Assembly (NCBI GenBank): GCA_943788755.1
Contig: CALSRM010000003.1
Location: 1,116,001-1,180,000 of the forward strand
Direction: 5' to 3'
DNA from: an uncultured Flavobacteriales bacterium
GTDB lineage: Bacteria > Bacteroidota > Bacteroidia > Flavobacteriales_D > Parvicellaceae
Length of the DNA: 64,000 nucleotides
A program made the translations under genes and the position numbers. Below the pieces are notes generated by a model. The model saw nothing but the letters and a program-made list of their open reading frames with translations, did no database searches and had not been told where the DNA came from. Shown piece by piece: positions 1 through 64,000 of this stretch. Numbering within the stretch: position 1 is the stretch's first letter; each line of letters starts with the position of its first letter.

Positions 1-439
1 TTCCTCCTACTATACCATCACCGCAGCCACCGCCACCGCCAGAAATGTATGCAATTGTGCTTGTGTTTCCTGAAGTAGCTGTAGCACACCCAGGCCCACA
101 ATCCAATGTGTAATGCACATAATATGTTCCACTTGTAGCAGCTGTCCATTGCAAAGGCGATGGACCAAAAACAACAACCGGCCCTGCAGATGAACCACTC
201 GTTATCGTAATACAACCACCAGCACCATATGCAGATTCATATGTTGTACCAGCAATAACGCTGTTAATCGTACTATATTCAGTCTGATATTGGATTGAGC
301 TAATGGTAACAGAACCAGATGTCGGAGCTGTAGCGGTACCATAAGAAGTTGTGTTAATACATTGAGCGGAAACGTTATTGCTAAACAAGTTTAAACAAAC
401 TATAGTTATAATTGAAAAATTTCTTTTTAATAAAGTCAT
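1..439 (-). CDS. Secreted protein, N-terminal part (runs off left edge)
   Basis: Reading leftward from an ATG at 439, an open frame continues without stop to the window edge (146 codons). The first ~24 residues form a signal peptide (basic MTLLKRN start, hydrophobic core, cleavage after NVSA before QC). The mature part is rich in Ser, Thr and Gly, with short beta-strand-like stretches, two cysteine pairs and a Gly-rich run near the edge, as in Bacteroidota surface proteins exported by Sec and often T9SS. The C-terminus, where a sorting domain would lie, is outside the window. It starts 33 bases after the preceding secreted-protein gene on the same strand and is probably the last visible gene of the sigma-factor operon. 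No family recognised. Confidence 0.7.
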   Translation of the reverse strand, partial: MTLLKRNFSIITIVCLNLFSNNVSAQCINTTSYGTATAPTSGSVTISSIQYQTEYSTINSVIAGTTYESAYGAGGCITITSGSSAGPVVVFGPSPLQWTAATSGTYYVHYTLDCGPGCATATSGNTSTIAYISGGGGGCGDGIVGG

Positions 440-472
440 TGTAAATTATTTTATAAATAGGTAAAGGACAGT

Positions 473-988
473 TTAATCAACTATTATATAACGATGTGCA
501 TTATCAAGAACATATTGCTTTTTTTCTGCAGGCAGTTGGTCATATTCTTCTCTTGGCATTCTAATAGCGTTTAAATCATTCTTTGGGGCTTTGAAACTAA
601 CATTTTCAGAAAGTGCATAAACCGCTTTCCACTCGACGAAATTACCTCCGTTTCTATATACAATATATTTTAAATCATCCACCGTGACAAAACCATGAGC
701 AATAATTACAGTATTAAAAACTCCATTTACTTCGGAAGTAGCGCAAGACTTTATTTTCAATTGATTATTCTTTAATAAAAGATGGTCAAAACTTTCGGAT
801 TGTGAGCGTTTTTCTATGTTAATGTTTTTAAAAGAATAGACTACGTATATCCCTTCAAATTCCTGTATTTGCAATTTTTGATTTTGTCCCATTCGATGCT
901 CCACATCTTTATGGACAATTTGCGTTTGGGAGTAAAATACATTTGTTAATAGCAACAAAATGAGGGTAATAGGTGTAATTTTCATCAT
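473..988 (-). CDS. Unknown secreted protein, 171 aa
   Basis: Starts at ATG 988 (a second ATG follows at once). A signal peptide is clear: MMKITP, then a Leu/Ile core, ending FYSQ at about residue 20. The mature ~150 residues contain one internal Cys (KSCAT), mixed beta-type segments and a charged C-terminus (REEYDQLPAEKKQYVLDNA) that may be helical. No lipobox, TM segment or sorting domain is seen. It lies 13 bases downstream of the PKD-domain membrane protein and 33 bases upstream of the next secreted-protein gene, all on the minus strand, so co-transcription with the ECF sigma factor is likely. I do not recognise the family; a periplasmic accessory role in that operon is inference only. Confidence 0.75.
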   Translation of the reverse strand: MMKITPITLILLLLTNVFYSQTQIVHKDVEHRMGQNQKLQIQEFEGIYVVYSFKNINIEKRSQSESFDHLLLKNNQLKIKSCATSEVNGVFNTVIIAHGFVTVDDLKYIVYRNGGNFVEWKAVYALSENVSFKAPKNDLNAIRMPREEYDQLPAEKKQYVLDNAHRYIIVD

Positions 989-1001
989 AACGTAAAGTTT
1001 T

Positions 1002-2327
1002 TTATTTCAATAACAGCACAGCTCCTTTGTATTGTTCTGTTATTCCTTTTTCATTTGTTAGTTTAACAACCCAAACATAACTTCCTTCGGTACATTTTGT
1101 TCCGGCTTTTTGATTTGTTCCATCCCAAGGTTGGTTAACGTTTTTAGTTTCATATACTAGGCCTTCATTAGGACTGTAAACGGTCATTGTAAATGTTCCG
1201 TCCAATCGGTTAATTGCCGCAGGTAAAAAGTGATCATTTATTCCATCCCCATTTGGGGTAAATGAGTTAGGAGCTAATAAGTTGTAATCCTGATTAACAA
1301 ATATACTTTTATTTATGGAACTTATACAACCTTCAATGTTAGAAACTTCTAGAGAGATTAAAAACTGTCCTTTCTTTCGGTAAGTATAATTTGGGTCTTT
1401 CTCAATTGAGAGAGATCCATCACCGAAATTCCAATTCCATGAAGTTCCTTTGTCGGTAAGATTTATAAATGAAGTGTAAGGAATTCCGTTTTCTTCATTC
1501 ATTTCCCAATCGAATTGTACGTTTGGTTTTGCATGAACAATTAATAGTTGGTCATTAGATCGAGTCATAATTGAATTATCAATTTTAGACCTTACTATTA
1601 AGCTAATATTATAACTGCCTGGGCTTGTAAATAAATGTGAAGGCGTTTCGTTTTTGCTGTAATTACCATCATCAAAACTCCATAGATAGTCAATGTTGTT
1701 TTGTTTTTCGGCTACAAAATCAATAGTTGTTCCTTCACAGCATTCAAAAGTGTTCATATGAAATGCTGCTTTTTCCAGGATTATAATTTCCTCAGTAATA
1801 ATATTGTCTTCCTTTGAAGCTTCATCATCAGAAGGTGTAAACCCGTTCTCTTCGGAAATGGTGGTTTCTTCAGAATTTTGGGGTTTAACCTCTTTGTTGT
1901 CTGATGTTATGGTTTCACTCTTATTATTTTTATTTTCTTCATTAAAGTTAGTTTCTTCTTTATTACTAATTTCTTTTTCAGCATTAATAAAAACCTCTTT
2001 TACCTCATTGTTTTCTTCCTCAGCCAACAGATTAGCTATAGAAGATTCGTTATTGACAATTTCATCTTTTGTTAATTCATTTCCTTGTGCAGGGATCGCA
2101 ATTGTATTTTGTTCAGTTGCAGCATTAAACATAGAGACAAGATATACTGTCCCTATTACAGCAGCTATTGAAGCAGCTATAAACCAAGGGGAAGAATAAA
2201 AGGGTTTATTCGCTTGGTCTAACTTCTTATTTAATTTATCCCAATCACTCGAATCATAAACCGCCCTTTGTTTGTCCAAAGAGGATTTAATAAGTGATTC
2301 AAAATTGTCTAATTGATTATTTTTCAT
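1002..2327 (-). CDS. Single-span membrane protein with PKD repeats and type-B T9SS-like CTD; putative anti-sigma/sensor
   Basis: 441 aa in four parts. Residues 1-45 are charged and helical, with no signal peptide. A TM segment (~47-66, WFIAASIAAVIGTVYLV) has Lys before and acidic residues after, giving N-in topology. About 70-185 is a Glu/Asn/Ser/Lys-rich low-complexity linker. Two PKD-like domains follow (~190-345; WSFDDG and WNFGDG motifs), then a C-terminal domain of the gliding-motility/type-B kind (SFTPNGDGIND, about residues 355-441). The start codon overlaps the stop of the ECF sigma gene by four bases (ATGA), so the two are translationally coupled, as sigma/anti-sigma pairs usually are. 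The inner-membrane anchor combined with a T9SS-type CTD is unusual. No FecR or zinc anti-sigma motif is seen, so the anti-sigma role is inferred from topology and coupling. Confidence 0.85.
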   Translation of the reverse strand: MKNNQLDNFESLIKSSLDKQRAVYDSSDWDKLNKKLDQANKPFYSSPWFIAASIAAVIGTVYLVSMFNAATEQNTIAIPAQGNELTKDEIVNNESSIANLLAEEENNEVKEVFINAEKEISNKEETNFNEENKNNKSETITSDNKEVKPQNSEETTISEENGFTPSDDEASKEDNIITEEIIILEKAAFHMNTFECCEGTTIDFVAEKQNNIDYLWSFDDGNYSKNETPSHLFTSPGSYNISLIVRSKIDNSIMTRSNDQLLIVHAKPNVQFDWEMNEENGIPYTSFINLTDKGTSWNWNFGDGSLSIEKDPNYTYRKKGQFLISLEVSNIEGCISSINKSIFVNQDYNLLAPNSFTPNGDGINDHFLPAAINRLDGTFTMTVYSPNEGLVYETKNVNQPWDGTNQKAGTKCTEGSYVWVVKLTNEKGITEQYKGAVLLLK

Positions 2328-2887
2328 AATCTATTTAATTTATCAGTAAGCATTGTTTTCATATTTGCCTTTGCTTTTGCTAAGTTTGATTTAGAAGTCC
2401 CGATATTAATTTCTAATTCATCAGCTATCTCTTGATGAGTATAACCTTCCATAACATATAAATTGAACACTGTTTGATACGCTGGAGATAAGCTTTGCAT
2501 AGCTTCAACAATATCATTTATTGAAAGCCCTGCATATTCAGATTCACTTTCCATATCCTCCCAGTCGCTGTTATCCTTAATTCGAGATTCATCGTCAATA
2601 AAAACTTCTTTCTTGTTTTTACGATATGCATCAATAGCTGTGTTGACGATAATTCGTCTTACCCAACCTTCGAAGGATCCTCCGACATTGTACTGTTCAA
2701 TTTTTTCAAAGACCTTAATGAAACCATCCTGTAGCATATCTTTTGCTTCGTCTGTGCTTCTTGCATATCTGTAACAGACAGGAAGCATTTTACTATAAAG
2801 CAACTCATATATTTTCTGTTGAGAAGCTCTGTTTTTGGCTTTACAGCCATCTACAATTCTTTCCAGCTCTCTCTGCTCTAGTTTCAT
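2324..2887 (-). CDS. ECF (sigma-70 family) RNA polymerase sigma factor
   Basis: 187 aa, the normal length for an extracytoplasmic-function sigma factor. Region 2 spans about residues 20-95 (core-binding YARSTDEAKDMLQDGFIKVF, then WVRRIIVNTAIDAYRK for -10 recognition). Region 4 spans about 125-180, with a helix-turn-helix (MEGYTHQEIADELEI followed by GTSKSNLAKAKA) for -35 recognition. No extra C-terminal domain. It is the first gene of a minus-strand operon and overlaps the downstream PKD/CTD membrane protein by four bases. It is divergent from mdh, with 222 bases between them. The region-4 motif GTSKSNLAKAK is typical of Bacteroidota ECFs. The target regulon cannot be read here; autoregulation of its own operon is likely but not shown. 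Confidence 0.95.
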   Translation of the reverse strand: MKLEQRELERIVDGCKAKNRASQQKIYELLYSKMLPVCYRYARSTDEAKDMLQDGFIKVFEKIEQYNVGGSFEGWVRRIIVNTAIDAYRKNKKEVFIDDESRIKDNSDWEDMESESEYAGLSINDIVEAMQSLSPAYQTVFNLYVMEGYTHQEIADELEINIGTSKSNLAKAKANMKTMLTDKLNRL

Positions 2888-3109
2888 TTTAATTCTCCCT
2901 TATGACGATATTGTTTATGCATGGTTGCCATTTGATATAAGTTTTTTTTGGGGGCTATGCAACTGTTAAAATAATGGCGTGCTAAATTAAAAAGCAACTA
3001 CAATAATAATGTAGAAAACCAGAAAAACAATGGTTAAACCGGTTTACTTTTATTAATTTTGACGCTCAATATTTTTGATGAATAATTATAAAAACAAAAT
3101 ATAACAAAT

Positions 3110-4042
3110 ATGAAAGTAACAGTTGTAGGAGCAGGAGCAGTTGGCGCAAGTTGTGCTGAATATATTGCAATTAAAGATTTTGCATCCGAAGTAGTACTAG
3201 TTGATATTAAGGAAGGTTATGCAGAAGGAAAGGCAATGGACCTTATGCAATGTGCATCGTTAAATGGATTTGACACAAAAATTAGCGGAAGTACAAGTGA
3301 TTATTCAAAGACTGCAGGAAGTGATGTTGCGGTTATCACGAGTGGTATTCCTAGAAAACCAGGAATGACTAGAGAAGAGTTAATAGGTATTAACGCAGGG
3401 ATTGTTAGATCTGTTTCTTCAAGTTTAATCGAACATTCTCCTAATGTAATAATTATTGTTGTAAGTAATCCAATGGATACTATGGCATATTTAGTACATA
3501 AATCTACTAATTTGCCTAAGAACAGAATTATTGGAATGGGTGGAGCTTTAGATAGCGCACGTTTCAAATATAGATTAAGTGAGGCATTGGGTTGCCCAGC
3601 TTCTGATGTTGATGGAATGGTTATAGGAGGTCATAGTGATAAAGGAATGTTGCCTTTGATTGAAAAAGCGGTTAGGAATAGTATTCCTGTTTCTGAATTC
3701 TTATCTGAAGAAAGAATGACGCAAGTAGTTGAAGATACTAAGGTAGGTGGAGCAACATTAACAGGTTTGCTAGGAACAAGTGCTTGGTATGCTCCTGGAG
3801 CTGCAGTTTCTGCATTGGTTCAAGCAATTGGATGTGATCAGAAAAAAATGTTTCCTTGTTCTGCATTATTAGAAGGAGAATTTGGATTAAGTGATATCTC
3901 AATAGGTGTTCCTTGTATATTGGGAGCAAATGGTATTGAGAAGATTGTTGAAATAGAATTGAGTGCTTCTGAAAAAGCAAAATTAGTAGAAAGCGCTGAA
4001 GGTGTTAGAAAGACAAATGGTCTTTTAGAGGTGAATGCTTAA
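3110..4042 (+). CDS. mdh: Malate dehydrogenase, LDH-like (type 3)
   Basis: 310 aa. Catalyses NAD-dependent interconversion of malate and oxaloacetate in the TCA cycle. The N-terminal Rossmann motif is GAGAVGAS (residues 7-14), with an acidic residue ending strand 2 (VDIKEG) that sets NAD over NADP. The substrate loop RKPGMTREEL carries the two arginines that bind malate, VSNPMD gives the NAD/substrate Asn and Asp, and GGHSD contains the catalytic His near residue 173. The length and loop fit the LDH-like MDH group used by Bacteroidota. Monocistronic: divergent from the sigma-factor operon and followed by a clear terminator. Confidence 0.97.
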   Translation: MKVTVVGAGAVGASCAEYIAIKDFASEVVLVDIKEGYAEGKAMDLMQCASLNGFDTKISGSTSDYSKTAGSDVAVITSGIPRKPGMTREELIGINAGIVRSVSSSLIEHSPNVIIIVVSNPMDTMAYLVHKSTNLPKNRIIGMGGALDSARFKYRLSEALGCPASDVDGMVIGGHSDKGMLPLIEKAVRNSIPVSEFLSEERMTQVVEDTKVGGATLTGLLGTSAWYAPGAAVSALVQAIGCDQKKMFPCSALLEGEFGLSDISIGVPCILGANGIEKIVEIELSASEKAKLVESAEGVRKTNGLLEVNA

Positions 4043-4062
4043 AACACAATAGTATATTTATT

Positions 4063-4096
4063 AAAAAGGGGATACCATTTATGTTAGCCCCTTTTT
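4063..4096 (+). terminator. Intrinsic terminator after mdh
   Basis: Perfect 9-bp inverted repeat: AAAAAGGGG at 4063-4071 pairs with CCCCTTTTT at 4088-4096, with a 16-base loop. The T-run forms the outer stem. It lies 20 bases after the mdh stop. Confidence 0.8.
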
Positions 4097-4534
4097 AATG
4101 GTTAAGAATAAATATTTGTTATTGTTGGGCAATAGGTAATTTTATTGAGGGATTAGTTCTTGCGACAAACCCGGCAACAAAAATGATTTTAAGTTAAAAA
4201 CTTTTACGTGATATTAATCGTGCCTTCAAGTAGTTGTGCTAATTAATTTTCAGATAGCGATGCATTTTCGCAAGTCCATAGTGCTAGAATCTTTCCGGTA
4301 GATATATGTTTTCTCGGAAGACCTTTTGAAGACACTAGACTTTTGCTTCTTTTCGGCAATGGAACTGAGGCGCAGCCGACCTCATGAACACTTTAAAAAT
4401 AAATAAGAAAGAGTGAATAAAAGAAGAGCCTCCACGATAGCTATCGGGACGGCTTGAGCGAAAACATAAATATTCAATAAATGGTAAATATAAATTGGAG
4501 TTAATCTCCAGCTTTTAGGACTGGTCCGTTATTG
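4097..4534. other. Non-coding stretch between mdh terminator and lipoprotein gene
   Basis: About 440 bases with no credible ORF on either strand. It contains a short hairpin (TGAGG ... CCTCA around 4367-4386), a slightly more GC-rich patch near 4310-4390, and one copy of the CGATAGCTATCG palindrome at 4435. The lipoprotein on the minus strand ends at 4535, so this is the space between two convergent genes. No RNA family recognised. Confidence 0.5.
4435..4450. repeat. CGATAGCTATCGGGAC palindromic repeat, copy 1
   Basis: The 12-base palindrome CGATAGCTATCG, flanked on the right by GGAC, lies inside a wider imperfect stem (AGCC ... GGCT, about 4427-4454). The same core recurs at 29696-29715 and 41142-41159, always between genes. 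Confidence 0.7.
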
Positions 4535-4918
4535 TTAAAATGGATCTTCTTCGTTAAAATCAATAACAACATGTTGTTCGCCAAACTTACTCGCTATGTT
4601 AATAAATGCACCTGCTTCTTTTACAATGCTATCAGCAACAAAAGAGCAATAGAAGTAGTAATTACCTCTTTTTAAATTGTCAAATATTGCATCCCCAGTA
4701 TTGTCTGCTATAACAGTGTTGCCATAGTTAGCGGTTGTCCCAGGAAAGGCAGTGGCATTATACATGACATGAACATCTGCTCTTGGAATATTTACGTTTC
4801 CGTTTATTACTTTAACGGTGATTTGTGCTTTCCCTCCAGTTCCAGCGCTGTATTTCCTACAGCTAGAAACAAGAACTGTACAGATAAAGAGAGGTAAAAT
4901 GAGTAAATTAGATTTCAT
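4535..4918 (-). CDS. Small lipoprotein with beta-sandwich-like domain
   Basis: 127 aa. The signal peptide ends in a lipobox (VLVSSC, Cys at about residue 20), so it should be lipidated and envelope-anchored. The mature part reads AQITVKVINGNVNIPRADVHVMYN ... DNTGDAIFDNLKRGNYYFYC, which resembles a single carboxypeptidase-regulatory-like or transthyretin-like beta sandwich: a modifiable loop, then an NTG/D turn before an 'F.NL..G.Y' strand. The C-terminus is acidic (NEEDPF). It stands alone, convergent with mdh and divergent from secDF. The specific function is unknown; the domain assignment is by pattern only. Confidence 0.75.
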   Translation of the reverse strand: MKSNLLILPLFICTVLVSSCRKYSAGTGGKAQITVKVINGNVNIPRADVHVMYNATAFPGTTANYGNTVIADNTGDAIFDNLKRGNYYFYCSFVADSIVKEAGAFINIASKFGEQHVVIDFNEEDPF

Positions 4919-5259
4919 GATACAATATAAATTAACCGAATTAGTAATGACACAAAGATAGGTTAAAATCCTTTAATTATATAAATATGTTACAAGTTGA
5001 GTAATGAATTACTGTCTGTTAATTTAAAGCTTAATCAAGTAAATATTGGGAAATCGAAAGAAAAATTGAGGGAATAAGGTTAATTTACTTCATATTTAAC
5101 GCGTTGTTTTTCAGGGTTCTGCAGGTGTTTCAGGAGGGTTTTAAAAAAATATATAACACATAACCTATATGAAAGTGAAATAATGTTGCTAATCATATTA
5201 TGAAATTATATATTTGCAGCCCTAAATTTTAATGGGAATTAATTAAATTATTATATAAA
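4919..5259. other. Divergent intergenic region upstream of lipoprotein and secDF
   Basis: 341 AT-rich bases without ORFs. The right part holds a Bacteroidota-type promoter candidate for secDF (5185-5216). No structured leader or riboswitch was recognised. Confidence 0.5.
5185..5216 (+). promoter_or_regulatory. Candidate promoter of secDF
   Basis: -7 element TATATTTG at 5209-5216 (consensus TAnnTTTG), with GTTG at 5185-5188 (consensus TTTG) 20 bases upstream. The secDF start follows 43 bases later. Confidence 0.5.
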
Positions 5260-8200
5260 ATGCGAAATAAAAGCGCGATTGGGGTATTTACAGTGTTGCT
5301 AGTTATAGCTTGTGTTTACCAACTATCATTTACATTTTTCACGAAGGGTGTAGAAAAAGAAGCCTTAGTTGAGGCAAAGAGTCAATGGGATTTAGTGCAG
5401 TTAAGTGGTGACACTGATGTTGTGTTGGGGCTTGATACGATTACTGTGGAAAGTGGAAAGGAAGATGTGTTGAACTACTATGAAGGAAAATATATTTCGG
5501 ATCGCAGTGGGGATGAAATTTATCCATTTTTCGGAATTTCGTACCAGAAGTGTAAAGACCAAGAGCTTGGTCTTGGATTAGATTTACAAGGAGGTATGAG
5601 TGTTACATTGGAAGTTTCTATTCCAGAGTTGTTAAGGAATCTAGCTGGAAACTCGCCGAAAGCATCGTTTAAAGAGCCCTTTAATCTGGCAATGGCTAAT
5701 TATGGAAAAGGAGTAAGCGCTGATTTTGTTGAGCTGTTTTTCTTAGCTTATGATGAGAGTCAATGGAAAGGTGAAACGATGAGGTATTTCAATGTTGCCA
5801 ATCAGGGGCACTTTCCAGCAGAAATGACTAATTTAGATATTAAAGAAAAATTAATTGCATTATCGATCGAAGCTATTGATAAGACCCAAAGAATTATTGA
5901 GGCAAGGATTAATAAGTTTGGAGTAAGTCAACCAAATATACAGAAACAACCATTATCTGGTCGTTTGCATATCGAGCTAGCTGGAGCTAAAGACATAAAC
6001 CGTGTAAGAAATTTATTGCAATCAACGGCGAGCCTGGAGTTTTTAAATGCTTACCATAAAAATTTAAGAGGTGAATTTATTAAGTTAAATAATTCTTTGA
6101 AGAAGGTAAGTGTATCTGAAGTTATTGAAGATACTTTGGGTGAGGTTGCAGAGCTTCCTGAAGAATACGAGGTATTAGCGGATAGTGTTGCCGATTTATT
6201 AACTGGGGATGATAAGTTGGTTTATGATTCATTAAGTGAGATAAATACAAAGAATGAGTTGATCATAGCTCAACAACTTGCTATTGAAAAAGCTGATTCA
6301 GATAGTTTGGATTTAGTAGCTAATACTGGGCCTTTATTTAGCAAATTTACTTTCACACAGCAAAACATTGGTCCTAAAGTGGGGTATGCGAAAGGATTAG
6401 ATACCGCAGCAGTTTCATTTATGCTAAAAAATCCTGTTATGAGTAGCTTGGTGCCATCGAATGTTTCTTTCCTTTGGACAAGTGAAGAGGAAGATCAAGG
6501 AGGTGACGTTAGTGCATATTCATTAATTGCTGTTCAAACAGATGGCGATTATAAAATTACGGGCGAGGATATAAAAGATGCTTATCAAGATTATAACCAA
6601 GAAAATAAGCCATCGGTTACTGTTCAGATGAAATCTTATGGTGCTGGAGTTTGGAAAGATTGGACCGCGGCTAAGGTAGGAAGTGCAATTGCAATTATAT
6701 TAGATAATCAAGTTTTTTCTTATCCTTATATTAACGAGGCAATTCCAAATGGAAGTACTATAATTAGTGGTAACTTTACAATAGAGGAGGCTCAAGATTT
6801 AGCAAATATTTTAAAAGCAGGATCATTGCCAGCGCCAGCGTTAATTGTTGATGAGGCAATAGTTGGGCCTTCATTAGGAGCTGAAAATATTAATTCAGGA
6901 ATGTGGTCGTTCGTTATTGCATTGATGATGGTATTGCTTTACATGGTGTTCTATTATAGTAAAGCCGGTATTGTTGCTTCAGTTGCTCTTATTGCTAATA
7001 TCTTTTTTATTTTAGGTACGTTAGCTTCTATGGGAGCGGCATTAACGCTTCCTGGTATTGCAGGTTTAGTCCTAACAATAGGTATGTCTGTTGATGCTAA
7101 TGTACTTATTTACGAAAGAATTCGTGAAGAGTTGAGAGCAGGTAAAGGAATTAAGTTAGCTGTATCTGATGGTTATAAGCATGCTTATTCAGCGATATTA
7201 GATGCGAATATTACATCGTTAATCACTGCGATTATTCTTGCTTATTTTGGTTCTGGACCAATTCAGGGGTTTGCAACTATATTAATTATAGGGGTGTTTA
7301 CATCTTTATTCTCTTCCATATTTGTTACAAGGTTGATTTTTACTTTCATGCTTGATAAGAAATGGAATTTGTCATTTTCAAATAAATTGACCGCCAACTT
7401 ATTTACCAATACATCGATAGGTTTTATTAAGAAAAGAAAGTTTTTCTATGTAATCTCTGCTATGGTTATTCTCGGAGGTGTTGTTTCTTTAGTGTCAAGG
7501 GGCTTAGACGGTGGAGTTGAGTTTACAGGAGGTAGAACTTATAGAGTTGAATTTACTGAAATGCCTGGACAAGGTCAGGAAGATTTGAGAGCTGCAATTG
7601 CTTCTTATTCAGTTAATGAAGAAGGAATTGAGGTTCCTCCTTTAGTAAAAACGGTAAATAATAAAACTACCAGTTATGAGATTACCACTAAATACTTGTA
7701 CGAGGATAAGAGTCAAAATTCTACAAGACGTGTTGATTCTGTTTTGACATTAGCGTTCAATCAATTTGAATTTGAAAGAGGTACAATTGCTGGGGCAAGT
7801 GGTAAAACATTTGAGATTACAAACCAACGTAGTGTTGATGCACAAATTTCAAGTGAATTAATAACAAGTTCAATAAGAGCAATTATATTTTCTTTAATTG
7901 CAATATTTTTGTATATCGCTTTCCGTTTCAAAAGATGGCAATGGGGGCTAGGTGCATTATTAGCAATGTTTCATGATGTGTTAGTCGTTCTTGGGTTATT
8001 CTCTATATTGTATGGTATTGTGCCGTTCTCAATGGAAATAGATCAAGCTTTTATTGCTGCAATATTAACGGTGGTGGGTTATTCGATTAATGATACCGTA
8101 GTTGTGTTTGATAGGATTCGTGAGTACATTGGGATTCATAAAAGAGATGATGCCAAGTCTGTGGTTAATAGAGCTTTGAATAGTACTTTGAGTAGGACAT

Positions 8201-8391
8201 TAAATACCTCTTTAAGTACGTTTTTAGTGTTGTTGATTATATTCTTATTTGGAGGTGAGTCAATTAAAGGCTTCTCGTTCGCATTAATGATTGGTGTTGT
8301 AGTTGGTACATATTCATCTTTGTGCATTGCGTCACCTTCAGTTGTTGATTTAACAAAATCAATAATGCCTGTTAACACAGATAAGAAATAA
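5260..8391 (+). CDS. secDF: Fused protein translocase SecD-SecF
   Basis: 1043 aa, the normal size for the fused Bacteroidota SecDF. It is an inner-membrane RND-type helper of SecYEG that uses the proton gradient to pull proteins into the periplasm. The SecD half has an N-terminal TM, the signature LGLDLQGGM at about residues 104-112, a large periplasmic region (~115-550), then a TM bundle with VDANVLIYERIREE at about 610-625. The SecF half begins after KKRKFF at about 727, carries GGVEFTGGRTY at about 750, and has the matching TM4 motif SINDTVVVFDRIRE at about 940-955. Transcribed alone from a predicted promoter, with a terminator behind it. Followed by tatA, so two export systems sit side by side. 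Confidence 0.97.
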   Translation: MRNKSAIGVFTVLLVIACVYQLSFTFFTKGVEKEALVEAKSQWDLVQLSGDTDVVLGLDTITVESGKEDVLNYYEGKYISDRSGDEIYPFFGISYQKCKDQELGLGLDLQGGMSVTLEVSIPELLRNLAGNSPKASFKEPFNLAMANYGKGVSADFVELFFLAYDESQWKGETMRYFNVANQGHFPAEMTNLDIKEKLIALSIEAIDKTQRIIEARINKFGVSQPNIQKQPLSGRLHIELAGAKDINRVRNLLQSTASLEFLNAYHKNLRGEFIKLNNSLKKVSVSEVIEDTLGEVAELPEEYEVLADSVADLLTGDDKLVYDSLSEINTKNELIIAQQLAIEKADSDSLDLVANTGPLFSKFTFTQQNIGPKVGYAKGLDTAAVSFMLKNPVMSSLVPSNVSFLWTSEEEDQGGDVSAYSLIAVQTDGDYKITGEDIKDAYQDYNQENKPSVTVQMKSYGAGVWKDWTAAKVGSAIAIILDNQVFSYPYINEAIPNGSTIISGNFTIEEAQDLANILKAGSLPAPALIVDEAIVGPSLGAENINSGMWSFVIALMMVLLYMVFYYSKAGIVASVALIANIFFILGTLASMGAALTLPGIAGLVLTIGMSVDANVLIYERIREELRAGKGIKLAVSDGYKHAYSAILDANITSLITAIILAYFGSGPIQGFATILIIGVFTSLFSSIFVTRLIFTFMLDKKWNLSFSNKLTANLFTNTSIGFIKKRKFFYVISAMVILGGVVSLVSRGLDGGVEFTGGRTYRVEFTEMPGQGQEDLRAAIASYSVNEEGIEVPPLVKTVNNKTTSYEITTKYLYEDKSQNSTRRVDSVLTLAFNQFEFERGTIAGASGKTFEITNQRSVDAQISSELITSSIRAIIFSLIAIFLYIAFRFKRWQWGLGALLAMFHDVLVVLGLFSILYGIVPFSMEIDQAFIAAILTVVGYSINDTVVVFDRIREYIGIHKRDDAKSVVNRALNSTLSRTLNTSLSTFLVLLIIFLFGGESIKGFSFALMIGVVVGTYSSLCIASPSVVDLTKSIMPVNTDKK

Positions 8392-8412
8392 GAATAAGTA
8401 TTAAATAATTTT

Positions 8413-8460
8413 AAAAAAAGCCTTTTCATTCCGATACTAGCGGAAGGAGGGGCTTTTTTT
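8413..8460 (+). terminator. Terminator after secDF
   Basis: AAAAAAAGCC at 8413-8422 pairs with GGCTTTTTTT at 8451-8460 across a GC-containing loop. It lies about 20 bases after the secDF stop, ahead of tatA. Confidence 0.75.
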
Positions 8461-8477
8461 GTATTTTTGAAATTCTA

Positions 8478-8723
8478 ATGTCATTGTTCTTTTTAAATAG
8501 TATTAGCGGAGGCGAAATTATCATTGTTCTATTGATAGTTTTGATGTTTTTTGGTTCAGAAAGTATTCCTAAAATTGCAAGGACTATGGGGCGAACTGTG
8601 CGCCGGTTTAAAGATGCTACTCAGGATATTCAGAGAGAGATTGGCGATTCAGCTAAAGATTCAGTTAAGGAGATTAAAGGTTTTGAGAGCGAAATCAAAG
8701 ACTCAATTGAAAATAAAAAATAA
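8478..8723 (+). CDS. tatA: Twin-arginine translocase subunit TatA/E
   Basis: 81 aa. Sec-independent export of folded proteins across the inner membrane. One N-terminal TM helix (~10-26, GGEIIIVLLIVLMFFG) is followed by the conserved FG hinge, SESIPKIARTMGR amphipathic helix and a charged tail (KDATQDIQREIGDSAKD ...). Short length and a simple tail favour TatA over TatB. The stop (8721-8723) touches the TTG start of the antiporter gene, so the two are probably co-transcribed. tatC is not in this window. Confidence 0.9.
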   Translation: MSLFFLNSISGGEIIIVLLIVLMFFGSESIPKIARTMGRTVRRFKDATQDIQREIGDSAKDSVKEIKGFESEIKDSIENKK

Positions 8724-9668
8724 TTGGATTTTATATTACTCATATTAGGTCTTGCAGTGTTAGTTATTGGCGGTGAATTTTTAGTCAAAGGCGCGGTTGG
8801 GATTGCAAGAAATTTAGAGATTTCCCCTTTAGTTATTGGGATGACAGTTGTTTCATTTGGAACTTCTGCTCCAGAGTTGTTGGTGAGTTTACAAGCAGCT
8901 GCTGAAGGAAGTCCTGAGATAGCAGTTGGAAATGTGATTGGATCTAATATTGCAAATTTAGCCTTGGTACTTGGGTTGACCGTTCTAATCTTTCCAATTA
9001 TAGTGGAGAGACAAACAAAAGTAATTGATTGGCCAGTGATGATGTTGGCTACAATTTTGTTTTATATTTTCTTGTTTGATGGTGTAATTGAACTATGGGA
9101 AGGTTTAGTGCTGTTTTCGTTTCTGGTTACTTTTGTTACTTGGCTGATAAGAAGATCTAGGAAAGAGTCTAAGTTAAAAATAGAAGAGCACCCAGTTAAA
9201 GAGTCCACATTACTGACTGTCGGCTATTTGCTATTGGGGTTAATTGGGCTTTACTTTGGTTCGGAGTGGTTCGTAGAAGGAGCAGTACAAATAGCAGTAA
9301 ATCTAGGGATGTCTAAATCAGTTATAGGGGTTACTATAGTTGCTTTTGGAACCTCGGCACCAGAACTTGTTGCTTCATGTGTCGCTGCATACAGAAAGCA
9401 ATCGGATATTTCAATTGGAACTTTGATAGGTTCTAATATTTTTAATATTATGGCAGTAATTGGTTTGACAAGTGTTGTGAGTCCAATTGGATTGAAATCA
9501 GCAGACACTAGTCAGTTTTTATATTTTGATATGTATTGGGTTGCGGGAATTGCAATAGCCTTATTGCCAATGCTTTATTTTGGCGCAAAATTCGGTAGAT
9601 TGAAAGGAGTTATGTTGTTAACAAGTTACATAGTGTATATTTCAATTATTGTGTCAAATAATATTTAG
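8724..9668 (+). CDS. Calcium/cation antiporter, CaCA family (YrbG-like Na+/Ca2+ exchanger)
   Basis: 314 aa, about ten TM helices in two inverted repeats. Each half carries the alpha-repeat signature: GMTVVSFGTSAPELLVS (~residues 39-55) with GNVIGSNIANLALVLG, and GVTIVAFGTSAPELVAS (~201-217) with GTLIGSNIFNIMAVIG. The Glu in each APEL motif coordinates the cation. It exchanges Ca2+ or another cation for Na+ (or H+/K+) at the inner membrane. It begins with TTG directly after the tatA stop; the resulting N-terminus MDFILLILGLAVLVIGGE matches the family's usual first helix, so the TTG start is preferred. Confidence 0.93.
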   Translation: MDFILLILGLAVLVIGGEFLVKGAVGIARNLEISPLVIGMTVVSFGTSAPELLVSLQAAAEGSPEIAVGNVIGSNIANLALVLGLTVLIFPIIVERQTKVIDWPVMMLATILFYIFLFDGVIELWEGLVLFSFLVTFVTWLIRRSRKESKLKIEEHPVKESTLLTVGYLLLGLIGLYFGSEWFVEGAVQIAVNLGMSKSVIGVTIVAFGTSAPELVASCVAAYRKQSDISIGTLIGSNIFNIMAVIGLTSVVSPIGLKSADTSQFLYFDMYWVAGIAIALLPMLYFGAKFGRLKGVMLLTSYIVYISIIVSNNI

Positions 9669-9729
9669 ATTTTAGCATTACCCCCTTGTTTTTTTATATA
9701 ATTTTCCAAATAACTAACGGTTTTATCGG

Positions 9730-9755
9730 AACACCCCCTATATCTTAAGGGTGTT
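9730..9755. other. Hairpin upstream of glutamine synthetase
   Basis: AACACCC at 9730-9736 pairs with GGGTGTT at 9749-9755. No T-run follows on the plus strand, so it may be a structured leader or a weak terminator of the antiporter gene. Confidence 0.4.
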
Positions 9756-9835
9756 AATAAATAAATACGATTAAAAATACAGAAAAGCAGGAATTTGAAG
9801 TATTTTAGCGGATAATTTAATTTAAAATAGAGAAA

Positions 9836-12022
9836 ATGTCCAATCAAAGATTTAAAGCACTCGATATTTTATTAGAAAGAAAGCCTAGAGAAGTTGCACT
9901 TCCTGATGTAAGAGTTTCTGATTATTACGGTGAGAATGTGTTTAATATTTCTACAATGAGGGAATGTTTAACCAATAAAGCATTTAAAAGTGTGAAGAAT
10001 GCTATGGAGGCAGGTGAGCGAATAGATCGATCAGTAGCCGACCAAGTTGCTACTGCAATGAAAGATTGGGCAATAACCAAAGGTGTTACACATTATACGC
10101 ATTGGTTTCAGCCATTGACCGGTACAACTGCTGAAAAGCATGATTCGTTTTTTACTCCAATTGAAGGTGGAAAAGCGATTGAACAATTTGAAGGACAATT
10201 ATTAGTTCAACAAGAACCGGATGCTTCTTCCTTTCCAAACGGAGGAATAAGAAACACTTTTGAAGCAAGGGGTTATACTGCTTGGGATCCTACTTCTCCA
10301 GCATTCGTAATGGGCACTACATTGTGTATTCCAACGGTTTTTATTGCTTACACAGGAGAGTCTTTGGATCATAAAATGCCCTTACTAAAAGCGTTGCACA
10401 CTGTCGATAAAGCTGCAACTGCGGTATGTCAATATTTTGATAAGGATGTTACGAAAGTAAAAGCAAGTCTAGGTTGGGAACAGGAATATTTTTTGGTAGA
10501 TAGCGCTTTATATAACGCAAGGCCCGATATAATGATGTCAGGTCGGGCTTTAATCGGTCATGCACCAGCAAAAGGACAGCAATTAGATGATCATTATTTT
10601 GGGTCAATCCCAGATAGAGCTTTGATGTTTATTCAGGAATATGAAGTTGAAGCATTAAAGCTTGGAATACCTGTCACTACGCGTCATAATGAAGTCGCTC
10701 CAAATCAATTTGAATGCGCACCCATGTATGAGGAAGCAGATTTAGCTGTGGATCATAATTTATTATTGATGGACTTAATGGAGAAAATTGCTCGCAAACA
10801 TAATTTAAGAGTTCTGCTTCATGAAAAACCATTTGCCGGGTTAAATGGATCGGGAAAACATAACAACTGGTCCTTGAGTACAAACACTGGAGTGAACCTG
10901 TTAGCGCCTGGGAAGAATCCAAAATCTAACTTACAGTTTTTGACATTTTTCGTCAATACAATTAAAGCAATCCATACAAATGCTGATATTTTAAGAGCAA
11001 GTATAGCATCAGCCTCTAACGATCATAGGTTAGGTGCTAATGAAGCCCCTCCAGCAATAATTTCTGTTTTTATTGGGTCGCAATTGACGCAAATGTTGGA
11101 TAATTTAGAAAAGTCTATTAAGGCAGGAAAAATGACGCCAGAAGATAAAACAGAATTAAAATTAAGTATCGGAAAGATACCCCAAATATTATTAGATAAT
11201 ACGGATAGAAATAGAACTTCTCCTTTTGCATTTACGGGTAATAAATTTGAGTTTAGAGCAGTTGGTTCAACCGCAAATTGCTCGGCAGCAATGGTTTCAA
11301 TAAATGCAATTGTAGCTAAGCAATTGATAGATTTTAAGAAAGATGTTGATGCGAGAATTAAAAAAGGAGACAAAAAAGATGAGGCTATTTTAAAGGAGCT
11401 TCAAAAGCTGATTACTGAATCTAAGGCTATTCGATTTGAAGGCAATGGGTATGGTGATGAATGGGTGAAAGAAGCAAAAAAGCGGGGCTTGTCTAATTTT
11501 AAAGATACTCCAAGAGCTCTGAACGTTATGAAGAGTAAGAGATATGTTTCTCTATTTGAAGAGCTGAATGTTTTGACTAAAAGGGAAATTGAGGCTAGGT
11601 ACGAAGTTGATTTAGAAAATTATATAATGAAATTGCAAATTGAAGCAAGAATTCTCGGTGATATTTGTCAAACACACGTTATACCTTCAGCAATTAAATT
11701 TCAAAATGAATTGATTCGAAACGTTAGAGGATTATATGATGTTTTGGGAAGTAATGGAAAGAAAGCTTCAAAAGTTCAGGTGAGTTTGATTTCAGAAATT
11801 TCCGATCATGTTATTTTTATTAAAGAGAACGTGGATAAGATGGTTGATGAAAGAAAGAAAGCGAATAAACTAAACGATTCAGAGAATAAAGCAATTGCCT
11901 ATTGTGATAAGGTGAAGCCTTACTTTGATGAGATTCGATATCATGCTGATAAATTAGAGCTGATAATTGATGATGAATATTGGCGTTTACCTAAATTGAG
12001 AGAGTTGCTACTTACAAAATAA
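9836..12022 (+). CDS. glnN: Glutamine synthetase type III
   Basis: 728 aa, the length of GSIII dodecamers, against ~470 for GSI. It makes glutamine from glutamate, ammonia and ATP. Recognisable elements are the N-terminal GSIII region (HYTHWFQPLTGTTAEKHDSF, residues ~85-104), metal site LGWEQEYFLVD (~212-222), ammonium/glutamate loop NGSGKHNNWS (~337-346) and ASNDHRLGANEAPPA (~390-404). There is a long C-terminal helical extension (~500-728) typical of GSIII. The adenylylation Tyr of GSI is absent, as expected. A single gene with its own upstream region; no PII or GOGAT neighbour. Confidence 0.97.
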   Translation: MSNQRFKALDILLERKPREVALPDVRVSDYYGENVFNISTMRECLTNKAFKSVKNAMEAGERIDRSVADQVATAMKDWAITKGVTHYTHWFQPLTGTTAEKHDSFFTPIEGGKAIEQFEGQLLVQQEPDASSFPNGGIRNTFEARGYTAWDPTSPAFVMGTTLCIPTVFIAYTGESLDHKMPLLKALHTVDKAATAVCQYFDKDVTKVKASLGWEQEYFLVDSALYNARPDIMMSGRALIGHAPAKGQQLDDHYFGSIPDRALMFIQEYEVEALKLGIPVTTRHNEVAPNQFECAPMYEEADLAVDHNLLLMDLMEKIARKHNLRVLLHEKPFAGLNGSGKHNNWSLSTNTGVNLLAPGKNPKSNLQFLTFFVNTIKAIHTNADILRASIASASNDHRLGANEAPPAIISVFIGSQLTQMLDNLEKSIKAGKMTPEDKTELKLSIGKIPQILLDNTDRNRTSPFAFTGNKFEFRAVGSTANCSAAMVSINAIVAKQLIDFKKDVDARIKKGDKKDEAILKELQKLITESKAIRFEGNGYGDEWVKEAKKRGLSNFKDTPRALNVMKSKRYVSLFEELNVLTKREIEARYEVDLENYIMKLQIEARILGDICQTHVIPSAIKFQNELIRNVRGLYDVLGSNGKKASKVQVSLISEISDHVIFIKENVDKMVDERKKANKLNDSENKAIAYCDKVKPYFDEIRYHADKLELIIDDEYWRLPKLRELLLTK

Positions 12023-12110
12023 ATCATTTTTAGAAATTTATTTAAGGTGGTTCTTTTTTATATAAATCGAAATTTTAACAGCCATTTTAACTGAAAAATA
12101 GTGGTAAAAC

Positions 12111-12141
12111 TTAGAAGGATAAAAATATTTGATTATTTTCG
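12111..12141 (+). promoter_or_regulatory. Candidate promoter of the PorE-type gene
   Basis: TTAG at 12111-12114, then 19 bases, then TATTTTCG at 12134-12141. One mismatch in each box from TTTG/TAnnTTTG. The start codon lies 51 bases downstream. Confidence 0.35.
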
Positions 12142-12191
12142 CATGACTATATCTATTTAAAGATTAGTAAAGGGGAAAAAACGGACCAATT

Positions 12192-14210
12192 ATGAATATT
12201 CTTAGATTAATTACTTGTATTACAGCTTTCTGTGTGGTTTCAAGTGCTTCTTTTGCGCAGAAGGACTTCGTGAAAGATGCTAATAATGCATATAAAAATG
12301 AATCTTACTTTTCTGCTAAAGAGCTTTATAAGAAAGCTGAAGCAAAAGCTAAACCAACGAAAAAAGCCTGGATTAACTTTCAAATAGGAGAATGTTATCG
12401 AAATTTAATTGAACCGGCCCAAGCTCAAACATACTATAATAGAGCGATTAAACTTAAGTATGACAGAACTGACCCTATAGTAATACTCTATTTAGCTGAA
12501 GTTTTAAAAGAACAAGGTGAGTATAAAGAGGCCCAAGAGCAATATGAAGAGTATTTAACAATAAAGCCCGGTGATGTTGTCGCTACTTCAGGAGCAGAAT
12601 CTTGTAGAAAAGCTAAGGAATGGAAAGATGATCCAACAAGACATGTGGTAATGGCAGAAATCCAATTGAATACAGACCATTATGATTATGCTCCTGCTTG
12701 GGGGGATAAGAAGCACACACAGTTATTGTTTTCTTCGTCTAGAGAGGGTTCTACGGGTGACGAGATAGATTTAAGAACAGGTGAGAGTTATATGGATCTT
12801 TGGATCTCTACAAGGGATAAAAAAGGTAAATGGGGTGAACCAACTTTGCTTCCTACAACAATTAATACAGGAGACAATGAAGGTGGGGCCGTGCTGAATT
12901 CTAAAGGATCTCAGATTTTCTTTACGCGCTGTCCTAGAGAGAAAAAAGAAAATATTGGCTGTGATATCTTTTTTGCTGAAAAACAAGGGAGTAGCTGGAA
13001 AAATGCTAGTATGATAGTGTTAAAGCCTGAAGGTGGAGATTCACTTTCTTGTGGTCATCCAACCCTAAATAAGACAGGGGATTTATTGGTTTTTGCTGCA
13101 GATTTGCCTGGTGGTCAAGGGGGAAAGGATTTATGGTATATAGAATATAATAAAAGAGAGAAATCTTGGGGAATACCGGTTAATGCGGGAGCTTCAATTA
13201 ATACTATAGGTGACGAAATGTTTCCTCATTTGGGCACAGATGGTACTTTGTTCTTCTCTTCCACAGGTCATCATGGTATGGGTGGGTTAGATATTTTTAG
13301 AGCTGAAAAGACTGCTGATAAAACTTGGGAGAATGTCGAGAATTTGAAATATCCAATTAACTCTGCAGAGCATGATTACGGAATTATTTTTGAAAGAGGG
13401 ACAGAAACTAGAGGTTTTTTTACTTCAAATAGAGACGGAGGAAAAGGTAAAGATGATTTATACAGTTTTAATTTACCTGAGGTTCAATTTACTTTAGACG
13501 TGTATGTTAAGAATAAAGAAACGGGTGAACCAATACCTGGTGTTACCATTACATTAGTTGGTACGGATGGCTCTCAAGTTACTAAAACGACAGATGAAGA
13601 AGGTAATTTTAAATTTGATGAAGAGAATGGTAAGAGATTTATCAAGAAGGAAACAAATTATAATTTTGACGCAAGTAAGGATGAATATTTAGTAGCAAAA
13701 ACGAGCTTATCCACAATGGGGTATGACCATGGAGTCAACTTTATTGAAGAAATTTTTATTCAACCAGCAACTATTGAGACTGTAATTGATTTCCCTGAGG
13801 TGCAATATGCATATGATAAATCTGAGTTACTGGTAAATGATAAAACAAACGCAAAGGACTCATTGAATGATTTATACCAGACATTAATTGATAATCCTTC
13901 AATTATTGTTGAACTGCAGGCACATACAGATTGTCGAGGTGGAGCAGCTTATAACCAAAGATTATCGCAGGCAAGGGCGCAATCGTGTGTTGATTACTTA
14001 GTTTCAAAAGGTATTCCTGCTGACAGAATGGATGCTAAAGGCTATGGTAAAGTTCAGCCAAGAGCAATTGGTCTTGAATGTGAAATGATCAAGAAAATGG
14101 CAACTAAAGAAGAACAAGAAGCAGCCCATCAAAGAAATAGACGTACTCAATTTAGAGTGTTGAGTTTTGATTACAAGCCATCTGATTCTGTTGAGGGTAC
14201 AACAGAGTAA
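12192..14210 (+). CDS. PorE-type envelope protein: TPR, PD40 propeller, CRD and OmpA domains
   Basis: 672 aa. A signal peptide (~1-22, ending SFAQ) is followed by TPR-like helices (~25-140), a PD40/WD40-like propeller (~155-430, repeated 'LLFSSSREG', 'IFFTRC', 'LFFSSTGHHGMGGLDIF'), a carboxypeptidase-regulatory-like domain (~435-500, GEPIPGVTITLVGTDG) and a C-terminal OmpA peptidoglycan-binding domain (~535-660, AHTDCRGG and NRRTQFRVL). This domain order is that of PorE, a T9SS-associated protein of Porphyromonas gingivalis that links the machinery to peptidoglycan. Unlike PorE as I recall it, this signal peptide has no lipobox Cys, so the protein may be periplasmic. Related paralogues are common in Bacteroidota, so orthology is uncertain. 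Monocistronic. Confidence 0.88.
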   Translation: MNILRLITCITAFCVVSSASFAQKDFVKDANNAYKNESYFSAKELYKKAEAKAKPTKKAWINFQIGECYRNLIEPAQAQTYYNRAIKLKYDRTDPIVILYLAEVLKEQGEYKEAQEQYEEYLTIKPGDVVATSGAESCRKAKEWKDDPTRHVVMAEIQLNTDHYDYAPAWGDKKHTQLLFSSSREGSTGDEIDLRTGESYMDLWISTRDKKGKWGEPTLLPTTINTGDNEGGAVLNSKGSQIFFTRCPREKKENIGCDIFFAEKQGSSWKNASMIVLKPEGGDSLSCGHPTLNKTGDLLVFAADLPGGQGGKDLWYIEYNKREKSWGIPVNAGASINTIGDEMFPHLGTDGTLFFSSTGHHGMGGLDIFRAEKTADKTWENVENLKYPINSAEHDYGIIFERGTETRGFFTSNRDGGKGKDDLYSFNLPEVQFTLDVYVKNKETGEPIPGVTITLVGTDGSQVTKTTDEEGNFKFDEENGKRFIKKETNYNFDASKDEYLVAKTSLSTMGYDHGVNFIEEIFIQPATIETVIDFPEVQYAYDKSELLVNDKTNAKDSLNDLYQTLIDNPSIIVELQAHTDCRGGAAYNQRLSQARAQSCVDYLVSKGIPADRMDAKGYGKVQPRAIGLECEMIKKMATKEEQEAAHQRNRRTQFRVLSFDYKPSDSVEGTTE

Positions 14211-14225
14211 TTACTTCAAAATATT

Positions 14226-14263
14226 AAAAAGCATCCTATCTTAATTAGATAGGATGCTTTTTT
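14226..14263 (+). terminator. Terminator after the PorE-type gene
   Basis: AAAAAGCATCCTATCT at 14226-14241 pairs perfectly with AGATAGGATGCTTTTT starting at 14247, followed by extra T. Strong intrinsic terminator. Confidence 0.9.
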
Positions 14264-14297
14264 GTTTAAGGATATTGTTAATTAGTATTCAATTTTC

Positions 14298-14331
14298 TTT
14301 GTAAAGAAATAAACAGCATTAAGTATTTTTG
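14298..14331 (+). promoter_or_regulatory. Candidate promoter of the purM-prfA-pyrF cluster
   Basis: TTTG at 14298-14301 and TATTTTTG at 14324-14331; both boxes match but the 22-base spacer is slightly long. It lies just after the previous terminator and 36 bases before the purM ATG. Confidence 0.5.
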
Positions 14332-14367
14332 CAACTAGAAATTTGAAATTGAAAAATAAGTGTGGAT

Positions 14368-15537
14368 ATGGCAACCGAAACAAGGTATAACCAAAGAGGA
14401 GTTTCAGCAGGAAAAGAAGATGTTCATGCTGCAATTAAAAATGTAGATAAAGGTCTGTTCCCTCAAGCATTTTGTAAAATTGTTCCTGACTATCTTACGG
14501 GTTCGGAAGACCATTGTATAGTGATGCATGCAGATGGTGCTGGTACCAAATCCTCATTGGCCTATATGTACTGGAAAGAAACAGGGGATTTGTCTGTTTG
14601 GAAAGGAATAGCTCAAGATGCATTAATAATGAATATTGATGATTTGTTGTGCGTTGGAGCTACGGATAATATATTATTGTCATCTACTATTGGCCGAAAT
14701 AAAAATTTAATTCCAGGAGAGGTGTTGTCAGCAATTATTAATGGTACAGAAGAGCTACTGTCTGATTTGGAGTCATTTGGTGTCTCTATTAAGTCCACAG
14801 GAGGAGAAACAGCTGATGTTGGAGATTTGGTGCGAACAATTATTGTCGATTCAACCGTTGTTGCGAGGATGAAACGCTCTGATGTAGTGAATAATGCAAA
14901 TATCCAGCCTGGAGATGTAATCGTTGGAATGGAGTCATTTGGGCAATCGTCATATGAAAAAGAATATAACGGCGGGATGGGCAGCAATGGTTTAACCTCT
15001 GCTCGTCATGATGTTTTCAGTAAAATTTTAGCGAATAAATACCCAGAGAGTTTTGATCCTTCCGTTCCTGAAGAATTAATTTATTCAGGGTCAAAACAAT
15101 TGACAGATACGGTTGAAAATTCGCCAATTAACGCAGGTAAATTAGTGCTTTCACCAACACGCACTTACGCACCAATCATACAGGAAATTTTATCAAAACA
15201 TAGATCAAACGTTCATGGGATGGTGCATTGCAGTGGAGGTGCTCAAACGAAAATTCTACATTTTGTAGACAATCTTCATATTATAAAAGATAATATGTTT
15301 AAGACTCCACCTTTGTTCGATTTGATTCAAAAAGAATCCAATACTGACTGGATGGAAATGTATAAGGTATTTAATATGGGGCACAGAATGGAAGTGTATC
15401 TTCCTGAAGAATTTGCCGAACAGATTATTGAAATTAGCAAATCTTATAATGTTGAAGCTAAAATTGTTGGAAGAGTGGAGGCATCTGACTCGAAAAAACT
15501 AACAATAGTTTCTGATAAAGGAACTTTCGTTTATTAA
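14368..15537 (+). CDS. purM: Phosphoribosylformylglycinamidine cyclo-ligase (AIR synthetase)
   Basis: Converts FGAM to AIR with ATP, step five of purine synthesis. 389 aa from ATG 14368; a GTG two codons earlier (14362) is possible but the protein MATETRYNQRGVS starts more naturally at the ATG. PurM signatures are HADGAGTKS (nucleotide loop, ~residues 51-59), MNIDDLLCVGA (~89-99) and GGETADVGD (~147-155). The enlarged Bacteroidota form is about 40 residues longer than E. coli PurM. It heads a tight set with prfA (15-base gap) and pyrF, combining purine and pyrimidine steps with translation termination. Confidence 0.96.
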   Translation: MATETRYNQRGVSAGKEDVHAAIKNVDKGLFPQAFCKIVPDYLTGSEDHCIVMHADGAGTKSSLAYMYWKETGDLSVWKGIAQDALIMNIDDLLCVGATDNILLSSTIGRNKNLIPGEVLSAIINGTEELLSDLESFGVSIKSTGGETADVGDLVRTIIVDSTVVARMKRSDVVNNANIQPGDVIVGMESFGQSSYEKEYNGGMGSNGLTSARHDVFSKILANKYPESFDPSVPEELIYSGSKQLTDTVENSPINAGKLVLSPTRTYAPIIQEILSKHRSNVHGMVHCSGGAQTKILHFVDNLHIIKDNMFKTPPLFDLIQKESNTDWMEMYKVFNMGHRMEVYLPEEFAEQIIEISKSYNVEAKIVGRVEASDSKKLTIVSDKGTFVY

Positions 15538-15552
15538 AATTCAAGTAAAGGT

Positions 15553-16641
15553 ATGAGTGATAATAGTCTGTTGAATAAATTGGAAGCAATCTTTATCAGA
15601 AGAGAGGAAGTTGGAAAGCTTATAGTCGATCCTGATATCATTCAGGACATGAAAAGGTATGTTAGGCTTACGCAAGAGTACAAAGATTTGGAACCTTTGG
15701 TAGAGGCTTATCATGCTTATAAAAACACCATCGGAAATATAGATTCTTCTAAAGAAATTTTGAGAACCGAATCCGACCCGGAATTTAAGGAGATGGCTAA
15801 AATAGAGTTGGATGAGTTGCAGGAGAAAAAAGAAGAGCTAGACGAAAGTATTAAGTGGTTGCTTATTCCGAAGGACCCAGATGATAATAAAAATGTTATA
15901 GTTGAACTTAGAGCTGGAACAGGAGGAGATGAGTCATGTATTTTTGTTGAGGACATTTTTCGAATGTATACAATGTATTTTAAGGAAAAGGGATGGAAAA
16001 GCTCAGTTATTAACTCCAGTGAAGGCACCACAAAAGGCTATAAAGAAGTTATTCTAGAGGTAAATGGGGAAGAAGTCTATGGAACATTAAAGTTTGAGTC
16101 CGGGGTGCACCGTGTTCAGCGTGTTCCAGAAACAGAATCACAAGGAAGGGTTCATACTTCTGCAATAACAGTCGCTGTTTTGCCGGAGGCTGAAGACATT
16201 GATTTTGAATTAAATTTGAAAGATGTTAAGAAGGACACCTTTAGAGCTTCGGGTGCTGGTGGTCAGCACGTTAATAAAACAGAATCTGCGATTCGATTAA
16301 CGCACCTACCTACAGGTACAGTTGTGGAGTGTCAAGATGGTCGATCTCAACATAAGAATTACGATAAAGCTTTAAAAACTCTTCGTTCTCGTTTGTATCA
16401 AGCGGAGGTTGATAAAGCGCATGAAGAACGCTCAGAACAAAGAAAATCTCTAGTTTCTACAGGTGACCGATCTGCAAAAATTAGAACTTATAATTACCCT
16501 CAGGGAAGAATAACGGATCATAGAATCAATAAAACAATGTATTCGTTACCTGCGTTTTTGAACGGCGGTATTCAGGAAATGATTGATGCATTAAAAATGG
16601 CAGAAAATGCAGAGAAATTAAAGGCCGGAGGAGTAGAATAA
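15553..16641 (+). CDS. prfA: Peptide chain release factor 1
   Basis: 362 aa, normal for RF1. Recognises UAA and UAG in the ribosomal A site and triggers peptide release. The codon-reading PxT tripeptide is PET, within [13 protein letters not shown] at about residue 190; this distinguishes RF1 from RF2 (SPF). The catalytic GGQ lies in [12 protein letters not shown] at about 235-237, and its Gln is the methylation target of PrmC. The N-terminal helical domain (~1-100) is intact. Between purM and pyrF with small gaps (15 and 17 bases), consistent with one transcript. Confidence 0.98.
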
Positions 16642-16658
16642 CTAGTGAATTATTTCAA

Positions 16659-17486
16659 ATGACAAAACAAGAGCTATTTAATCAGATAATCAAGAAGGAG
16701 AGTTTTCTTTGCGTTGGTTTAGATGCAGACCTCGAAAAGATTCCAGATCATTTATTGGGGTTAGATGATCCAATATTTGAATTCAACAAACAGATTATTG
16801 ATGCAACAAAAGATTATTGCGTTGCCTATAAACCAAATTTAGCATTTTATGAATCACTAGGTGTTAAAGGTTGGGAGTCTCTTCAAAAAACAATGGAATA
16901 TATCCCTAGTGATATCTTTACTATTGCTGATGCAAAACGGGGAGATATTGGAAACACATCAAAAATGTATGCAAAAACCTTTTTTGAGTATTTCAACTTT
17001 GATTCCGTTACCGTTGCACCATACATGGGAAATGACTCCGTTTCTCCATTTTTAGAATTTAGTAATAAATGGGTAATACTTTTGGCTGCTACAAGTAATG
17101 TCGGAGGACTTGATTTTCAATATAAAAAAATTGAAGGAGGTAAGAGAGTTTTTGAGGAAGTTCTAGAGAAGTCTCTTGAATGGGGTAATGAGGAAAATTT
17201 AATGTACGTTGTTGGAGCGACTAGAGCAGAAATGTTAAGCGATGTCAGAGCAATTGTTCCAGATGCATTTTTACTCGTTCCCGGTGTTGGAGCTCAGGGA
17301 GGAAGTTTGGAAGAAGTCGTTAAATATGGGATGAATGATACTTGCGGTCTGTTAGTTAATTCATCTCGAGGGATTATTTACGCAGGATCAGGAAATGATT
17401 TTGCGTCAGCTGCCGGAAAAAAATCAAAAGAGCTTCAATCTCAAATGGCTGTTCAGTTAAAGGAATTCGGATTGATAAAAAAATAG
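16659..17486 (+). CDS. pyrF: Orotidine 5'-phosphate decarboxylase, type 2
   Basis: 275 aa, the long 'type 2' OMP decarboxylase. Removes CO2 from OMP to give UMP. The catalytic Lys/Asp tetrad sits in [11 protein letters not shown] (~residues 91-101). The C-terminal phosphate-binding part includes PGVGAQGG and [10 protein letters not shown] (~208-246). The N-terminal FLCVGLDAD supplies the first active-site Asp. Last gene of the purM-prfA-pyrF set; 85 bases separate it from the DUF2851 gene and no clear terminator was seen there. Confidence 0.97.
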
Positions 17487-17571
17487 TCTTGTTTACTGTT
17501 GATTCAATGAATGCGTAAATAAATTACGTAGGTAATCTGTTGTTTTGTTTTTTTAACATTTCAAACAATGC

Positions 17572-18843
17572 ATGATAGAAGACTACTTACATTATATATG
17601 GAAATTTGGTTTATTTAATAAGATCGAATTAAAGACAGAAGACTGTGAAGCTCTAGAAATAGTAAATTTAGGTATTCATAATTTTGATTCAGGGCCAGAT
17701 TTTTTGCAGGCTCAAATATCAATTGGCAGTATTAAGTGGTTTGGGAATATTGAGATTCATGTAAATACGTCTGATTGGGATAAGCATAAACATCAATTTG
17801 ATAAAGCTTATAACAATGTAATATTACATGTAGTCTATAACCACGATAAGGAAATTTATAACCAAAGATCGGAGTTAATTCCTACTATTGAACTAAAAGA
17901 TTTATTGGATCACGAACATTATTTTGGATATGAGAGATTTATTTCTAACCAAAAATGGATTCCGTGCGAAAAGTCAATTTCAACTATTTCACAGTTAAAA
18001 ATCAACGCTTGGCTGGATCGAATGTTGCTGGAAAGATTGGAGAGAAAATCTTTAGCGATTGAGAAAGAGCTAATATTAACAAATGGAGACTGGGATGAAG
18101 TTTTTTATCGTTTTATATTTCGGTATTTTGGAATGAAAGTGAACGGAAACCCCATGATGGATTTAGCAAGAAGAACTCCTTTAAAGCTGCTTCAAAAAGA
18201 GAGTAAGAGTTGTTTTACCTTAGAGGCATTATTGTTTGGTCAATCTGGAATGTTAGACGATGATTTGAAAGGTGAATATTTTTCTAAGTTAAAAGAAGAG
18301 TACTTGTTTCAAAAACAAAAATATGGACTTGTTTCCATGAACAATGTTCAATGGAGGTATTCGAAATTAAGACCTCCTAATTTTCCTTCTATTAGGATTG
18401 GTCAATTGGCAATGTTGTATTCATCTAATTCTAGTTTTTTTCAATTGATAAGGAATAAGGAGTCAACAGGTAAAATTAAAGAAATCTTTAAAACGTCAAC
18501 TTCTTCTTATTGGAAAAATCATTATGTGTTTGGTAAGTATTCTGAAAACACAAAAAATACCGCTGGTAAGATGTTATTGGATAATATTCTAATTAACACG
18601 GTGGTTCCAGTATGTTTCGCTTACGGCAAGGCTATTTCAGATCAATCTTATATTGATTATGCAATTACGCTGTTAAAGGAAGTTCAACCGGAAATAAATA
18701 AAATAACTACTAAATGGTCGTACTTAGGAATGCCAATTAATTCAGCTTTTGAATCACAGGCCTTAATAGAGTTATATGGAAATTACTGTTCTAAAAAAAA
18801 ATGTTTAAATTGCAACCTAGGAGTTGCAATACTCAATAAATAA
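17572..18843 (+). CDS. DUF2851 family protein
   Basis: 423 aa, cytoplasmic-looking with no signal peptide or TM. It begins MIEDYLHYIWKFGLFN and contains GPDFLQAQISIGSIKWFGNIEIHV at residues ~41-64, the hallmark of DUF2851, a Bacteroidota-specific family of unknown function. The first ~120 residues look like an all-beta domain with many His/Asp/Trp (HVNTSDWDKHKH). The rest is helical. The C-terminus has a Cys cluster (CSKKKCLNCNLG) that could bind zinc. Followed 13 bases later by a PspC-domain gene, and 12 bases after that by a K+ channel gene, so it may share their transcript. Function unknown. Confidence 0.85.
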   Translation: MIEDYLHYIWKFGLFNKIELKTEDCEALEIVNLGIHNFDSGPDFLQAQISIGSIKWFGNIEIHVNTSDWDKHKHQFDKAYNNVILHVVYNHDKEIYNQRSELIPTIELKDLLDHEHYFGYERFISNQKWIPCEKSISTISQLKINAWLDRMLLERLERKSLAIEKELILTNGDWDEVFYRFIFRYFGMKVNGNPMMDLARRTPLKLLQKESKSCFTLEALLFGQSGMLDDDLKGEYFSKLKEEYLFQKQKYGLVSMNNVQWRYSKLRPPNFPSIRIGQLAMLYSSNSSFFQLIRNKESTGKIKEIFKTSTSSYWKNHYVFGKYSENTKNTAGKMLLDNILINTVVPVCFAYGKAISDQSYIDYAITLLKEVQPEINKITTKWSYLGMPINSAFESQALIELYGNYCSKKKCLNCNLGVAILNK

Positions 18844-18856
18844 GATTTTATAAGTT

Positions 18857-19084
18857 ATGATTCAATCAATACTAGACTATTTCGAAAAACAGTCGTTTGG
18901 AGTTTTTAAATGGTGGGGAGATAAATTGGGAATGAGAGCATCTCGAATTAGATTGTTTTTTATTTATATTTCATTTTTAACATTTGGAAGTCCACTAATA
19001 ATTTATTTAACAATGGCTTTTATCCTTGAGCATAAAGAATTCTTTAGGTTTAAAAAAAGAAGAAAAACGGTTTGGGATTTATAG
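18857..19084 (+). CDS. Small PspC-domain membrane protein
   Basis: 75 aa. The pattern DKLGMRASRIRLFFIYISFLTFGSPLIIYL matches the PspC domain: an N-terminal 'G.R.sR.Rl.Fi..s' segment leading into one hydrophobic span (~32-53), then a basic tail (FRFKKRRKTVWDL). PspC proteins sense or buffer inner-membrane stress in enterobacteria; stand-alone forms in Bacteroidota are uncharacterised. It lies between the DUF2851 gene and the K+ channel gene with gaps of 13 and 12 bases, so co-expression is likely. Confidence 0.8.
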   Translation: MIQSILDYFEKQSFGVFKWWGDKLGMRASRIRLFFIYISFLTFGSPLIIYLTMAFILEHKEFFRFKKRRKTVWDL

Positions 19085-19096
19085 AGAGTTGTAAGT

Positions 19097-20119
19097 ATGT
19101 TATTTAATTTTAAGTTTTTTTCTAGAGTATATTATGCCGTTGTATTACTGGCGTTAATAGTTGTTGGCGGTACTTTAGGGTTTATGGTCGTGGAGGGTTG
19201 GTCGCTTTTAGATTCCTTTTATCAAACAATAATAACCATATCAACGGTTGGTTTTGGAGAGGTGCATGTTCTGTCAGATGCAGGTAAGCTTTTTACAGCA
19301 TTTTTAATTATAACCAGTTTTGGTACCTTTGCTTATGCAATATCTTCGATAACTGCTTATATTGTGAGCGGGGATTATAGAATTTACTTTAAAGATTATA
19401 AAGCATTGAGAGAAATAAATAAATTAAATGGACATGTGATAGTATGTGGCTTTGGAAGGGTAGGTTCCCAAGCTATTGATACCCTAAAAGCACATGGGGA
19501 TGCATTTTTAGTGGTAGAGCAAAACGAAGATGTAATTGAAAGGTTCAGGCAAGATGGGAGTATTCTTTACATGCAAGGAGACGCTACTAATGATGAGTTA
19601 CTGGTGAAGGCTGGGGTAATGAATGCAAAAGCACTTATCACCACCTTGCCGTCGGATTCTGAGAATTTATTTGTTGTATTGTCCGCTAAAGAATTAAATA
19701 AAAAACTTCAAGTAATTTCTAGAGCTTCAAAAAAGGCTTCGGTCAAAAAATTAAAGATTGCCGGAGCAAGCAACGTGATTATGCCCGATTCTTTAGGTGG
19801 TTCTCATATGGCTCAGTTAGTTTCAACACCGGATGTTGTTGAGTTTTTAGATCAAATCTCTATTCAAGGAGAGAATGAAGTTAATTTGGAGGAAATAGAT
19901 TTTCAGGATATTCCAGAAGATTGTAAGTACAAATCTCTGGCAGATTTGAAAAAACAATTTCCTGTTTGTAATATAATAGGATACAAAACCTCAGATGGTA
20001 ATTACGAAATAAACCCTAATGACGAAACCGCAATTGTTCCGGGTAGTAAGTTGTTTGTATTGGGGAACCCCGAACAAATCCAAAGTCTAAATCAGATCTT
20101 TGGTATCATGCAGAAGTAA
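19097..20119 (+). CDS. Two-TM potassium channel with RCK (TrkA-N) domain
   Basis: 340 aa. Two TM helices (~10-30 and ~65-90) flank a pore loop with the selectivity filter TVGFGE at about residues 49-54. A cytosolic RCK domain follows: Rossmann motif CGFGRVGSQA (~116-125), acidic VVEQNED at strand end, then a TrkA-C-like C-terminal lobe (~250-340). This is the layout of MthK- and GsuK-type ligand-gated K+ channels. The filter GFG instead of GYG is common in prokaryotic channels. Its end is separated from the next gene by only seven bases. Confidence 0.92.
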   Translation: MLFNFKFFSRVYYAVVLLALIVVGGTLGFMVVEGWSLLDSFYQTIITISTVGFGEVHVLSDAGKLFTAFLIITSFGTFAYAISSITAYIVSGDYRIYFKDYKALREINKLNGHVIVCGFGRVGSQAIDTLKAHGDAFLVVEQNEDVIERFRQDGSILYMQGDATNDELLVKAGVMNAKALITTLPSDSENLFVVLSAKELNKKLQVISRASKKASVKKLKIAGASNVIMPDSLGGSHMAQLVSTPDVVEFLDQISIQGENEVNLEEIDFQDIPEDCKYKSLADLKKQFPVCNIIGYKTSDGNYEINPNDETAIVPGSKLFVLGNPEQIQSLNQIFGIMQK

Positions 20120-20126
20120 TGTCAAT

Positions 20127-21038
20127 ATGAAAACAGTTTTAATTACCGGCTCGAACGGTTTGTTAGGTCAGAAATTAGTTCAACAACTTCACGCAAAGCC
20201 TAATTACAAGTTAATTGCAACCTCAAAGGGAGCGAATAGGATTAGTTCAATAGCAGGTTTTGTATATGAACAATTAGATATTACTGATGCTGACCAAGTT
20301 AAAAATATATTTACGAAACATCAACCGGATATTTTAATCAATACTGCAGCGATGACTAATGTTGACGATTGTGAGGGTGATAAAAAAGGTTGTTGGGAAA
20401 TGAATGTAAATGCTGTTGAGTATTTACTAGCTGAATCTGAAAAATACGATACGCACCTTATTCACCTATCAACTGATTTTGTTTTTAATGGAGAAAATGG
20501 GCCTTATTCGGAAAGTGATACGCCAGATCCATTAAGTTATTATGGTGAATCAAAATTTGCTTCTGAGAAAGTTCTTCAAAATAGTGAGTATAAAAACTGG
20601 GCAATAGCTAGAACGATTATTGTTTATGGTTTGGTAGAGCAGATGAGTAGGAGTAATATTGTTCTTTGGGCCAAAGGAGCATTGGAAAAAGGTGATCCAA
20701 TCAATGTTGTAGATGATCAGTATCGTTCACCGACATTAGCTGCTGATTTAGCAAAGGGATGTATCCTTATCGCTGATAAACACGCAAAGGGAGTTTATCA
20801 TCTTTCAGGAAAAGATGTAATGAGCATTTTGGAATTAGTGAACCGAGTTGCTGATTTTTTCAATTTAGATAAATCCAGTATCTCTGCGATCAAATCTATT
20901 GCGCTTAATCAAGCTGCTAAAAGGCCTCCTAAGACTGGGTTTGTTTTAGATAAGGCAATAAACGAATTGGGCTATAATCCTGTTTCTTTTGAAGAAGGAC
21001 TAGCGATTGTTTCTCAGGAACTTGAATTGGTGAAATAA
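20127..21038 (+). CDS. rfbD: dTDP-4-dehydrorhamnose reductase-like SDR
   Basis: 303 aa from ATG 20127; a TTG 27 bases upstream would overlap the K+ channel gene and adds no conserved sequence. An extended SDR fold with the NAD(P) motif GSNGLLGQ (~residues 7-14), LSTDFVFNG (~112-120), and the catalytic YxxxK in YYGESK (~138-142). The RmlD pattern HLSTDFVF-NG and late 'YHLSG' segment point to the RfbD/RmlD family, which reduces dTDP-4-keto-rhamnose to dTDP-rhamnose. rfbA/B/C are not nearby, so another sugar or an SAM-synthetase-regulator-like role cannot be excluded. Confidence 0.8.
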   Translation: MKTVLITGSNGLLGQKLVQQLHAKPNYKLIATSKGANRISSIAGFVYEQLDITDADQVKNIFTKHQPDILINTAAMTNVDDCEGDKKGCWEMNVNAVEYLLAESEKYDTHLIHLSTDFVFNGENGPYSESDTPDPLSYYGESKFASEKVLQNSEYKNWAIARTIIVYGLVEQMSRSNIVLWAKGALEKGDPINVVDDQYRSPTLAADLAKGCILIADKHAKGVYHLSGKDVMSILELVNRVADFFNLDKSSISAIKSIALNQAAKRPPKTGFVLDKAINELGYNPVSFEEGLAIVSQELELVK

Positions 21039-21051
21039 ATGTATATTTTTG
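21021..21051 (+). promoter_or_regulatory. Candidate promoter of the sodium:alanine symporter gene
   Basis: CTTG at 21021-21024, 19-base spacer, TATTTTTG at 21044-21051. This places transcription start around 21058 and rules against the upstream TTG at 21049 as the translation start. Confidence 0.6.
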
Positions 21052-21072
21052 TGTGGATTCAAAAAAAATGAA

Positions 21073-23043
21073 ATGAAAAAATTATTATCTCTACTACTAA
21101 TACTGATGCCTACAATTTTGTTTGCGCAAGAAAAAGGTATTGACGAAAAGATTGATGAAGCTTTTGGTGCGTATACGGGTTGGTTTGTCGATCTAATTTT
21201 CTATAGTATTCCTTTTACAGATACGATAAAAGTTCCTTGGGTTTTAATAGTGTTAGTTTTAGGCGCATTGTATTTTACATTGTACTTCAAGCTTATAAAT
21301 TTTAGAGGGTTTTTTACAGCTATTAATATTGTAAAAGGAAAATATGATGAAATTGAATCAGGCGGAGATGATTATGTAGAAGCTTCAGATAGTGTGAGCA
21401 AAGTGGAGGGAGATGCTGTTGATACAATACGTGTTGAACAAAATGAAGATCATCATGGGGAAGTATCGCATTTTCAAGCATTAACCGCCGCTCTTTCTGC
21501 GACAGTAGGTTTGGGTAATATTGCTGGTGTAGCGGTAGCAATTTCAATTGGTGGTCCGGGAGCTACTTTTTGGATGATAATTGCCGGTATAATTGGTATG
21601 GCATCGAAATTTGCTGAGTGTACATTGGGTGTCAAGTATAGGGAAATAGGAGAAGATGGCACCGTGTATGGTGGGCCGATGTACTATTTATCGAAAGGTT
21701 TGAAGGAAAAAGGTTTCTTGAGAGCTGGGCAAATTTTGGCAATTATTTTTGCAATAATGTGTATTGGCGGCTCTTTTGGTGGAGGAAATATGTTTCAATC
21801 GAATCAAGCATTTGCTATGTTAGAAAGTTATTCGCAATCTGAAATTGATTCTACAACTAATCTTCAAGAGGTGCAGGGTAGCCAAGTTTTTTATAGTCAT
21901 TTTGAAAATGAATCGTATACTGTTGATAGAGTTACCGAAGATTCAGTTTTTTTAAATCAATTAAATGTTGAAGAGGATAATTTAGTCGGGTTAACTATAG
22001 AAGATTTTGGAAAAGACTCAATACTCCTCGCTTCAGACATTCAACTTAAAGATTCGATTTCAGAGGCTTGGGTAGGGGAAGAAGTTATCTGTTATAAGCC
22101 ATCCATCTTTAAGGGGGTTGTTAAATCTGTGGGGGACTCGGTAGTTATTGAGAGAGGAGATAAGTCAATGGTCGTTGCGCAAAATAATTTTATTGGAAAT
22201 TCTAAGACATCTCCTTTGAGTGGTAGTGGATGGATTTTTGGTTTAATTATGTCAATATTGGTTGGAATAGTAATTATAGGGGGGATCAAAAAAATAGCAA
22301 GTGTCACAGATAAGATTGTTCCATTTATGGTTGTTATTTATGTTGTTTCTGCGCTTACAATATTAGGAATTCATTATGCTGAGATACCAGGTGCATTTGG
22401 TCAGATTTTTTCAGGCGCATTTACAGGTTTGGGGATTGCTGGTGGATTCTTCGGAGTTTTGGTGCAGGGATTCAGAAGGGCGGCATTTTCAAATGAAGCT
22501 GGGATAGGTTCTGCTTCTATAGCGCATGCTGCTGTAAAGACTAAGTATGCTGCAAGTGAAGGTTTGGTGGCTTTATTGGAGCCTTTTATTGATACTGTTT
22601 TAGTTTGTACAATGACAGCTCTTGTTCTTGTTATTAGTAATGGAAATGGAGATATAATGACATATGGGCAAGAAGTAACTCAAGGAGTAGAGGTAACTTC
22701 TAGGGCTTTCTCCGCTTCTATTTCTTGGTTTCCAATAGTATTGACTATCGCGGTAATATTATTTGCATTTTCTACTATGATTTCATGGTCTTACTATGGG
22801 TATCAAGCTTGGTCATATTTGTTTGGAAGGTCAAAAAGAGTAGAGTATATATATAAAGGTTTATTCTGTTTATTTGTTATTGTTGGAGCTGCGTCACAAT
22901 TAGGTTCTGTAATTGGCTTTTCTGATGCAATGATTTTTGCTATGTTAGTTCCAAACATGATTGGATTATTTATTCTGGCTCCAAAAGTGAGAGATGAACT
23001 TAAAAAATTTATGGATAAGATAAAAACGGTTACAGGGAAGTAA
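21073..23043 (+). CDS. Sodium:alanine/glycine symporter, AGCS family, with extra hydrophilic inserts
   Basis: 656 aa from ATG 21073 (a TTG at 21049 lies inside the predicted promoter). The AGCS core is clear: ATVGLGNIAGVAVAISIGGPGATFWM (~138-163), GGPMYYLSKGL, GGGNMFQSNQAF, and FRRAAFSNEAGIGSASIAHAAVKT (~470-493). It imports alanine or glycine with Na+ across the inner membrane. It is longer than the usual 450-550 aa. The N-terminus looks like a signal peptide (MKKLLSLLLILMPTILFAQ), and two acidic inserts lie at ~90-130 and ~253-380, the second between GNMFQ and the next helix. The inserts probably face the periplasm. Confidence 0.9.
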   Translation: MKKLLSLLLILMPTILFAQEKGIDEKIDEAFGAYTGWFVDLIFYSIPFTDTIKVPWVLIVLVLGALYFTLYFKLINFRGFFTAINIVKGKYDEIESGGDDYVEASDSVSKVEGDAVDTIRVEQNEDHHGEVSHFQALTAALSATVGLGNIAGVAVAISIGGPGATFWMIIAGIIGMASKFAECTLGVKYREIGEDGTVYGGPMYYLSKGLKEKGFLRAGQILAIIFAIMCIGGSFGGGNMFQSNQAFAMLESYSQSEIDSTTNLQEVQGSQVFYSHFENESYTVDRVTEDSVFLNQLNVEEDNLVGLTIEDFGKDSILLASDIQLKDSISEAWVGEEVICYKPSIFKGVVKSVGDSVVIERGDKSMVVAQNNFIGNSKTSPLSGSGWIFGLIMSILVGIVIIGGIKKIASVTDKIVPFMVVIYVVSALTILGIHYAEIPGAFGQIFSGAFTGLGIAGGFFGVLVQGFRRAAFSNEAGIGSASIAHAAVKTKYAASEGLVALLEPFIDTVLVCTMTALVLVISNGNGDIMTYGQEVTQGVEVTSRAFSASISWFPIVLTIAVILFAFSTMISWSYYGYQAWSYLFGRSKRVEYIYKGLFCLFVIVGAASQLGSVIGFSDAMIFAMLVPNMIGLFILAPKVRDELKKFMDKIKTVTGK

Positions 23044-23096
23044 TTTTTTTATAAAAGCATATAGCAATCTCAGGTTTTGTAAAGCTGCAATTAGCT

Positions 23097-24245
23097 ATGA
23101 AAAACAAACTAAAAGATTTTTTCAATTACTCTAGTTCTGAACGAAAGGGTTCCATAGCTTTAATTGTGTTATTGGCATTGGCCTCGTCTGGCTATTGGTT
23201 AATTGATGTATTTAAAAGTTCTTCAAAAGTAGAATATGTTAATCTATCGGAAGAGATTAAATCTTTAACTAAAATTGATAATAGTCTACATCAAGAAGTT
23301 AAGGAAATCCAATATTTTGAGTTTAACCCAAATGAAATTAATGAAGAATCATGGATGTTGTTAGGTTTTTCCGAAAAACAAACCCAGTCTATTATTAAGT
23401 ATAGAGAAAAAGGCGGATTTTTTTACAAAAAAGAAGATTTGAAGAGGTTGTATGTTGTTGATGACTCTTTATATATTTTGTTGGAGCCATACATAGTTCT
23501 AGAAGTTAAGTCAAAACCAAAATCAAATTATTCTGCAGACAAATGTTACTTTGTTAAATTAACTGAAGACACTATTCCTGTTTATGATGGTTTTTCTGAA
23601 TTGGAGAAAGTTGTCTGTAATAAAAAGAACGGCATTTACTCCTATTATATAGGGGGTTTTGCCAGTGTCGAAAGTGCAAAAGAAGGTCAGGTGCAAGCTG
23701 CTCCGCTCGGTTTTAATACGACTGAAGTAAAACTTCTGTCGTGTGATTTTGGTTTTGTGATTAATAAGAGCAAAACTGACAATACATATAAAAAGAATGA
23801 GTTTGGTAAAGGCAATATTACTTCTTTGAAGTCCGAATTAAATAATTTTAAAGTGAAAATAAATGCTGCAGACACTACAGGTTTTAAATCTCTCAAAGGG
23901 ATTGGGTCTTATTATTCCAATAAAATTGTAAAATACCGGTCGGCATTAGGAGGTTTTACGAGTGTTGAACAGTTAAAAGAGGTTTATGGCATTCTTCCAG
24001 AGGTGATAGATCAAAATGTAAATAGATTAATTCTTGATTCAGTAAATATTGTTAAAATTAATATAAATACTTGTGAAACAGCTGATTTGAAGAAACATCC
24101 TTATATAAGTTGGAATATAGCGAACTCTATAGTTCAAATAAGGAAAAGTCGAGAGGCATACAAAACCATCGAAGAAATAAAGAAATCTGATTTGGTAAAT
24201 GATGAAATATACCGTAAAATTGCACTCTATTTAAAAACAGAGTAA
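23097..24245 (+). CDS. Membrane-anchored helix-hairpin-helix (ComEA-like) protein with SPOR-like insert
   Basis: 382 aa. The N-terminus is cytoplasmic (NYSSSERKG), followed by a TM helix at ~19-36. Three HhH units follow: ~80-135 (FEFNPNEINEESWMLLGFS), ~258-310 (KINAADTTGFKSLKGIGSYYSNKIVKYR) and ~320-380 (KININTCETADLKKHPYIS). HhH pairs of this type bind double-stranded DNA in ComEA competence proteins. Between units 1 and 2 (~140-250) lies a segment with 'YSYYIGGFASVESAKEGQVQAAPLGF', which resembles a SPOR peptidoglycan-binding fold. Several Bacteroidota encode such HhH proteins without a known role in DNA uptake. Monocistronic or co-transcribed with the symporter (53-base gap). Confidence 0.75.
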   Translation: MKNKLKDFFNYSSSERKGSIALIVLLALASSGYWLIDVFKSSSKVEYVNLSEEIKSLTKIDNSLHQEVKEIQYFEFNPNEINEESWMLLGFSEKQTQSIIKYREKGGFFYKKEDLKRLYVVDDSLYILLEPYIVLEVKSKPKSNYSADKCYFVKLTEDTIPVYDGFSELEKVVCNKKNGIYSYYIGGFASVESAKEGQVQAAPLGFNTTEVKLLSCDFGFVINKSKTDNTYKKNEFGKGNITSLKSELNNFKVKINAADTTGFKSLKGIGSYYSNKIVKYRSALGGFTSVEQLKEVYGILPEVIDQNVNRLILDSVNIVKININTCETADLKKHPYISWNIANSIVQIRKSREAYKTIEEIKKSDLVNDEIYRKIALYLKTE

Positions 24246-24303
24246 CAGATTCTATGATGAATAGACGCTAAAGTTGTTAGACTAATAAAGAGTTCAAAGT
24301 AAA

Positions 24304-24834
24304 ATGTCAATATCAGAAAGAGTAGATAAGGCTATTCGAACTATTCCAGATTTTCCTAAAAAAGGGGTAATGTTTAAAGACATTACACCCATTTTAGAGG
24401 ACGCAAATTTATCTTCTGATATAGTTGATGAATTAGTGAAACAATGCGAAGGTGTAAGAGTTGATGTGGTTGCAGGAGTGGAGAGCAGGGGGTTTTTATT
24501 TGGGTTTTCATTGGCAATGAAATTAGGCGTACCCTTTATATTGATTCGTAAAAAAGGAAAGTTACCGGCAAAAACAATTTCTCATAAATACGATTTGGAA
24601 TATGGTTCTGCAGAAATTGAAATGCATGTTGACTCTATAGAAAAAGGGATGCATGTTTTAATTCATGATGATTTATTGGCTACGGGCGGAACTGCAGCTG
24701 CTGCAGCAGAATTAATCAAAAAAAGTGAAGGCCAGGTGTCAGGGTTTTCTTTCGTAGTAGAATTAGAGTTTTTAAAAGGAAAAGAAGCATTAAATAAATA
24801 TGCTGAATTTAATAAGAGTATAGTTAATTATTAA
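24304..24834 (+). CDS. apt: Adenine phosphoribosyltransferase
   Basis: 176 aa, standard APRT size. Salvages adenine plus PRPP to AMP. Family elements: IPDFPKKGVMFKDITPIL at ~14-31, VAGVESRGFLFG (~56-67) which contacts the purine, the flexible lid around RKKGKLP, and the PRPP loop VLIHDDLLATGGTAAAA (~118-134). Followed 22 bases later by an acyl-CoA dehydrogenase gene. Confidence 0.97.
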   Translation: MSISERVDKAIRTIPDFPKKGVMFKDITPILEDANLSSDIVDELVKQCEGVRVDVVAGVESRGFLFGFSLAMKLGVPFILIRKKGKLPAKTISHKYDLEYGSAEIEMHVDSIEKGMHVLIHDDLLATGGTAAAAAELIKKSEGQVSGFSFVVELEFLKGKEALNKYAEFNKSIVNY

Positions 24835-24856
24835 TAGATAAAGTAATAAGAGTAAC

Positions 24857-25999
24857 ATGAATTTCGATCTTTCAGAAAATGAATTAATGATACAGCAGAT
24901 GGTAAAAGATTTTGCTGAAAAAGAGATTAGACCAAATATCATGAAATGGGATGAATCACAGGAATTTCCGGTTGATTTGTTTAAAAAAGCAGGAGAGTTA
25001 GGTTTGATGGGGGTGTTGGTTCCTTCTGAATATGGTGGGAGTGGATTTGGTTATAACGAATACATTATGGTGATTCGTCAAATTTCAAAGGTTTGTGGAT
25101 CAATTGGATTGTCTGTAGCTGCACATAATTCTTTATGCACGAACCATATCTTGAAATTTGGAAATGAAGACCAAAAGAAAAAGTGGTTACCAAAATTAGC
25201 TACTGCAGAATGGATTGGTGCTTGGGGTCTAACAGAGCCTGGTACTGGGTCGGATGCTGGGAGAATGAAATGCGTTGCTAAGCAAGATGGAGATCACTGG
25301 GTAATTAACGGTTCAAAAAATTTTATTACCCATGGTAAATCGGGAGATTGTATTGTAGTAATTGTTCGTACCGGTGAACTTTTAGACTCAAGAGGAATGA
25401 CAGCTTTTGTTGTAGAAAGAGGAACTGAAGGATTTAAAGCTGGCAAGAAAGAGGATAAGTTGGGGATGCGTGCTTCGGAAACCGCTGAAGTTATTTTTGA
25501 AAACTGTCGTGTGCACAAAGATAATATGTTGGGAGCTGAAGGAGAGGGGTTTATTCAAGCAATGAAAATATTGGATGGAGGAAGAATCTCAATTGGTGCA
25601 CTAGCTTTGGGTATTGCTGAAGGAGCCTTAAATGCTGCGATTAATTATTCTAAAGAACGAGAGCAGTTTGGAAAATCTATCTCTTCATTCCAGGGAATTT
25701 CTTTTAAGCTGGCGGATATGGCAACTGAAACAGAAGCTTCAAGATTATTATTATATCAGGCTGCGGATAAGTTAATGAAAGGTGAAAATGTAAATAAACT
25801 TTCTGCAATGGCTAAATATAAAGCTTCGGAGGTTGGAGTTACCGTTTCAACTGAAGCAATACAAATTTTTGGGGGTTATGGATATATAAAGGAGTTTCCA
25901 GTAGAGAAATTCTTTAGAGATTCTAAATTGTGCACTATTGGAGAAGGTACTTCAGAGATTCAAAAATTGGTTATTTCAAGAGATTTATTGAAGGATTGA
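24857..25999 (+). CDS. Acyl-CoA dehydrogenase
   Basis: 380 aa, complete ACAD fold. FAD-dependent alpha,beta-dehydrogenation of acyl-CoA in fatty-acid or branched-chain amino-acid breakdown. Recognised motifs: WGLTEPGTGSDAG (~128-140), FITHGKSGD, LGMRASETAEV, REQFGKSISSFQ (~270-281) and the C-terminal GEGTSEIQ, where Glu363 is the catalytic-base position of short/medium-chain enzymes. Chain-length preference cannot be told from the sequence. No ETF or thiolase gene nearby; it follows apt closely but the two are functionally unrelated. Confidence 0.95.
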   Translation: MNFDLSENELMIQQMVKDFAEKEIRPNIMKWDESQEFPVDLFKKAGELGLMGVLVPSEYGGSGFGYNEYIMVIRQISKVCGSIGLSVAAHNSLCTNHILKFGNEDQKKKWLPKLATAEWIGAWGLTEPGTGSDAGRMKCVAKQDGDHWVINGSKNFITHGKSGDCIVVIVRTGELLDSRGMTAFVVERGTEGFKAGKKEDKLGMRASETAEVIFENCRVHKDNMLGAEGEGFIQAMKILDGGRISIGALALGIAEGALNAAINYSKEREQFGKSISSFQGISFKLADMATETEASRLLLYQAADKLMKGENVNKLSAMAKYKASEVGVTVSTEAIQIFGGYGYIKEFPVEKFFRDSKLCTIGEGTSEIQKLVISRDLLKD

Positions 26000-26008
26000 G
26001 ATTAAAGT

Positions 26009-26038
26009 TTTGATAAAAAGGAAATTCTATTATCTTTG
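26009..26038 (+). promoter_or_regulatory. Promoter of rpsU
   Basis: TTTG at 26009-26012, 18-base spacer, TATCTTTG at 26031-26038. Full match in both boxes to the Bacteroidota sigma-A consensus. The rpsU ATG is 53 bases downstream of the -7 box. Confidence 0.75.
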
Positions 26039-26091
26039 CAGTCCGTTTTGAGAGAATAAGCGAAATTTTAAGAAAAGTAAATTATTAAGAT

Positions 26092-26280
26092 ATGTTACAA
26101 ATACCTGTAAAAGAAGGAGAAAACATCGAGAGAGCACTTAAAAAGTACAAGAAGAAATTTGATCGTACAGGTGTTTTAAAACAACTAAGAAAGCGAAAGC
26201 AGTTTATTAAACCTTCAGTTGAGAGAAGAGCTGAGGTAATAAAAGCGGTTTACGTTGAAAATATGTTTAGAGAAGACTAA
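26092..26280 (+). CDS. rpsU: Small ribosomal subunit protein bS21
   Basis: 62 aa, basic and helical. Family pattern: IPVKEGENIERALKKYKKKFDRTGVLKQLR. It sits on the 30S platform close to the 3' end of 16S rRNA. Tyr54 (within KAVYVEN) is present; in Flavobacterium johnsoniae ribosomes this residue was reported to help sequester the anti-Shine-Dalgarno sequence together with bS6 and bS18. No AGGAGG-like sequence precedes the ATG. It has its own promoter and terminator and is thus transcribed alone. Confidence 0.95.
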   Translation: MLQIPVKEGENIERALKKYKKKFDRTGVLKQLRKRKQFIKPSVERRAEVIKAVYVENMFRED

Positions 26281-26305
26281 CATTTTTTAAATACATACGT
26301 ATTAA

Positions 26306-26337
26306 GGGAGCATTGATGTCAATGCTCCCTTTTTTTT
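26306..26337 (+). terminator. Terminator after rpsU
   Basis: GGGAGCATTG at 26306-26315 pairs perfectly with CAATGCTCCC at 26320-26329 around a 4-base loop, followed by eight T. Strong intrinsic terminator. It covers the upstream TTG/ATG codons (26313 onward) that would otherwise extend the recombinase ORF. Confidence 0.92.
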
Positions 26338-26345
26338 GTTTAAAA

Positions 26346-27221
26346 ATGTCTATGGTGAATAAGTTTTTAGAATATCTTGAATTTGAAAAAAGGTATTCTA
26401 AGCATACAATAGTTTCTTATAAAACGGATTTGCTGCAGTTCGATGTCTATTTGTCTGTTCTTTTTGAAGTTGGTATTGAAGAGGCTACTCATGTTATGAT
26501 TCGTTCATGGATGGTTACCTTAGTGGAGAGCGGAATTAGTTCTCGAACAATTAATCGAAAAAAAAGTACATTACAAGTTTTTTACAAGTATTTAAAGGCA
26601 AAAGTTTTGATTGAGGAAAGTCCAATGCAAAAAGTTGTGGCGCCTAAAGTAGAAAAAAGATTGCCGCATTATGTTAAGAGGCAAGATATGGAATCTTTAT
26701 TTTCCGAAGTTGAATTTACTAATGATTTTTCTGGGTCGAGAGATAGGTTAATTTTGGAATTATTCTATAGTACAGGAATGAGACTATCGGAACTAGTGGA
26801 ACTCAAAGAAGGGAGTGTTCTTGAAGATTCAATAAAGGTAGTAGGTAAAAGAAATAAAGAGAGAATGATTCCTATTACTGGTGTTATGCGGGGAAAAATT
26901 ATTGACTACATTCGTTTTAAACGAAATGACTTTCCTGGAAGTACTCAAAGTTTATTTGTAACAGATAAAGGTGAAAAACTATATCAAAAGTTTGTTTATA
27001 GAAAAGTAAAGCATTACCTTAGTTTAGTTACGAGTCAAAGTAAGAAGAGTCCACATGTATTGCGGCATACGTTTGCCACGCATATGTTGGATAATGGAGC
27101 TGAGCTAAATGGGATAAAAGAGATGCTTGGGCATGCCAGTCTTTCTGCAACTCAGGTTTATACGCACAACTCAATAGAGAAATTAAAAAATGTATATAAA
27201 CAAGCTCATCCAAGGAGCTAA
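26346..27221 (+). CDS. Tyrosine recombinase XerC/XerD
   Basis: 291 aa from ATG 26346; the frame is open further upstream, but that part is the rpsU terminator. The N-terminal SAM-like core-binding domain (~1-95) begins FLEYLEFEKRYSKHTIVSYKTDL. The catalytic domain carries Arg in TGMRLSEL (~146), HVLRHTFATH (His ~236, Arg ~239), LGHASLSATQVYTH with His ~262 and nucleophile Tyr ~271. Size and motif spacing are those of the housekeeping XerC/D that resolve chromosome dimers at dif. XerC and XerD cannot be told apart here. Followed by hpf 18 bases later; no att sites or phage genes are around. Confidence 0.93.
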   Translation: MSMVNKFLEYLEFEKRYSKHTIVSYKTDLLQFDVYLSVLFEVGIEEATHVMIRSWMVTLVESGISSRTINRKKSTLQVFYKYLKAKVLIEESPMQKVVAPKVEKRLPHYVKRQDMESLFSEVEFTNDFSGSRDRLILELFYSTGMRLSELVELKEGSVLEDSIKVVGKRNKERMIPITGVMRGKIIDYIRFKRNDFPGSTQSLFVTDKGEKLYQKFVYRKVKHYLSLVTSQSKKSPHVLRHTFATHMLDNGAELNGIKEMLGHASLSATQVYTHNSIEKLKNVYKQAHPRS

Positions 27222-27239
27222 AATTAAAATTTAAATATT

Positions 27240-27542
27240 ATGGACATACAGATTCAAGCAATTCATTTTGATGCAGACAACAAATTAGTAGATTTTGTTG
27301 AAGAGAAAGTAGAACGATTATCACAATATTATGATAATATTATTGGTGCGGAAGTAAAGCTAAAAGTTGAGAAGGCTGGCAGTCATGAGAATAAGGTTAT
27401 AGAGATTAAAGTAGCTATACCTGGAAAGGATTTATTTGCTAGTAAACAACGTAACTCTTTTGAGGAGTCTGCTGATGAGGCTGTTGAGGCACTTAGAAGG
27501 CAAATTAAAAAGCATAAAGAAAAGCTAACAGCTAAGCATTAA
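27240..27542 (+). CDS. hpf: Ribosome hibernation promoting factor, short form (HPF/RaiA)
   Basis: 100 aa, short HPF/YfiA type with beta-alpha-beta-beta-beta-alpha fold. It binds the decoding centre of idle 30S subunits and blocks mRNA and tRNA access. Characteristic segments: IQAIHFDADNKLVDFVEEKVERLSQYYDNI at ~4-33, KVIEIKVAIPGKDLFASKQ, and ESADEAVEALRRQIKKHKEKL at the C-terminus. Placed directly in front of the tRNA/tuf/ribosomal cluster, a common Bacteroidota arrangement. The terminator at 27616 ends its transcript. Confidence 0.95.
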   Translation: MDIQIQAIHFDADNKLVDFVEEKVERLSQYYDNIIGAEVKLKVEKAGSHENKVIEIKVAIPGKDLFASKQRNSFEESADEAVEALRRQIKKHKEKLTAKH

Positions 27543-27584
27543 ACTGATAATGTCTTACCTTTAGTTAAAAAAAAAAAAGGATTC

Positions 27585-27615
27585 TTTGCTAACAAGGAAA
27601 ACTTTAGTACATTTG
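27585..27615 (+). promoter_or_regulatory. Promoter of the tRNA-tuf operon
   Basis: Perfect consensus: TTTG at 27585-27588, 19-base spacer, TACATTTG at 27608-27615. Predicted start near 27622 falls inside the left arm of the hpf terminator, so new transcripts would lack most of that arm. It drives tRNA-Thr and the genes behind it. Confidence 0.8.
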
Positions 27616-27647
27616 CAGACCTTTTTACGGAAAGGTCTGTTTTTTTT
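27616..27647 (+). terminator. Terminator of hpf, overlapping the tRNA operon start
   Basis: CAGACCTTT at 27616-27624 pairs with AAAGGTCTG at 27631-27639 around TTACGG, then eight T. It begins on the base after the -7 box of the tRNA promoter. Confidence 0.85.
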
Positions 27648-27678
27648 GCTAAAAAGTTAGCGTAGTAAGCAGTTAGAA

Positions 27679-27752
27679 GCCGATGTAGCTCAGCTGGCTA
27701 GAGCAGCTGATTTGTAATCAGCAGGTCGTGGGTTCGAGTCCCTCCATCGGCT
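27679..27752 (+). tRNA. tRNA-Thr (anticodon TGT)
   Basis: 74 bases. Acceptor GCCGATG pairs with CATCGGC, anticodon loop TTTGTAA gives TGT, T-arm GTGGG-TTCGAGT-CCCTC (one weak end pair). CCA is not encoded. First of four tRNAs ahead of tuf. Confidence 0.96.
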
Positions 27753-27765
27753 CAGTGGCATTGAA

Positions 27766-27827
27766 AGGATAAACAATGATTAATATTCTTAATTGAGTTT
27801 TAATCATTAGGGCGAGAAGTTTATCCT
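27766..27827 (+). other. Long hairpin in the tRNA-Thr/tRNA-Tyr spacer
   Basis: Two nested perfect stems: AGGATAAAC (27766-27774) with GTTTATCCT (27819-27827), and AATGATTAA (27775-27783) with TTAATCATT (27800-27808). No T-run follows, so it resembles an RNase-processing structure in the polycistronic tRNA precursor rather than a terminator. Confidence 0.6.
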
Positions 27828-27883
27828 GAGTTTGGTAGAAGGGATACCTTATATCGACTCCTTTAGTTCTTTAAAATATTGTT

Positions 27884-27965
<82 letters not shown>

Positions 27966-28048
27966 CAAAAGATTTTGGTAAAAGTTTTTGAATTTTTTGA
28001 ATTTTCTGTTTAAGAAGTCAATTAATCAACTACTTTTGTGCAAGTTAA

Positions 28049-28121
28049 GCGGGAGTAGCTCAGTTGGTAGAGCATCAGCCTTCCAAGCTGAGGGTCGCGA
28101 GTTCGAATCTCGTCTCCCGCT
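28049..28121 (+). tRNA. tRNA-Gly (anticodon TCC)
   Basis: 73 bases. Acceptor GCGGGAG pairs with CTCCCGC; anticodon loop CTTCCAA gives TCC; T-arm GCGAG-TTCGAAT-CTCGT. A TAnnTTTG-like TACTTTTG at 28031-28038 just upstream could give it an extra promoter, but no good -33 box was found. Confidence 0.96.
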
Positions 28122-28131
28122 CAAAAGAACC

Positions 28132-28167
28132 AAAAGGAGTATTGTTAATTTCAATTCTCCTTTTTTT
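28132..28167 (+). terminator. Terminator-like hairpin inside the tRNA cluster
   Basis: AAAAGGAG (28132-28139) pairs with CTCCTTTT (28157-28164), extended inward by ATTG/CAAT, and followed by a T-run. It lies between tRNA-Gly and the second tRNA-Thr, so part of the upstream transcript may end before tuf. Confidence 0.65.
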
Positions 28168-28191
28168 GCGTTCCATTAATGAGTGATATCA

Positions 28192-28263
28192 GCCGATGTA
28201 GCTCAGGGGTAGAGCGTTTCCTTGGTAAGGAAGAGGCCATGGGTTCAATTCCCATCATTGGCT
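28192..28263 (+). tRNA. tRNA-Thr (anticodon GGT)
   Basis: 72 bases. Acceptor GCCGATG pairs with CATTGGC (one G-T pair); anticodon loop TTGGTAA gives GGT; T-arm ATGGG-TTCAATT-CCCAT. It is 62 bases before tuf and completes a Thr-Tyr-Gly-Thr order. Confidence 0.95.
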
Positions 28264-28325
28264 CAAATAGAAGAATAAGTAATAAGTAAATAAGTAAATA
28301 AAAACTAAATTAAACAACGTTAGAT

Positions 28326-29504
28326 ATGGCTAAAGCGAATTTCGAAAGAACCAAACCACACGTGAACGTAGGAACGATCGGACACGTGGATCACGGTAAG
28401 ACAACACTTACTGCTGCAATTTCTAAAGTATTGTCTGATGCAGGTCTTGCTGAAAAACAAGATTTCTCTCAAATTGATAATGCTCCTGAAGAAAAAGAAA
28501 GAGGTATTACTATTAATACAGCTCACATTGAATATGAAACAGAAGCTCGTCACTATGCTCACGTAGATTGTCCAGGTCATGCGGATTACGTAAAGAACAT
28601 GGTAACTGGTGCTGCTCAAATGGATGGTGCAATATTAGTTTGTGCTGCTACTGATGGACCAATGCCTCAAACGAGAGAGCATATTCTTTTATCTAAACAA
28701 GTAAATGTTCCTAGATTAGTTGTATTCATGAATAAAGTGGATATGGTTGATGATGAGGAATTGATAGAATTAGTTGAAATGGAATTAACTGATTTATTAG
28801 ATTCTTACGGATTTAATGACACTCCTATTTTACAAGGTTCTGCATTAGGAGCTTTAAATGGTGAGGATAAATGGGTTGATTCTGTTATGGAATTAATGAA
28901 TACTGTTGATACATGGATTCAAACTCCAGAAAGAGATACTGATAAGCCATTCTTAATGTCTGTTGAAGATGTGTTCTCAATTACTGGTCGTGGTACTGTT
29001 GCAACTGGTGCAATTGAAACTGGGATCATCAGAACAGGAGATCCTGTTGAAATCGTTGGTTTAAGTGAAGCACCGCAAACATCTACTGTAACAGGTGTTG
29101 AAATGTTTAGAAAAATTCTTGATGAAGGAAGAGCTGGTGAAAACTGTGGTCTTTTGTTAAGAGGTATTGAAAAAGAAGCTATAAAAAGAGGGATGGTAAT
29201 TGCTAAACCAGGTTCTATTACTCCTCATAATAAATTTAAAGCTGAGGTGTATATCCTTAAAAAAGAAGAAGGTGGACGTCACACTCCATTTCATAATAAA
29301 TACAGACCTCAATTCTACTTTAGAACTTTGGATGTTACAGGAACAATTAGCTTAGAAGCTGGTCGTGAAATGGTAATGCCTGGTGATAACGTAACTATTG
29401 AAGTTGAATTGATTACTGGTGTTGCAATGGATGTAGGCTTGCGTTTCGCTATCCGTGAGGGTGGTAGAACTGTAGGTGCGGGTCAGGTGACTGAAATATT
29501 GTAA
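28326..29504 (+). CDS. tuf: Translation elongation factor Tu
   Basis: 392 aa. GTPase that delivers aminoacyl-tRNA to the ribosome. G1 GHVDHGKTT (~18-26), switch [14 protein letters not shown] (~57-69), G3 [11 protein letters not shown] (~80-90), G4 NKVDMVDD (~135-142), G5 SALGAL (~173). Domains 2 and 3 are complete ([35 protein letters not shown]). Placed after four tRNA genes, as tufB is in E. coli, and before tRNA-Trp and secE. Confidence 0.99.
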
Positions 29505-29529
29505 TAGTATAAATAGTTTATATGATTAG

Positions 29530-29560
29530 AAAGGTGCCTCTTTTAGGGGTTGCCTTTTTG
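29530..29560 (+). terminator. Weak terminator-like hairpin after tuf
   Basis: AAAGG ... CCTTTTT with an inner CCT/AGG pairing and some G-T pairs, ending in T. It would cut only part of the transcript before tRNA-Trp and secE. Confidence 0.45.
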
Positions 29561-29567
29561 TCATATT

Positions 29568-29640
29568 ACGGGTGTAGCTCAGCTGGCAGAGCACTGGTCT
29601 CCAAAACCAGGTGTCGGGAGTTCGAGTCTCTCCACCCGTG
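29568..29640 (+). tRNA. tRNA-Trp (anticodon CCA)
   Basis: 73 bases. Acceptor ACGGGTG pairs with CACCCGT; anticodon loop CTCCAAA gives CCA; T-arm CGGGAG-TTCGAGT-CTCTC region intact. Its last bases are duplicated 87 bases downstream (29715-29730). Between tuf and secE, a position conserved in many bacteria. Confidence 0.96.
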
Positions 29641-29643
29641 CTA
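29628..29643 (+). repeat. Direct repeat, copy A (3' end of tRNA-Trp)
   Basis: CTCTCCACCCGTGCTA, covering the end of the T-arm, the acceptor 3' strand and three bases beyond tRNA-Trp. Copy B is identical at 29715-29730. Confidence 0.85.
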
Positions 29644-29695
29644 AAAAAGAGAATAAGGTGTTGGTGAAGAAAGAAAACGTAGGTAAAGGGAGTGC

Positions 29696-29715
29696 GTCCC
29701 GATAGCTATCGGAAC
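29696..29715. repeat. GATAGCTATC palindromic repeat, copy 2
   Basis: GTCCCGATAGCTATCGGAAC: a 10-base perfect palindrome extended by CC/GG. It directly abuts copy B of the tRNA-Trp 3' duplication. Confidence 0.75.
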
Positions 29716-29730
29716 TCTCCACCCGTGCTA
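29715..29730 (+). repeat. Direct repeat, copy B (tRNA-Trp 3' end remnant)
   Basis: CTCTCCACCCGTGCTA, identical to 29628-29643. No other tRNA part accompanies it (no anticodon arm upstream), so it is not a second tRNA gene. It ends 16 bases before the secE start. Confidence 0.85.
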
Positions 29731-29746
29731 ATAAAAAACTAAAGAA

Positions 29747-29983
29747 GTGGCAGGAATCAGAACATATATTGAAGAAACTGTTTATGAGTTGACGCAGAAA
29801 GTTTCATGGCCAACTTGGGAAGAGTTGCAGAAAAGCTCAATTATTGTCTTAATTACTAGTGTTATAATTGCACTAGCAGTTTGGGTGATGGATTATGTTT
29901 TTGGAATTTGGCCAGGCGATTGGAAGGGATTGTTAGGATTTTACTATGATTTTATTAACCCAGCAGATGTAACCCCACAATAA
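29747..29983 (+). CDS. secE: Protein translocase subunit SecE
   Basis: 78 aa starting with GTG (no ATG fits). Amphipathic helix plus the SecE signature ETVYELTQKVSWPTWEELQKSSIIVLI at ~10-36, then one TM helix (~30-53), with a short C-terminal tail. It clamps SecY in the SecYEG channel. Its stop shares one base with the nusG start (TAATG), so the two are translationally coupled as in most bacteria. Confidence 0.95.
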   Translation: MAGIRTYIEETVYELTQKVSWPTWEELQKSSIIVLITSVIIALAVWVMDYVFGIWPGDWKGLLGFYYDFINPADVTPQ

Positions 29984-30543
29984 TGGTAAAGATGGCAGAA
30001 GTTAAGAAAAGATGGTATGTGATTCGTGCTATTAGCGGAAAAGAGAAGCGAGTAAAAGAAATGCTCGAGCTTGAAATTACGCGAAATAAATTGGAGAATT
30101 ACATTGAGCAAGTTTTAATTCCAACGGAAAAGGTTTACCAAATCCGTAATGGAAAAAAGGTAAGTAAAGAAAAAAATTATTTTCCTGGCTATGTTTTGAT
30201 AGAGTGCGCTCTTGTAGGAGAAGTTGAACACGTGATTCAGTCATTGAATAACGTAATTGGATTTTTAGGAGGAGAAAAGGGAGGAGATCCTTTGCCGATG
30301 AGAATTTCTGAAGTGAATAGAATCTTAGGTAAAGTAGACGAACTTGCCGAAAATGACGAAGAAATGAATATCCCTTATGTAGTTGGGGAATCTGTTAAAG
30401 TAATTGATGGACCATTTAATAATTTTAATGGGGTTGTTGAGGAGATTAACGAAGAGAAAAAGAAATTGAAAGTAATGGTTAAGATATTTGGTCGTAAAAC
30501 ACCACTTGAGCTTAACTATATGCAAGTACAAAAAGAAAGTTAA
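29983..30543 (+). CDS. nusG: Transcription termination/antitermination factor NusG
   Basis: 186 aa from ATG 29983; an alternative ATG at 29992 gives MAEVKKRWYVIR. The NGN domain (~1-115) contains KRWYVIRAISGKEKRVKEML and FPGYVLIE (~65-72). The C-terminal KOW domain (~130-186) contains GESVKVIDGPFNNFNGVVEEI and LELNYMQVQK. It binds RNA polymerase and links it to Rho or the ribosome. Overlaps secE by one base; 76 bases ahead of rplK. Confidence 0.97.
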   Translation: MVKMAEVKKRWYVIRAISGKEKRVKEMLELEITRNKLENYIEQVLIPTEKVYQIRNGKKVSKEKNYFPGYVLIECALVGEVEHVIQSLNNVIGFLGGEKGGDPLPMRISEVNRILGKVDELAENDEEMNIPYVVGESVKVIDGPFNNFNGVVEEINEEKKKLKVMVKIFGRKTPLELNYMQVQKES

Positions 30544-30619
30544 AGAAGCTGTGAAGATTTTATAGGCGATTAAAGCTTCCCGTCCTATCTAAGAATCACA
30601 ACAATTAAAATAAATAACA

Positions 30620-31060
30620 ATGGCAAAAGAAGTAAGTGGATTAATTAAACTTCAAATCCGTGGAGGTGCTGCTAACCCAGCTCCACCTGTAGGACCGGCA
30701 TTAGGTGCTAAAGGTGTGAACATCATGGAGTTCTGTAAGCAATTTAATGCTAGAACTCAAGATAAAGCTGGAAAGGTTTTACCCGCTGTTATTACCGTAT
30801 ATTCAGATAAGTCTTTTGAATTTGTAATCAAGACTCCACCGGCAGCTGTACAGTTGTTGGAAGCTGCAAAGCTTAAGAAAGGATCTGCTATATCTAATGT
30901 AGATAAAGTTGGGTCTGTAACTTGGGATCAAGTGAGAGCAATTGCAGAAGATAAAATGGCAGATCTTAATTGTTTTGTTGTAGAATCTGGAATGAAAATG
31001 GTAGCAGGTACTGCTCGCAGTATGGGTATTAACGTTAAAGGCAAAGCTCCTTGGAATTAA
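30620..31060 (+). CDS. rplK: Large ribosomal subunit protein uL11
   Basis: 146 aa. Signature [29 protein letters not shown] (residues ~15-43, N-terminal domain with the proline-rich linker) and the C-terminal RNA-binding part [26 protein letters not shown]. It forms the stalk base where factors bind and where stringent response is sensed. First ribosomal gene after nusG; 32 bases before rplA, the partner in the usual L11 operon. Confidence 0.98.
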
Positions 31061-31092
31061 GGTAGTTATTAATTCTTATAAACAGGAAAATT

Positions 31093-31779
31093 ATGGCACT
31101 AACGAAAAAGAGAAAAGAAGCTTTATCAAAGGTTGATGCAACGAAGTTGTACAACTTAGAGGAAGCGTCTCAAGTAGTTAAGGATATAACAAATACTAAT
31201 TTCGATTCAACTATCGATGTTGCAATAAGATTAGGTGTTGACCCACGTAAAGCCAATCAAATGGTTCGTGGTACAGTATCTCTTCCGCATGGAACAGGGA
31301 AAGATGTTAAGGTTTTAGTATTGTGTACTCCTGACAAAGAAAAAGAAGCACAAGATGCAGGTGCTGACTATGTTGGTCTTGACGATTATATCGCTAAGAT
31401 TAAAGGTGGTTGGACAGATGTTGACGTTATTGTAACTATGCCTTCAGTAATGGGAAAGGTTGGAGCTTTAGGACGCGTTTTAGGGCCTAGAGGTTTAATG
31501 CCTAATCCAAAAACAGGGACAGTAACAATGGACGTTGGTCAAGCAGTTACAGATGTAAAAGCCGGAAAGATTGACTTTAAAGTTGATAAATTCGGAATTA
31601 TACATGCAGCTGTTGCAAAAGCTTCTTTTGAATCAAAAAAGATCGTAGAAAATGCACACGAACTGATTTCTACAATAATTAAACTTAAACCATCCTCGTC
31701 AAAAGGAGACTATGTAAAAAGTATTACTATGTCAAGTACGATGAGTCCTGGTGTTAAAGTTGAACCGAAATCAGTATAA
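31093..31779 (+). CDS. rplA: Large ribosomal subunit protein uL1
   Basis: 228 aa. It includes [31 protein letters not shown] at ~37-68 and the conserved [20 protein letters not shown] at ~127-146. L1 forms the mobile stalk at the E site and in many bacteria represses its own L11-L1 operon by binding an rRNA-like site on the mRNA. No such mimic was positively identified in the leader before rplK (30544-30619). rplJ follows 25 bases later. Confidence 0.98.
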
Positions 31780-31804
31780 GTATAATCTACATAAAACGAT
31801 TAAA

Positions 31805-32323
31805 ATGACCAGAGAGGAAAAACAAAATGCGATTGAGGATTTAACTCAACAACTTGCAGAAACTGGTATCTTTTATATTGCAGATACTTCCGAATTAGAT
31901 GCGCAAGCAACTAGTAACTTAAGAAGAGAATGCTTTAAGAATGATATTAAAATAAGCGTAGTAAAAAATACTGTGCTTAGAAAAGCAATGGAAAAAGTTG
32001 AAGGTAAAGACCTTGTAGAACTTTATGATGTTTTAACTGGTCCGACAGCAGTAATGTTTTCAAATGTTGGAAATGCTCCCGCTAAAGTAATTAAAGGTTT
32101 TCGTAAAAAACACGAGAAGCCAATACTTAAAGGAGCTTTCATAGAAGAATCGATATACGTTGGAGATGATCAACTACAAGCACTTGTGGACATCAAATCT
32201 AAAGAGGAGTTAATTGGAGAAGTTATAGGACTGCTTCAGTCACCTGCGAAAAACGTTATATCAGCTCTTAAATCATCAGGAGGCACAATTGCAGGCTTAG
32301 TTAAAACTTTATCAGAGCGATAA
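31805..32323 (+). CDS. rplJ: Large ribosomal subunit protein uL10
   Basis: 172 aa from ATG 31805 (the frame is open to a GTG at 31751 inside rplA, but that extension is not L10-like). Start MTREEKQNAIEDLTQQLAETGIFYIADTSELDAQ, then KNTVLRKAME (~58-67) and GPTAVMFS (~80-87). The C-terminal helix binds L12 dimers. Followed by rplL after 54 bases. Confidence 0.96.
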   Translation: MTREEKQNAIEDLTQQLAETGIFYIADTSELDAQATSNLRRECFKNDIKISVVKNTVLRKAMEKVEGKDLVELYDVLTGPTAVMFSNVGNAPAKVIKGFRKKHEKPILKGAFIEESIYVGDDQLQALVDIKSKEELIGEVIGLLQSPAKNVISALKSSGGTIAGLVKTLSER

Positions 32324-32377
32324 AAAAACAATTTTAATAATTAAAAAAGGTAAAACTTTTATTCAAAATCAATAAAA

Positions 32378-32752
32378 ATGGCAGATATAAAAGCTATGGC
32401 AGAGAGTTTAGTAAACTTGACTGTTAAAGAAGTAAATGAATTGGCAACTGTACTTAAAGATGAGTACGGAATCGAACCAGCAGCTGCAGCAGCAGTTGCA
32501 GTAGCAGCAGGTGGCGGAGACGCTGGTGCAGCTGAAGAAAAAACGGAATTTGATGTAATTCTTAAATCAGCAGGACAAGCTAAATTGAGCGTTGTCAAAG
32601 CGGTTAAAGAATTAACAGGATTAGGACTTAAAGAAGCTAAGGAATTAGTTGACGGAGCTCCAGGTCCTATCAAGGAAGGAGTTTCTAAAGACGAAGCTGA
32701 AGGTATCAAAAATTCTCTTGAAGAAGCTGGTGCTGAAGTTGAGTTGAAGTAA
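32378..32752 (+). CDS. rplL: Large ribosomal subunit protein bL12
   Basis: 124 aa. N-terminal dimerisation helix ([20 protein letters not shown]), an Ala/Gly-rich hinge at ~31-52 and the C-terminal factor-binding domain ([42 protein letters not shown]). It recruits translation GTPases. Last ribosomal gene before rpoB; the 130-base gap holds two hairpins. Confidence 0.98.
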
Positions 32753-32773
32753 TTCTTTGAATTTCATTCAAAA

Positions 32774-32821
32774 GGTTTAAGTACTTTCCTCCGAGAAAAT
32801 CGGGGTGGAAGTGCTTAAACC
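32774..32821 (+). promoter_or_regulatory. Long hairpin between rplL and rpoB (attenuator or RNase III site)
   Basis: GGTTTAAGTACTTTCC (32774-32789) pairs with GGAAGTGCTTAAACC (32807-32821), with one bulge and one G-T pair, capped by an inner CCGA/TCGG helix. About 19 bp of helix without a U-run. The same location in E. coli has an attenuator and an RNase III site that set the L12:RpoB ratio. Confidence 0.7.
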
Positions 32822-32824
32822 ATT

Positions 32825-32843
32825 TTGTGGTTTATAACCACAA
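32825..32843 (+). promoter_or_regulatory. Second hairpin upstream of rpoB
   Basis: TTGTGGTT (32825-32832) pairs perfectly with AACCACAA (32836-32843) over a TAT loop. Three bases after the larger hairpin and 39 bases before the rpoB start. Confidence 0.55.
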
Positions 32844-32882
32844 ATAAATCTTCGAGTTTGTTTAATAAAAAAATTAGTAACC

Positions 32883-35800
32883 TTGGCAACTGTAGATAAT
32901 ATTTCAAACAGGATTAATTTCGCTTCAAGTAAAGGCAAATTTCCGTACCCGGATTTTCTAGAAATACAATTAAAATCATTTCATGAATTTTTTCAATTAG
33001 AGACTACACCAGAAAATAGACATTCAGAAGGTCTATTTAAGGTTTTTAGTGAAAACTTTCCGATAACTGATACTAGAAATCAGTTTGTATTAGAATTCTT
33101 AGATTATTTCGTCGACCCTCCTCGTTATACGATGGATGAGTGCGTTGAAAGAGGATTGACGTATTCCGTACCTCTTAAAGCTGTTTTAAAGCTCTATTGT
33201 ACTGATCCGGAGCATGAAGATTTCGAAACAATTGTTCAAGAGGTTTATCTTGGGACAATTCCTTATATGACACCGAGAGGTTCATTTGTAGTGAATGGTG
33301 CAGAACGTGTTATCGTTTCGCAGTTACATAGATCACCAGGGGTGTTCTTTGGTCAAAGCCGTCATGCAAATGGCACAAAACTATACTCTGCTAGGGTTAT
33401 TCCTTTTAGAGGTTCATGGATTGAATTTGCAACAGACATTAACAATGTGATGTATGCATATATCGACCGTAAGAAAAAATTACCTGTTACTACTTTGTTC
33501 AGAGCAATCGGATACGAAAGTGATAAAGATATCCTTGAAATATTTGATCTTGCCGATGAAATGAAAGTGACAAAAGCTGCTTTAAAAGGAGCAGTTGGAA
33601 GAAAATTAGCAGCACGTGTTCTTAAATCATGGGTTGAAGATTTCGTTGATGAAGATACAGGAGAAGTTGTTTCTATTGAAAGAAATGAAGTAATAATTGA
33701 TCGTGAGACAGTTATTGAAAAAGATCATGTTGAGCAAATAATAGATGCAGGCGTAAAAAACATTATTCTTCACAAAGAAGGTGATGCAAGTGCAGCTGAT
33801 TTTGCAATTATATATAACACATTACAAAAAGATACTTCTAATTCTGAGAAAGAAGCTGTTGAGCACATCTACCGTCAGTTACGTAACGCTGAACCGCCAG
33901 ATGAAGAAACAGCAAGAGGTGTTATTGACAAATTATTCTTTTCAGAACAACGTTATGATTTAGGAGAAGTTGGACGTTATAGAATAAATAAAAAATTGAA
34001 ACTTACTGAATCACCAGATCAAAGAGTTTTAACGAAAAATGATATAATTTCTATTGTAAAGTATTTGATTGAATTAATCAACTCTAAAACAGATGTTGAT
34101 GATATTGATCACTTAAGCAATAGACGTGTTAGAACCGTAGGAGAACAATTACACAACCAATTTGGTGTTGGATTAGCTCGTATGGCTAGAACTATTCGTG
34201 AAAGAATGAATGTTCGTGATAACGAAGTGTTTACACCAATCGATTTGATTAATGCGAAAACGCTTTCATCTGTTATAAACTCTTTCTTTGGTACGAATCA
34301 GTTGTCTCAATTTATGGATCAAACGAATCCATTAGCTGAGGTTACGCACAAACGTAGATTATCAGCACTAGGACCTGGAGGTTTATCTCGAGAAAGAGCT
34401 GGATTTGAGGTACGTGATGTTCACTATACACACTATGGTAGATTATGTACTATTGAAACGCCTGAGGGACCGAATATTGGTCTGATTTCTTCTCTTTGTG
34501 TATTTGCAAAAGTTAACCGTTTAGGTTTTATCGAAACACCTTATAGAGATGTTAAAAATGGTAAAGTAGATTTAAAACAAAACCCAATTTATCTAAGTGC
34601 TGAAGAAGAAGAAGATAAAAACATTGCACAAGCAAATGCTAATGTAGATGACAAAGGTAATTTTCTTGGTGACAAGGTTGTATCTCGTTTAATCGGAGAT
34701 TTTCCAGTTGTTGCACCACAAGATTTAGACTTGATGGATGTAGGAGCAAATCAAATTGCTTCGATTGCAGCTTCTTGTATTCCTTTCTTAGAACACGATG
34801 ATGCAAATAGAGCCCTAATGGGATCTAACATGCAACGTCAGGCAGTACCTTTATTAATTCCGAAATCTCCAATTGTTGGAACAGGAATTGAACAATTGGT
34901 TGCTAGAGATTCTCGTGTATTATTACATGCAGAAGGAGAAGGTGTTGTACATTATGTTGATTCTGAAGAAATTCACATCAAATATAAATTGAGTGCAGCA
35001 CAAAAGATTGTTCGTTTCGAAGATGAAATCAAAGTTTACAAACTAGTTAAGTATAGAAAAACTAACCAAGGAACTTCTATTAACTTAACACCTATCGTAA
35101 TGAAAGGTGATAAAGTTACTGAAGGTCAAGTATTGGTTGAAGGATATGCTACTCAAAAAGGTGAATTGGCATTAGGTCAAAACTTAAAAGTAGCCTTCAT
35201 GCCTTGGAAAGGTTACAACTTTGAGGATGCTATTGTGATTTCAGAGCGGGTAGTTCGTGAAGATGTATTTACTTCTATTCATATAGATGAATACTCTTTA
35301 GAAGTTAGAGATACGAAACGTGGTTTAGAGGAGTTAACTCCAGATATTCCAAACGTAAGTGAAGAAGCTACTAAGGATCTTGATGAAGGCGGAATGATTA
35401 GAGTTGGAGCTGAAGTTAAGGAAGGTGATATTTTGATTGGAAAGATTACTCCTAAAGGGGAAAGCGATCCTTCTCCAGAAGAAAAACTATTAAGGGCAAT
35501 CTTTGGTGATAAAGCTGGGGATGTTAAAGATGCTTCGTTAAAAGTTCCACCATCAACGGTTGGTGTAATCATCAATAAGAAACTATTCTCTAGAGCAATT
35601 AAAGATAGAAGATCTAAAGCAGCTGACAAACCATTGTTAGAGCAAATTGATGCAGATATGTCTAAGGAGATTACTGCATTAAATGATATTCTAATTGGTA
35701 AATTATTGGAAATTATCGGAGACAAAAAGTCAAAGGGTATTCACAATAACTTTAAAGAAGAAGTAGTTAAAAAAGGTGTTAAGTTTTCTGAAAAGAACCT

Positions 35801-36698
35801 TAAAGGAGTTGAGTTTATTCACATTAATCCAAAAAATTGGACTGGTGATGAAGCAATTGATGCTTTAGTTGAGGAAACACTCCATAACTACAACTTAAAA
35901 GCTACTGATATCTTGGGTCATTTTAAACGTAAGAAATTTCAAGTTTCTGTTGGTGATGAATTGCCAAATGGAATTATTCAGTTAGCAAAAGTTTACTTGG
36001 CTAAAAAGCGTAAGCTTAAAGTTGGAGATAAAATGGCAGGTCGTCACGGAAATAAAGGTATTGTTGCGCGTATTGTTCGAGCAGAAGATATGCCTTTCCT
36101 AGAAGATGGAACACCTGTAGACATAGTGCTTAACCCACTTGGGGTGCCATCTCGTATGAACTTGGGTCAAATTTATGAAACTGTTCTTGGTTGGGCAGGT
36201 GAAAAATTAGACAAGAAGTTTGCTACACCAATTTTTGATGGTGCTAGCCTAAACGAAATTCATGAGTTTACTGATGAAGCAGGAGTGCCTAGACACGGTA
36301 AAACTTACTTGTACGATGGTGGAACCGGAGACAGATTTGATCAGCCTGCTACAGTTGGAATCATTTATATGATTAAGCTTAGTCACATGGTAGATGATAA
36401 GATGCACGCGCGTTCAATTGGACCATACTCATTAATTACGCAACAACCATTGGGTGGAAAAGCTCAATTTGGTGGTCAACGTTTTGGTGAAATGGAAGTT
36501 TGGGCACTAGAGGCGTTTGGAGCTGCAAATATCCTACAAGAGATTCTTACTGTTAAGTCAGATGATGTTGTTGGTAGAGCAAAAGCTTACGAATCAATCG
36601 TGAAAGGTAAAAATATGCCAACACCAGGAATACCGGAGTCATTCAATGTATTGTTGAATGAGTTGTCAGGTTTAGGATTAAAAATTACATTAGATTAG
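32883..36698 (+). CDS. rpoB: DNA-directed RNA polymerase subunit beta
   Basis: 1271 aa from a TTG start (32883), giving [27 protein letters not shown]; no ATG is available near this N-terminus. The rifampicin cluster lies at ~470-510 ([27 protein letters not shown]); the positions equal to E. coli Asp516, His526 and Ser531 are wild type, so the enzyme should be rifampicin-sensitive. The catalytic-region motif RHGNKG (~1055) and the C-terminal [18 protein letters not shown] are intact. Followed by rpoC after 62 bases. Confidence 0.98.
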
Positions 36699-36707
36699 TT
36701 CATTTCT

Positions 36708-36735
36708 CGCCCCATTGGTGCGAACCAATAGGGCG
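36708..36735 (+). other. Hairpin between rpoB and rpoC
   Basis: CGCCCCATTGGT (36708-36719) pairs with ACCAATAGGGCG (36724-36735) around GCGA, with one mismatch. No T-run. Possible mRNA-processing or stability element. Confidence 0.55.
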
Positions 36736-36760
36736 GAAATAATAACAAATAAAATCACTT

Positions 36761-39700
36761 ATGGCTTTTAGAAAAGAATCAAAAGTTGCCAATAGTAACT
36801 TCAGTAAAATAACAATCAGTTTGTCTTCGCCTGAAGAAATTTTAGGGAAATCACATGGTGAAGTATTAAAACCTGAAACTATCAATTATAGAACGTATAA
36901 ACCAGAACGAGATGGTCTGTTTTGTGAAAGAATATTTGGTCCTGTAAAGGATTATGAATGTCACTGTGGAAAATACAAACGTATTCGTTATAAAGGGATT
37001 GTTTGTGATAGGTGTGGTGTAGAGGTTACTGAGAAAAAAGTAAGAAGAGAAAGAATGGGGCACATTGCCTTAGTTGTTCCTGTTGCTCATATATGGTACT
37101 TCCGTTCATTACCGAATAAAATTGGTTACTTATTAGGGCTGCCAACAAAAAAATTAGATCAAGTCATTTATTATGAAAGATATGTTGTAATAAATCCTGC
37201 TGGTCAATTAAATGCAGAAGGCGAGGAACTCGTTAAAAATGATTTCTTAACAGAAGAAGAGTATCTTGATATTTTAGAAGCGCTACCAAAAGAGAATTCG
37301 TATTTAGATGATAACGATGAAGGTAAGTTTGTTGCTAAAATGGGGTCTGAGGCTCTTGAAGCAATGTTACAACACTTGAGTAGTCCAAATAAGGAAAAGC
37401 CGCAAATGACTAATTTGGATGCTTTATCTTATGAGTTGCGTCACAAAGCAGCTAATGAGACTTCACAGCAAAGAAAAAATGAAGCGTTAAAGAGACTTCA
37501 AGTTATTGAAGCTTTAAGAGATGCAAATACGCGTATAGAAAACCGTCCAGAATGGATGATCGTTAAAACTGTGCCTGTTATACCACCAGATTTAAGACCA
37601 TTAGTTCCTTTAGATGGAGGTAGATTCGCAACTTCAGATTTGAATGATTTATACAGAAGAGTTATTATTAGAAATAATCGTTTAAAAAGATTAATCGAAA
37701 TTAAAGCTCCAGAAGTAATTCTTAGAAATGAGAAACGTATGCTTCAAGAGTCAGTTGATTCATTATTTGATAATTCTAGAAAATCTAGTGCTGTAAAAAC
37801 GGATAAGAATAGACCATTAAAGTCATTATCTGATAGTTTAAAAGGTAAACAAGGTCGTTTCCGTCAAAACTTATTAGGAAAGAGGGTTGATTATTCTGCA
37901 CGTTCAGTAATTGTTGTAGGACCAACATTAAAATTACATGAATGTGGTTTGCCTAAAAATATGGCAGCAGAGCTTTATAAGCCATTTATCATCCGAAAGA
38001 TGATTGAACGAGGAATTGTAAAGACTGTTAAATCTGCGAAAAAGATAGTTGATAAAAAAGAGCCCGTAGTTTGGGATATCCTTGAAAATATATTGAAAGG
38101 GCATCCAGTATTATTGAATCGTGCTCCTACCTTGCACCGTCTAGGTATTCAGGCTTTTCAACCAAAATTGATTGAAGGAAAAGCCATACAATTACACCCA
38201 TTGGTTTGTACGGCTTTTAACGCCGATTTTGATGGTGATCAAATGGCAGTTCACTTACCATTAGGTAATGCTGCAGTTCTAGAAGCTCAATTGCTGATGT
38301 TAGCTTCTCATAACATTTTGAACCCTGCAAATGGTGCTCCAATTGCTGTTCCTTCTCAGGATATGGTTTTAGGTCTTTATTATATTTCTAAAATCAGAAA
38401 ATCAACGAAAGAATTGCCTGTAAAAGGAGAAGGAATGACTTTCTATTCTTCTGAGGAAGTGAAAATTGCTTACAACGAGAAGATAGTTGATATGCATGCT
38501 TCCATTAAGGTTAAAGTTGATGATGTTGTTGATGGTAAACCTGTTAATCATATCATTGAAACAACTACCGGCAGAATATTATTTAATGAATTAGTTCCGA
38601 AAGAAGCGGGTTACATAAATGAAGTTTTAACGAAAAAGGCGTTAAGAGATATTATTAGTGATATTCTTAAAATCACAAATGTTACCGTAACAGCAAACTT
38701 CCTTGATGCAATTAAAGATTTGGGTTACATGTCAGCCTTTAGAGGTGGACTATCGTTTAACCTTGCAGATGTTGAGGTTCCTCCGGCTAAAGAAGAATTG
38801 GTGAATAAAGCCCATGGTCAAGTTGATGAAGTTAAATCTAATTATAACATGGGTCTTATAACGAACAATGAACGTTATAACCAAATTATTGATATCTGGA
38901 CACATACAAACTCTCGATTAACTTTTGAGTTAATGGAGCGTTTGAAAAATGATCAACAGGGGTTCAACTCTGTTTATATGATGATGGATTCTGGAGCAAG
39001 GGGTTCTAAAGAACAAATTCGTCAGCTTTCAGGAATGAGGGGATTAATGGCGAAGCCCCAAAAATCTGCTGCTTCAGGGGGTCAAGATATTATTGAAAAC
39101 CCAATTTTAACCAACTTCCTTGAAGGGTTAACGATTATGGATTACTTTATATCTACTCACGGAGCGCGTAAAGGTTTAGCGGATACGGCCCTTAAAACGG
39201 CAGATGCTGGTTACCTTACAAGAAGGTTAGTGGATGTTGCGCAAGATGTTGTAATAAACGTTGAAGATTGTCACTCTTTAAGAGGGCTCATAGTTAAACC
39301 TTTAAAAAAGGACGATGACATAGTTGAATCGTTATTTGATAGAATTTTAGGTAGAACAAGTCTTTATGATATTGAGCATCCTGAAACTGGCGATCTTATT
39401 GTTGGAGAAGGAGAAGAGATCAATGAAATTGAAGCTAAGGCTATTGAAGCTGCTGGCATTGATGAAGTTGAAATTCGTTCAGTTCTTACTTGTGAACAGA
39501 AAAGAGGAGTCTGCTCGAAATGCTATGGTAGAAGTTTATCTTCTGGAAAGAAAGCTGAAATCGGAGAAGCAGTTGGTGTAATTGCTGCTCAGTCTATTGG
39601 TGAACCAGGAACGCAACTGACATTAAGAACATTCCACGTTGGGGGTACAGCTTCTAATATTGCTGATGAGTCTGAAATGAGAGCTAAATTCTCAGGTAAA

Positions 39701-41107
39701 TTGGAACTTGATGAAATGCGAACGGTTACTAAAACCGATGCTGAAGGTAATGAAATTCAAGTTGTTATTGGTCGTGGTACTGAATTAAGAGTTATTGATA
39801 AAGAAACGGGAGTTATTTTATCTACTTATAATATTCCATACGGATCACATTACTTTATTAAAGGAAAGAAAACAATCAAGAAAGGAGACCTGATTTGTAA
39901 GTGGGATCCTTACAATGCTGTTATTATTTCTGATGTTGAGGGGGAAGTTAAGTTCGTAAACTTAGAAGAGGGAATTACTTTCCGATCTGAAGTTGATGAG
40001 CAAACAGGATTCTCTGAAATGGTTGTAAAAGAAAACCGGGATAAGAAGAAAATTCCAACACTTTCTATAGTAGATAAGAAAGATGAAGAATTGAAATACT
40101 TCAACTTACCGGTAGATGCACATATTATTGTAAAGGAAGGCCAAAAGTTAGTAGCTGGAGATATTCTTGTTAAGATACCTCGTAAAGCTGGTAAATCTGG
40201 AGATATTACAGGTGGACTACCGCGTGTAACTGAGATGTTTGAGGCACGTAACCCATCTAATCCTGCAGTTGTTGCACAAATTGATGGTGTTGTTTCTTAT
40301 GGGAAAATCAAAAGAGGTAACAGAGAGGTTATTATTGAAGCTAAATCGGGAGAAGTAACTAAATACTTGGTTCCTCTTTCTCGTCATATTTTAGTGCAAG
40401 AGAACGATTACGTTAAGGCTGGATCATTATTGTCTGACGGAGCTACAACTCCTGCAGATATTTTATCTATTAAAGGCCCTACAGCGGTTCAAGAATACAT
40501 TGTAAACGAAATCCAAGAGGTTTACCGTTTGCAAGGTGTGAAAATTAACGATAAACACTTTGAGGTAATTGTTCGTCAAATGATGCGTAAAGTTGAGATC
40601 GTTGACGCCGGAGATACGCGCTTCTTAGAAAAGACTTCTGTAAATAAATGGGAGTTCTTAGAAGAGAATGACAATATGTGGGGTATGAAAGTAATCGAAG
40701 ATGCTGGAGAATCTGAAATTTTACAACCAGGACAAATAATTTCTGCACGTAAATTAAGAGATGAAAATTCAATGCTGAAACGTAAGGATATGAAGGGTGC
40801 AGAGGCTAGGGATGCTGTTCCAGCAACTGCTAATCCAGTATTGCAAGGTATTACAAGAGCTTCTCTTCAAACAGATAGTTTCATTTCTGCGGCTTCATTC
40901 CAGGAAACAACAAAAGTTCTTAATCAAGCTGCTGTTAATGGAAAAGAGGATGTTCTAAGAGGATTAAAAGAAAATGTAATTGTTGGTCATAAAATACCAG
41001 CAGGAACAGGTATGCCTCAGTTTCAAGATTTATTAGTAGGTTCTAAAGAAGAATATAATAGACTTGTAGGAGAAGACGAAGATGTGACAATAGGGTCTCT
41101 TAAATAA
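36761..41107 (+). CDS. rpoC: DNA-directed RNA polymerase subunit beta'
   Basis: 1448 aa, the usual Bacteroidota size. Zinc site 1 [19 protein letters not shown] at ~67-85, catalytic NADFDGDQ (~487-494; three Asp bind Mg2+), trigger/bridge region ([19 protein letters not shown] ~745-763), zinc site 2 with [13 protein letters not shown] (~910-922) and [16 protein letters not shown] (~946-961). Continuous with rpoB. A strong terminator closes the operon. Confidence 0.98.
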
Positions 41108-41126
41108 ACCCTAATTAATGTTCAAT

Positions 41127-41180
41127 AAAGCCTTCTCTCAATCCCGATAGCTATCGGGATTGAGTTGAAGGCTTTTTTTT
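41127..41180 (+). terminator. Terminator of the rpoBC operon, built on the GATAGCTATC palindrome (repeat copy 3)
   Basis: AAAGCCTTC (41127-41135) pairs with GAAGGCTTT (41167-41175), and the inner CTCAATCCCGATAG (41137-41150) pairs perfectly with CTATCGGGATTGAG (41151-41164), followed by T8. A near-perfect ~23-bp stem with the shared palindrome as its tip. Confidence 0.9.
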
Positions 41181-41198
41181 AATTTAAAAAGTAATATT

Positions 41199-41519
41199 AT
41201 GAGTGAAGAAAATAAGAATCAACAGGGACTTAACATCGAATTGAACGAAGAGATAGCTGAGGGAATATATTCTAACTTGGCAATAATAACCCACTCTTCA
41301 TCTGAATTTGTATATGATTTTATTAGAATAATGCCGGGTGTTCCTAAGGCTAGAGTAAAATCTAGAGTCATTATGACTCCAGAACATGCTAAAAAACTAA
41401 TGAGAGCTTTAGCAGATAACATATCTAAGTTTGAAAGTGTGCATGGAACTATAAAAGAAAGCACAGGTCCGGATAATGCTTTTCCGCTTAATTTTGGTGG
41501 TCCAGCCACGGAAGCATAG
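41199..41519 (+). CDS. DUF3467 family protein
   Basis: 106 aa, soluble. It matches DUF3467: INLELNEEIAEGIYSNLAIITHSSSEFVYDFIRIMPG followed by KARVKSRVIMTPEHAKKLMRALADNI. The family is widespread, small and uncharacterised. In Bacteroidota it often follows rpoC, as here (92 bases after the stop, past the terminator). It has its own terminator at 41548. Function unknown. Confidence 0.88.
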   Translation: MSEENKNQQGLNIELNEEIAEGIYSNLAIITHSSSEFVYDFIRIMPGVPKARVKSRVIMTPEHAKKLMRALADNISKFESVHGTIKESTGPDNAFPLNFGGPATEA

Positions 41520-41547
41520 GTAAAATAAAGTTACTCTTAATACGTTT

Positions 41548-41582
41548 AGGTTGTTGTCCATAATAGATGACAACCTTTTTTT
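41548..41582 (+). terminator. Terminator after the DUF3467 gene
   Basis: AGGTTGT (41548-41554) pairs with ACAACCT (41570-41576), partly extended inward by TGTC/GA, then T-run. Confidence 0.8.
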
Positions 41583-41607
41583 ATATTTACGTTAATATTC
41601 AGCATAC

Positions 41608-43377
41608 TTGAAAATTATCTTTTCCATACTATTTTTGTTCCTTCTGTTAAACGTTTTTTCACAAAACAGTTCTAATTTATCCTGCTTCGTTGAAGAGATT
41701 GACACGGTAAGTGTAGATAAGTTGCATAGATACAATTATGGGTTAGATTATTTATCAATTGGAAATATAGGGCTTTCAGGTTATAACCTATTGTTTAATA
41801 TAGAAGACTACGCTAATTTTTCTCCTAGCTTAATTATAGGTGACAAACAATTTTCACCTAAACAGTTTGATGTAAAAATGCCTTACACTGAGTTACGCTA
41901 TATTAATGGATCAAAAGAAGAACAAGTATTAAGGGTTCTGCATACGCAAAACATTTCTCAATTGGCTAATTTTTCTTTTGGTGTTGATAAAGTAAAATCT
42001 AAGGGCTTCTATGTAAACCAAGCGTCTAGTAATAATCATTTATATGGAAATATGTGGATTACAACAAAAAATGAGCGGCACAAAATAATTTTGCATATTG
42101 ACCATGAGAGAATATTCAATGAGCACAATGGAGGTATACTATATGATAGTCTGTTTGAACAAGATCTTTTGTTAAATAGAAATAGAGAATTGATGGATGT
42201 TAACCTTTCATTTGCTTCATCCACAATTAAAAGAACAAATTTCCAGATTGAACAAAAACTTGAATTTTCACAATCTTTTGACTCATTAAATAATGGATTT
42301 TCCAATGCTTTATATGTTAAATCCTTGGTCTTTAAAAATGAGCGTATTTTTAAAGATTCAGTATTGAATATGAGCTATTATAATCAAATATTAATAGACT
42401 CATTAGTTACAAATGATATAATTAGATATGAAGGTGTTAACGGAATCGCGGGATATGAATTTAATAAACGCAATGGAAAGGATAATTTAAATGCATCAAC
42501 TTTTGTTAAATGGCAAAGTTTTAACTACAATCAACACATCATTGATACCATAGTAACATGTTTAAGCGTTGGAACTAATTTTCAATTTCAAAAAAAGAAG
42601 TTCCGTTTACAGCTGGATGGACATTATTATTTGAATGGATATCGAAAAAAGGATATTGATTTTAAAGGAGCGTTAAAGTATAACTTTACTAAGAATTGGT
42701 CTTTTGGAGTAAGAGGCACATACCAAACCATTTCTCCATCATTAGATTTACGCTCATATTATGGAAACAATGTCTCCTGGGAAAATACATTTTCAGCAAC
42801 TGATTATTTAAGTGTATCAGGAAGTTTGAGATCCGATACACACAATGCAGATTTCATTGTAAATTACAATGATATATTCAATCCTGTTTATTTTAATTTT
42901 GCTGGCGAACCGCAACAGACAAAGGGAGTTTCGCAGCTGATTCAGGTTACAGCCCGAAAAGAATTTAGTCTAAAGAAATGGGTGATAACCCCAAAAATCG
43001 TCTACCAGTATAATGGAGGAGATAATATTTATAAATTACCAGACTATTATGCAGATTTAACAGTTGGCTATAATTCCAAAATTCACAAAAAAAACTTACA
43101 TGTTTTTATTGGAGCTGATCTGGTGTATTATGCTCCTACAGACATGATGTCCTTTCAGCCAATGGTGAATCAATATAACCTAGATGATTCTAAAATGGTG
43201 GGGAATTATCCATTTATTGATGTCTTCCTTAATGCAAGAATAAAAACGGTTCGTCTTTTTGTAAAAGCAACTCATGTTAATTCGGGTATGTTTGGGTTTA
43301 ACTATTATGGTGCAAATCACTACCCATTGAAAGATAGAACAATTCAATTGGGCTTGAATTGGGCTTTTATTAACTAA
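41608..43377 (+). CDS. Putative outer-membrane porin (Porin_10-like)
   Basis: 589 aa, TTG start. Signal peptide MKIIFSILFLFLLLNVFSQ. The mature part shows the Bacteroidota 'putative porin' pattern MPYTELRYINGSKEEQVLRVLHTQNIS at ~90-116, then alternating beta-strands with aromatic ends throughout (for example YYLNGYRKKDIDF, FGFNYYGANHYPLKDRTIQLGLNWAF at the C-terminus). It ends in Asn rather than Phe, but the last strand is barrel-like. Pore substrate unknown. It stands alone between DUF3467 and acs. Confidence 0.8.
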   Translation: MKIIFSILFLFLLLNVFSQNSSNLSCFVEEIDTVSVDKLHRYNYGLDYLSIGNIGLSGYNLLFNIEDYANFSPSLIIGDKQFSPKQFDVKMPYTELRYINGSKEEQVLRVLHTQNISQLANFSFGVDKVKSKGFYVNQASSNNHLYGNMWITTKNERHKIILHIDHERIFNEHNGGILYDSLFEQDLLLNRNRELMDVNLSFASSTIKRTNFQIEQKLEFSQSFDSLNNGFSNALYVKSLVFKNERIFKDSVLNMSYYNQILIDSLVTNDIIRYEGVNGIAGYEFNKRNGKDNLNASTFVKWQSFNYNQHIIDTIVTCLSVGTNFQFQKKKFRLQLDGHYYLNGYRKKDIDFKGALKYNFTKNWSFGVRGTYQTISPSLDLRSYYGNNVSWENTFSATDYLSVSGSLRSDTHNADFIVNYNDIFNPVYFNFAGEPQQTKGVSQLIQVTARKEFSLKKWVITPKIVYQYNGGDNIYKLPDYYADLTVGYNSKIHKKNLHVFIGADLVYYAPTDMMSFQPMVNQYNLDDSKMVGNYPFIDVFLNARIKTVRLFVKATHVNSGMFGFNYYGANHYPLKDRTIQLGLNWAFIN

Positions 43378-43657
43378 ATTCTTCTTTATTTCCTTGACGA
43401 AAGTCATGGAGAATAGTATAAAAGAATATCTTTAGCTGTAAATGAAGAGCAGCAAGGGGACTGTTCTGTTTATAGTAATTTCGATTTATGTGTGTTTGTT
43501 CAATTTACAGATGTCAATTATGCAGAAATAAACAGGTGTTGACCAAATTTGAATTAGCTAATTTCCTAGTTGTGGATCAATAACAAAATCAAAATATTTA
43601 TTGTATGAAAGAAGGCCAAGAGCCTCCTTTTCCGTATTTTAGAGAAAAATTTTTTAG

Positions 43658-45469
43658 ATGATAAAGAAAATTTCCTCGTACAAAGAATACAAAACCAACT
43701 ATATAAAAAGTATTGATAATCCAGAAGCATATTGGGAAGAGATTGCAGAAACATTTAGTTGGAAAAGGAAATGGGATTCAGTGTTGCATTGGGAATTTGA
43801 TTCGCCGTCAGTCAAATGGTTTGAAGGTGGGAAATTAAATATTACGGAGAATTGCCTAGATAGACACTTAGATAAAAGAGGTGATAAGGTAGCTATACTA
43901 TGGGAGCCAAATGACTCCAATGAAGAGGCTATTGAAATTACTTATTATCAATTACATGAAAAAGTTTGCCAAGCAGCAAACATGCTAAAAAATAATGGTG
44001 TTCAAAAAGGAGATCGGGTTTGTCTATATATGCCGATGGTTCCAGAATTGGCAATTGCAGTTTTAGCATGTGCTCGAATTGGTGCGATTCATTCGGTTGT
44101 TTTTGCTGGGTTTTCTGCTAAAGCTTTAGCAGACAGAATTAATGATGCAGATTGTAAAGTATTGCTAACTGCTGACTTTGGTTTAAGAGGAGCAAAGAAA
44201 ACACCTCTAAAAGAGATTGCTGACGAAGCATTAAAATCTTGTTCAACCATAGAAACATGTATTGTTTACAAAAGAACAGAGGTTGATGTAAATATGGAGC
44301 CACAACGAGATGTTTGGTGGAACGATGAAATGAACAATGCAGATTTAGACTGCGATGCCACAACAATGAACTCAGAAGACGAGTTGTTTGTTCTTTATAC
44401 ATCTGGGTCTACTGGAAGACCCAAAGGAGTAGTGCATACAACTGCTGGATACATGGCTTACACGGAATATTCTTTTAGAAACGTTTTCCAATATGAAGAA
44501 GATGATATTTATTGGTGTACAGCAGATATTGGTTGGATAACAGGCCATTCGTATATTATTTATGGTCCGTTATTAGCTGGAGCAACCACCGTAATGTTTG
44601 AGGGTATTCCTACCTATCCAGATCCTGGACGTTTTTGGGAAGTGGTTGAGAAACATAAAATAACATTATTTTATACAGCACCCACAGCTATTCGCGCTTT
44701 GCAAGCTTGTAGCTTGGAGTTAATAGAGAAATATGATATTAGTTCATTGCGTGTTTTAGGTTCAGTAGGTGAACCAATAAATGAGGAAGCATGGCATTGG
44801 TACAATAAAAACATCGGAAAAGAAAGGTGCCCCATTGTAGATACCTGGTGGCAAACAGAAACTGGAGGAATTATGATTTCTCCATTAGCAGCAATTACAC
44901 CATTGAAACCAACTTTTGCAACGCTTCCTTTGCCCGGAATTCAGCCTTGTTTGGTAGATGCGGAAGGTAAAGAGATTATTGGGAATGATGTGTCAGGAAA
45001 CCTTTGCATTAAGTTCCCTTGGCCATCAATGATTCGAACTATTTGGGGAGATCATGAAAGATGTAAACAGACCTATTTTTCCACGTACAAAGGCATGTAC
45101 TTTACAGGAGATGGTTGCCTTAGAGACAAGGATGGAATGTACAGAATAACAGGAAGGGTAGACGACGTAATGAATGTTTCTGGCCATAGAATTGGAACTG
45201 CCGAAGTTGAGTGTGCCATCAATACACATCCAAATGTAATCGAGTCAGCTGTAGTTGGTTATCCGCATAACATTAAAGGTCAAGGAATTTATGCTTATGT
45301 TATCTGTGATGCAGAAATGGATATTGAAATTGAAAGAAAAGCAATAATAAGTCAAGTTATCAAGGAAATTGGACCTATAGCTAAGCCGGATAAAATTCAA
45401 ATTGTTAGTGGATTACCTAAAACTCGTTCAGGAAAAATAATGAGAAGAATTCTTGCGAAAAATTGCTGA
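43658..45469 (+). CDS. acs: Acetyl-CoA synthetase, C-terminus cut by a frameshift
   Basis: AMP-forming activation of acetate. The frame gives 603 aa with all catalytic parts: P-loop [16 protein letters not shown] (~246-261), [23 protein letters not shown] (A8 hinge) and [11 protein letters not shown], whose Lys (~593) is the catalytic and acetylation residue. The usual C-terminal end is missing: after RRILA the frame reads KNC and stops, while the next frame (45456-45551) continues as [13 protein letters not shown]... to EIKEGAL, exactly the family's tail. One extra base near 45455 explains it. With the tail, the protein would be about 630 aa, the normal length. Confidence 0.93.
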
Positions 45470-45551
45470 GGGAGATACTTCCAACTTGGGAGATACATCT
45501 ACTTTGTTAGACCCTGCTGTTGTGGATGAAATTAAAGAAGGCGCACTATAA
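45456..45551 (+). other. Out-of-frame C-terminal tail of acs
   Basis: 31 codons plus stop in the +1 frame relative to acs, coding for the conserved Acs terminus ([27 protein letters not shown]). It has no start of its own. It marks a one-base insertion, real or a sequencing error. Confidence 0.88.
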
Positions 45552-45590
45552 TAATTACCGTATTTTTGAAAAAAGAAAAAAAGTAATTCT

Positions 45591-46973
45591 ATGAATCAAA
45601 TAGTAAAATATATCGGGGTAGCTTTATTGGGATTTTCTCTCTTAACGTCTTGTGGTGAAAAAGGCTTAACTGATAATGAGGTAGCGACTACTCAAGTCGC
45701 GGCGGATATTACCCAACTAACAGATGAACAATATCCAGATAATAATGATATTGAAAGCCGGAGTGAACTGTGGAATGTATATGAACATGCTAAAGTTGAG
45801 GTTGTAAGAAATAGTGAAAATGACTTTACGATAGTTTTTTTGCCAACAAATGATAAAAGTGATACTATTTTTATAGAGCAGGTTAATTTATTAGCATGGA
45901 TTCCAACGATTCCAACGCATGCTGCAAAGGATGAATATTTAGAGCATATTGGAATAATAAATGCAGAATGGAATAGACAACAAGTCCGATTTGATGAAGG
46001 TACTTTTAGAGTCTCTACAGATAATGAAGAAGGAGCAAAAACTGTTAGAATTGATTTAGCCAGAAATTGTTTAAATGCCTATGCTTGGGAAATTATTACT
46101 TACACGGAAGAGGAAGAGAAACAAAAATCGATGTATCATGGGTGGTTCGATTTTCCAAAAGCAATGTATCGAGAATTGTTTGATGAAGTAAATAAAGGGG
46201 TACTAACATTTGCAGAGTACAAAGATCACCTAGAAGGATACACGCATCCAAGAAAGGAAGTTGTGAATTTAGATATTCTTAGAACAGTAGACAATGAATA
46301 CGAAGTTGCATTTGAGGATTTTAGACATGATTTTTACCCAATGACAGGTGCTAGGAAATCAAAATACAAAAATATTGTTCATCCGGAAAATCCAATTTCA
46401 ATTGAACAAATGTTGAATGACTCAACATGTTACTCTACTTTTCAATGGCCCGGTAGATATGACACGAAGGACCCTCGTTCTTCTACGTTAAGTATGTTAG
46501 GTATTCCAAAAAAAGTAATCATAAGAGAAACGACCTCTAATAATACAGCAAAAGAAAAATGCTATGAGTTTGATGTGACGTTTGCTCGTAATACAGATAC
46601 AACTTATCTAACTAGGATAGTTATTGGAGGAGTTCGTAAATCGGACTTGAAGCAGTTAGATTTAATGGATTACAATGGAGGTTTTAAAATGCCAATGGGA
46701 ATTGGAAACCACCCCTTTTATGAAAAACAAGATAAAGCTCAAAAAAATACAAGTAAAGAAAACCCTTATTATGGTTTCGTTATAGATTCTGAGGGGAAAT
46801 GGGTAGATAGTCACTTTTTTGGAGTTGATGGCCCCTTATTTCACATGGACATAGATGATGCCGATGTATTGCACTATTGGCTTCTGTCTTTCGAACGTCA
46901 CGCCATGGTGGCGCATTTGACATTTAACTTGAATGAACAGGATACCAATTTAATGACAGAGATTAAAGAATAG
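45591..46973 (+). CDS. Unknown large lipoprotein, 460 aa
   Basis: The signal peptide ends in the lipobox LLTSC (Cys at ~21), so it is lipid-anchored. The mature protein is acidic, with two or three regions rich in aromatics. Segments that stand out are EKQKSMYHGWFDFPKAMYRELFD (~180-202), FRHDFYPMTGARKSKYKNIVHPENP (~244-268) and a C-terminal part FFGVDGPLFHMDIDDADVLHYWLLSFERHAMVAHL that could contain metal-binding His/Asp. No family recognised. Ends before a terminator (47055), followed by another large secreted unknown; both look accessory. Confidence 0.75.
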   Translation: MNQIVKYIGVALLGFSLLTSCGEKGLTDNEVATTQVAADITQLTDEQYPDNNDIESRSELWNVYEHAKVEVVRNSENDFTIVFLPTNDKSDTIFIEQVNLLAWIPTIPTHAAKDEYLEHIGIINAEWNRQQVRFDEGTFRVSTDNEEGAKTVRIDLARNCLNAYAWEIITYTEEEEKQKSMYHGWFDFPKAMYRELFDEVNKGVLTFAEYKDHLEGYTHPRKEVVNLDILRTVDNEYEVAFEDFRHDFYPMTGARKSKYKNIVHPENPISIEQMLNDSTCYSTFQWPGRYDTKDPRSSTLSMLGIPKKVIIRETTSNNTAKEKCYEFDVTFARNTDTTYLTRIVIGGVRKSDLKQLDLMDYNGGFKMPMGIGNHPFYEKQDKAQKNTSKENPYYGFVIDSEGKWVDSHFFGVDGPLFHMDIDDADVLHYWLLSFERHAMVAHLTFNLNEQDTNLMTEIKE

Positions 46974-47054
46974 AGTACAGTATTTTGAATCTTAAACCAG
47001 GTTGACTGCTCTATTATTATAGGCATTTTTTTCAGAACAAGATAGTATTTCAAT

Positions 47055-47094
47055 AAAGCCATTAGTGATTCGTTACTATTGGCTTTGTTTTTGT
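47055..47094 (+). terminator. Terminator between the two unknown envelope-protein genes
   Basis: AAAGCCATTAGT (47055-47066) pairs with ACTATTGGCTTT (47075-47086), one mismatch, followed by GTTTTTG. Confidence 0.75.
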
Positions 47095-47134
47095 AACCTA
47101 TTTTTAAAAAATAGTTATACTATAAAACACGTCT

Positions 47135-48472
47135 ATGAAAATTCTTGCTCTACTATTAATATTGACACCTCTATTTCATGTTGCTCAAAAAAATACATTT
47201 ACCACTACACATGCCAATTTGAGTTTTGATTATTATAAAAAGGATTTAACAGATGTTATTAAAAGCGAAATTGATAGTATTTGGGATATAATGAAAAATG
47301 GATCAGAAGCAGAGTTTCATTTATTATCGAAAGAAGAAAAAAAGAAACTACCAAACAATCAAAAATATAAGCTTACAACAATGCGAGCGGACAGTGTTCT
47401 AGCTTATTTGCATCGAAAAAGAATTGCCCCAAAATATACGCAGCTTAAAACGAAATATTTTGAGGGCTCTCGTAAAACACAGTGCACCTCTAGCAATGCT
47501 TCCTACAGGCCTATAACTCAGCGAAAAGGAGAAATCTCAGTTGTGGTAGAGAAAGACACTTATTCGCGTAAATATTTTCATCAAAGTGAAAATTCAATGT
47601 TATCCTCTACTTGCAATGAATTTATAATTTATCCAGATACAGAGCAAGTTATTTATGGAAATCAGGGGACAGTTGTACATTTTCCTGCCAATTGCTTTTC
47701 GACTCAAGGATTGGCGGACGTAAATGAAATTGAAATAACACTTTGTGAGTATTATACAATGGAGGATATATTGCTTTCTGGACTAACTACCGCAAGCGCG
47801 GATAGAATAATAGAAACGGGAGGTACAATTTATATTGAAGCGAGATATAAAAAGAAAATTCTCCATTTAAAGACAGATCATCCAATCGAAATATTTTTCC
47901 CTAGTGAAATGGATGAATTAAAAAATGGGATGAAACCATTTGAAGGAAAAAGTAGGGATGGATTAATTGATTGGGATATAGAGTCTAATGGAGATGTTAA
48001 GAAAATAAAAGAAGGAGCTCAGTTGTTTGGAGAAGAGCAAGATGTTGAAGATAGTTCAGATTGGGAAGGAGAAGAGATGTTCGGAGAAGGATATTATGCA
48101 GAAGCAGATGGTTACCTAATGAAGGTAGGTAAAATGGGTTTTATTAATTGTGATCGATTTTATGATTTTGTTGTAAAAACGGATTTAATAGTATCAGTTG
48201 ATACCGATGTTAAAATGAGTTATCGTTTGGTATTTGACGATATTAAATCAGTACTACCTGGTTACGAATATTCACCCGAAGGGGATATGAAGTTTCCTGA
48301 TTTACCAAAAGGTAAAAAAGCAACGATAATAGCGTATTCAATTTCTAAAAAAACGAAACAAGCGCAATTTGCCTATGCCCCAGTTAAATTAGGTGAACAG
48401 AAGAAGGTTTATTTAATCTCAAAGTCAATGAGTGTGTCTGATTTGCAGAAACAATTGTCTGCGCTGTTTTAA
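47135..48472 (+). CDS. Unknown secreted protein, 445 aa
   Basis: Signal peptide MKILALLLILTPLFHVAQ, cleaved after about residue 16. Two halves: an N-terminal helical, Lys-rich part (~20-110, includes SEAEFHLLSKEEKKKLPNN), then from ~160 a beta-rich module with GTVVHFPANCFSTQG, VNEIEITLCEYYTMEDILLSGLTT and IIETGGTIYIEARYKKK. That module recurs in other Bacteroidota surface proteins as I recall them, but I cannot name the family. An acidic stretch (GEEQDVEDSSDWEGEE) is at ~298-313. No sorting domain or lipobox. Confidence 0.75.
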   Translation: MKILALLLILTPLFHVAQKNTFTTTHANLSFDYYKKDLTDVIKSEIDSIWDIMKNGSEAEFHLLSKEEKKKLPNNQKYKLTTMRADSVLAYLHRKRIAPKYTQLKTKYFEGSRKTQCTSSNASYRPITQRKGEISVVVEKDTYSRKYFHQSENSMLSSTCNEFIIYPDTEQVIYGNQGTVVHFPANCFSTQGLADVNEIEITLCEYYTMEDILLSGLTTASADRIIETGGTIYIEARYKKKILHLKTDHPIEIFFPSEMDELKNGMKPFEGKSRDGLIDWDIESNGDVKKIKEGAQLFGEEQDVEDSSDWEGEEMFGEGYYAEADGYLMKVGKMGFINCDRFYDFVVKTDLIVSVDTDVKMSYRLVFDDIKSVLPGYEYSPEGDMKFPDLPKGKKATIIAYSISKKTKQAQFAYAPVKLGEQKKVYLISKSMSVSDLQKQLSALF

Positions 48473-48500
48473 ATCCGTGTTAATATAATTTATTCTATGC

Positions 48501-48530
48501 TTTTATATTAAGGTAGTATAAATATCTTTG
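48501..48530 (+). promoter_or_regulatory. Candidate promoter of purK with -7 box next to the start codon
   Basis: TATCTTTG at 48523-48530, with TTTTA about 19 bases upstream. The purK ATG (48536) is only five bases after the box, so the transcript may be leaderless or start just at the ATG. Confidence 0.45.
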
Positions 48531-48535
48531 TGGCA

Positions 48536-49666
48536 ATGAACTCTATATTCAGTCCAAATAAAACGGTAGGAGTCTTAGGTGGTGGACAGTTGGGAAGAAT
48601 GCTTTATCAAGCATCTATAAATCTTGATGTCCATCTAAAGTTTCTTGATCCGGATTCAAACGCACCATGCTCTAAGTATGATTTCCAACAAGGGGACTTA
48701 AACAGCGTAAAAGATGTTTTTGAATTTGGAAAGAATTGTGATATAGTTACCATTGAAATTGAGCATGTTTCTGTAGAAGGTTTGCGTAAGCTAGAAGCAG
48801 CAGGTGTAAAGGTTTTTCCTACTCCTGATTTGATAGAGATGGTTCAGGATAAAGGAGTTCAAAAAGATTTTTATTCAGCAAATAATATCCCAACCTCAAA
48901 GTATCAACTTTTCGATTCGGAATTAAAAATTGACTGGCCTATTCCATTTGTCCAAAAATTGCGCAAGGGTGGCTATGATGGAAAAGGAGTTGCAGTGATT
49001 AATCAGAAAGATAAATTACAGAATTTATTGCCTGGGCCAACTTTGGTCGAAGAGTTGGTTGAATTTGAAATGGAAGTTTCAGTAATTGTTGCTCGAAATA
49101 CCAGCGGAGAGATAAATACTTTTCCGATGGTTGCAATGGAGTTTGATCCCGAAGCGAACCTTGTCGAGTTTTTGTATTCACCTTCTGGTTATTCTTCGGA
49201 AGTTGAAAAGCAGGGCTCACTTATCGCGAGGTCAATAGCAAAAAAATCTGATTTAGTAGGAGTCTTAGCGGTAGAAATGTTTTTAACAAAAGATGGGGAT
49301 ATATTGGTAAATGAAATTGCACCTAGACCGCATAATAGTGGTCATCAAACAATAGAAGGTAATATAACATCTCAATATGAGCAACATTTGCGATCAATAC
49401 TTAATTTACCTCTTGGAGAGACGGATATTATTATGCCTTCTGTAATGTTAAATCTACTAGGAGATAAAAATAGCTCTGGTAAAGTAGCTTATCCTGGTAT
49501 GGATGAAGTTTTAAAACTAAAAGGTGTTTATCCTCATCTATATGGGAAATCAATTTCAAAACCATTCAGGAAAATGGGACATGTTACGGTGATAGATGAA
49601 TCATTAGCCAAAGCAAAAGAAAAGGCGCTAAGAGTAAAAAAAATATTAAAAGTAATTGGTAAATAG
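48536..49666 (+). CDS. purK: 5-(carboxyamino)imidazole ribonucleotide synthase
   Basis: 376 aa from ATG 48536 (a GTG two codons earlier overlaps the -7 box). ATP-grasp enzyme that makes N5-CAIR from AIR, ATP and bicarbonate. N-terminal GVLGGGQLGRML (~12-23), then VQKLRKGGYDGKGV at ~137-150 (ATP lid), VNEIAPRPHNSGH (~257-269; Glu/Asn metal ligands). Followed 14 bases later by purE, the next enzyme. Confidence 0.96.
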   Translation: MNSIFSPNKTVGVLGGGQLGRMLYQASINLDVHLKFLDPDSNAPCSKYDFQQGDLNSVKDVFEFGKNCDIVTIEIEHVSVEGLRKLEAAGVKVFPTPDLIEMVQDKGVQKDFYSANNIPTSKYQLFDSELKIDWPIPFVQKLRKGGYDGKGVAVINQKDKLQNLLPGPTLVEELVEFEMEVSVIVARNTSGEINTFPMVAMEFDPEANLVEFLYSPSGYSSEVEKQGSLIARSIAKKSDLVGVLAVEMFLTKDGDILVNEIAPRPHNSGHQTIEGNITSQYEQHLRSILNLPLGETDIIMPSVMLNLLGDKNSSGKVAYPGMDEVLKLKGVYPHLYGKSISKPFRKMGHVTVIDESLAKAKEKALRVKKILKVIGK

Positions 49667-49680
49667 AAATTCAAAATATT

Positions 49681-50160
49681 ATGACAGAAGTAGGAATAAT
49701 AATGGGAAGTAAGTCGGATTTACCGGTAATGCAAGATGCTGCAGATGTTTTAAAGGAGCTAGGAGTAGGATATGAAATTTCGGTAGTCTCAGCCCATCGG
49801 ACTCCAGATAGGATGTATGCGTATGCAAAAAACGCTCGAGAAAGAGGTCTAAAGGTTATTATCGCCGGAGCCGGAGGAGCAGCCCACCTGCCTGGAATGA
49901 CAGCTTCTTTGTGTACAATTCCTGTAATTGGTGTTCCCGTAAAAAGTAGAAACTCTATAGACGGTTGGGATTCAATTCTTTCTATTTTACAAATGCCCAA
50001 TGGAATTCCTGTAGCAACTGTAGCGTTGAATGCATCTCAAAATGCAGGTATATTGGCTGCGCAAATTATAGGAGCCTTTGATAATTCCATTGCTGAGAAT
50101 TTAGAGGTATTCAAGAAAAATTTAGAGCTGAAAGTTTTAAAGTCTGCAGAAGAGATATAA
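49681..50160 (+). CDS. purE: N5-carboxyaminoimidazole ribonucleotide mutase (class I PurE)
   Basis: 159 aa. Converts N5-CAIR to CAIR. GIIMGSKSDLPVM (~5-17), SAHRTPDRM with the catalytic His at ~40-48, and IIAGAGGAAHLPGMTA (~61-76). The presence of PurK confirms the two-step bacterial route. 56 bases separate it from hpt. Confidence 0.98.
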   Translation: MTEVGIIMGSKSDLPVMQDAADVLKELGVGYEISVVSAHRTPDRMYAYAKNARERGLKVIIAGAGGAAHLPGMTASLCTIPVIGVPVKSRNSIDGWDSILSILQMPNGIPVATVALNASQNAGILAAQIIGAFDNSIAENLEVFKKNLELKVLKSAEEI

Positions 50161-50216
50161 GATCTTCGTATTCACGCCTCATTATTTATTATCTTTACAA
50201 GTCTAAATCATAATTA

Positions 50217-50753
50217 ATGTGCATGATTCAATTACACAATAAAAAATTTAAACCGTTTATTACTAAAGAGGAGATAAACTCTGCTGTTTTAAAAATGGCT
50301 GAAAAGATTCAGTTGGATTATGAGGGAATGAATCCGGTTTTTATTGGCGTATTAAACGGGTCATTTTTAATAGTAGCTGATTTAGTGCGTGAATTTACTG
50401 GAAATTGTGAAGTGAGTTTCGTGAAGATGGCTTCCTATGAAGGGATCAATACTACAGGTGTTGTCAATGAATTAATCGGATTAAATCATTCTATTGAAAA
50501 TCGCCATGTTGTAATCATAGAAGATATCGTAGATTCTGGTAATACCATAGAGAAATTAGTAGGGTTAATTCGAAAAGATAAACCTGCCTCAGTAAAAATA
50601 GCGACCCTTTTATACAAGCCTAAAGCTTATCAAAAAAACATTTCTATTGATTACGCTGCTATTGAAGTTGGCAACGAGTTTTTAGTTGGGTACGGATTAG
50701 ATTATGATGGGTTAGGAAGAAATTTAAAAGATATTTATATAATAACGGAATAA
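50217..50753 (+). CDS. hpt: Hypoxanthine phosphoribosyltransferase
   Basis: 178 aa. Salvages hypoxanthine (and guanine) with PRPP to IMP/GMP. PRPP-binding loop VVIIEDIVDSGNTIEKL at ~100-116, GVLNGSFLIVADLVR (~43-57), and the C-terminal VGYGLDYDGLGRNLKDIY (~157-174). A second in-frame ATG two codons later is equally possible. Followed by adk after nine bases. Confidence 0.96.
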   Translation: MCMIQLHNKKFKPFITKEEINSAVLKMAEKIQLDYEGMNPVFIGVLNGSFLIVADLVREFTGNCEVSFVKMASYEGINTTGVVNELIGLNHSIENRHVVIIEDIVDSGNTIEKLVGLIRKDKPASVKIATLLYKPKAYQKNISIDYAAIEVGNEFLVGYGLDYDGLGRNLKDIYIITE

Positions 50754-50762
50754 AATAGAAGT

Positions 50763-51335
50763 ATGTTGAACATCGTATTATTTGGACCCCCGGGTGCAGG
50801 AAAAGGAACACAAGCAGATAGGTTAAAGGAAAAATATGACTTGGTGCATATCTCTACTGGAGATGTGTTTAGAGCATTAGATCCAGAATCTGACTTGGCG
50901 AAATTGGCGAAATCATACTCTGATAAAGGAGATTTAGTTCCTGACGATATCACCATTAAGATATTGGAGTCTGAGGTTACAAAATATCCAAACGCAAAGG
51001 GTGTTATATATGATGGTTTTCCCAGAACTACGGGGCAGGCAAAAGCATTAGATCTGTTTTTAGCTGCTAAAGGAACAAGTGTAACAATGATGTTGTCGCT
51101 GGTTGTGCCTGAAGATGAATTAAAAACAAGGTTAATTGGACGAGCAAAGGACTCTGGAAGAGAAGATGATGCAAACCCTATTATTATTCAGAACAGAATT
51201 AACACTTATAATAAGAGCACTGCACCTGTTGCAGATTATTATAAAGGACAAGGAAAACTAATTGATATTAATGGAGTTGGATCGATAGGTGATATTACTA
51301 AATCATTATTCGATTCAATTGAGATAACAAAATAA
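50763..51335 (+). CDS. adk: Adenylate kinase
   Basis: 190 aa, short-lid type. Interconverts ATP + AMP and 2 ADP. P-loop [10 protein letters not shown] (~7-16), STGDVFRA (AMP site, ~31-38), [11 protein letters not shown] (~81-91) and [13 protein letters not shown] (lid, ~122-134). Without the four-Cys zinc lid, as usual for Gram-negative enzymes. Its stop shares a base with the obg start (TAATG), so translation is coupled. Confidence 0.98.
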
Positions 51336-52360
51336 TGGCCGATAGTAATTTTGTAGATTACGTAAAAATTTGTTGCCGCTCTGGTAAAGGTGGCGCAGGT
51401 TCTGCGCATCTTCATAGAGACAGGCTAACAATGACTGGAGGTCCTGATGGTGGTCATGGTGGCAGAGGGGGTCATGTTATTATTCGAGGGAGTCAAAATC
51501 ACTGGACCTTATTACATCTTAAATATAGAAAGCACGTAATTGCTGAACAGGGATATCCTGGTGGAAGAAGTTTGAGTACAGGAAGAGAAGGAAAAGATGA
51601 ATATCTAGATGTGCCATTAGGAACTATTGCGAAAGATGTAGAAACTGGAGATATTATTTGCGAAATAACAGAAGTAGGGCAAGAATTTATACTAACGGAA
51701 GGTGGTCGAGGCGGAGTTGGAAATAGTCACTTTAAATCTTCTACCAACCAAACTCCTCGTTATGCCCAATCAGGTGAAGATGGTCGGGAAGAATGGAAAA
51801 TTCTTGAATTAAAAGTTTTAGCAGATGTAGGTTTGGTAGGGTTTCCAAACGCAGGTAAATCAACTCTTTTATCAGTGGTTTCTGCGGCAAAACCAGAAAT
51901 TGCTAATTATCCTTTTACTACCTTAATTCCCAATTTGGGAATTGTTAAATATAGGGAATATCAATCATTTGTAATGGCAGATATCCCGGGTATTATTGAA
52001 GGAGCGCACGAAGGAAAAGGACTGGGGCATCGTTTTCTAAGACACATTGAAAGAAATGCTCTGTTGCTTTTTATGGTGCCAATAGATTCTACTAATATTG
52101 AAAAGGAGTATGAGATATTACTGAATGAATTAAAACTGTATAATCCAGAATTATTGGATAAAGAAAGAGTATTGGCAATTACAAAAAGTGACATGCTTGA
52201 TGAAGAGCTAATTGAAGAGGTGAGGAAAGAACTTCCCAAAGGGATTGAATCTGTTTTTATTTCTTCTGTAAGTCAAAAAGGAATCACTGAATTGAAAGAT
52301 GTATTATGGATGCGATTAAATCCTGATTTTGCGATTGATAAGCCTAAGAGGTTTAAATAA
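51335..52360 (+). CDS. obg: GTPase Obg (CgtA)
   Basis: 341 aa. N-terminal Obg fold (~1-158), Gly-rich with six turns such as [15 protein letters not shown] domain from ~160: G1 GFPNAGKST (~168-176), G2 YPFTT, G3 DIPGII (~211-216), G4 TKSD (~287-290). It acts in 50S assembly and stress control. No C-terminal OCT extension. It overlaps adk by one base and touches the PAP2 gene. Confidence 0.97.
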
Positions 52361-52945
52361 ATGGGTCTTATTGAGAAAATAGAACAGATTGATAGACAAC
52401 TTCTATTTGCTATTAACGATGCCAATTCTCCTTTCCTCGATACCATTATGTGGTGGGTTAGTAAGCCAGCTTTCGGTATTCCATTTTATCTGTTATTTGT
52501 CTTTTTACTCTATAAAAATTTTGGCTGGAAGTCCACTCTGATCATTGTATTGAGTACTGCTGCAGCAGTTGGATTAGCAGATTTATCAGCTAAATATTTA
52601 TTTAAAGAGATGTTTGAACGATTACGTCCAAGTCAAAATTTCGAAATAAAGGGGCAGCTTCATTATGTTAATAATTACCATGGAGGAATGTATGGTTTTG
52701 TGTCTTCCCATGCCGCTAATATGTTTTCTATCGCTATTTTATTAGGCTTATGGTTAAAAAAGAAAATAAGATATTCATTACACTTTCTCTTAATATGGGC
52801 TGCATTAATAGGGTATAGTAGAATTTACCTTGGAGTTCATTACCCGAGTGATGTGCTGTGCGGGGCTCTATTAGGAATGTCAATAGCCTTTCTTATGTAC
52901 AAGGTAATCATCAAAGCAAAATTGATTAATTTTAGTACAAAATGA
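52361..52945 (+). CDS. PAP2-family membrane phosphatase
   Basis: 194 aa, about five TM helices. The three phosphatase motifs are present: KEMFERLRPS (~82-91), SSHAAN (~110-115, SxHxxN variant of PSGH) and SRIYLGVHYPSDVL (~148-161). Its likely substrates are undecaprenyl pyrophosphate or other lipid phosphates at the periplasmic face. It starts on the base after the obg stop, and its end overlaps crcB by four bases. Confidence 0.92.
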   Translation: MGLIEKIEQIDRQLLFAINDANSPFLDTIMWWVSKPAFGIPFYLLFVFLLYKNFGWKSTLIIVLSTAAAVGLADLSAKYLFKEMFERLRPSQNFEIKGQLHYVNNYHGGMYGFVSSHAANMFSIAILLGLWLKKKIRYSLHFLLIWAALIGYSRIYLGVHYPSDVLCGALLGMSIAFLMYKVIIKAKLINFSTK

Positions 52946-53313
52946 AGGTGCTCTTAGCAATATTTATAGGAGGAGGATTGGGAAGTATCTCTCGGTTTGG
53001 GGTCTCAATTTTAGGTTCTAAGCTGTTTGATGCCAAATTTCCTGTGGGAACGCTTTTGGCGAATTTGCTCAGTTGTATTGTTCTTGGTTTATTAGTAGGG
53101 GTTTTCCAAGATAAAGTTAATTCTGAAGAATTAAGAGCAATGTTGATTTTAGGTTTTTGTGGAGGGTTTAGTACATTCTCTACTTTTAGCCTTGAAACGC
53201 TTAATTTAATGAAAGGCGGACAATATTGGATGGCAGCACTAAATGTAATTATTAGTGTATTAGCTTGCTTATTTATTCTTTATCTATTTGTTCAGAAAAG
53301 TAAAGTAATTTAA
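52942..53313 (+). CDS. crcB: Fluoride channel CrcB/Fluc
   Basis: 123 aa, four TM helices. Signatures GGGLGSISRFG (~10-20), GTLLANLLSC (~36-45) and GFCGGFSTFSTFSLETL (~71-87), which contains the central Na+ site and the Phe box. It exports fluoride as an antiparallel dimer. Its start overlaps the PAP2 gene (ATGA), so no room exists for a fluoride riboswitch directly upstream, and none was seen. Confidence 0.95.
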   Translation: MKVLLAIFIGGGLGSISRFGVSILGSKLFDAKFPVGTLLANLLSCIVLGLLVGVFQDKVNSEELRAMLILGFCGGFSTFSTFSLETLNLMKGGQYWMAALNVIISVLACLFILYLFVQKSKVI

Positions 53314-53398
53314 TTAACCGTTAGTTCTTGTGCTACATTAGAACCTTAGAACACTTATTTCTTAATGCATTACCCCAAAAATAGGTCAGTCAAGTATT

Positions 53399-53923
53399 TC
53401 AAATTAACTCTAATTCCATAAACAACAAATATTCTCTAAAATCTTCCGTAATTTCTACCTCAGGATAAACCGAAATAGGTTTAAAGCCAAAACCTGCATA
53501 AAGAGAATGAGCAGTTTTCATAAACTTTGGCGTATTTAGTCGCACTTTTTTATGCCCTATTTCTTTTGCTGTATTTATTATAGTTTGCAGTATAGCCTTT
53601 CCTACCCCAAGTTCTCTGAAAGAAGGGTCTACAAACATTCGTTTAAGCTCACCAACTTCTCTACTAAGTTTATTTAAGCAACCTATTCCGCAGGCTTTAT
53701 TGTCAATAAATGCAAGAAAAACAAGCCCATTTGGCGGTAAATACTTGTCAATTTGTTTAATGTCTTGTTCAACTATTTTAGTGGGGTTATGAGGGTGAAC
53801 ACCATAACTCATTTGCATCATTTCATTTCCCCATGTTAGGTAATCTGTCCATAATTTGCGAACTAATTCAATATCATCCGGAAGTTTGATATTGCGAATT
53901 TCAACAATGGGCCTATTATTCAC
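53399..53923 (-). CDS. GNAT-family N-acetyltransferase
   Basis: 174 aa, cytoplasmic. The acetyl-CoA-binding motif A is ELKRMFVDPSFRELGVGKAILQTIINTAKEIGHKKVRL at ~95-132 (RxxGxG variant RELGVG). The C-terminal 'SLYAGFGFKPISVYPE' is motif B. Substrate unknown; small-molecule or peptide acetylation. It is convergent with crcB and lies 12 bases downstream of a minus-strand lipoprotein gene. Confidence 0.9.
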   Translation of the reverse strand: MNNRPIVEIRNIKLPDDIELVRKLWTDYLTWGNEMMQMSYGVHPHNPTKIVEQDIKQIDKYLPPNGLVFLAFIDNKACGIGCLNKLSREVGELKRMFVDPSFRELGVGKAILQTIINTAKEIGHKKVRLNTPKFMKTAHSLYAGFGFKPISVYPEVEITEDFREYLLFMELELI

Positions 53924-53935
53924 TAAAGGACAGAT

Positions 53936-54205
53936 TTAATTACTCATTTGTTCTTCCTCCTGAACTCCGTCTTTTTTAATACAATCGAGTAGAATTTTGC
54001 CTAAACCAACTTCATCATTCATCGCACTGGCAAAATCGCTATAATTTGCAGTTGATTTTTCCAAGGCACAGTCGCAAAATTCATTACTAAGATCCTTTTT
54101 TTTACAAATCTTAAGATACTCTGCTTTGTTTTTATCCGACCAACCTCCACAAGAAGTTAAAAAAAGAAGGCTTCCAATAAATAATAATAGATTTTGCTTT
54201 ACCAT
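53936..54205 (-). CDS. Small Cys-rich lipoprotein
   Basis: 89 aa. Signal peptide with lipobox LFLTSC (Cys ~19). The short mature part has four further Cys (KICKKKD..., EFCDCALEK, LLDCIKK) in a helical pattern that could form two disulfides, similar to small Bacteroidota periplasmic four-Cys helical proteins. C-terminus acidic (QEEEQMSN). Upstream of the GNAT gene with 12 bases between. Function unknown. Confidence 0.75.
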   Translation of the reverse strand: MVKQNLLLFIGSLLFLTSCGGWSDKNKAEYLKICKKKDLSNEFCDCALEKSTANYSDFASAMNDEVGLGKILLDCIKKDGVQEEEQMSN

Positions 54206-54293
54206 GATGCTTGTTATTTAGAGTAAAAATAAGAAAGATTTTGTAATAGTGTTTTTCAAGGATATTTATAAGCTATTAGCGGGAATCAATAAG

Positions 54294-54938
54294 TTAATTC
54301 TTTTCAATAGAATCTGACATAAGGCTGACTTCTTCTCTAAAAGATAGGTACCTTTTTTGGTTAAATGTTAGGCCAATATAGCTTTTTTGAAATGACTCAA
54401 TATTGTAAGGTAATGAATCAAATAAAGAAATATTTGCAGCAATATATTTGAAAAGAGAATCTTTCGTTTGGTCAGAACTATAGGAAGATTCCTTAAATAT
54501 GCGAGCGATAGGTAGCTGTGAGATGACATCTACTACTTGTTTTTTTCCCAATGGAGAAATAGCATCTTGATCCATCTTAACGTCAACGAGTGCAACCTCC
54601 ATTTCTGAGAGTGATTCTAATACAGCATCATAAATACCTTGTAGTTCCTCAGGTTGAGACGCGTAATAGTTCATAGTATTATTGAAATATTCAAAGGATG
54701 TCCCATGTTTTTCAAAGATTTCTTGAAAAAAGTTGTTGGCACTATCTCGTATGACTGATTGATCTACCCTTGCTTCATTAAGATGCGCTTCTATCAGTTG
54801 CAATTGGAGAATCATTTCGGTAAAAATTTCCTTTTGAATTAAATTTTCAGGTTGTTCTTCCACAGTTTTGCCTCCGCAGGAGAATAATAGAGTCGTACAA
54901 AAAATAAGACTTATAGCTATGTATTTGTTAAACGCCAC
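54294..54938 (-). CDS. DUF4296 lipoprotein
   Basis: 214 aa, GTG start. Lipobox LLFSC (Cys ~21). The start of the mature part, PENLIQKEIFTEMILQLQLIEA (~30-51), is the DUF4296 pattern ('P.nLI....m..il.dl...ea'). The remainder is helical. The GTG start overlaps the pyrC stop by one base. The DUF4296-pyrC pairing, with the polyprenol-P-mannosyltransferase gene next, is conserved in Flavobacteriia as I recall. Function unknown. Confidence 0.85.
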   Translation of the reverse strand: MAFNKYIAISLIFCTTLLFSCGGKTVEEQPENLIQKEIFTEMILQLQLIEAHLNEARVDQSVIRDSANNFFQEIFEKHGTSFEYFNNTMNYYASQPEELQGIYDAVLESLSEMEVALVDVKMDQDAISPLGKKQVVDVISQLPIARIFKESSYSSDQTKDSLFKYIAANISLFDSLPYNIESFQKSYIGLTFNQKRYLSFREEVSLMSDSIEKN

Positions 54939-56275
54939 TATCTGTTAAAAAGCATTCGTTTTCCTTTTGTTGATTCGTCAAATATCCCATTTTGGTAAAC
55001 GGGGTTTCCGTTCACAAATGTTGTCGTTACTTTACTTTTAAATGTCGTTCCTTCAAACGGTGACCAACCACATTTGTATAAAATATTGTCTTTGTTTACC
55101 TGCCATTCATTCTCGAAGTCCACTAAAACAAGATCAGCAAAATAACCTTCTCTTAAGTAACCTCTATCCTTAACTTCAAATAATGTTGCTACATCGTGAC
55201 TCGTTTTCTGAACAATATGCTCCAAGGTAAATTTTCCTAGTTTAACCATTTCTAATAATGCAACTAGTGCATGCTGAACCAATGGTCCTCCAGATGGAGC
55301 ATTGAAATAGGCATTGTCTTTTTCTTCTAATGTGTGCGGAGCATGATCTGTTGCAATAACATCTATAGCCCCATTATTAACCGCTGCAATTATAGCTTCT
55401 CTATCTTTTGCTGTTTTAACAGCAGGATTCCATTTGATAAAAGTTCCTTTGCTTTCATAATCTTCATCAGAAAACCACATATGATGAATACAAGCTTCTG
55501 CTGTAACCTTCTTTTCTGATATTGGTCTGTCATTATCAAAGATGCTAATTTCTTTTGCCGTGGAAATATGTAAGATATGTAAACGAGCATCATGCTTAGT
55601 CGCGAGTTCGGCTGCGATTGAAGATGAACGGTAACAAGCTTCTTCGCTACGAATCATAGGGTGGTATTTCATAGGGAGATTTTCTCCATATTGTTTACGA
55701 TAAGTGTCGGTATTTTCTCTAATGATGGGCTCATATTCGCAGTGAGAAGCTATCAATAATTTACATTCAGAGAAAAGACCTTCAAGCGTTTTAGTATTAT
55801 CCACTAGCATATTCCCCGTTGAAGATCCCATAAAAACTTTTATTCCACATACATTTTTAGGGTTCGTTTTTAAAACTTCATCTAGGTTGTCATTCGTGGC
55901 TCCAAAATAGAAAGAAAAATTGGCTAATGAGGTTTCAGCAGCTATGTCATATTTATCTTCAAGAATGTTCTGTTTAACTGTATTTGGAATTGTATTTGGC
56001 ATTTCCATAAATGAAGTTATCCCACCTGCTATTGCAGCTTTTGACTCAGTATAGATGTCAGCCTTGTATGTCATTCCAGGTTCTCTAAAATGAACTTGGT
56101 CGTCAATTAATCCAGGTAGTAGTAGTTGACCCTTTGCGTCAATAGCAGCATCAGGGTTGCATGCGATATTTCCTTTTGAAATCTTTGCAATTCTCTCACC
56201 TTCTATTAATAAATTACCCATGAAGGTTTCCCCTTCATTTACAATTCTAGCATTAGTAATAAGTGTACTTTTCAT
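54938..56275 (-). CDS. pyrC: Dihydroorotase (class I-type)
   Basis: 445 aa from ATG 56275 (a TTG seven codons earlier adds an unrelated LSNYFS). Amidohydrolase that closes carbamoyl aspartate to dihydroorotate in pyrimidine synthesis. Metal-binding DDQVHFREPG (~58-67, HxR variant), His in ASHCEYE (~178) and LHILHIST (~237), and ATDHAPHT with catalytic Asp (~307-314). It overlaps the DUF4296 gene by one base. Confidence 0.95.
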   Translation of the reverse strand: MKSTLITNARIVNEGETFMGNLLIEGERIAKISKGNIACNPDAAIDAKGQLLLPGLIDDQVHFREPGMTYKADIYTESKAAIAGGITSFMEMPNTIPNTVKQNILEDKYDIAAETSLANFSFYFGATNDNLDEVLKTNPKNVCGIKVFMGSSTGNMLVDNTKTLEGLFSECKLLIASHCEYEPIIRENTDTYRKQYGENLPMKYHPMIRSEEACYRSSSIAAELATKHDARLHILHISTAKEISIFDNDRPISEKKVTAEACIHHMWFSDEDYESKGTFIKWNPAVKTAKDREAIIAAVNNGAIDVIATDHAPHTLEEKDNAYFNAPSGGPLVQHALVALLEMVKLGKFTLEHIVQKTSHDVATLFEVKDRGYLREGYFADLVLVDFENEWQVNKDNILYKCGWSPFEGTTFKSKVTTTFVNGNPVYQNGIFDESTKGKRMLFNR

Positions 56276-56349
56276 ACTGAAATAATTTGAAAGCAAAGTT
56301 CGTAAAGATTTGAATATTTAGGATAGTATTTTTTGTTTATTTACAAACC

Positions 56350-56432
56350 GGGCTTCGAGTCCCTCAGCCCTCTTTAAAGTCTAGTATAGCAATATTGTGA
56401 AAAAAGCCCAGCGCCCTGAGGCACTCGATGAG
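56350..56432. repeat. Imperfect inverted repeat between pyrC and the glycosyltransferase gene
   Basis: TCGAGTCCCTCAG at about 56356-56367 pairs with CTGAGGCACTCGA at about 56416-56428 (one mismatch). The flanks GGGCT and AGCCC pair as well. It lies in the only GC-richer patch of the neighbourhood and may act as a terminator for the minus-strand pyrC promoter side or as a mobile palindrome remnant. Confidence 0.45.
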
Positions 56433-56447
56433 CAAAGGGCGATGATT

Positions 56448-57158
56448 CTAAAATTTCTTTCCACGCAATTTCATTACTCCTAAGAAAGCTTCCTTGAAAA
56501 TACTCATGTCCATTTTTGACTGCCCCAATACTCTATCAGTAAAAGTAACAGGAACTTCTTTTATTTTAAAACCTGATCGAAGGGTAGAATATTTCATCTC
56601 AATTTGAAAAGCGTAACCAATAAACCAAATATCATCCAATTCTATTTTTTCTAATACTTTTCTTTGGTAACAAGCAAAACCTGCTGTGGTGTCTTTTACC
56701 CCTATCCATAATATCATACGAACGTAAACAGATGCAAAATAAGACATTAACCATCTTGTAAAAGGCCAGTTTTCTATGCGGCCTCCTTTGCAATAACGTG
56801 AGCCAACTGCCATTCCAAAACCATCCTCACGACAAGCATGTAAAAGTCGTGGCAAGTCATTTGGGTTATGAGAAAAATCAGCATCCATTTCAAAAATGAA
56901 ATCGTAGTCATTCTTTATTCCCCATTTAAACCCATAAATATATGCAGTACCAAGGCCTTGTTTGCCTTCTCTTTCTAAAATATGCAGTTTGCCTGTAAAT
57001 TCATGTTGTAATTCCTTTACGATTGCCGCGGTCCCATCAGGAGATCCATCATCTACTACCAATACATGAAATACTTCATCTAAACCAAACACAGCACGAA
57101 TAATATTCTCGATGTTCTCTTTCTCATTGAAAGTCGGTATAATTACTAAATTCTTCAT
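56448..57158 (-). CDS. Polyprenol-phosphate mannosyltransferase-like GT2
   Basis: 236 aa, cytoplasmic GT-A. N-terminal IIPTFNEKENIENII (~6-20), VVDDGSPDGTA (~34-44, the DxD-like site), EMDADFSHNP (~92-101) and the late SRYCKGG. It has no TM tail, as in DPM1-type enzymes, which load mannose onto polyprenyl phosphate. The sugar cannot be read from sequence with certainty. It is the first gene of the minus-strand block and divergent from the LVIVD gene. Confidence 0.88.
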   Translation of the reverse strand: MKNLVIIPTFNEKENIENIIRAVFGLDEVFHVLVVDDGSPDGTAAIVKELQHEFTGKLHILEREGKQGLGTAYIYGFKWGIKNDYDFIFEMDADFSHNPNDLPRLLHACREDGFGMAVGSRYCKGGRIENWPFTRWLMSYFASVYVRMILWIGVKDTTAGFACYQRKVLEKIELDDIWFIGYAFQIEMKYSTLRSGFKIKEVPVTFTDRVLGQSKMDMSIFKEAFLGVMKLRGKKF

Positions 57159-57253
57159 TATTGGATTGACGAATATAATTTAAAAAACAGACTTGGTTAC
57201 CTTTCCTGCATCATTTTATTATCATTAATTAACTTTAATTAACTTTACGCTTG

Positions 57254-58603
57254 ATGAGGTTATTACTAACTGTATTAGGAGTTGTTTTTTCGGTCACGCT
57301 AACTTGCCAGACACAAAATGTTTGGAAGCTGGATAACTTTCGTGCTGATTTCCCGTTTGGAGATGCAGTTTACAACGAAGTATGGGGGTTTGTGCAAGGC
57401 GGTCAAGAATATGCTGTTATTGGTTCAAAGTATGGAACTTCCTTCTTTCAAATTACCGACGAGAATAATCTAGATTCAATTGGTTATTTTAATGGTTCTT
57501 ATTCGGCAGATGATGTTGTGCATAGAGATTACCATGATTATAATGGGTACCTATATGAAGTTTGTGATCAGGGTAGTAGCACATTAAGGATATATGATTT
57601 ACATTATTTGCCAGACTCAATTCCTATTACTTATGATGATTCGTCGTTGATTGTTCGCGCTCATAATATATTTATAGATGAGTCATCTGGGTTACTGTAT
57701 TCTTGCGGTAATACTAGTCAATTAGGTGGAGATGCCTTACGAGTAATTTCACTTCAAGACCCCATCAACCCTGTACTTGTTTATGATTATAATTTTGTTG
57801 ACTATGTTCATGATATCTATGTAAGAAACGATACAGCGTTTATAAATGCAGGCAACCAAGGCTTAAAAGTTGCTGATTTTAGTATTCCAACTATGCCAAT
57901 TGCACTAGGCAGCATGGAATTCTATCAAGATAAAGGTTATAATCATTCCGGATGGTTGAGCGAAGATGGAAAGTCTTATGTAATGTGTGATGAAACATTA
58001 GGAATGCGATTTAAAATGTGTGACGTGTCAGATATAGCAGACATCAATGTTACCTCTTTAGATAAACCGGATTCCTTCGAAAATACTTTCCCACATAACG
58101 TAATGCTGAAAGATGGGATAGCTTATTTTTCTTATTATAATGACGGTTTACAAATTTATGACGTGAGAGATATTAATAATCCAAAACGAATTGCATTTTA
58201 CGATACTTACCCAGATGAAGATACCGGCACAAATATATTTAAAGGGGCTTGGGGGGTTTACGCCCTATTACCGTCAGGAAGATTATTGGTTTCGGATAGG
58301 AAGTATGGACTGTTTTTGCTGGGTTATAATGCCCCACCAAATATTCAGGTAGAAGAAAATGAGCACGGAATTTATCCCAATCCAGTTCAGGGAGGTGCTT
58401 TTTTTTATAGAGAAGATCTTTTAGAATCTAATTACACAATCGAGATTTATGATTCCCAAGGAAAGTTTATAAAAGTCTTCAATGGCATAACGGATCATCT
58501 GTATATGGACTTAACCTCACTAAGTGCAGGTAGTTATTCTTATAGATATTATAATTCTACAACTAAGGTAACATTGAGTAAAAAGTTTGTTATAACCAAA
58601 TAA
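57254..58603 (+). CDS. LVIVD/choice-of-anchor B protein with T9SS type-A sorting domain
   Basis: 449 aa from ATG 57254. Signal peptide ends near LTCQTQ. A beta-propeller of repeated 'YAVIGSKYGTSFFQI', 'YLYEVCDQGSSTLRIYDL', 'TAFINAGNQGLKVADFS', 'IAYFSYYNDGLQIYDV' units fits the LVIVD/choice-of-anchor B family. The C-terminal ~75 residues from GIYPNPVQGG (~371) form a T9SS type-A CTD ending SKKFVITK, so it is secreted or cell-surface attached. Ligand unknown. The next gene starts on the base after its stop. Confidence 0.9.
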   Translation: MRLLLTVLGVVFSVTLTCQTQNVWKLDNFRADFPFGDAVYNEVWGFVQGGQEYAVIGSKYGTSFFQITDENNLDSIGYFNGSYSADDVVHRDYHDYNGYLYEVCDQGSSTLRIYDLHYLPDSIPITYDDSSLIVRAHNIFIDESSGLLYSCGNTSQLGGDALRVISLQDPINPVLVYDYNFVDYVHDIYVRNDTAFINAGNQGLKVADFSIPTMPIALGSMEFYQDKGYNHSGWLSEDGKSYVMCDETLGMRFKMCDVSDIADINVTSLDKPDSFENTFPHNVMLKDGIAYFSYYNDGLQIYDVRDINNPKRIAFYDTYPDEDTGTNIFKGAWGVYALLPSGRLLVSDRKYGLFLLGYNAPPNIQVEENEHGIYPNPVQGGAFFYREDLLESNYTIEIYDSQGKFIKVFNGITDHLYMDLTSLSAGSYSYRYYNSTTKVTLSKKFVITK

Positions 58604-58936
58604 ATGGAAGAAAATTCTAACTTTTTTAAAAATGCACAAGATGTTGCACGTCTCATACCAATTGGAAGAGTTACATCGTATGGAGCAATTGCTAAATACC
58701 TGAGTACGGCTAAATCTGCGCGTATGGTGGGTTGGGCTATGAACGCCGCAAAAGGAACGGATATTCCCGCTCATCGAGTTGTAAATAGAGAGGGTTTGCT
58801 TTCTGGGGCGAAGCATTTTTCTACACCCACAAAAATGCAATTACTTTTGGAAAATGAGGGAGTCAAGGTTCAAAACCAACAGATTCAAAATTTTAAGGAA
58901 TTGTTTTGGGACCCTAATGTGGAGTTAGCTTTTTGA
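58604..58936 (+). CDS. Alkyltransferase-like protein (ATL; Cys-less MGMT homologue)
   Basis: 110 aa. The MGMT C-terminal fold is present: IPIGRVTSYGAIAKYL (helix-turn-helix, ~18-33), MVGWAMNAAKG, and the active-site segment IPAHRVVN (~55-62). Family enzymes have PCHRV; here Cys is Ala, so no alkyl transfer can occur. Such ATL proteins bind O6-alkylguanine and pass it to nucleotide excision repair. The start follows the LVIVD stop with no gap, an odd pairing of a surface protein and a DNA-repair protein. Confidence 0.9.
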   Translation: MEENSNFFKNAQDVARLIPIGRVTSYGAIAKYLSTAKSARMVGWAMNAAKGTDIPAHRVVNREGLLSGAKHFSTPTKMQLLLENEGVKVQNQQIQNFKELFWDPNVELAF

Positions 58937-59022
58937 GTATGTAAGAATAAAGAATGGTAACTATTAGAATAAGTTTATCTCAATTTGTAGATTTGCAACC
59001 AGTACAAACAATTAATACAATT

Positions 59023-59538
59023 ATGAAAATAACAAAAATCAGTTTAATAGCATTAATAGCATCCTTTAGTTTCACATCTTGCTCTGGAGAAAATGAAGAG
59101 GTGAAACATGAAAATGAAGGAACAACAGAAAACGTTGAAGAAGTTGTTGAGAAGGAAGTTGTATTAGAATCGGATGATTTGGATAAAGAGTTGCAGTTCA
59201 AAATTGATTTGATAATTGGAAATAATATTACTGGACCTTCTATGGTGCTTTCCGAAGTAAGAATGAAAGAAATTGGTCGTTTTCAAGAAGGCTTAGTTAT
59301 TCCTATGGACCAAGAAAGATCTTTTGGGGGATCTTCTGTTACAAAAGGTTTAGCATTAGGGGCTTTGGGTGTTGATGTAACTTATTTATCTGTTTATGAT
59401 CGTCCAGATTTAGCATTGAAATATATTAAGTCAGTTAATGACTTAAACATTGACTTGGATTGCGGGATGGTAATTGACAAAGAAGCTTCTGCTGCTTTTG
59501 AAGAAGCAAAGAAGATGGTGACAAAATGTCTCAACTGA
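59023..59538 (+). CDS. Lipoprotein, N-terminal part of a split gene
   Basis: 171 aa from ATG 59023 (the frame extends upstream to 58954, but this ATG starts a clean signal peptide). Lipobox FTSC (Cys ~21), then an acidic linker and a helical domain: GPSMVLSEVRMKEIGRFQEGL, LGALGVDVTYLSVYDRPDLALKYIKSVNDL. The frame ends KKMVTKCLN-stop, while the overlapping frame at 59526 continues with a helical domain that fits the same conserved Bacteroidota lipoprotein type (~250-300 aa). A missing A in the AAAA run at 59523-59526 would join them. Function unknown. Confidence 0.7.
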   Translation: MKITKISLIALIASFSFTSCSGENEEVKHENEGTTENVEEVVEKEVVLESDDLDKELQFKIDLIIGNNITGPSMVLSEVRMKEIGRFQEGLVIPMDQERSFGGSSVTKGLALGALGVDVTYLSVYDRPDLALKYIKSVNDLNIDLDCGMVIDKEASAAFEEAKKMVTKCLN

Positions 59539-59885
59539 TGTATGATCAGTATTTTATGATGGAAGATTATTTGAAGTCAAATGCAAAATTGGAAGTGGCT
59601 GCAAATGTTATGGTTGGAGGAATTATGGAGAGCTTATTTATTTCTACTGCACAATTATTGGAAGTTGAAGTGACAAGCGAAGCAACAAGTATATTGTATG
59701 GGCAGAAGCAAGCTATTAGTGATTTGATAGGAGTATATAAAGACATGGAAGGAAATGAATCGGTAATAGATGCATTGGTTAGTGTTCAGACGGTATTTGA
59801 AAAGTCTAGTGCTGATTTTACAAAAGAGGATTTAAATGCATTGCATGAAATAGTTAAAACATTTCATGATGAAATTGCTGTATAA
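59526..59885 (+). CDS. C-terminal part of the split lipoprotein gene
   Basis: 119 aa, all-helical, no signal peptide. It begins inside the previous ORF (13-base overlap, -1 frame). SQLMYDQYFMMEDYLKSNAKLEVAANVMVGGIMESLFISTAQLL resembles the second half of the same lipoprotein family ('GGW.E.LYI.t'), so an independent gene is less likely than a frameshift. If the shift is real it could be a programmed -1 slip on A AAA; sequencing error is more likely. Terminator at 59917. Confidence 0.65.
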   Translation: MSQLMYDQYFMMEDYLKSNAKLEVAANVMVGGIMESLFISTAQLLEVEVTSEATSILYGQKQAISDLIGVYKDMEGNESVIDALVSVQTVFEKSSADFTKEDLNALHEIVKTFHDEIAV

Positions 59886-59916
59886 GAAATAATGTAGAAC
59901 TATTAAAATTTGATAT

Positions 59917-59954
59917 AAAAAAGCCGCTAATGATATGTCGTTAGTGGCTTTTTT
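59917..59954 (+). terminator. Terminator after the split lipoprotein gene
   Basis: AAAAAAGCCGCTAA (59917-59930) pairs with TTAGTGGCTTTTTT (59941-59954), one G-T pair, loop of ten. Confidence 0.88.
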
Positions 59955-59972
59955 CTTTGGTAAAGGATCGGG

Positions 59973-60002
59973 TTAGAGTTTAAAGAGAAATGTTTACCTT
60001 TG
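59973..60002 (+). promoter_or_regulatory. Candidate promoter of mrp
   Basis: TTAG at 59973-59976, 18-base spacer, TACCTTTG at 59995-60002. Full -7 match, one mismatch at -33. ATG follows 22 bases later. Confidence 0.5.
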
Positions 60003-60023
60003 TTAAGAATAATTCTAAACAAG

Positions 60024-61175
60024 ATGAGAGAAGTAACCAAAGAGGATGTGTTGAAGGCATTGTCGAATGTAGCAGAGCCAGATTTGAAAGGGGATATTGT
60101 TTCTTTAAATCTAGTGTCTGATATCATAATTGAAGATGGGAAGGTTACATTTACTGTAAAAGTAAAAAACCCTGCAATGCATGCTCGAAAGAGAATGGTA
60201 GAAGCTTGTGAATTTGCTATACAGCGTACAATTGATAAAGACTTGAAAGTTGATTGTACTATTATTGCTCAAGATAAAGGAAGCGAAAAGAAAGCAATAC
60301 CTGGTAAAAAAGCAGCGCCTATTATAGGTAAGTTGCAAAATGTCAAAAATATTATTGCAGTTGCTTCAGGAAAGGGTGGCGTAGGAAAATCTACCGTTAC
60401 CGCAAACCTTGCAGTTGGATTGGCAAAAAAAGGATATAAAGTAGGTTTAATCGATGCTGATATCTATGGGCCATCGGCTCCAATTATGTTTGATGTGCAG
60501 CACGCAAAGCCAGTGGGGAAGGAAGTTGATGGGAAACAATTGATTGTTCCAGTAGAAAGTTATGGAGTTAAATTATTATCCATCGGGTTTTTTGCAGATG
60601 TAAACCAAGCTGTGGTTTGGAGAGGCCCTATGGCAACCAAAGCATTAACGCAAATGGTGTTTGATGCAGATTGGGGAGAATTAGATTATTTGTTATTGGA
60701 TTTACCTCCTGGAACAGGAGATATTCATTTAACATTGGTGCAATCATTACCAATTACTGGAGCTGTAATTGTAAGTACTCCTCAAGCCATTGCCCTAGCG
60801 GATGCTAGGAAGGGTGTGGATATGTTTCAGTTAGATTCTATAAATGTTCCTATTTTAGGGATTGTAGAAAACATGTCGTGGTTTACGCCAGAAGAATTAC
60901 CCAACAATAAATATTATATTTTTGGTAAAGAAGGCGCTAAGGATTTAGCAGTTCAATTAAATATTCCGCTTTTGGCAGAGATACCATTAGTTCAAAGTGT
61001 TCGTGAAAGTGGAGATGTTGGCCGTCCTGCCATATTGCAAGAGGATACTCCTGTAGCTTTAGCATTTAAAGGCTTGTGCGATAAGGTTCTTGAACAGATA
61101 GAATGGAGAAATAAAAACTTATCAGAGACAAAAGTTGTTGAGGTTGAATATGGTGAACCGAAATGCTCTACTTGA
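60024..61175 (+). CDS. mrp: Mrp/ApbC Fe-S cluster carrier ATPase
   Basis: 383 aa from ATG 60024 (TTG at 60000 lies in the -7 box). N-terminal MIP18/DUF59 domain (~1-85, EDVLKALSNVAEPDLKGDIVSL), then a deviant Walker A P-loop GKGGVGKST (~117-125), switch LLLDLPPGTGD (~225-235) and ENMSWFTPEELPNNKYYIFG. It binds and transfers 4Fe-4S clusters. Its stop overlaps the start of the NifU-like gene (TGATG), so the two scaffold proteins are translationally coupled. Confidence 0.95.
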   Translation: MREVTKEDVLKALSNVAEPDLKGDIVSLNLVSDIIIEDGKVTFTVKVKNPAMHARKRMVEACEFAIQRTIDKDLKVDCTIIAQDKGSEKKAIPGKKAAPIIGKLQNVKNIIAVASGKGGVGKSTVTANLAVGLAKKGYKVGLIDADIYGPSAPIMFDVQHAKPVGKEVDGKQLIVPVESYGVKLLSIGFFADVNQAVVWRGPMATKALTQMVFDADWGELDYLLLDLPPGTGDIHLTLVQSLPITGAVIVSTPQAIALADARKGVDMFQLDSINVPILGIVENMSWFTPEELPNNKYYIFGKEGAKDLAVQLNIPLLAEIPLVQSVRESGDVGRPAILQEDTPVALAFKGLCDKVLEQIEWRNKNLSETKVVEVEYGEPKCST

Positions 61176-61411
61176 TGAATGCGCTAAAAGAAAAAGTAAA
61201 CCAAGCAATTGATATTTTACGCCCTTATTTAAAAAATGATGGAGGTGACATGGAGTTGGTTGAGATTACAGAAGATTACATTGTCCATGTAAAATTATTG
61301 GGAGCTTGTCAAGAATGTTCCATGAGCACAATGACAATTAAAGCTGGTTTAGAAGAAACATTAAAGATTACTGCACCAGAAATTGTAAAAGTAGTGGCGA
61401 TTGAAGCTTAA
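61175..61411 (+). CDS. NifU C-terminal-like Fe-S scaffold (Nfu)
   Basis: 78 aa from ATG 61175; an ATG four codons upstream (61163) lies within mrp. LRPYLKNDGGDMELVEI then GACQECSMSTMTIKAGLEETL, with the CxxC pair that holds a bridging cluster (~45 and 48). Works with Mrp in Fe-S protein maturation. Confidence 0.93.
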   Translation: MNALKEKVNQAIDILRPYLKNDGGDMELVEITEDYIVHVKLLGACQECSMSTMTIKAGLEETLKITAPEIVKVVAIEA

Positions 61412-61665
61412 TAAAAGGGAATTAGTCTTGTACAGACAAATGTATTTGTCAGGCTATCAAAATGCAGCTTTACATTAAGAGGATCAGTTATATTCTTTTG
61501 CGGCTTTATTAAGCGGTAGCCTTATAAGATAGACGCTAGGCCAATATTGCGACTTTATTAAGTTATGGGGTTAAAATAACAACCAAAAAGAAAAATAAGA
61601 GCTAGTGAGCATACTTCTATTACGTATGGATAGCTTCCAAAATTATTGATTATCGTTAAAAGTAT
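61412..61665. other. Non-coding region after nfu with a palindrome and short direct repeats
   Basis: About 250 bases with no ORF. GACAAATGTATTTGTC at 61435-61450 is a perfect palindromic hairpin. A TTGCGGCTTTATTAAG-like motif occurs at 61498-61513 and 61547-61562 (one mismatch), with a looser third copy at 61463-61479. Nothing else recognised. Confidence 0.5.
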
Positions 61666-61701
61666 AAAAAAAGGGGAAAACATTCCTTTTCCCCTTTTTT
61701 T
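61666..61701. terminator. Bidirectional terminator between nfu and the esterase gene
   Basis: AAAAAAAGGGGAAAA (61666-61680) pairs with TTTTCCCCTTTTTT (61687-61701). A- and T-runs at both sides let it serve the plus-strand nfu and the minus-strand esterase transcripts. Confidence 0.88.
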
Positions 61702-61718
61702 GAAATTATTAAATTGAC

Positions 61719-63030
61719 TTAATTAAAACTAATTTTCTTTGTAATAGGTCCATTAACAGTATTTAACGTAAGAATGTATACGCCATTCGGGAGATTGTTT
61801 TTAGATAATTGTGTTTTATTTAAATTTAAACTCGACTTCAAAACAACAATTTCACCGAGTAAATTAGTTAGTTGAATCGATTGGATTGCAAAATCAGATT
61901 CTATATTTACTATATCTGAAGATGGATTTGGATATATTTTGGTTCTATCGACAAAGCTTTCATAAATTGAAACTGGAGAATTTGGAGCATTTGGGTCTAT
62001 GCTAAAGTCAATTAGAGTATCATTCGTTCCACAAACTAAAGTTTCATTGCAAACAAATGAAGACATGAAGTTCGCCATCACTTTTATTGTTGTGTCGGTA
62101 TAGATTGCATTTCCAGTGTGCGGCACATGACCAGCTCCAAAGTGTGTGTGAAAGCAGTTTTCGATACCTATATTGTTTGCTCTTTTGTGAATAGAAAAAC
62201 TTCCATCTACTTTCATAACGTCACCCCCTAAAGGACTTGGTATAACATCAGTTGCATAGGGTACCGTCACATCTAAATCTCCATGAAAACTTAATATAGG
62301 CAGATCGCCCATATTCATCCAGTTGGTGTCTCTCAGCGCTCCTGCTATGTTAATTACAGCCGTTATTTTTGATTGATATCCTATGTTACCACTTAGTCCT
62401 TCAATTCCTCCTCCTAAACCTGCTTGATTGGTGTCAATGTAATCTGGTATTTCTGATGGATTATCCATATAGGCAACATGAACAGCAGTAATGGCTCCGG
62501 CAGAAACTCCTCCCGCAAAAATTAGAGAGGTGTCAATTCCATAAATATTTCCATTTTCAGAAAAATCTTTTTTGAAATATCTGATGGCTGCTCTGTAATC
62601 ATGTACTGCTCTAACAACAGTTTCTGTTGCCGTCTAATTGAATCAAGAGCAAATGGGTTTTGAAACCCTAATCTGTAATTTATCGATGCAACTACATATC
62701 CCATTTTGGCAAATGACTGTGCCAATGGAACTACATCTGAACCCGTTTTGGATCCGCCAATAAAACTGCCTCCATGGGCAAGTAAGTCATCAGCGGTCGG
62801 TCAGTTACTGAGTCTCCATTCGATAGGGTGTCTCCATCGGGCTCGTATACATCAAGCACTAAGTCTTCATCGAATCCAGCATAATTGATATTGTTTCCGT
62901 ATTGAATATCAGAAGAAAGATTAAAGGCACTAAATATCTCCAATTTGTACCTATCTCCAACACATTGAGCATTGCTGTTAATAGGGACAAAAAACATTGC
63001 TATTGCTAACAGAGTAAATAATTTTTTCAT
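61719..63030 (-). pseudogene. T9SS-exported alpha/beta-hydrolase (esterase), two frameshifts
   Basis: One gene of ~437 codons in three frames. Part 1 (63030 to about 62784): signal peptide MKKLFTLLAIAMFFVPINSNAQ, then LVLDVYEPDGD. Part 2 (about 62783 to 62640): LAHGGSFIGG with the HGG oxyanion motif, and VVASINYRLGFQNPFALDS. Part 3 (about 62635 to 61719): TVVRAVHDYRAAIRYF, the nucleophile elbow GGVSAGA, the His region HFGAGHVPH, and a T9SS type-A CTD (KIYPNPSSDIVNIES ... KKISFN). The breaks lie near 62782 and 62635, each explained by a single missing base. All catalytic parts are otherwise intact, so sequencing error is quite possible. Confidence 0.8.
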
Positions 63031-63142
63031 CTATTTTGATTTTAATTTAGGTCTGAAAGTTACAGAAAAAATCTAAACATGAAAAATCGGAAAGTTATAA
63101 GTGGCAGTAATTCTATTTAGTTGGGGTTAGTTGAACTTTTCT

Positions 63143-63917
63143 CTATGGAATAGTTTGAAAAATAAAGCAGGCTACTATTCCTCCTCCAATTGGGCCTAAT
63201 ATATAAACAGTTAAAAAGCTATATGGCGGTGTACAGGAAATGCAGCGTCTCCCCATCCTGCAAAGTAGGAGAAAAGCCTTGGTCCAAAATCTCTAGCAGG
63301 GTTAAACCCTCCTTGTGAAATTGGGAGCCAACAAACAAATTAAACCACCAACAGTCATTCCTATTAATAATGGCGTGTATTGCGATTCATTCTTTGGATG
63401 GATTAACCAAAATATCATATAGACTAATATGAAAGTTCCAAAAAATTCGGCTCCAAAAGCTTGCCATTCTGATGCGCTTTTTATTATTCCGCTAAACCCA
63501 GGGTTGGGGAAAAATTCTCCAAACATAGATGCTGTTATAACAGAGTTTGCATCTCCTCTGACTATGTGGTGTGTTATTTCGTATTCGGTAATAAATCCTC
63601 CGTAAATCAAGTACAAGACTCCTGCCGAGGCGAAAGCTCCTAGAAACTGACCTAATAAATGATGAGGTAGTTGCTTTAGTCTTCATTTTGCCAGCAATAA
63701 GCATGGCAATTGAAACAGCGGGATTAAGATGTGCGTTGGAGTATCTTTTTGCTGAATAGATTGCTAATGTTACTCCTATTATCCATACAAAAGCAACTTG
63801 AAAAAGCCCATCAAAGCTTTCAAATAATGTTGCAGAAATCACCGATCCGCATCCAAAAAAGACAATGATGAACGTTCCAATGAATTCACCAATAAATTCT
63901 AGCAAATATTTATTCAT
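63143..63917 (-). pseudogene. Aquaglyceroporin (MIP/GlpF family), three frameshifts
   Basis: Starts MNKYLLEFIGEFIGTFIIVFFGCGSV at ATG 63917. First NPA motif in SNAHLNPAVS. The frame breaks near 63674 (one extra base), 63320 (one extra) and 63228 (one missing); across the frames the text continues as QLPHHLLGQFLGAF, then [15 protein letters not shown], then [16 protein letters not shown] with the second NPA box followed by Arg-Asp, and finally YILGPIGGG and a stop at 63143-63145. NPARD marks the glycerol-conducting subfamily. With three shifts corrected it is ~258 aa, a normal size. The ATG follows the partial upstream gene by one base, so they form an operon. Confidence 0.82.
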
Positions 63918-63918
63918 T

Positions 63919-64000
63919 TTAAAAGGTTTCCTTTATATAGTTTGAACAAAAAGCATCAATTTCATCTCTCGTCTTTCTAAATGAATTAAGAATTTCCTCG
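63919..64000 (-). CDS. C-terminal end of an unknown gene (runs off right edge)
   Basis: 27 codons and a TAA, in an open frame from the window edge: EEILNSFRKTRDEIDAFCSNYIKETF. Helical and charged. It ends one base before the aquaglyceroporin ATG. In other bacteria the partner is glycerol kinase or glycerol-3-phosphate dehydrogenase, but this tail is too short to assign. Confidence 0.6.
   Translation of the reverse strand, partial: EEILNSFRKTRDEIDAFCSNYIKETF

Follow-up and report, generated by a model that had tools for sequence, protein, structure and literature searches.

Organization of the locus

The window analyzed here, a 64,000-nucleotide stretch from an uncultured Flavobacteriales bacterium, carries near its start a gene for an ECF sigma factor followed by that of a membrane protein, its putative anti-sigma factor, and by further genes on the same strand. 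The features are as follows.

2904..2929, minus strand: ECF-type promoter element GGCAACC-N15-CGTC, 5' of the sigma gene; putative autoregulated promoter
2324..2887, minus strand: ECF sigma factor, 187 aa, with Sigma70_r2, Sigma70_r4_2 and TIGR02937 matches
1002..2327, minus strand: putative CTD-tailed anti-sigma factor, 441 aa
2190..2327, minus strand: putative cytoplasmic anti-sigma domain, residues 1–46, two helices
2118..2189, minus strand: transmembrane helix, residues 47–70
1764..2117, minus strand: periplasmic linker, residues 71–188, acidic; helix at 95–133, the rest disordered
1533..1763, minus strand: PKD domain 1, residues 189–265
1293..1532, minus strand: PKD domain 2, residues 266–345
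1005..1280, minus strand: T9SS type-B-like CTD, residues 350–441, without the (R/K)WG motif
473..988, minus strand: third gene of the cluster, 13 bp past the anti-sigma gene; encodes a small protein of 171 aa whose beginning resembles a signal peptide
2..439, minus strand: 5' end of a giant gene, the remainder of which lies beyond the window

Both Sigma70_r2 and Sigma70_r4_2 exceeded their Pfam cut-offs in the sigma protein. The four-base overlap (ATGA) between the sigma gene and the 441-aa partner gene, claimed in a preliminary description of this DNA, was confirmed, with both open reading frames found at the coordinates listed. An AlphaFold2 model of the partner, built from 38 sequences, contained helices at residues 6–20 and 26–39, the transmembrane helix 47–70 and a further helix at 95–133; residues 71–94 and 135–183 were disordered (pLDDT < 50), and both PKD domains and the CTD showed pLDDT block means of about 80–97. 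The cytoplasmic N-terminal segment and single membrane span of the earlier account were thus recovered. The hydrophobic maximum lies at residues 49–67 and, taken together with the model, indicates that a transmembrane helix behind a 46-residue N-terminal segment replaces a Sec signal peptide. No FecR or zinc anti-sigma family of Pfam or NCBIfam matched the partner at E <= 1, in line with the reported absence of both motifs. As for the linker, described as an acidic, low-complexity stretch of about 115 residues, its length and acidity were borne out, but residues 95–133 are predicted to be helical. Linker length in the related clade-A proteins defined below had a median of 112.5 residues (81–135, n=38).

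The two PKD domains that had been claimed are supported by Pfam stretches at 196–250 and 291–333 as well as by the model. Likeness of the C-terminus to T9SS substrates was corroborated by a CHU_C type IX secretion signal domain at 352–437 (54.5 bits versus a Pfam cut-off of 27), but the C-terminus lacks (R/K)WG, a motif ordinarily present in cargo. The type-B sorting domain TIGR04131, with a threshold of 35, scored 32.4 bits in the protein scan and 35.1 in the genome search. Among the best 50 PDB fold matches, the leading ones were PKD-like tandem domains of the Aureispira grappling hook protein, and nothing specific for the CTD was present. After its orthologues, the best sequence matches of the partner were the C-termini of large proteins.

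Conservation of the pair across the order

Pairing of the sigma factor with such a partner recurs throughout the order and is accordingly more than a chance arrangement. In a FastTree phylogeny of 164 sigma factors, which was computed with long-branch warnings, the sigma factor belongs to a supported clade (clade A) whose partner ends in a CTD in 39 of the 39 determinable cases, 38 of them by the CTD model and one (L114) by eye, a count that leaves out interrupted frames in the near relatives L004, L005, L091 and L120. A broken pairing in related genomes, which the preliminary description would have taken as refuting the coupling, was not observed in clade A apart from those interrupted frames. 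A second, weakly supported CTD group (clade B) had CTD partners in 28/30 rows; these 28 rows, which are what "clade B" denotes in all counts, meet the long non-CTD partners L174 and L179 and one undetermined row at a weak, open fork (81).

Whether a partner without a visible CTD is labeled "barrel/long" or "short" in the tree depends on its length, with 290 aa or more counting as long, and L234, L239, L241–L244, L248 and L254 bear length-based labels even though they run off their loci, with their C-termini outside the sequence. The tree omits repeats, broken frames and distant sigma factors (L003–L005, L084, L085, L087–L089, L091, L120, L227 and L228); L002 and L082 are one and the same locus, and L086 and L090 yielded no sigma row. 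Co-occurrence with the T9SS was dropped as a line of support, since SprA (TIGR04189) is present in 58/60 relatives and cannot discriminate within the order.

A shared N-terminal domain

W29 of the anti-sigma domain is invariant across the 38 aligned clade-A proteins. The N-termini of the clade-A partners and of long partners lacking a CTD proved homologous (hhalign probability 97.8, E ~1e-12; three column-shuffled controls all below 0.5), and at E <= 0.01 the clade-A N-terminal profile retrieved 32 of the 47 N-termini from long non-CTD partners versus none of the 47 reversed sequences. Residues 1–46 are homologous also to the N-termini of short sigma partners. Among 61 non-CTD partners, 10 matched OMP_b-brl and 7 OMP_b-brl_2 at E <= 0.01, the Pfam barrel families being found in only part of the long ones. 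Such long, partly barrel-ended homologues are found in this genome and elsewhere in its genus and order: L083 is a related pair of the genome itself, and its orthologue in the genus, L190, exceeds the OMP_b-brl_2 cut-off.

These data bear on whether the partner is an anti-sigma factor at all, or a membrane-anchored PKD-CTD protein of the surface or periplasm that is merely co-transcribed with the sigma gene. The latter would agree with the failure of characterized anti-sigma domain families of Pfam and NCBIfam to match at E <= 1. However, sigma and partner genes overlap at 33 of the 40 clade-A loci having a partner ORF, the N-terminal domain is common to partners of other sigma factors with entirely different far ends and is even duplicated in L112 and L113, and the layout matches that of the Dma proteins, which are reported to repress their sigma factors (PMC13088901). 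We consider mere co-transcription highly improbable.

Promoter element and candidate targets

The pattern [GA]GCAAC[CT]-N14/15-CGT[CT] was found in all 42 clade-A sigma upstream regions, beginning 32–47 bp before the start, compared with 0.0005 occurrences per upstream region in shuffled controls, and in 0/92 upstream regions of other sigma genes (0/28 in clade B and 0/64 in the remainder). From this conservation and position, we infer that the element is an autoregulated ECF promoter of the sigma gene. Clade-B upstream regions carry a different element, TGCAACCTTT...aGTCT, in many rows; a strict version of it gave five sites in six genomes, four at the own sigma genes and one (L365) without a gene in reach.

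Of the genes downstream of the pair, the 171-aa one has two homologues in the genus (L324 and L325, 48–49% identity), which carry their own copy of the promoter element. The giant gene consists of several reading frames in the assembly, the last of which ends in a CTD (L341:8956-16764), and a PorP_SprF gene is situated on the same strand at L341:5500-6567, several large genes downstream of the pair. The genome encodes 18 further PorP-family proteins over the family cut-off besides that of the cluster. In 11 of 20 loci, the pair is succeeded by CTD cargo on the same strand, and Pfam confirmed PorP_SprF in three; no such cargo follows in six of the 20, and three more have a giant gene without a CTD in the stretch read. 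Since the gap between the anti-sigma gene and the following cargo reaches several hundred bases in some loci, a single transcript for pair and cargo is not certain. No cargo was present behind clade-B pairs in the short stretches examined, and the regulon claim is limited to clade A, in which cargo genes would be targets of the freed sigma factor.

The clade-A element also precedes T9SS cargo genes elsewhere in several genomes. In nine genomes, 7 of 34 exact sites other than those of the sigma genes themselves lie in front of type-B CTD cargo, encoded by a single gene or a gene pair, compared with about 1.5% of genes (binomial P ~5e-7, with gene numbers estimated from genome size). This count treats ten unread sites as misses, of which G004 has four, G054 three and G015, G041 and G053 one each, and also site 1134089 of G004, which heads a small gene and a 668-aa protein without a CTD match; it replaces an earlier test on four chosen genomes (7/22, P 4e-8).

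In the own genome, a looser pattern gave 17 sites versus 13 in the reversed control. Pattern totals were 42 versus 15 across ten genomes belonging to the own genus or to two related ones, and 35 versus 31 in an eight-genome set. Total counts outside the own and the two related genera were consequently dropped as evidence of targets, and many single sites there are attributable to chance, because the totals hardly exceed the reversed control, so that the regulon is putative. Several pattern sites fall inside ORFs. No suitable gene lies directly after sites 3319743 of G004, 533736 and 533816 of G054 (the two read there), C5:961528 of G038 and C1:494886 of G041 (the one read there). Cargo was likewise missing at the other two of the three G038 sites: C5:35054 is followed by a 145-aa protein, whereas C1:579093 lies some 190 bp ahead of a gene of 387 aa that was taken to belong to an efflux cluster. 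In the own genome, site C2:218024 heads a 1236-aa protein without a type-B CTD, C3:1574935 is followed by a PqiA-like gene and not by cargo, and no cargo stands behind C3:895326 or C4:186885.

The altered CTD

The tryptophan of (R/K)WG is present in none of 67 anti-sigma CTDs versus 82 of 83 independent cargo CTDs. By contrast, most of the other conserved type-B positions are kept: F356, W401, G403 and G435 in 39/39 clade-A CTDs, and the GDGxND positions in 67–82%, this stretch being degenerate in some members. The clade-A CTDs are weak in L111 and L115, and that of L114 was missed by the CTD model. Type-B CTD proteins bind PorP/SprF-like proteins and, in the cases tested, depend on these for secretion (PMC9143113, PMC12618676), and secretion of SprB requires every one of five type-B motifs (PMC12618676); (R/K)WG would be one of these motifs A–E. 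Given that SprB needs all five and that the missing motif is near-universal in cargo, the partner CTD may never engage the T9SS. Its altered RWG motif speaks against plain export of the CTD.

In agreement with such a loss, with the membrane anchor in place of a signal peptide and with the degeneration of GDGxND in some members, the PKD-CTD end might fold within the periplasm and sense envelope stress or misfolded cargo without any docking to the T9SS. We regard this as unlikely, considering that the remainder of the type-B CTD is conserved, that the adjoining and co-marked genes encode T9SS cargo plus a PorP/SprF shuttle, and that an outer-membrane barrel forms the far end in part of the related pairs. 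At the opposite extreme, the CTD could be exported through SprA in the manner of FlgM, the anti-sigma factor being pulled, cleaved or depleted so that the sigma factor is freed when the T9SS is idle. The cargo-like PKD-PKD-CTD end, whose best matches beyond orthologues are C-termini of large proteins, the same promoter element at the head of cargo genes and a linker of presumably sufficient contour length are compatible with this, but the protein is anchored in the membrane without a cleavable signal peptide, (R/K)WG is missing and proteolysis is without evidence, which makes such a release decidedly unlikely.

Proposed mechanism

The reading that we favor, and judge somewhat probable, is that of a Dma-like trans-envelope anti-sigma factor whose cargo-like end reports the state of the T9SS or outer membrane and which controls cargo genes. 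The anatomy and the core idea, an anti-sigma factor with a far end mimicking a T9SS substrate, are well supported. The membrane-tethered anti-sigma factor of the preliminary description, which may sense the secretion machinery or the outer-membrane state, is partly supported by the N-terminal homology, the promoter element at cargo genes and the cargo/PorP-SprF cluster.

According to this model, residues 1–46 would keep the ECF sigma factor captive on the cytoplasmic side, residues 47–70 would serve as inner-membrane anchor and the linker of about 115 residues would span the periplasm. The PKD-PKD-CTD end, like T9SS type-B cargo, would dock on components of the T9SS at the outer membrane, with a PorP/SprF-family shuttle or the translocon as the likeliest partner, and docking, undocking or pull would alter the grip on the sigma factor, in either direction. 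Once freed, the sigma factor would transcribe its own cluster and other genes for large CTD-bearing surface proteins via GGCAACC-N14/15-CGTY promoters, as their conservation and position suggest, and cargo synthesis would thereby be matched to the state of secretion or surface anchoring. Loss of (R/K)WG might leave the anti-sigma CTD recognized like cargo yet not passed on.

A more specific version, which we put forward only tentatively and hold to be rather doubtful, is a dedicated cargo-to-machine feedback, in which a disarmed copy of the cargo tag, with RWG erased, occupies the T9SS or its PorP/SprF shuttle when cargo does not and so adjusts the transcription of giant surface-protein genes to the secretion capacity that is free, with a FlgM-like logic acting via a tether across both membranes. 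FlgM of flagella is a small soluble protein that is exported whole; the present protein would similarly couple sigma activity to export capacity, but is membrane-anchored. If true, FlgM-like logic would be realized for T9SS cargo in Bacteroidota of this order. The locus bears on how bacteria match production of very large T9SS cargo to export capacity, and suggests a testable circuit with a defined promoter element, candidate targets and, as sensor, a cargo-type CTD altered at one motif.

Relation to known systems

Judged by titles and the beginnings of abstracts, an anti-sigma factor with a T9SS CTD was not described in the literature searched. In Porphyromonas gingivalis, a CTD-bearing protein, PorA, likewise influences an ECF sigma factor acting on T9SS genes (PorXY-SigP), and feedback from the secretion state has been proposed; however, PorA is no anti-sigma factor but a separate surface protein whose effect is believed to run through a two-component system, and SigP controls T9SS components, whereas the putative targets here are cargo (PMC7712824). 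Type-B cargo with PorP/SprF shuttles, such as SprB/SprF, shares the C-terminal CHU_C-type CTD and the gene linkage to PorP/SprF, but the present partner has an N-terminal transmembrane anchor where cargo has a signal peptide, carries a putative anti-sigma domain in addition and lacks (R/K)WG (PMC9143113, PMC12618676). T9SS genes, together with an ECF sigma/anti-sigma pair, are also targets of the SM6 sigma-ECF promoters of Flavobacterium psychrophilum; T9SS core genes are included there, and the portion of the source consulted does not mention a CTD on the anti-sigma factor (PMC9723704).

The closest layout is that of the Dma proteins of Bacteroides, with an adjoining sigma gene, an N-terminal anti-sigma domain, one transmembrane helix, a long tether and a C-terminal outer-membrane module. 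Dma sigma factors belong to group ECF21. Dma tethers are intrinsically disordered; residues 71–188 make up a long tether of conserved length that is predicted to be disordered in part and helical at 95–133. The C-terminal module of the Dma proteins is a beta-barrel instead of PKD-PKD and a T9SS type-B-like CTD, and their targets are vesiculation or polysaccharide-utilization genes as opposed to the putative T9SS cargo genes. By this comparison, Dma-like anti-sigma factors seem able to swap their outer-membrane end, a barrel giving way to a secretion-system tag, and trans-envelope anti-sigma factors would form a modular family.

Architecture of the sigma/putative anti-sigma pair and its gene cluster

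The two open reading frames claimed in the preliminary description were present, overlapping by ATGA, and the assignment of the first to the ECF sigma factors was borne out by family matches (Pfam, NCBIfam). In the genome of the window (G000), they head the following cluster, given in gene order:

2324-2887, minus strand: ECF sigma factor
1002-2327, minus strand: 441-aa partner, the putative anti-sigma factor
171-aa small protein
giant protein, which starts at 439 and extends beyond the window
114-aa protein
600-aa protein with a T9SS C-terminal domain (CTD)
PorP/SprF protein
138-aa protein
949-aa CTD protein

The partner starts with a 46-residue N-terminal segment and a single transmembrane (TM) helix; an acidic linker of considerable length leads from there to a pair of PKD domains and a terminal CHU_C domain. 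In its AlphaFold2 model, built on 38 sequences, two helices precede the TM helix, the linker contains a helix (residues 95-133) and disordered stretches (71-94 and 135-183), and the far end consists of three well-predicted beta domains. Taken as the stretch between the TM helix and the first PKD position, the linker differs much in sequence but little in length, with a median of 112.5 residues (range 81-135, n = 38) in clade A, the tree clade of the window's sigma factor, and of 126 (80-151, n = 29) in a second group of CTD partners taken together with locus L118. The contour length of about 115 residues would be some 40 nm, sufficient for crossing a periplasm.

We read 20 of the 41 clade-A loci for up to 20 kb downstream. 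Same-strand CTD cargo followed in 11 of them (G000, G001, G003, G004, G015, G022, G038, G044, G049, G054 and G056), a giant gene with no CTD in the stretch read in three (G002, G009, G037), and no CTD cargo in six (G006, G010, G040, G041, G053, G059). In some loci (e.g., G001, G038, G049), gaps of several hundred bases lie behind the anti-sigma gene. A Pfam scan confirmed PorP_SprF for three genomes. Binding of type-B CTD proteins to PorP-like proteins is reported (PMC9143113), as is, for the cases tested, their dependence on PorP/SprF shuttles (PMC12618676). A gene read as gyrB lies near the pair in 6 of the 20 loci (L341, at 204-2162, L343, L348, L354, L355 and L360), which suggests an old, stable locus position.

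Conservation of the pairing

The sigma factor was searched in 60 relatives, 51 of which gave a match at E ≤ 1e-20; neighbourhoods were fetched (29 loci, then 107 more) and the next gene was tabulated. A FastTree phylogeny covered 164 sigma factors, of which 27 came from a phylum sample and 157 bore a partner-type label. In it, clade A comprised 41 sigma factors (starred support 98); all 39 whose partner could be determined had a CTD partner, and the remaining two lay at contig ends. The 28 CTD rows of the second group sat in an open, weakly supported fork (81), together with two long partners lacking a CTD and a single row of undetermined type; CTD rows made up 28 of the 30 determinable ones. 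Partners of the other labelled sigma factors were short, or long with no CTD seen, eight of the long ones running off the locus. The CTD label changes at least three times on this tree, with only one change forced by starred branches, and it may have had one origin or several.

CHU_C was recognized (Pfam, E ≤ 0.01) in 34 of 38 clade-A proteins and in all 29 of the set made up of the 28 second-group proteins and the clade-A protein of L118. At the same threshold, it was absent from the 17 Pfam families listed for 61 non-CTD partners, in which OMP_b-brl occurred 10 times and OMP_b-brl_2 seven times. Among the 29 best-scoring new loci of the phylum sample, both from the window's own order had a CTD partner; in the other 27, none of 18 complete partners had a CTD, eight partners ran off the locus and one locus had no partner ORF. 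The overall case rests on clade A.

Short partners of about 190-200 aa, which have a TM segment but lack any outer module, occur beside a further group of related sigma factors in L178, L182, L187, L188, L191, L194, L203, L205, L208, L211 and L216. The non-CTD set also holds a 748-aa partner (L204, 1337-3583), taken to be the single one for which the Pfam scan showed a YfbK/von Willebrand factor A architecture. G002, a member of the window's genus, has two copies of the pair (L091, L120), with interrupted anti-sigma frames in both.

A shared N-terminal domain with different far ends

The segments preceding the TM helix in clade A and in the long non-CTD partners aligned with an hhalign probability of 97.8 (E ~1e-12), whereas three column-shuffled controls stayed under 0.5. 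A profile of the clade-A N-terminus matched 32 of 47 long non-CTD partners at E ≤ 0.01 and none of the 47 reversed sequences, and Trp 29 is invariant in 38 clade-A proteins. In L112 (63-1484) and L113 (2099-3517), the motif occurs twice in tandem; such a protein could engage a pair of sigma molecules, or a single sigma molecule on two of its faces.

The window's genome holds three pairs of this kind, namely that of the window, a second-group pair (L082) and a long-tailed pair (L083). The L083 partner is split into several frames (1938-2756 onward); its orthologue in the genus, L190, is one 651-aa frame (663-2615) that matches an outer-membrane barrel family. The giant gene of the window cluster is likewise broken, and either assembly errors or decay would explain these frames. 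Dma proteins, trans-envelope anti-sigma proteins of Bacteroides, are described in PMC13088901 as an anti-sigma domain, a TM helix, a disordered tether and a beta-barrel, a layout that, going by this description, the L083/L190 pair shares. The window's partner is built in the same way, with an N-terminal domain common to partly barrel-ended relatives, but it is not filed as a Dma protein because its C-terminal module departs from the Dma definition. Among the titles and abstract openings listed by literature searches, none described a CTD-ended anti-sigma factor.

An altered CTD in the putative anti-sigma factors

CTDs of 39 clade-A and 28 second-group proteins were placed in a single alignment with 83 cargo CTDs picked for likeness to the window's partner, and anti-sigma and cargo CTDs agreed at most conserved positions. 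The Trp of an (R/K)WG motif, however, was present in 82 of 83 cargo CTDs and in 0 of 67 anti-sigma CTDs; the alignment-free pattern [RK]WG gave 77 of 83 and 0 of 67. Counted by eye, the motif was also found in 37 of 41 further CTD proteins near clusters and promoter sites, a set from which smaller ORFs with certain starts were left out as possible anti-sigma factors. The anti-sigma end therefore looks cargo-like, altered at one place that cargo seldom gives up. According to PMC12618676, secretion of the SprB CTD needs each of five type-B motifs, of which (R/K)WG is probably one.

Putative promoter element and candidate targets

The element [GA]GCAAC[CT]-N14/15-CGT[CT] has the form of ECF promoters, an AAC box followed by a CGT box. 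It starts 32-47 bp before the start codon in 42 of 42 clade-A upstream regions (41 tree members plus L120, a near-copy), against 0.0005 matches per shuffled upstream, and is missing upstream of the sigma genes of the second group (28) and of 64 others. Judging from this distribution, the window's sigma factor would read the element. For the SM6 sigma-ECF promoters of Flavobacterium psychrophilum (PMC9723704), T9SS genes are among the targets.

Exact sites elsewhere lie upstream of large type-B CTD proteins, often with a small secreted-looking protein between. In the window's genome, one site precedes a 131-aa gene and then a 2745-aa CTD protein, and another a 121-aa gene and then a frame-broken giant with a CTD end. 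CTD proteins likewise follow sites in G002 and G003 (2023-2101 aa), G004 (1307 and 1363 aa), G010 (1100 and 1431 aa), G017 (746 and 1244 aa) and G032 (1249 aa). Across nine genomes, 7 of 34 non-self sites head type-B CTD cargo compared with ~1.5% of genes (P ~5e-7), ten unread sites being entered as misses. All seven belong to four genomes of the window's family (G000, G003, G004, G010); sites read in three other families (G038, G041, G054) included no cargo-heading one. Pattern totals were 42 against 15 for the reversed control in the window's genus and two related genera, and 35 against 31, barely above the control, in a second genome set.

The most economical reading is that of a Dma-like anti-sigma factor, with a T9SS tag as its outer-membrane end, placed over cargo genes. 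Such a protein would bind the sigma factor and dock at the outer membrane, and transcription from the element, and with it cargo synthesis, would follow the state of the T9SS or of its shuttle.

A PqiA-like membrane protein follows the element in three genus members (L306:136, L307:158, L308:128; identified by Pfam in L306 and by likeness in the other two), and an envelope gene may thus be among the targets in addition to cargo. In G010, G023 and G032 (L311:137, L318:159, L320:1830), the element is similarly placed, just past the 3' end of a convergent small secreted-looking gene and directed toward it. No gene is obvious behind the element there, and it perhaps drives a small or antisense RNA.
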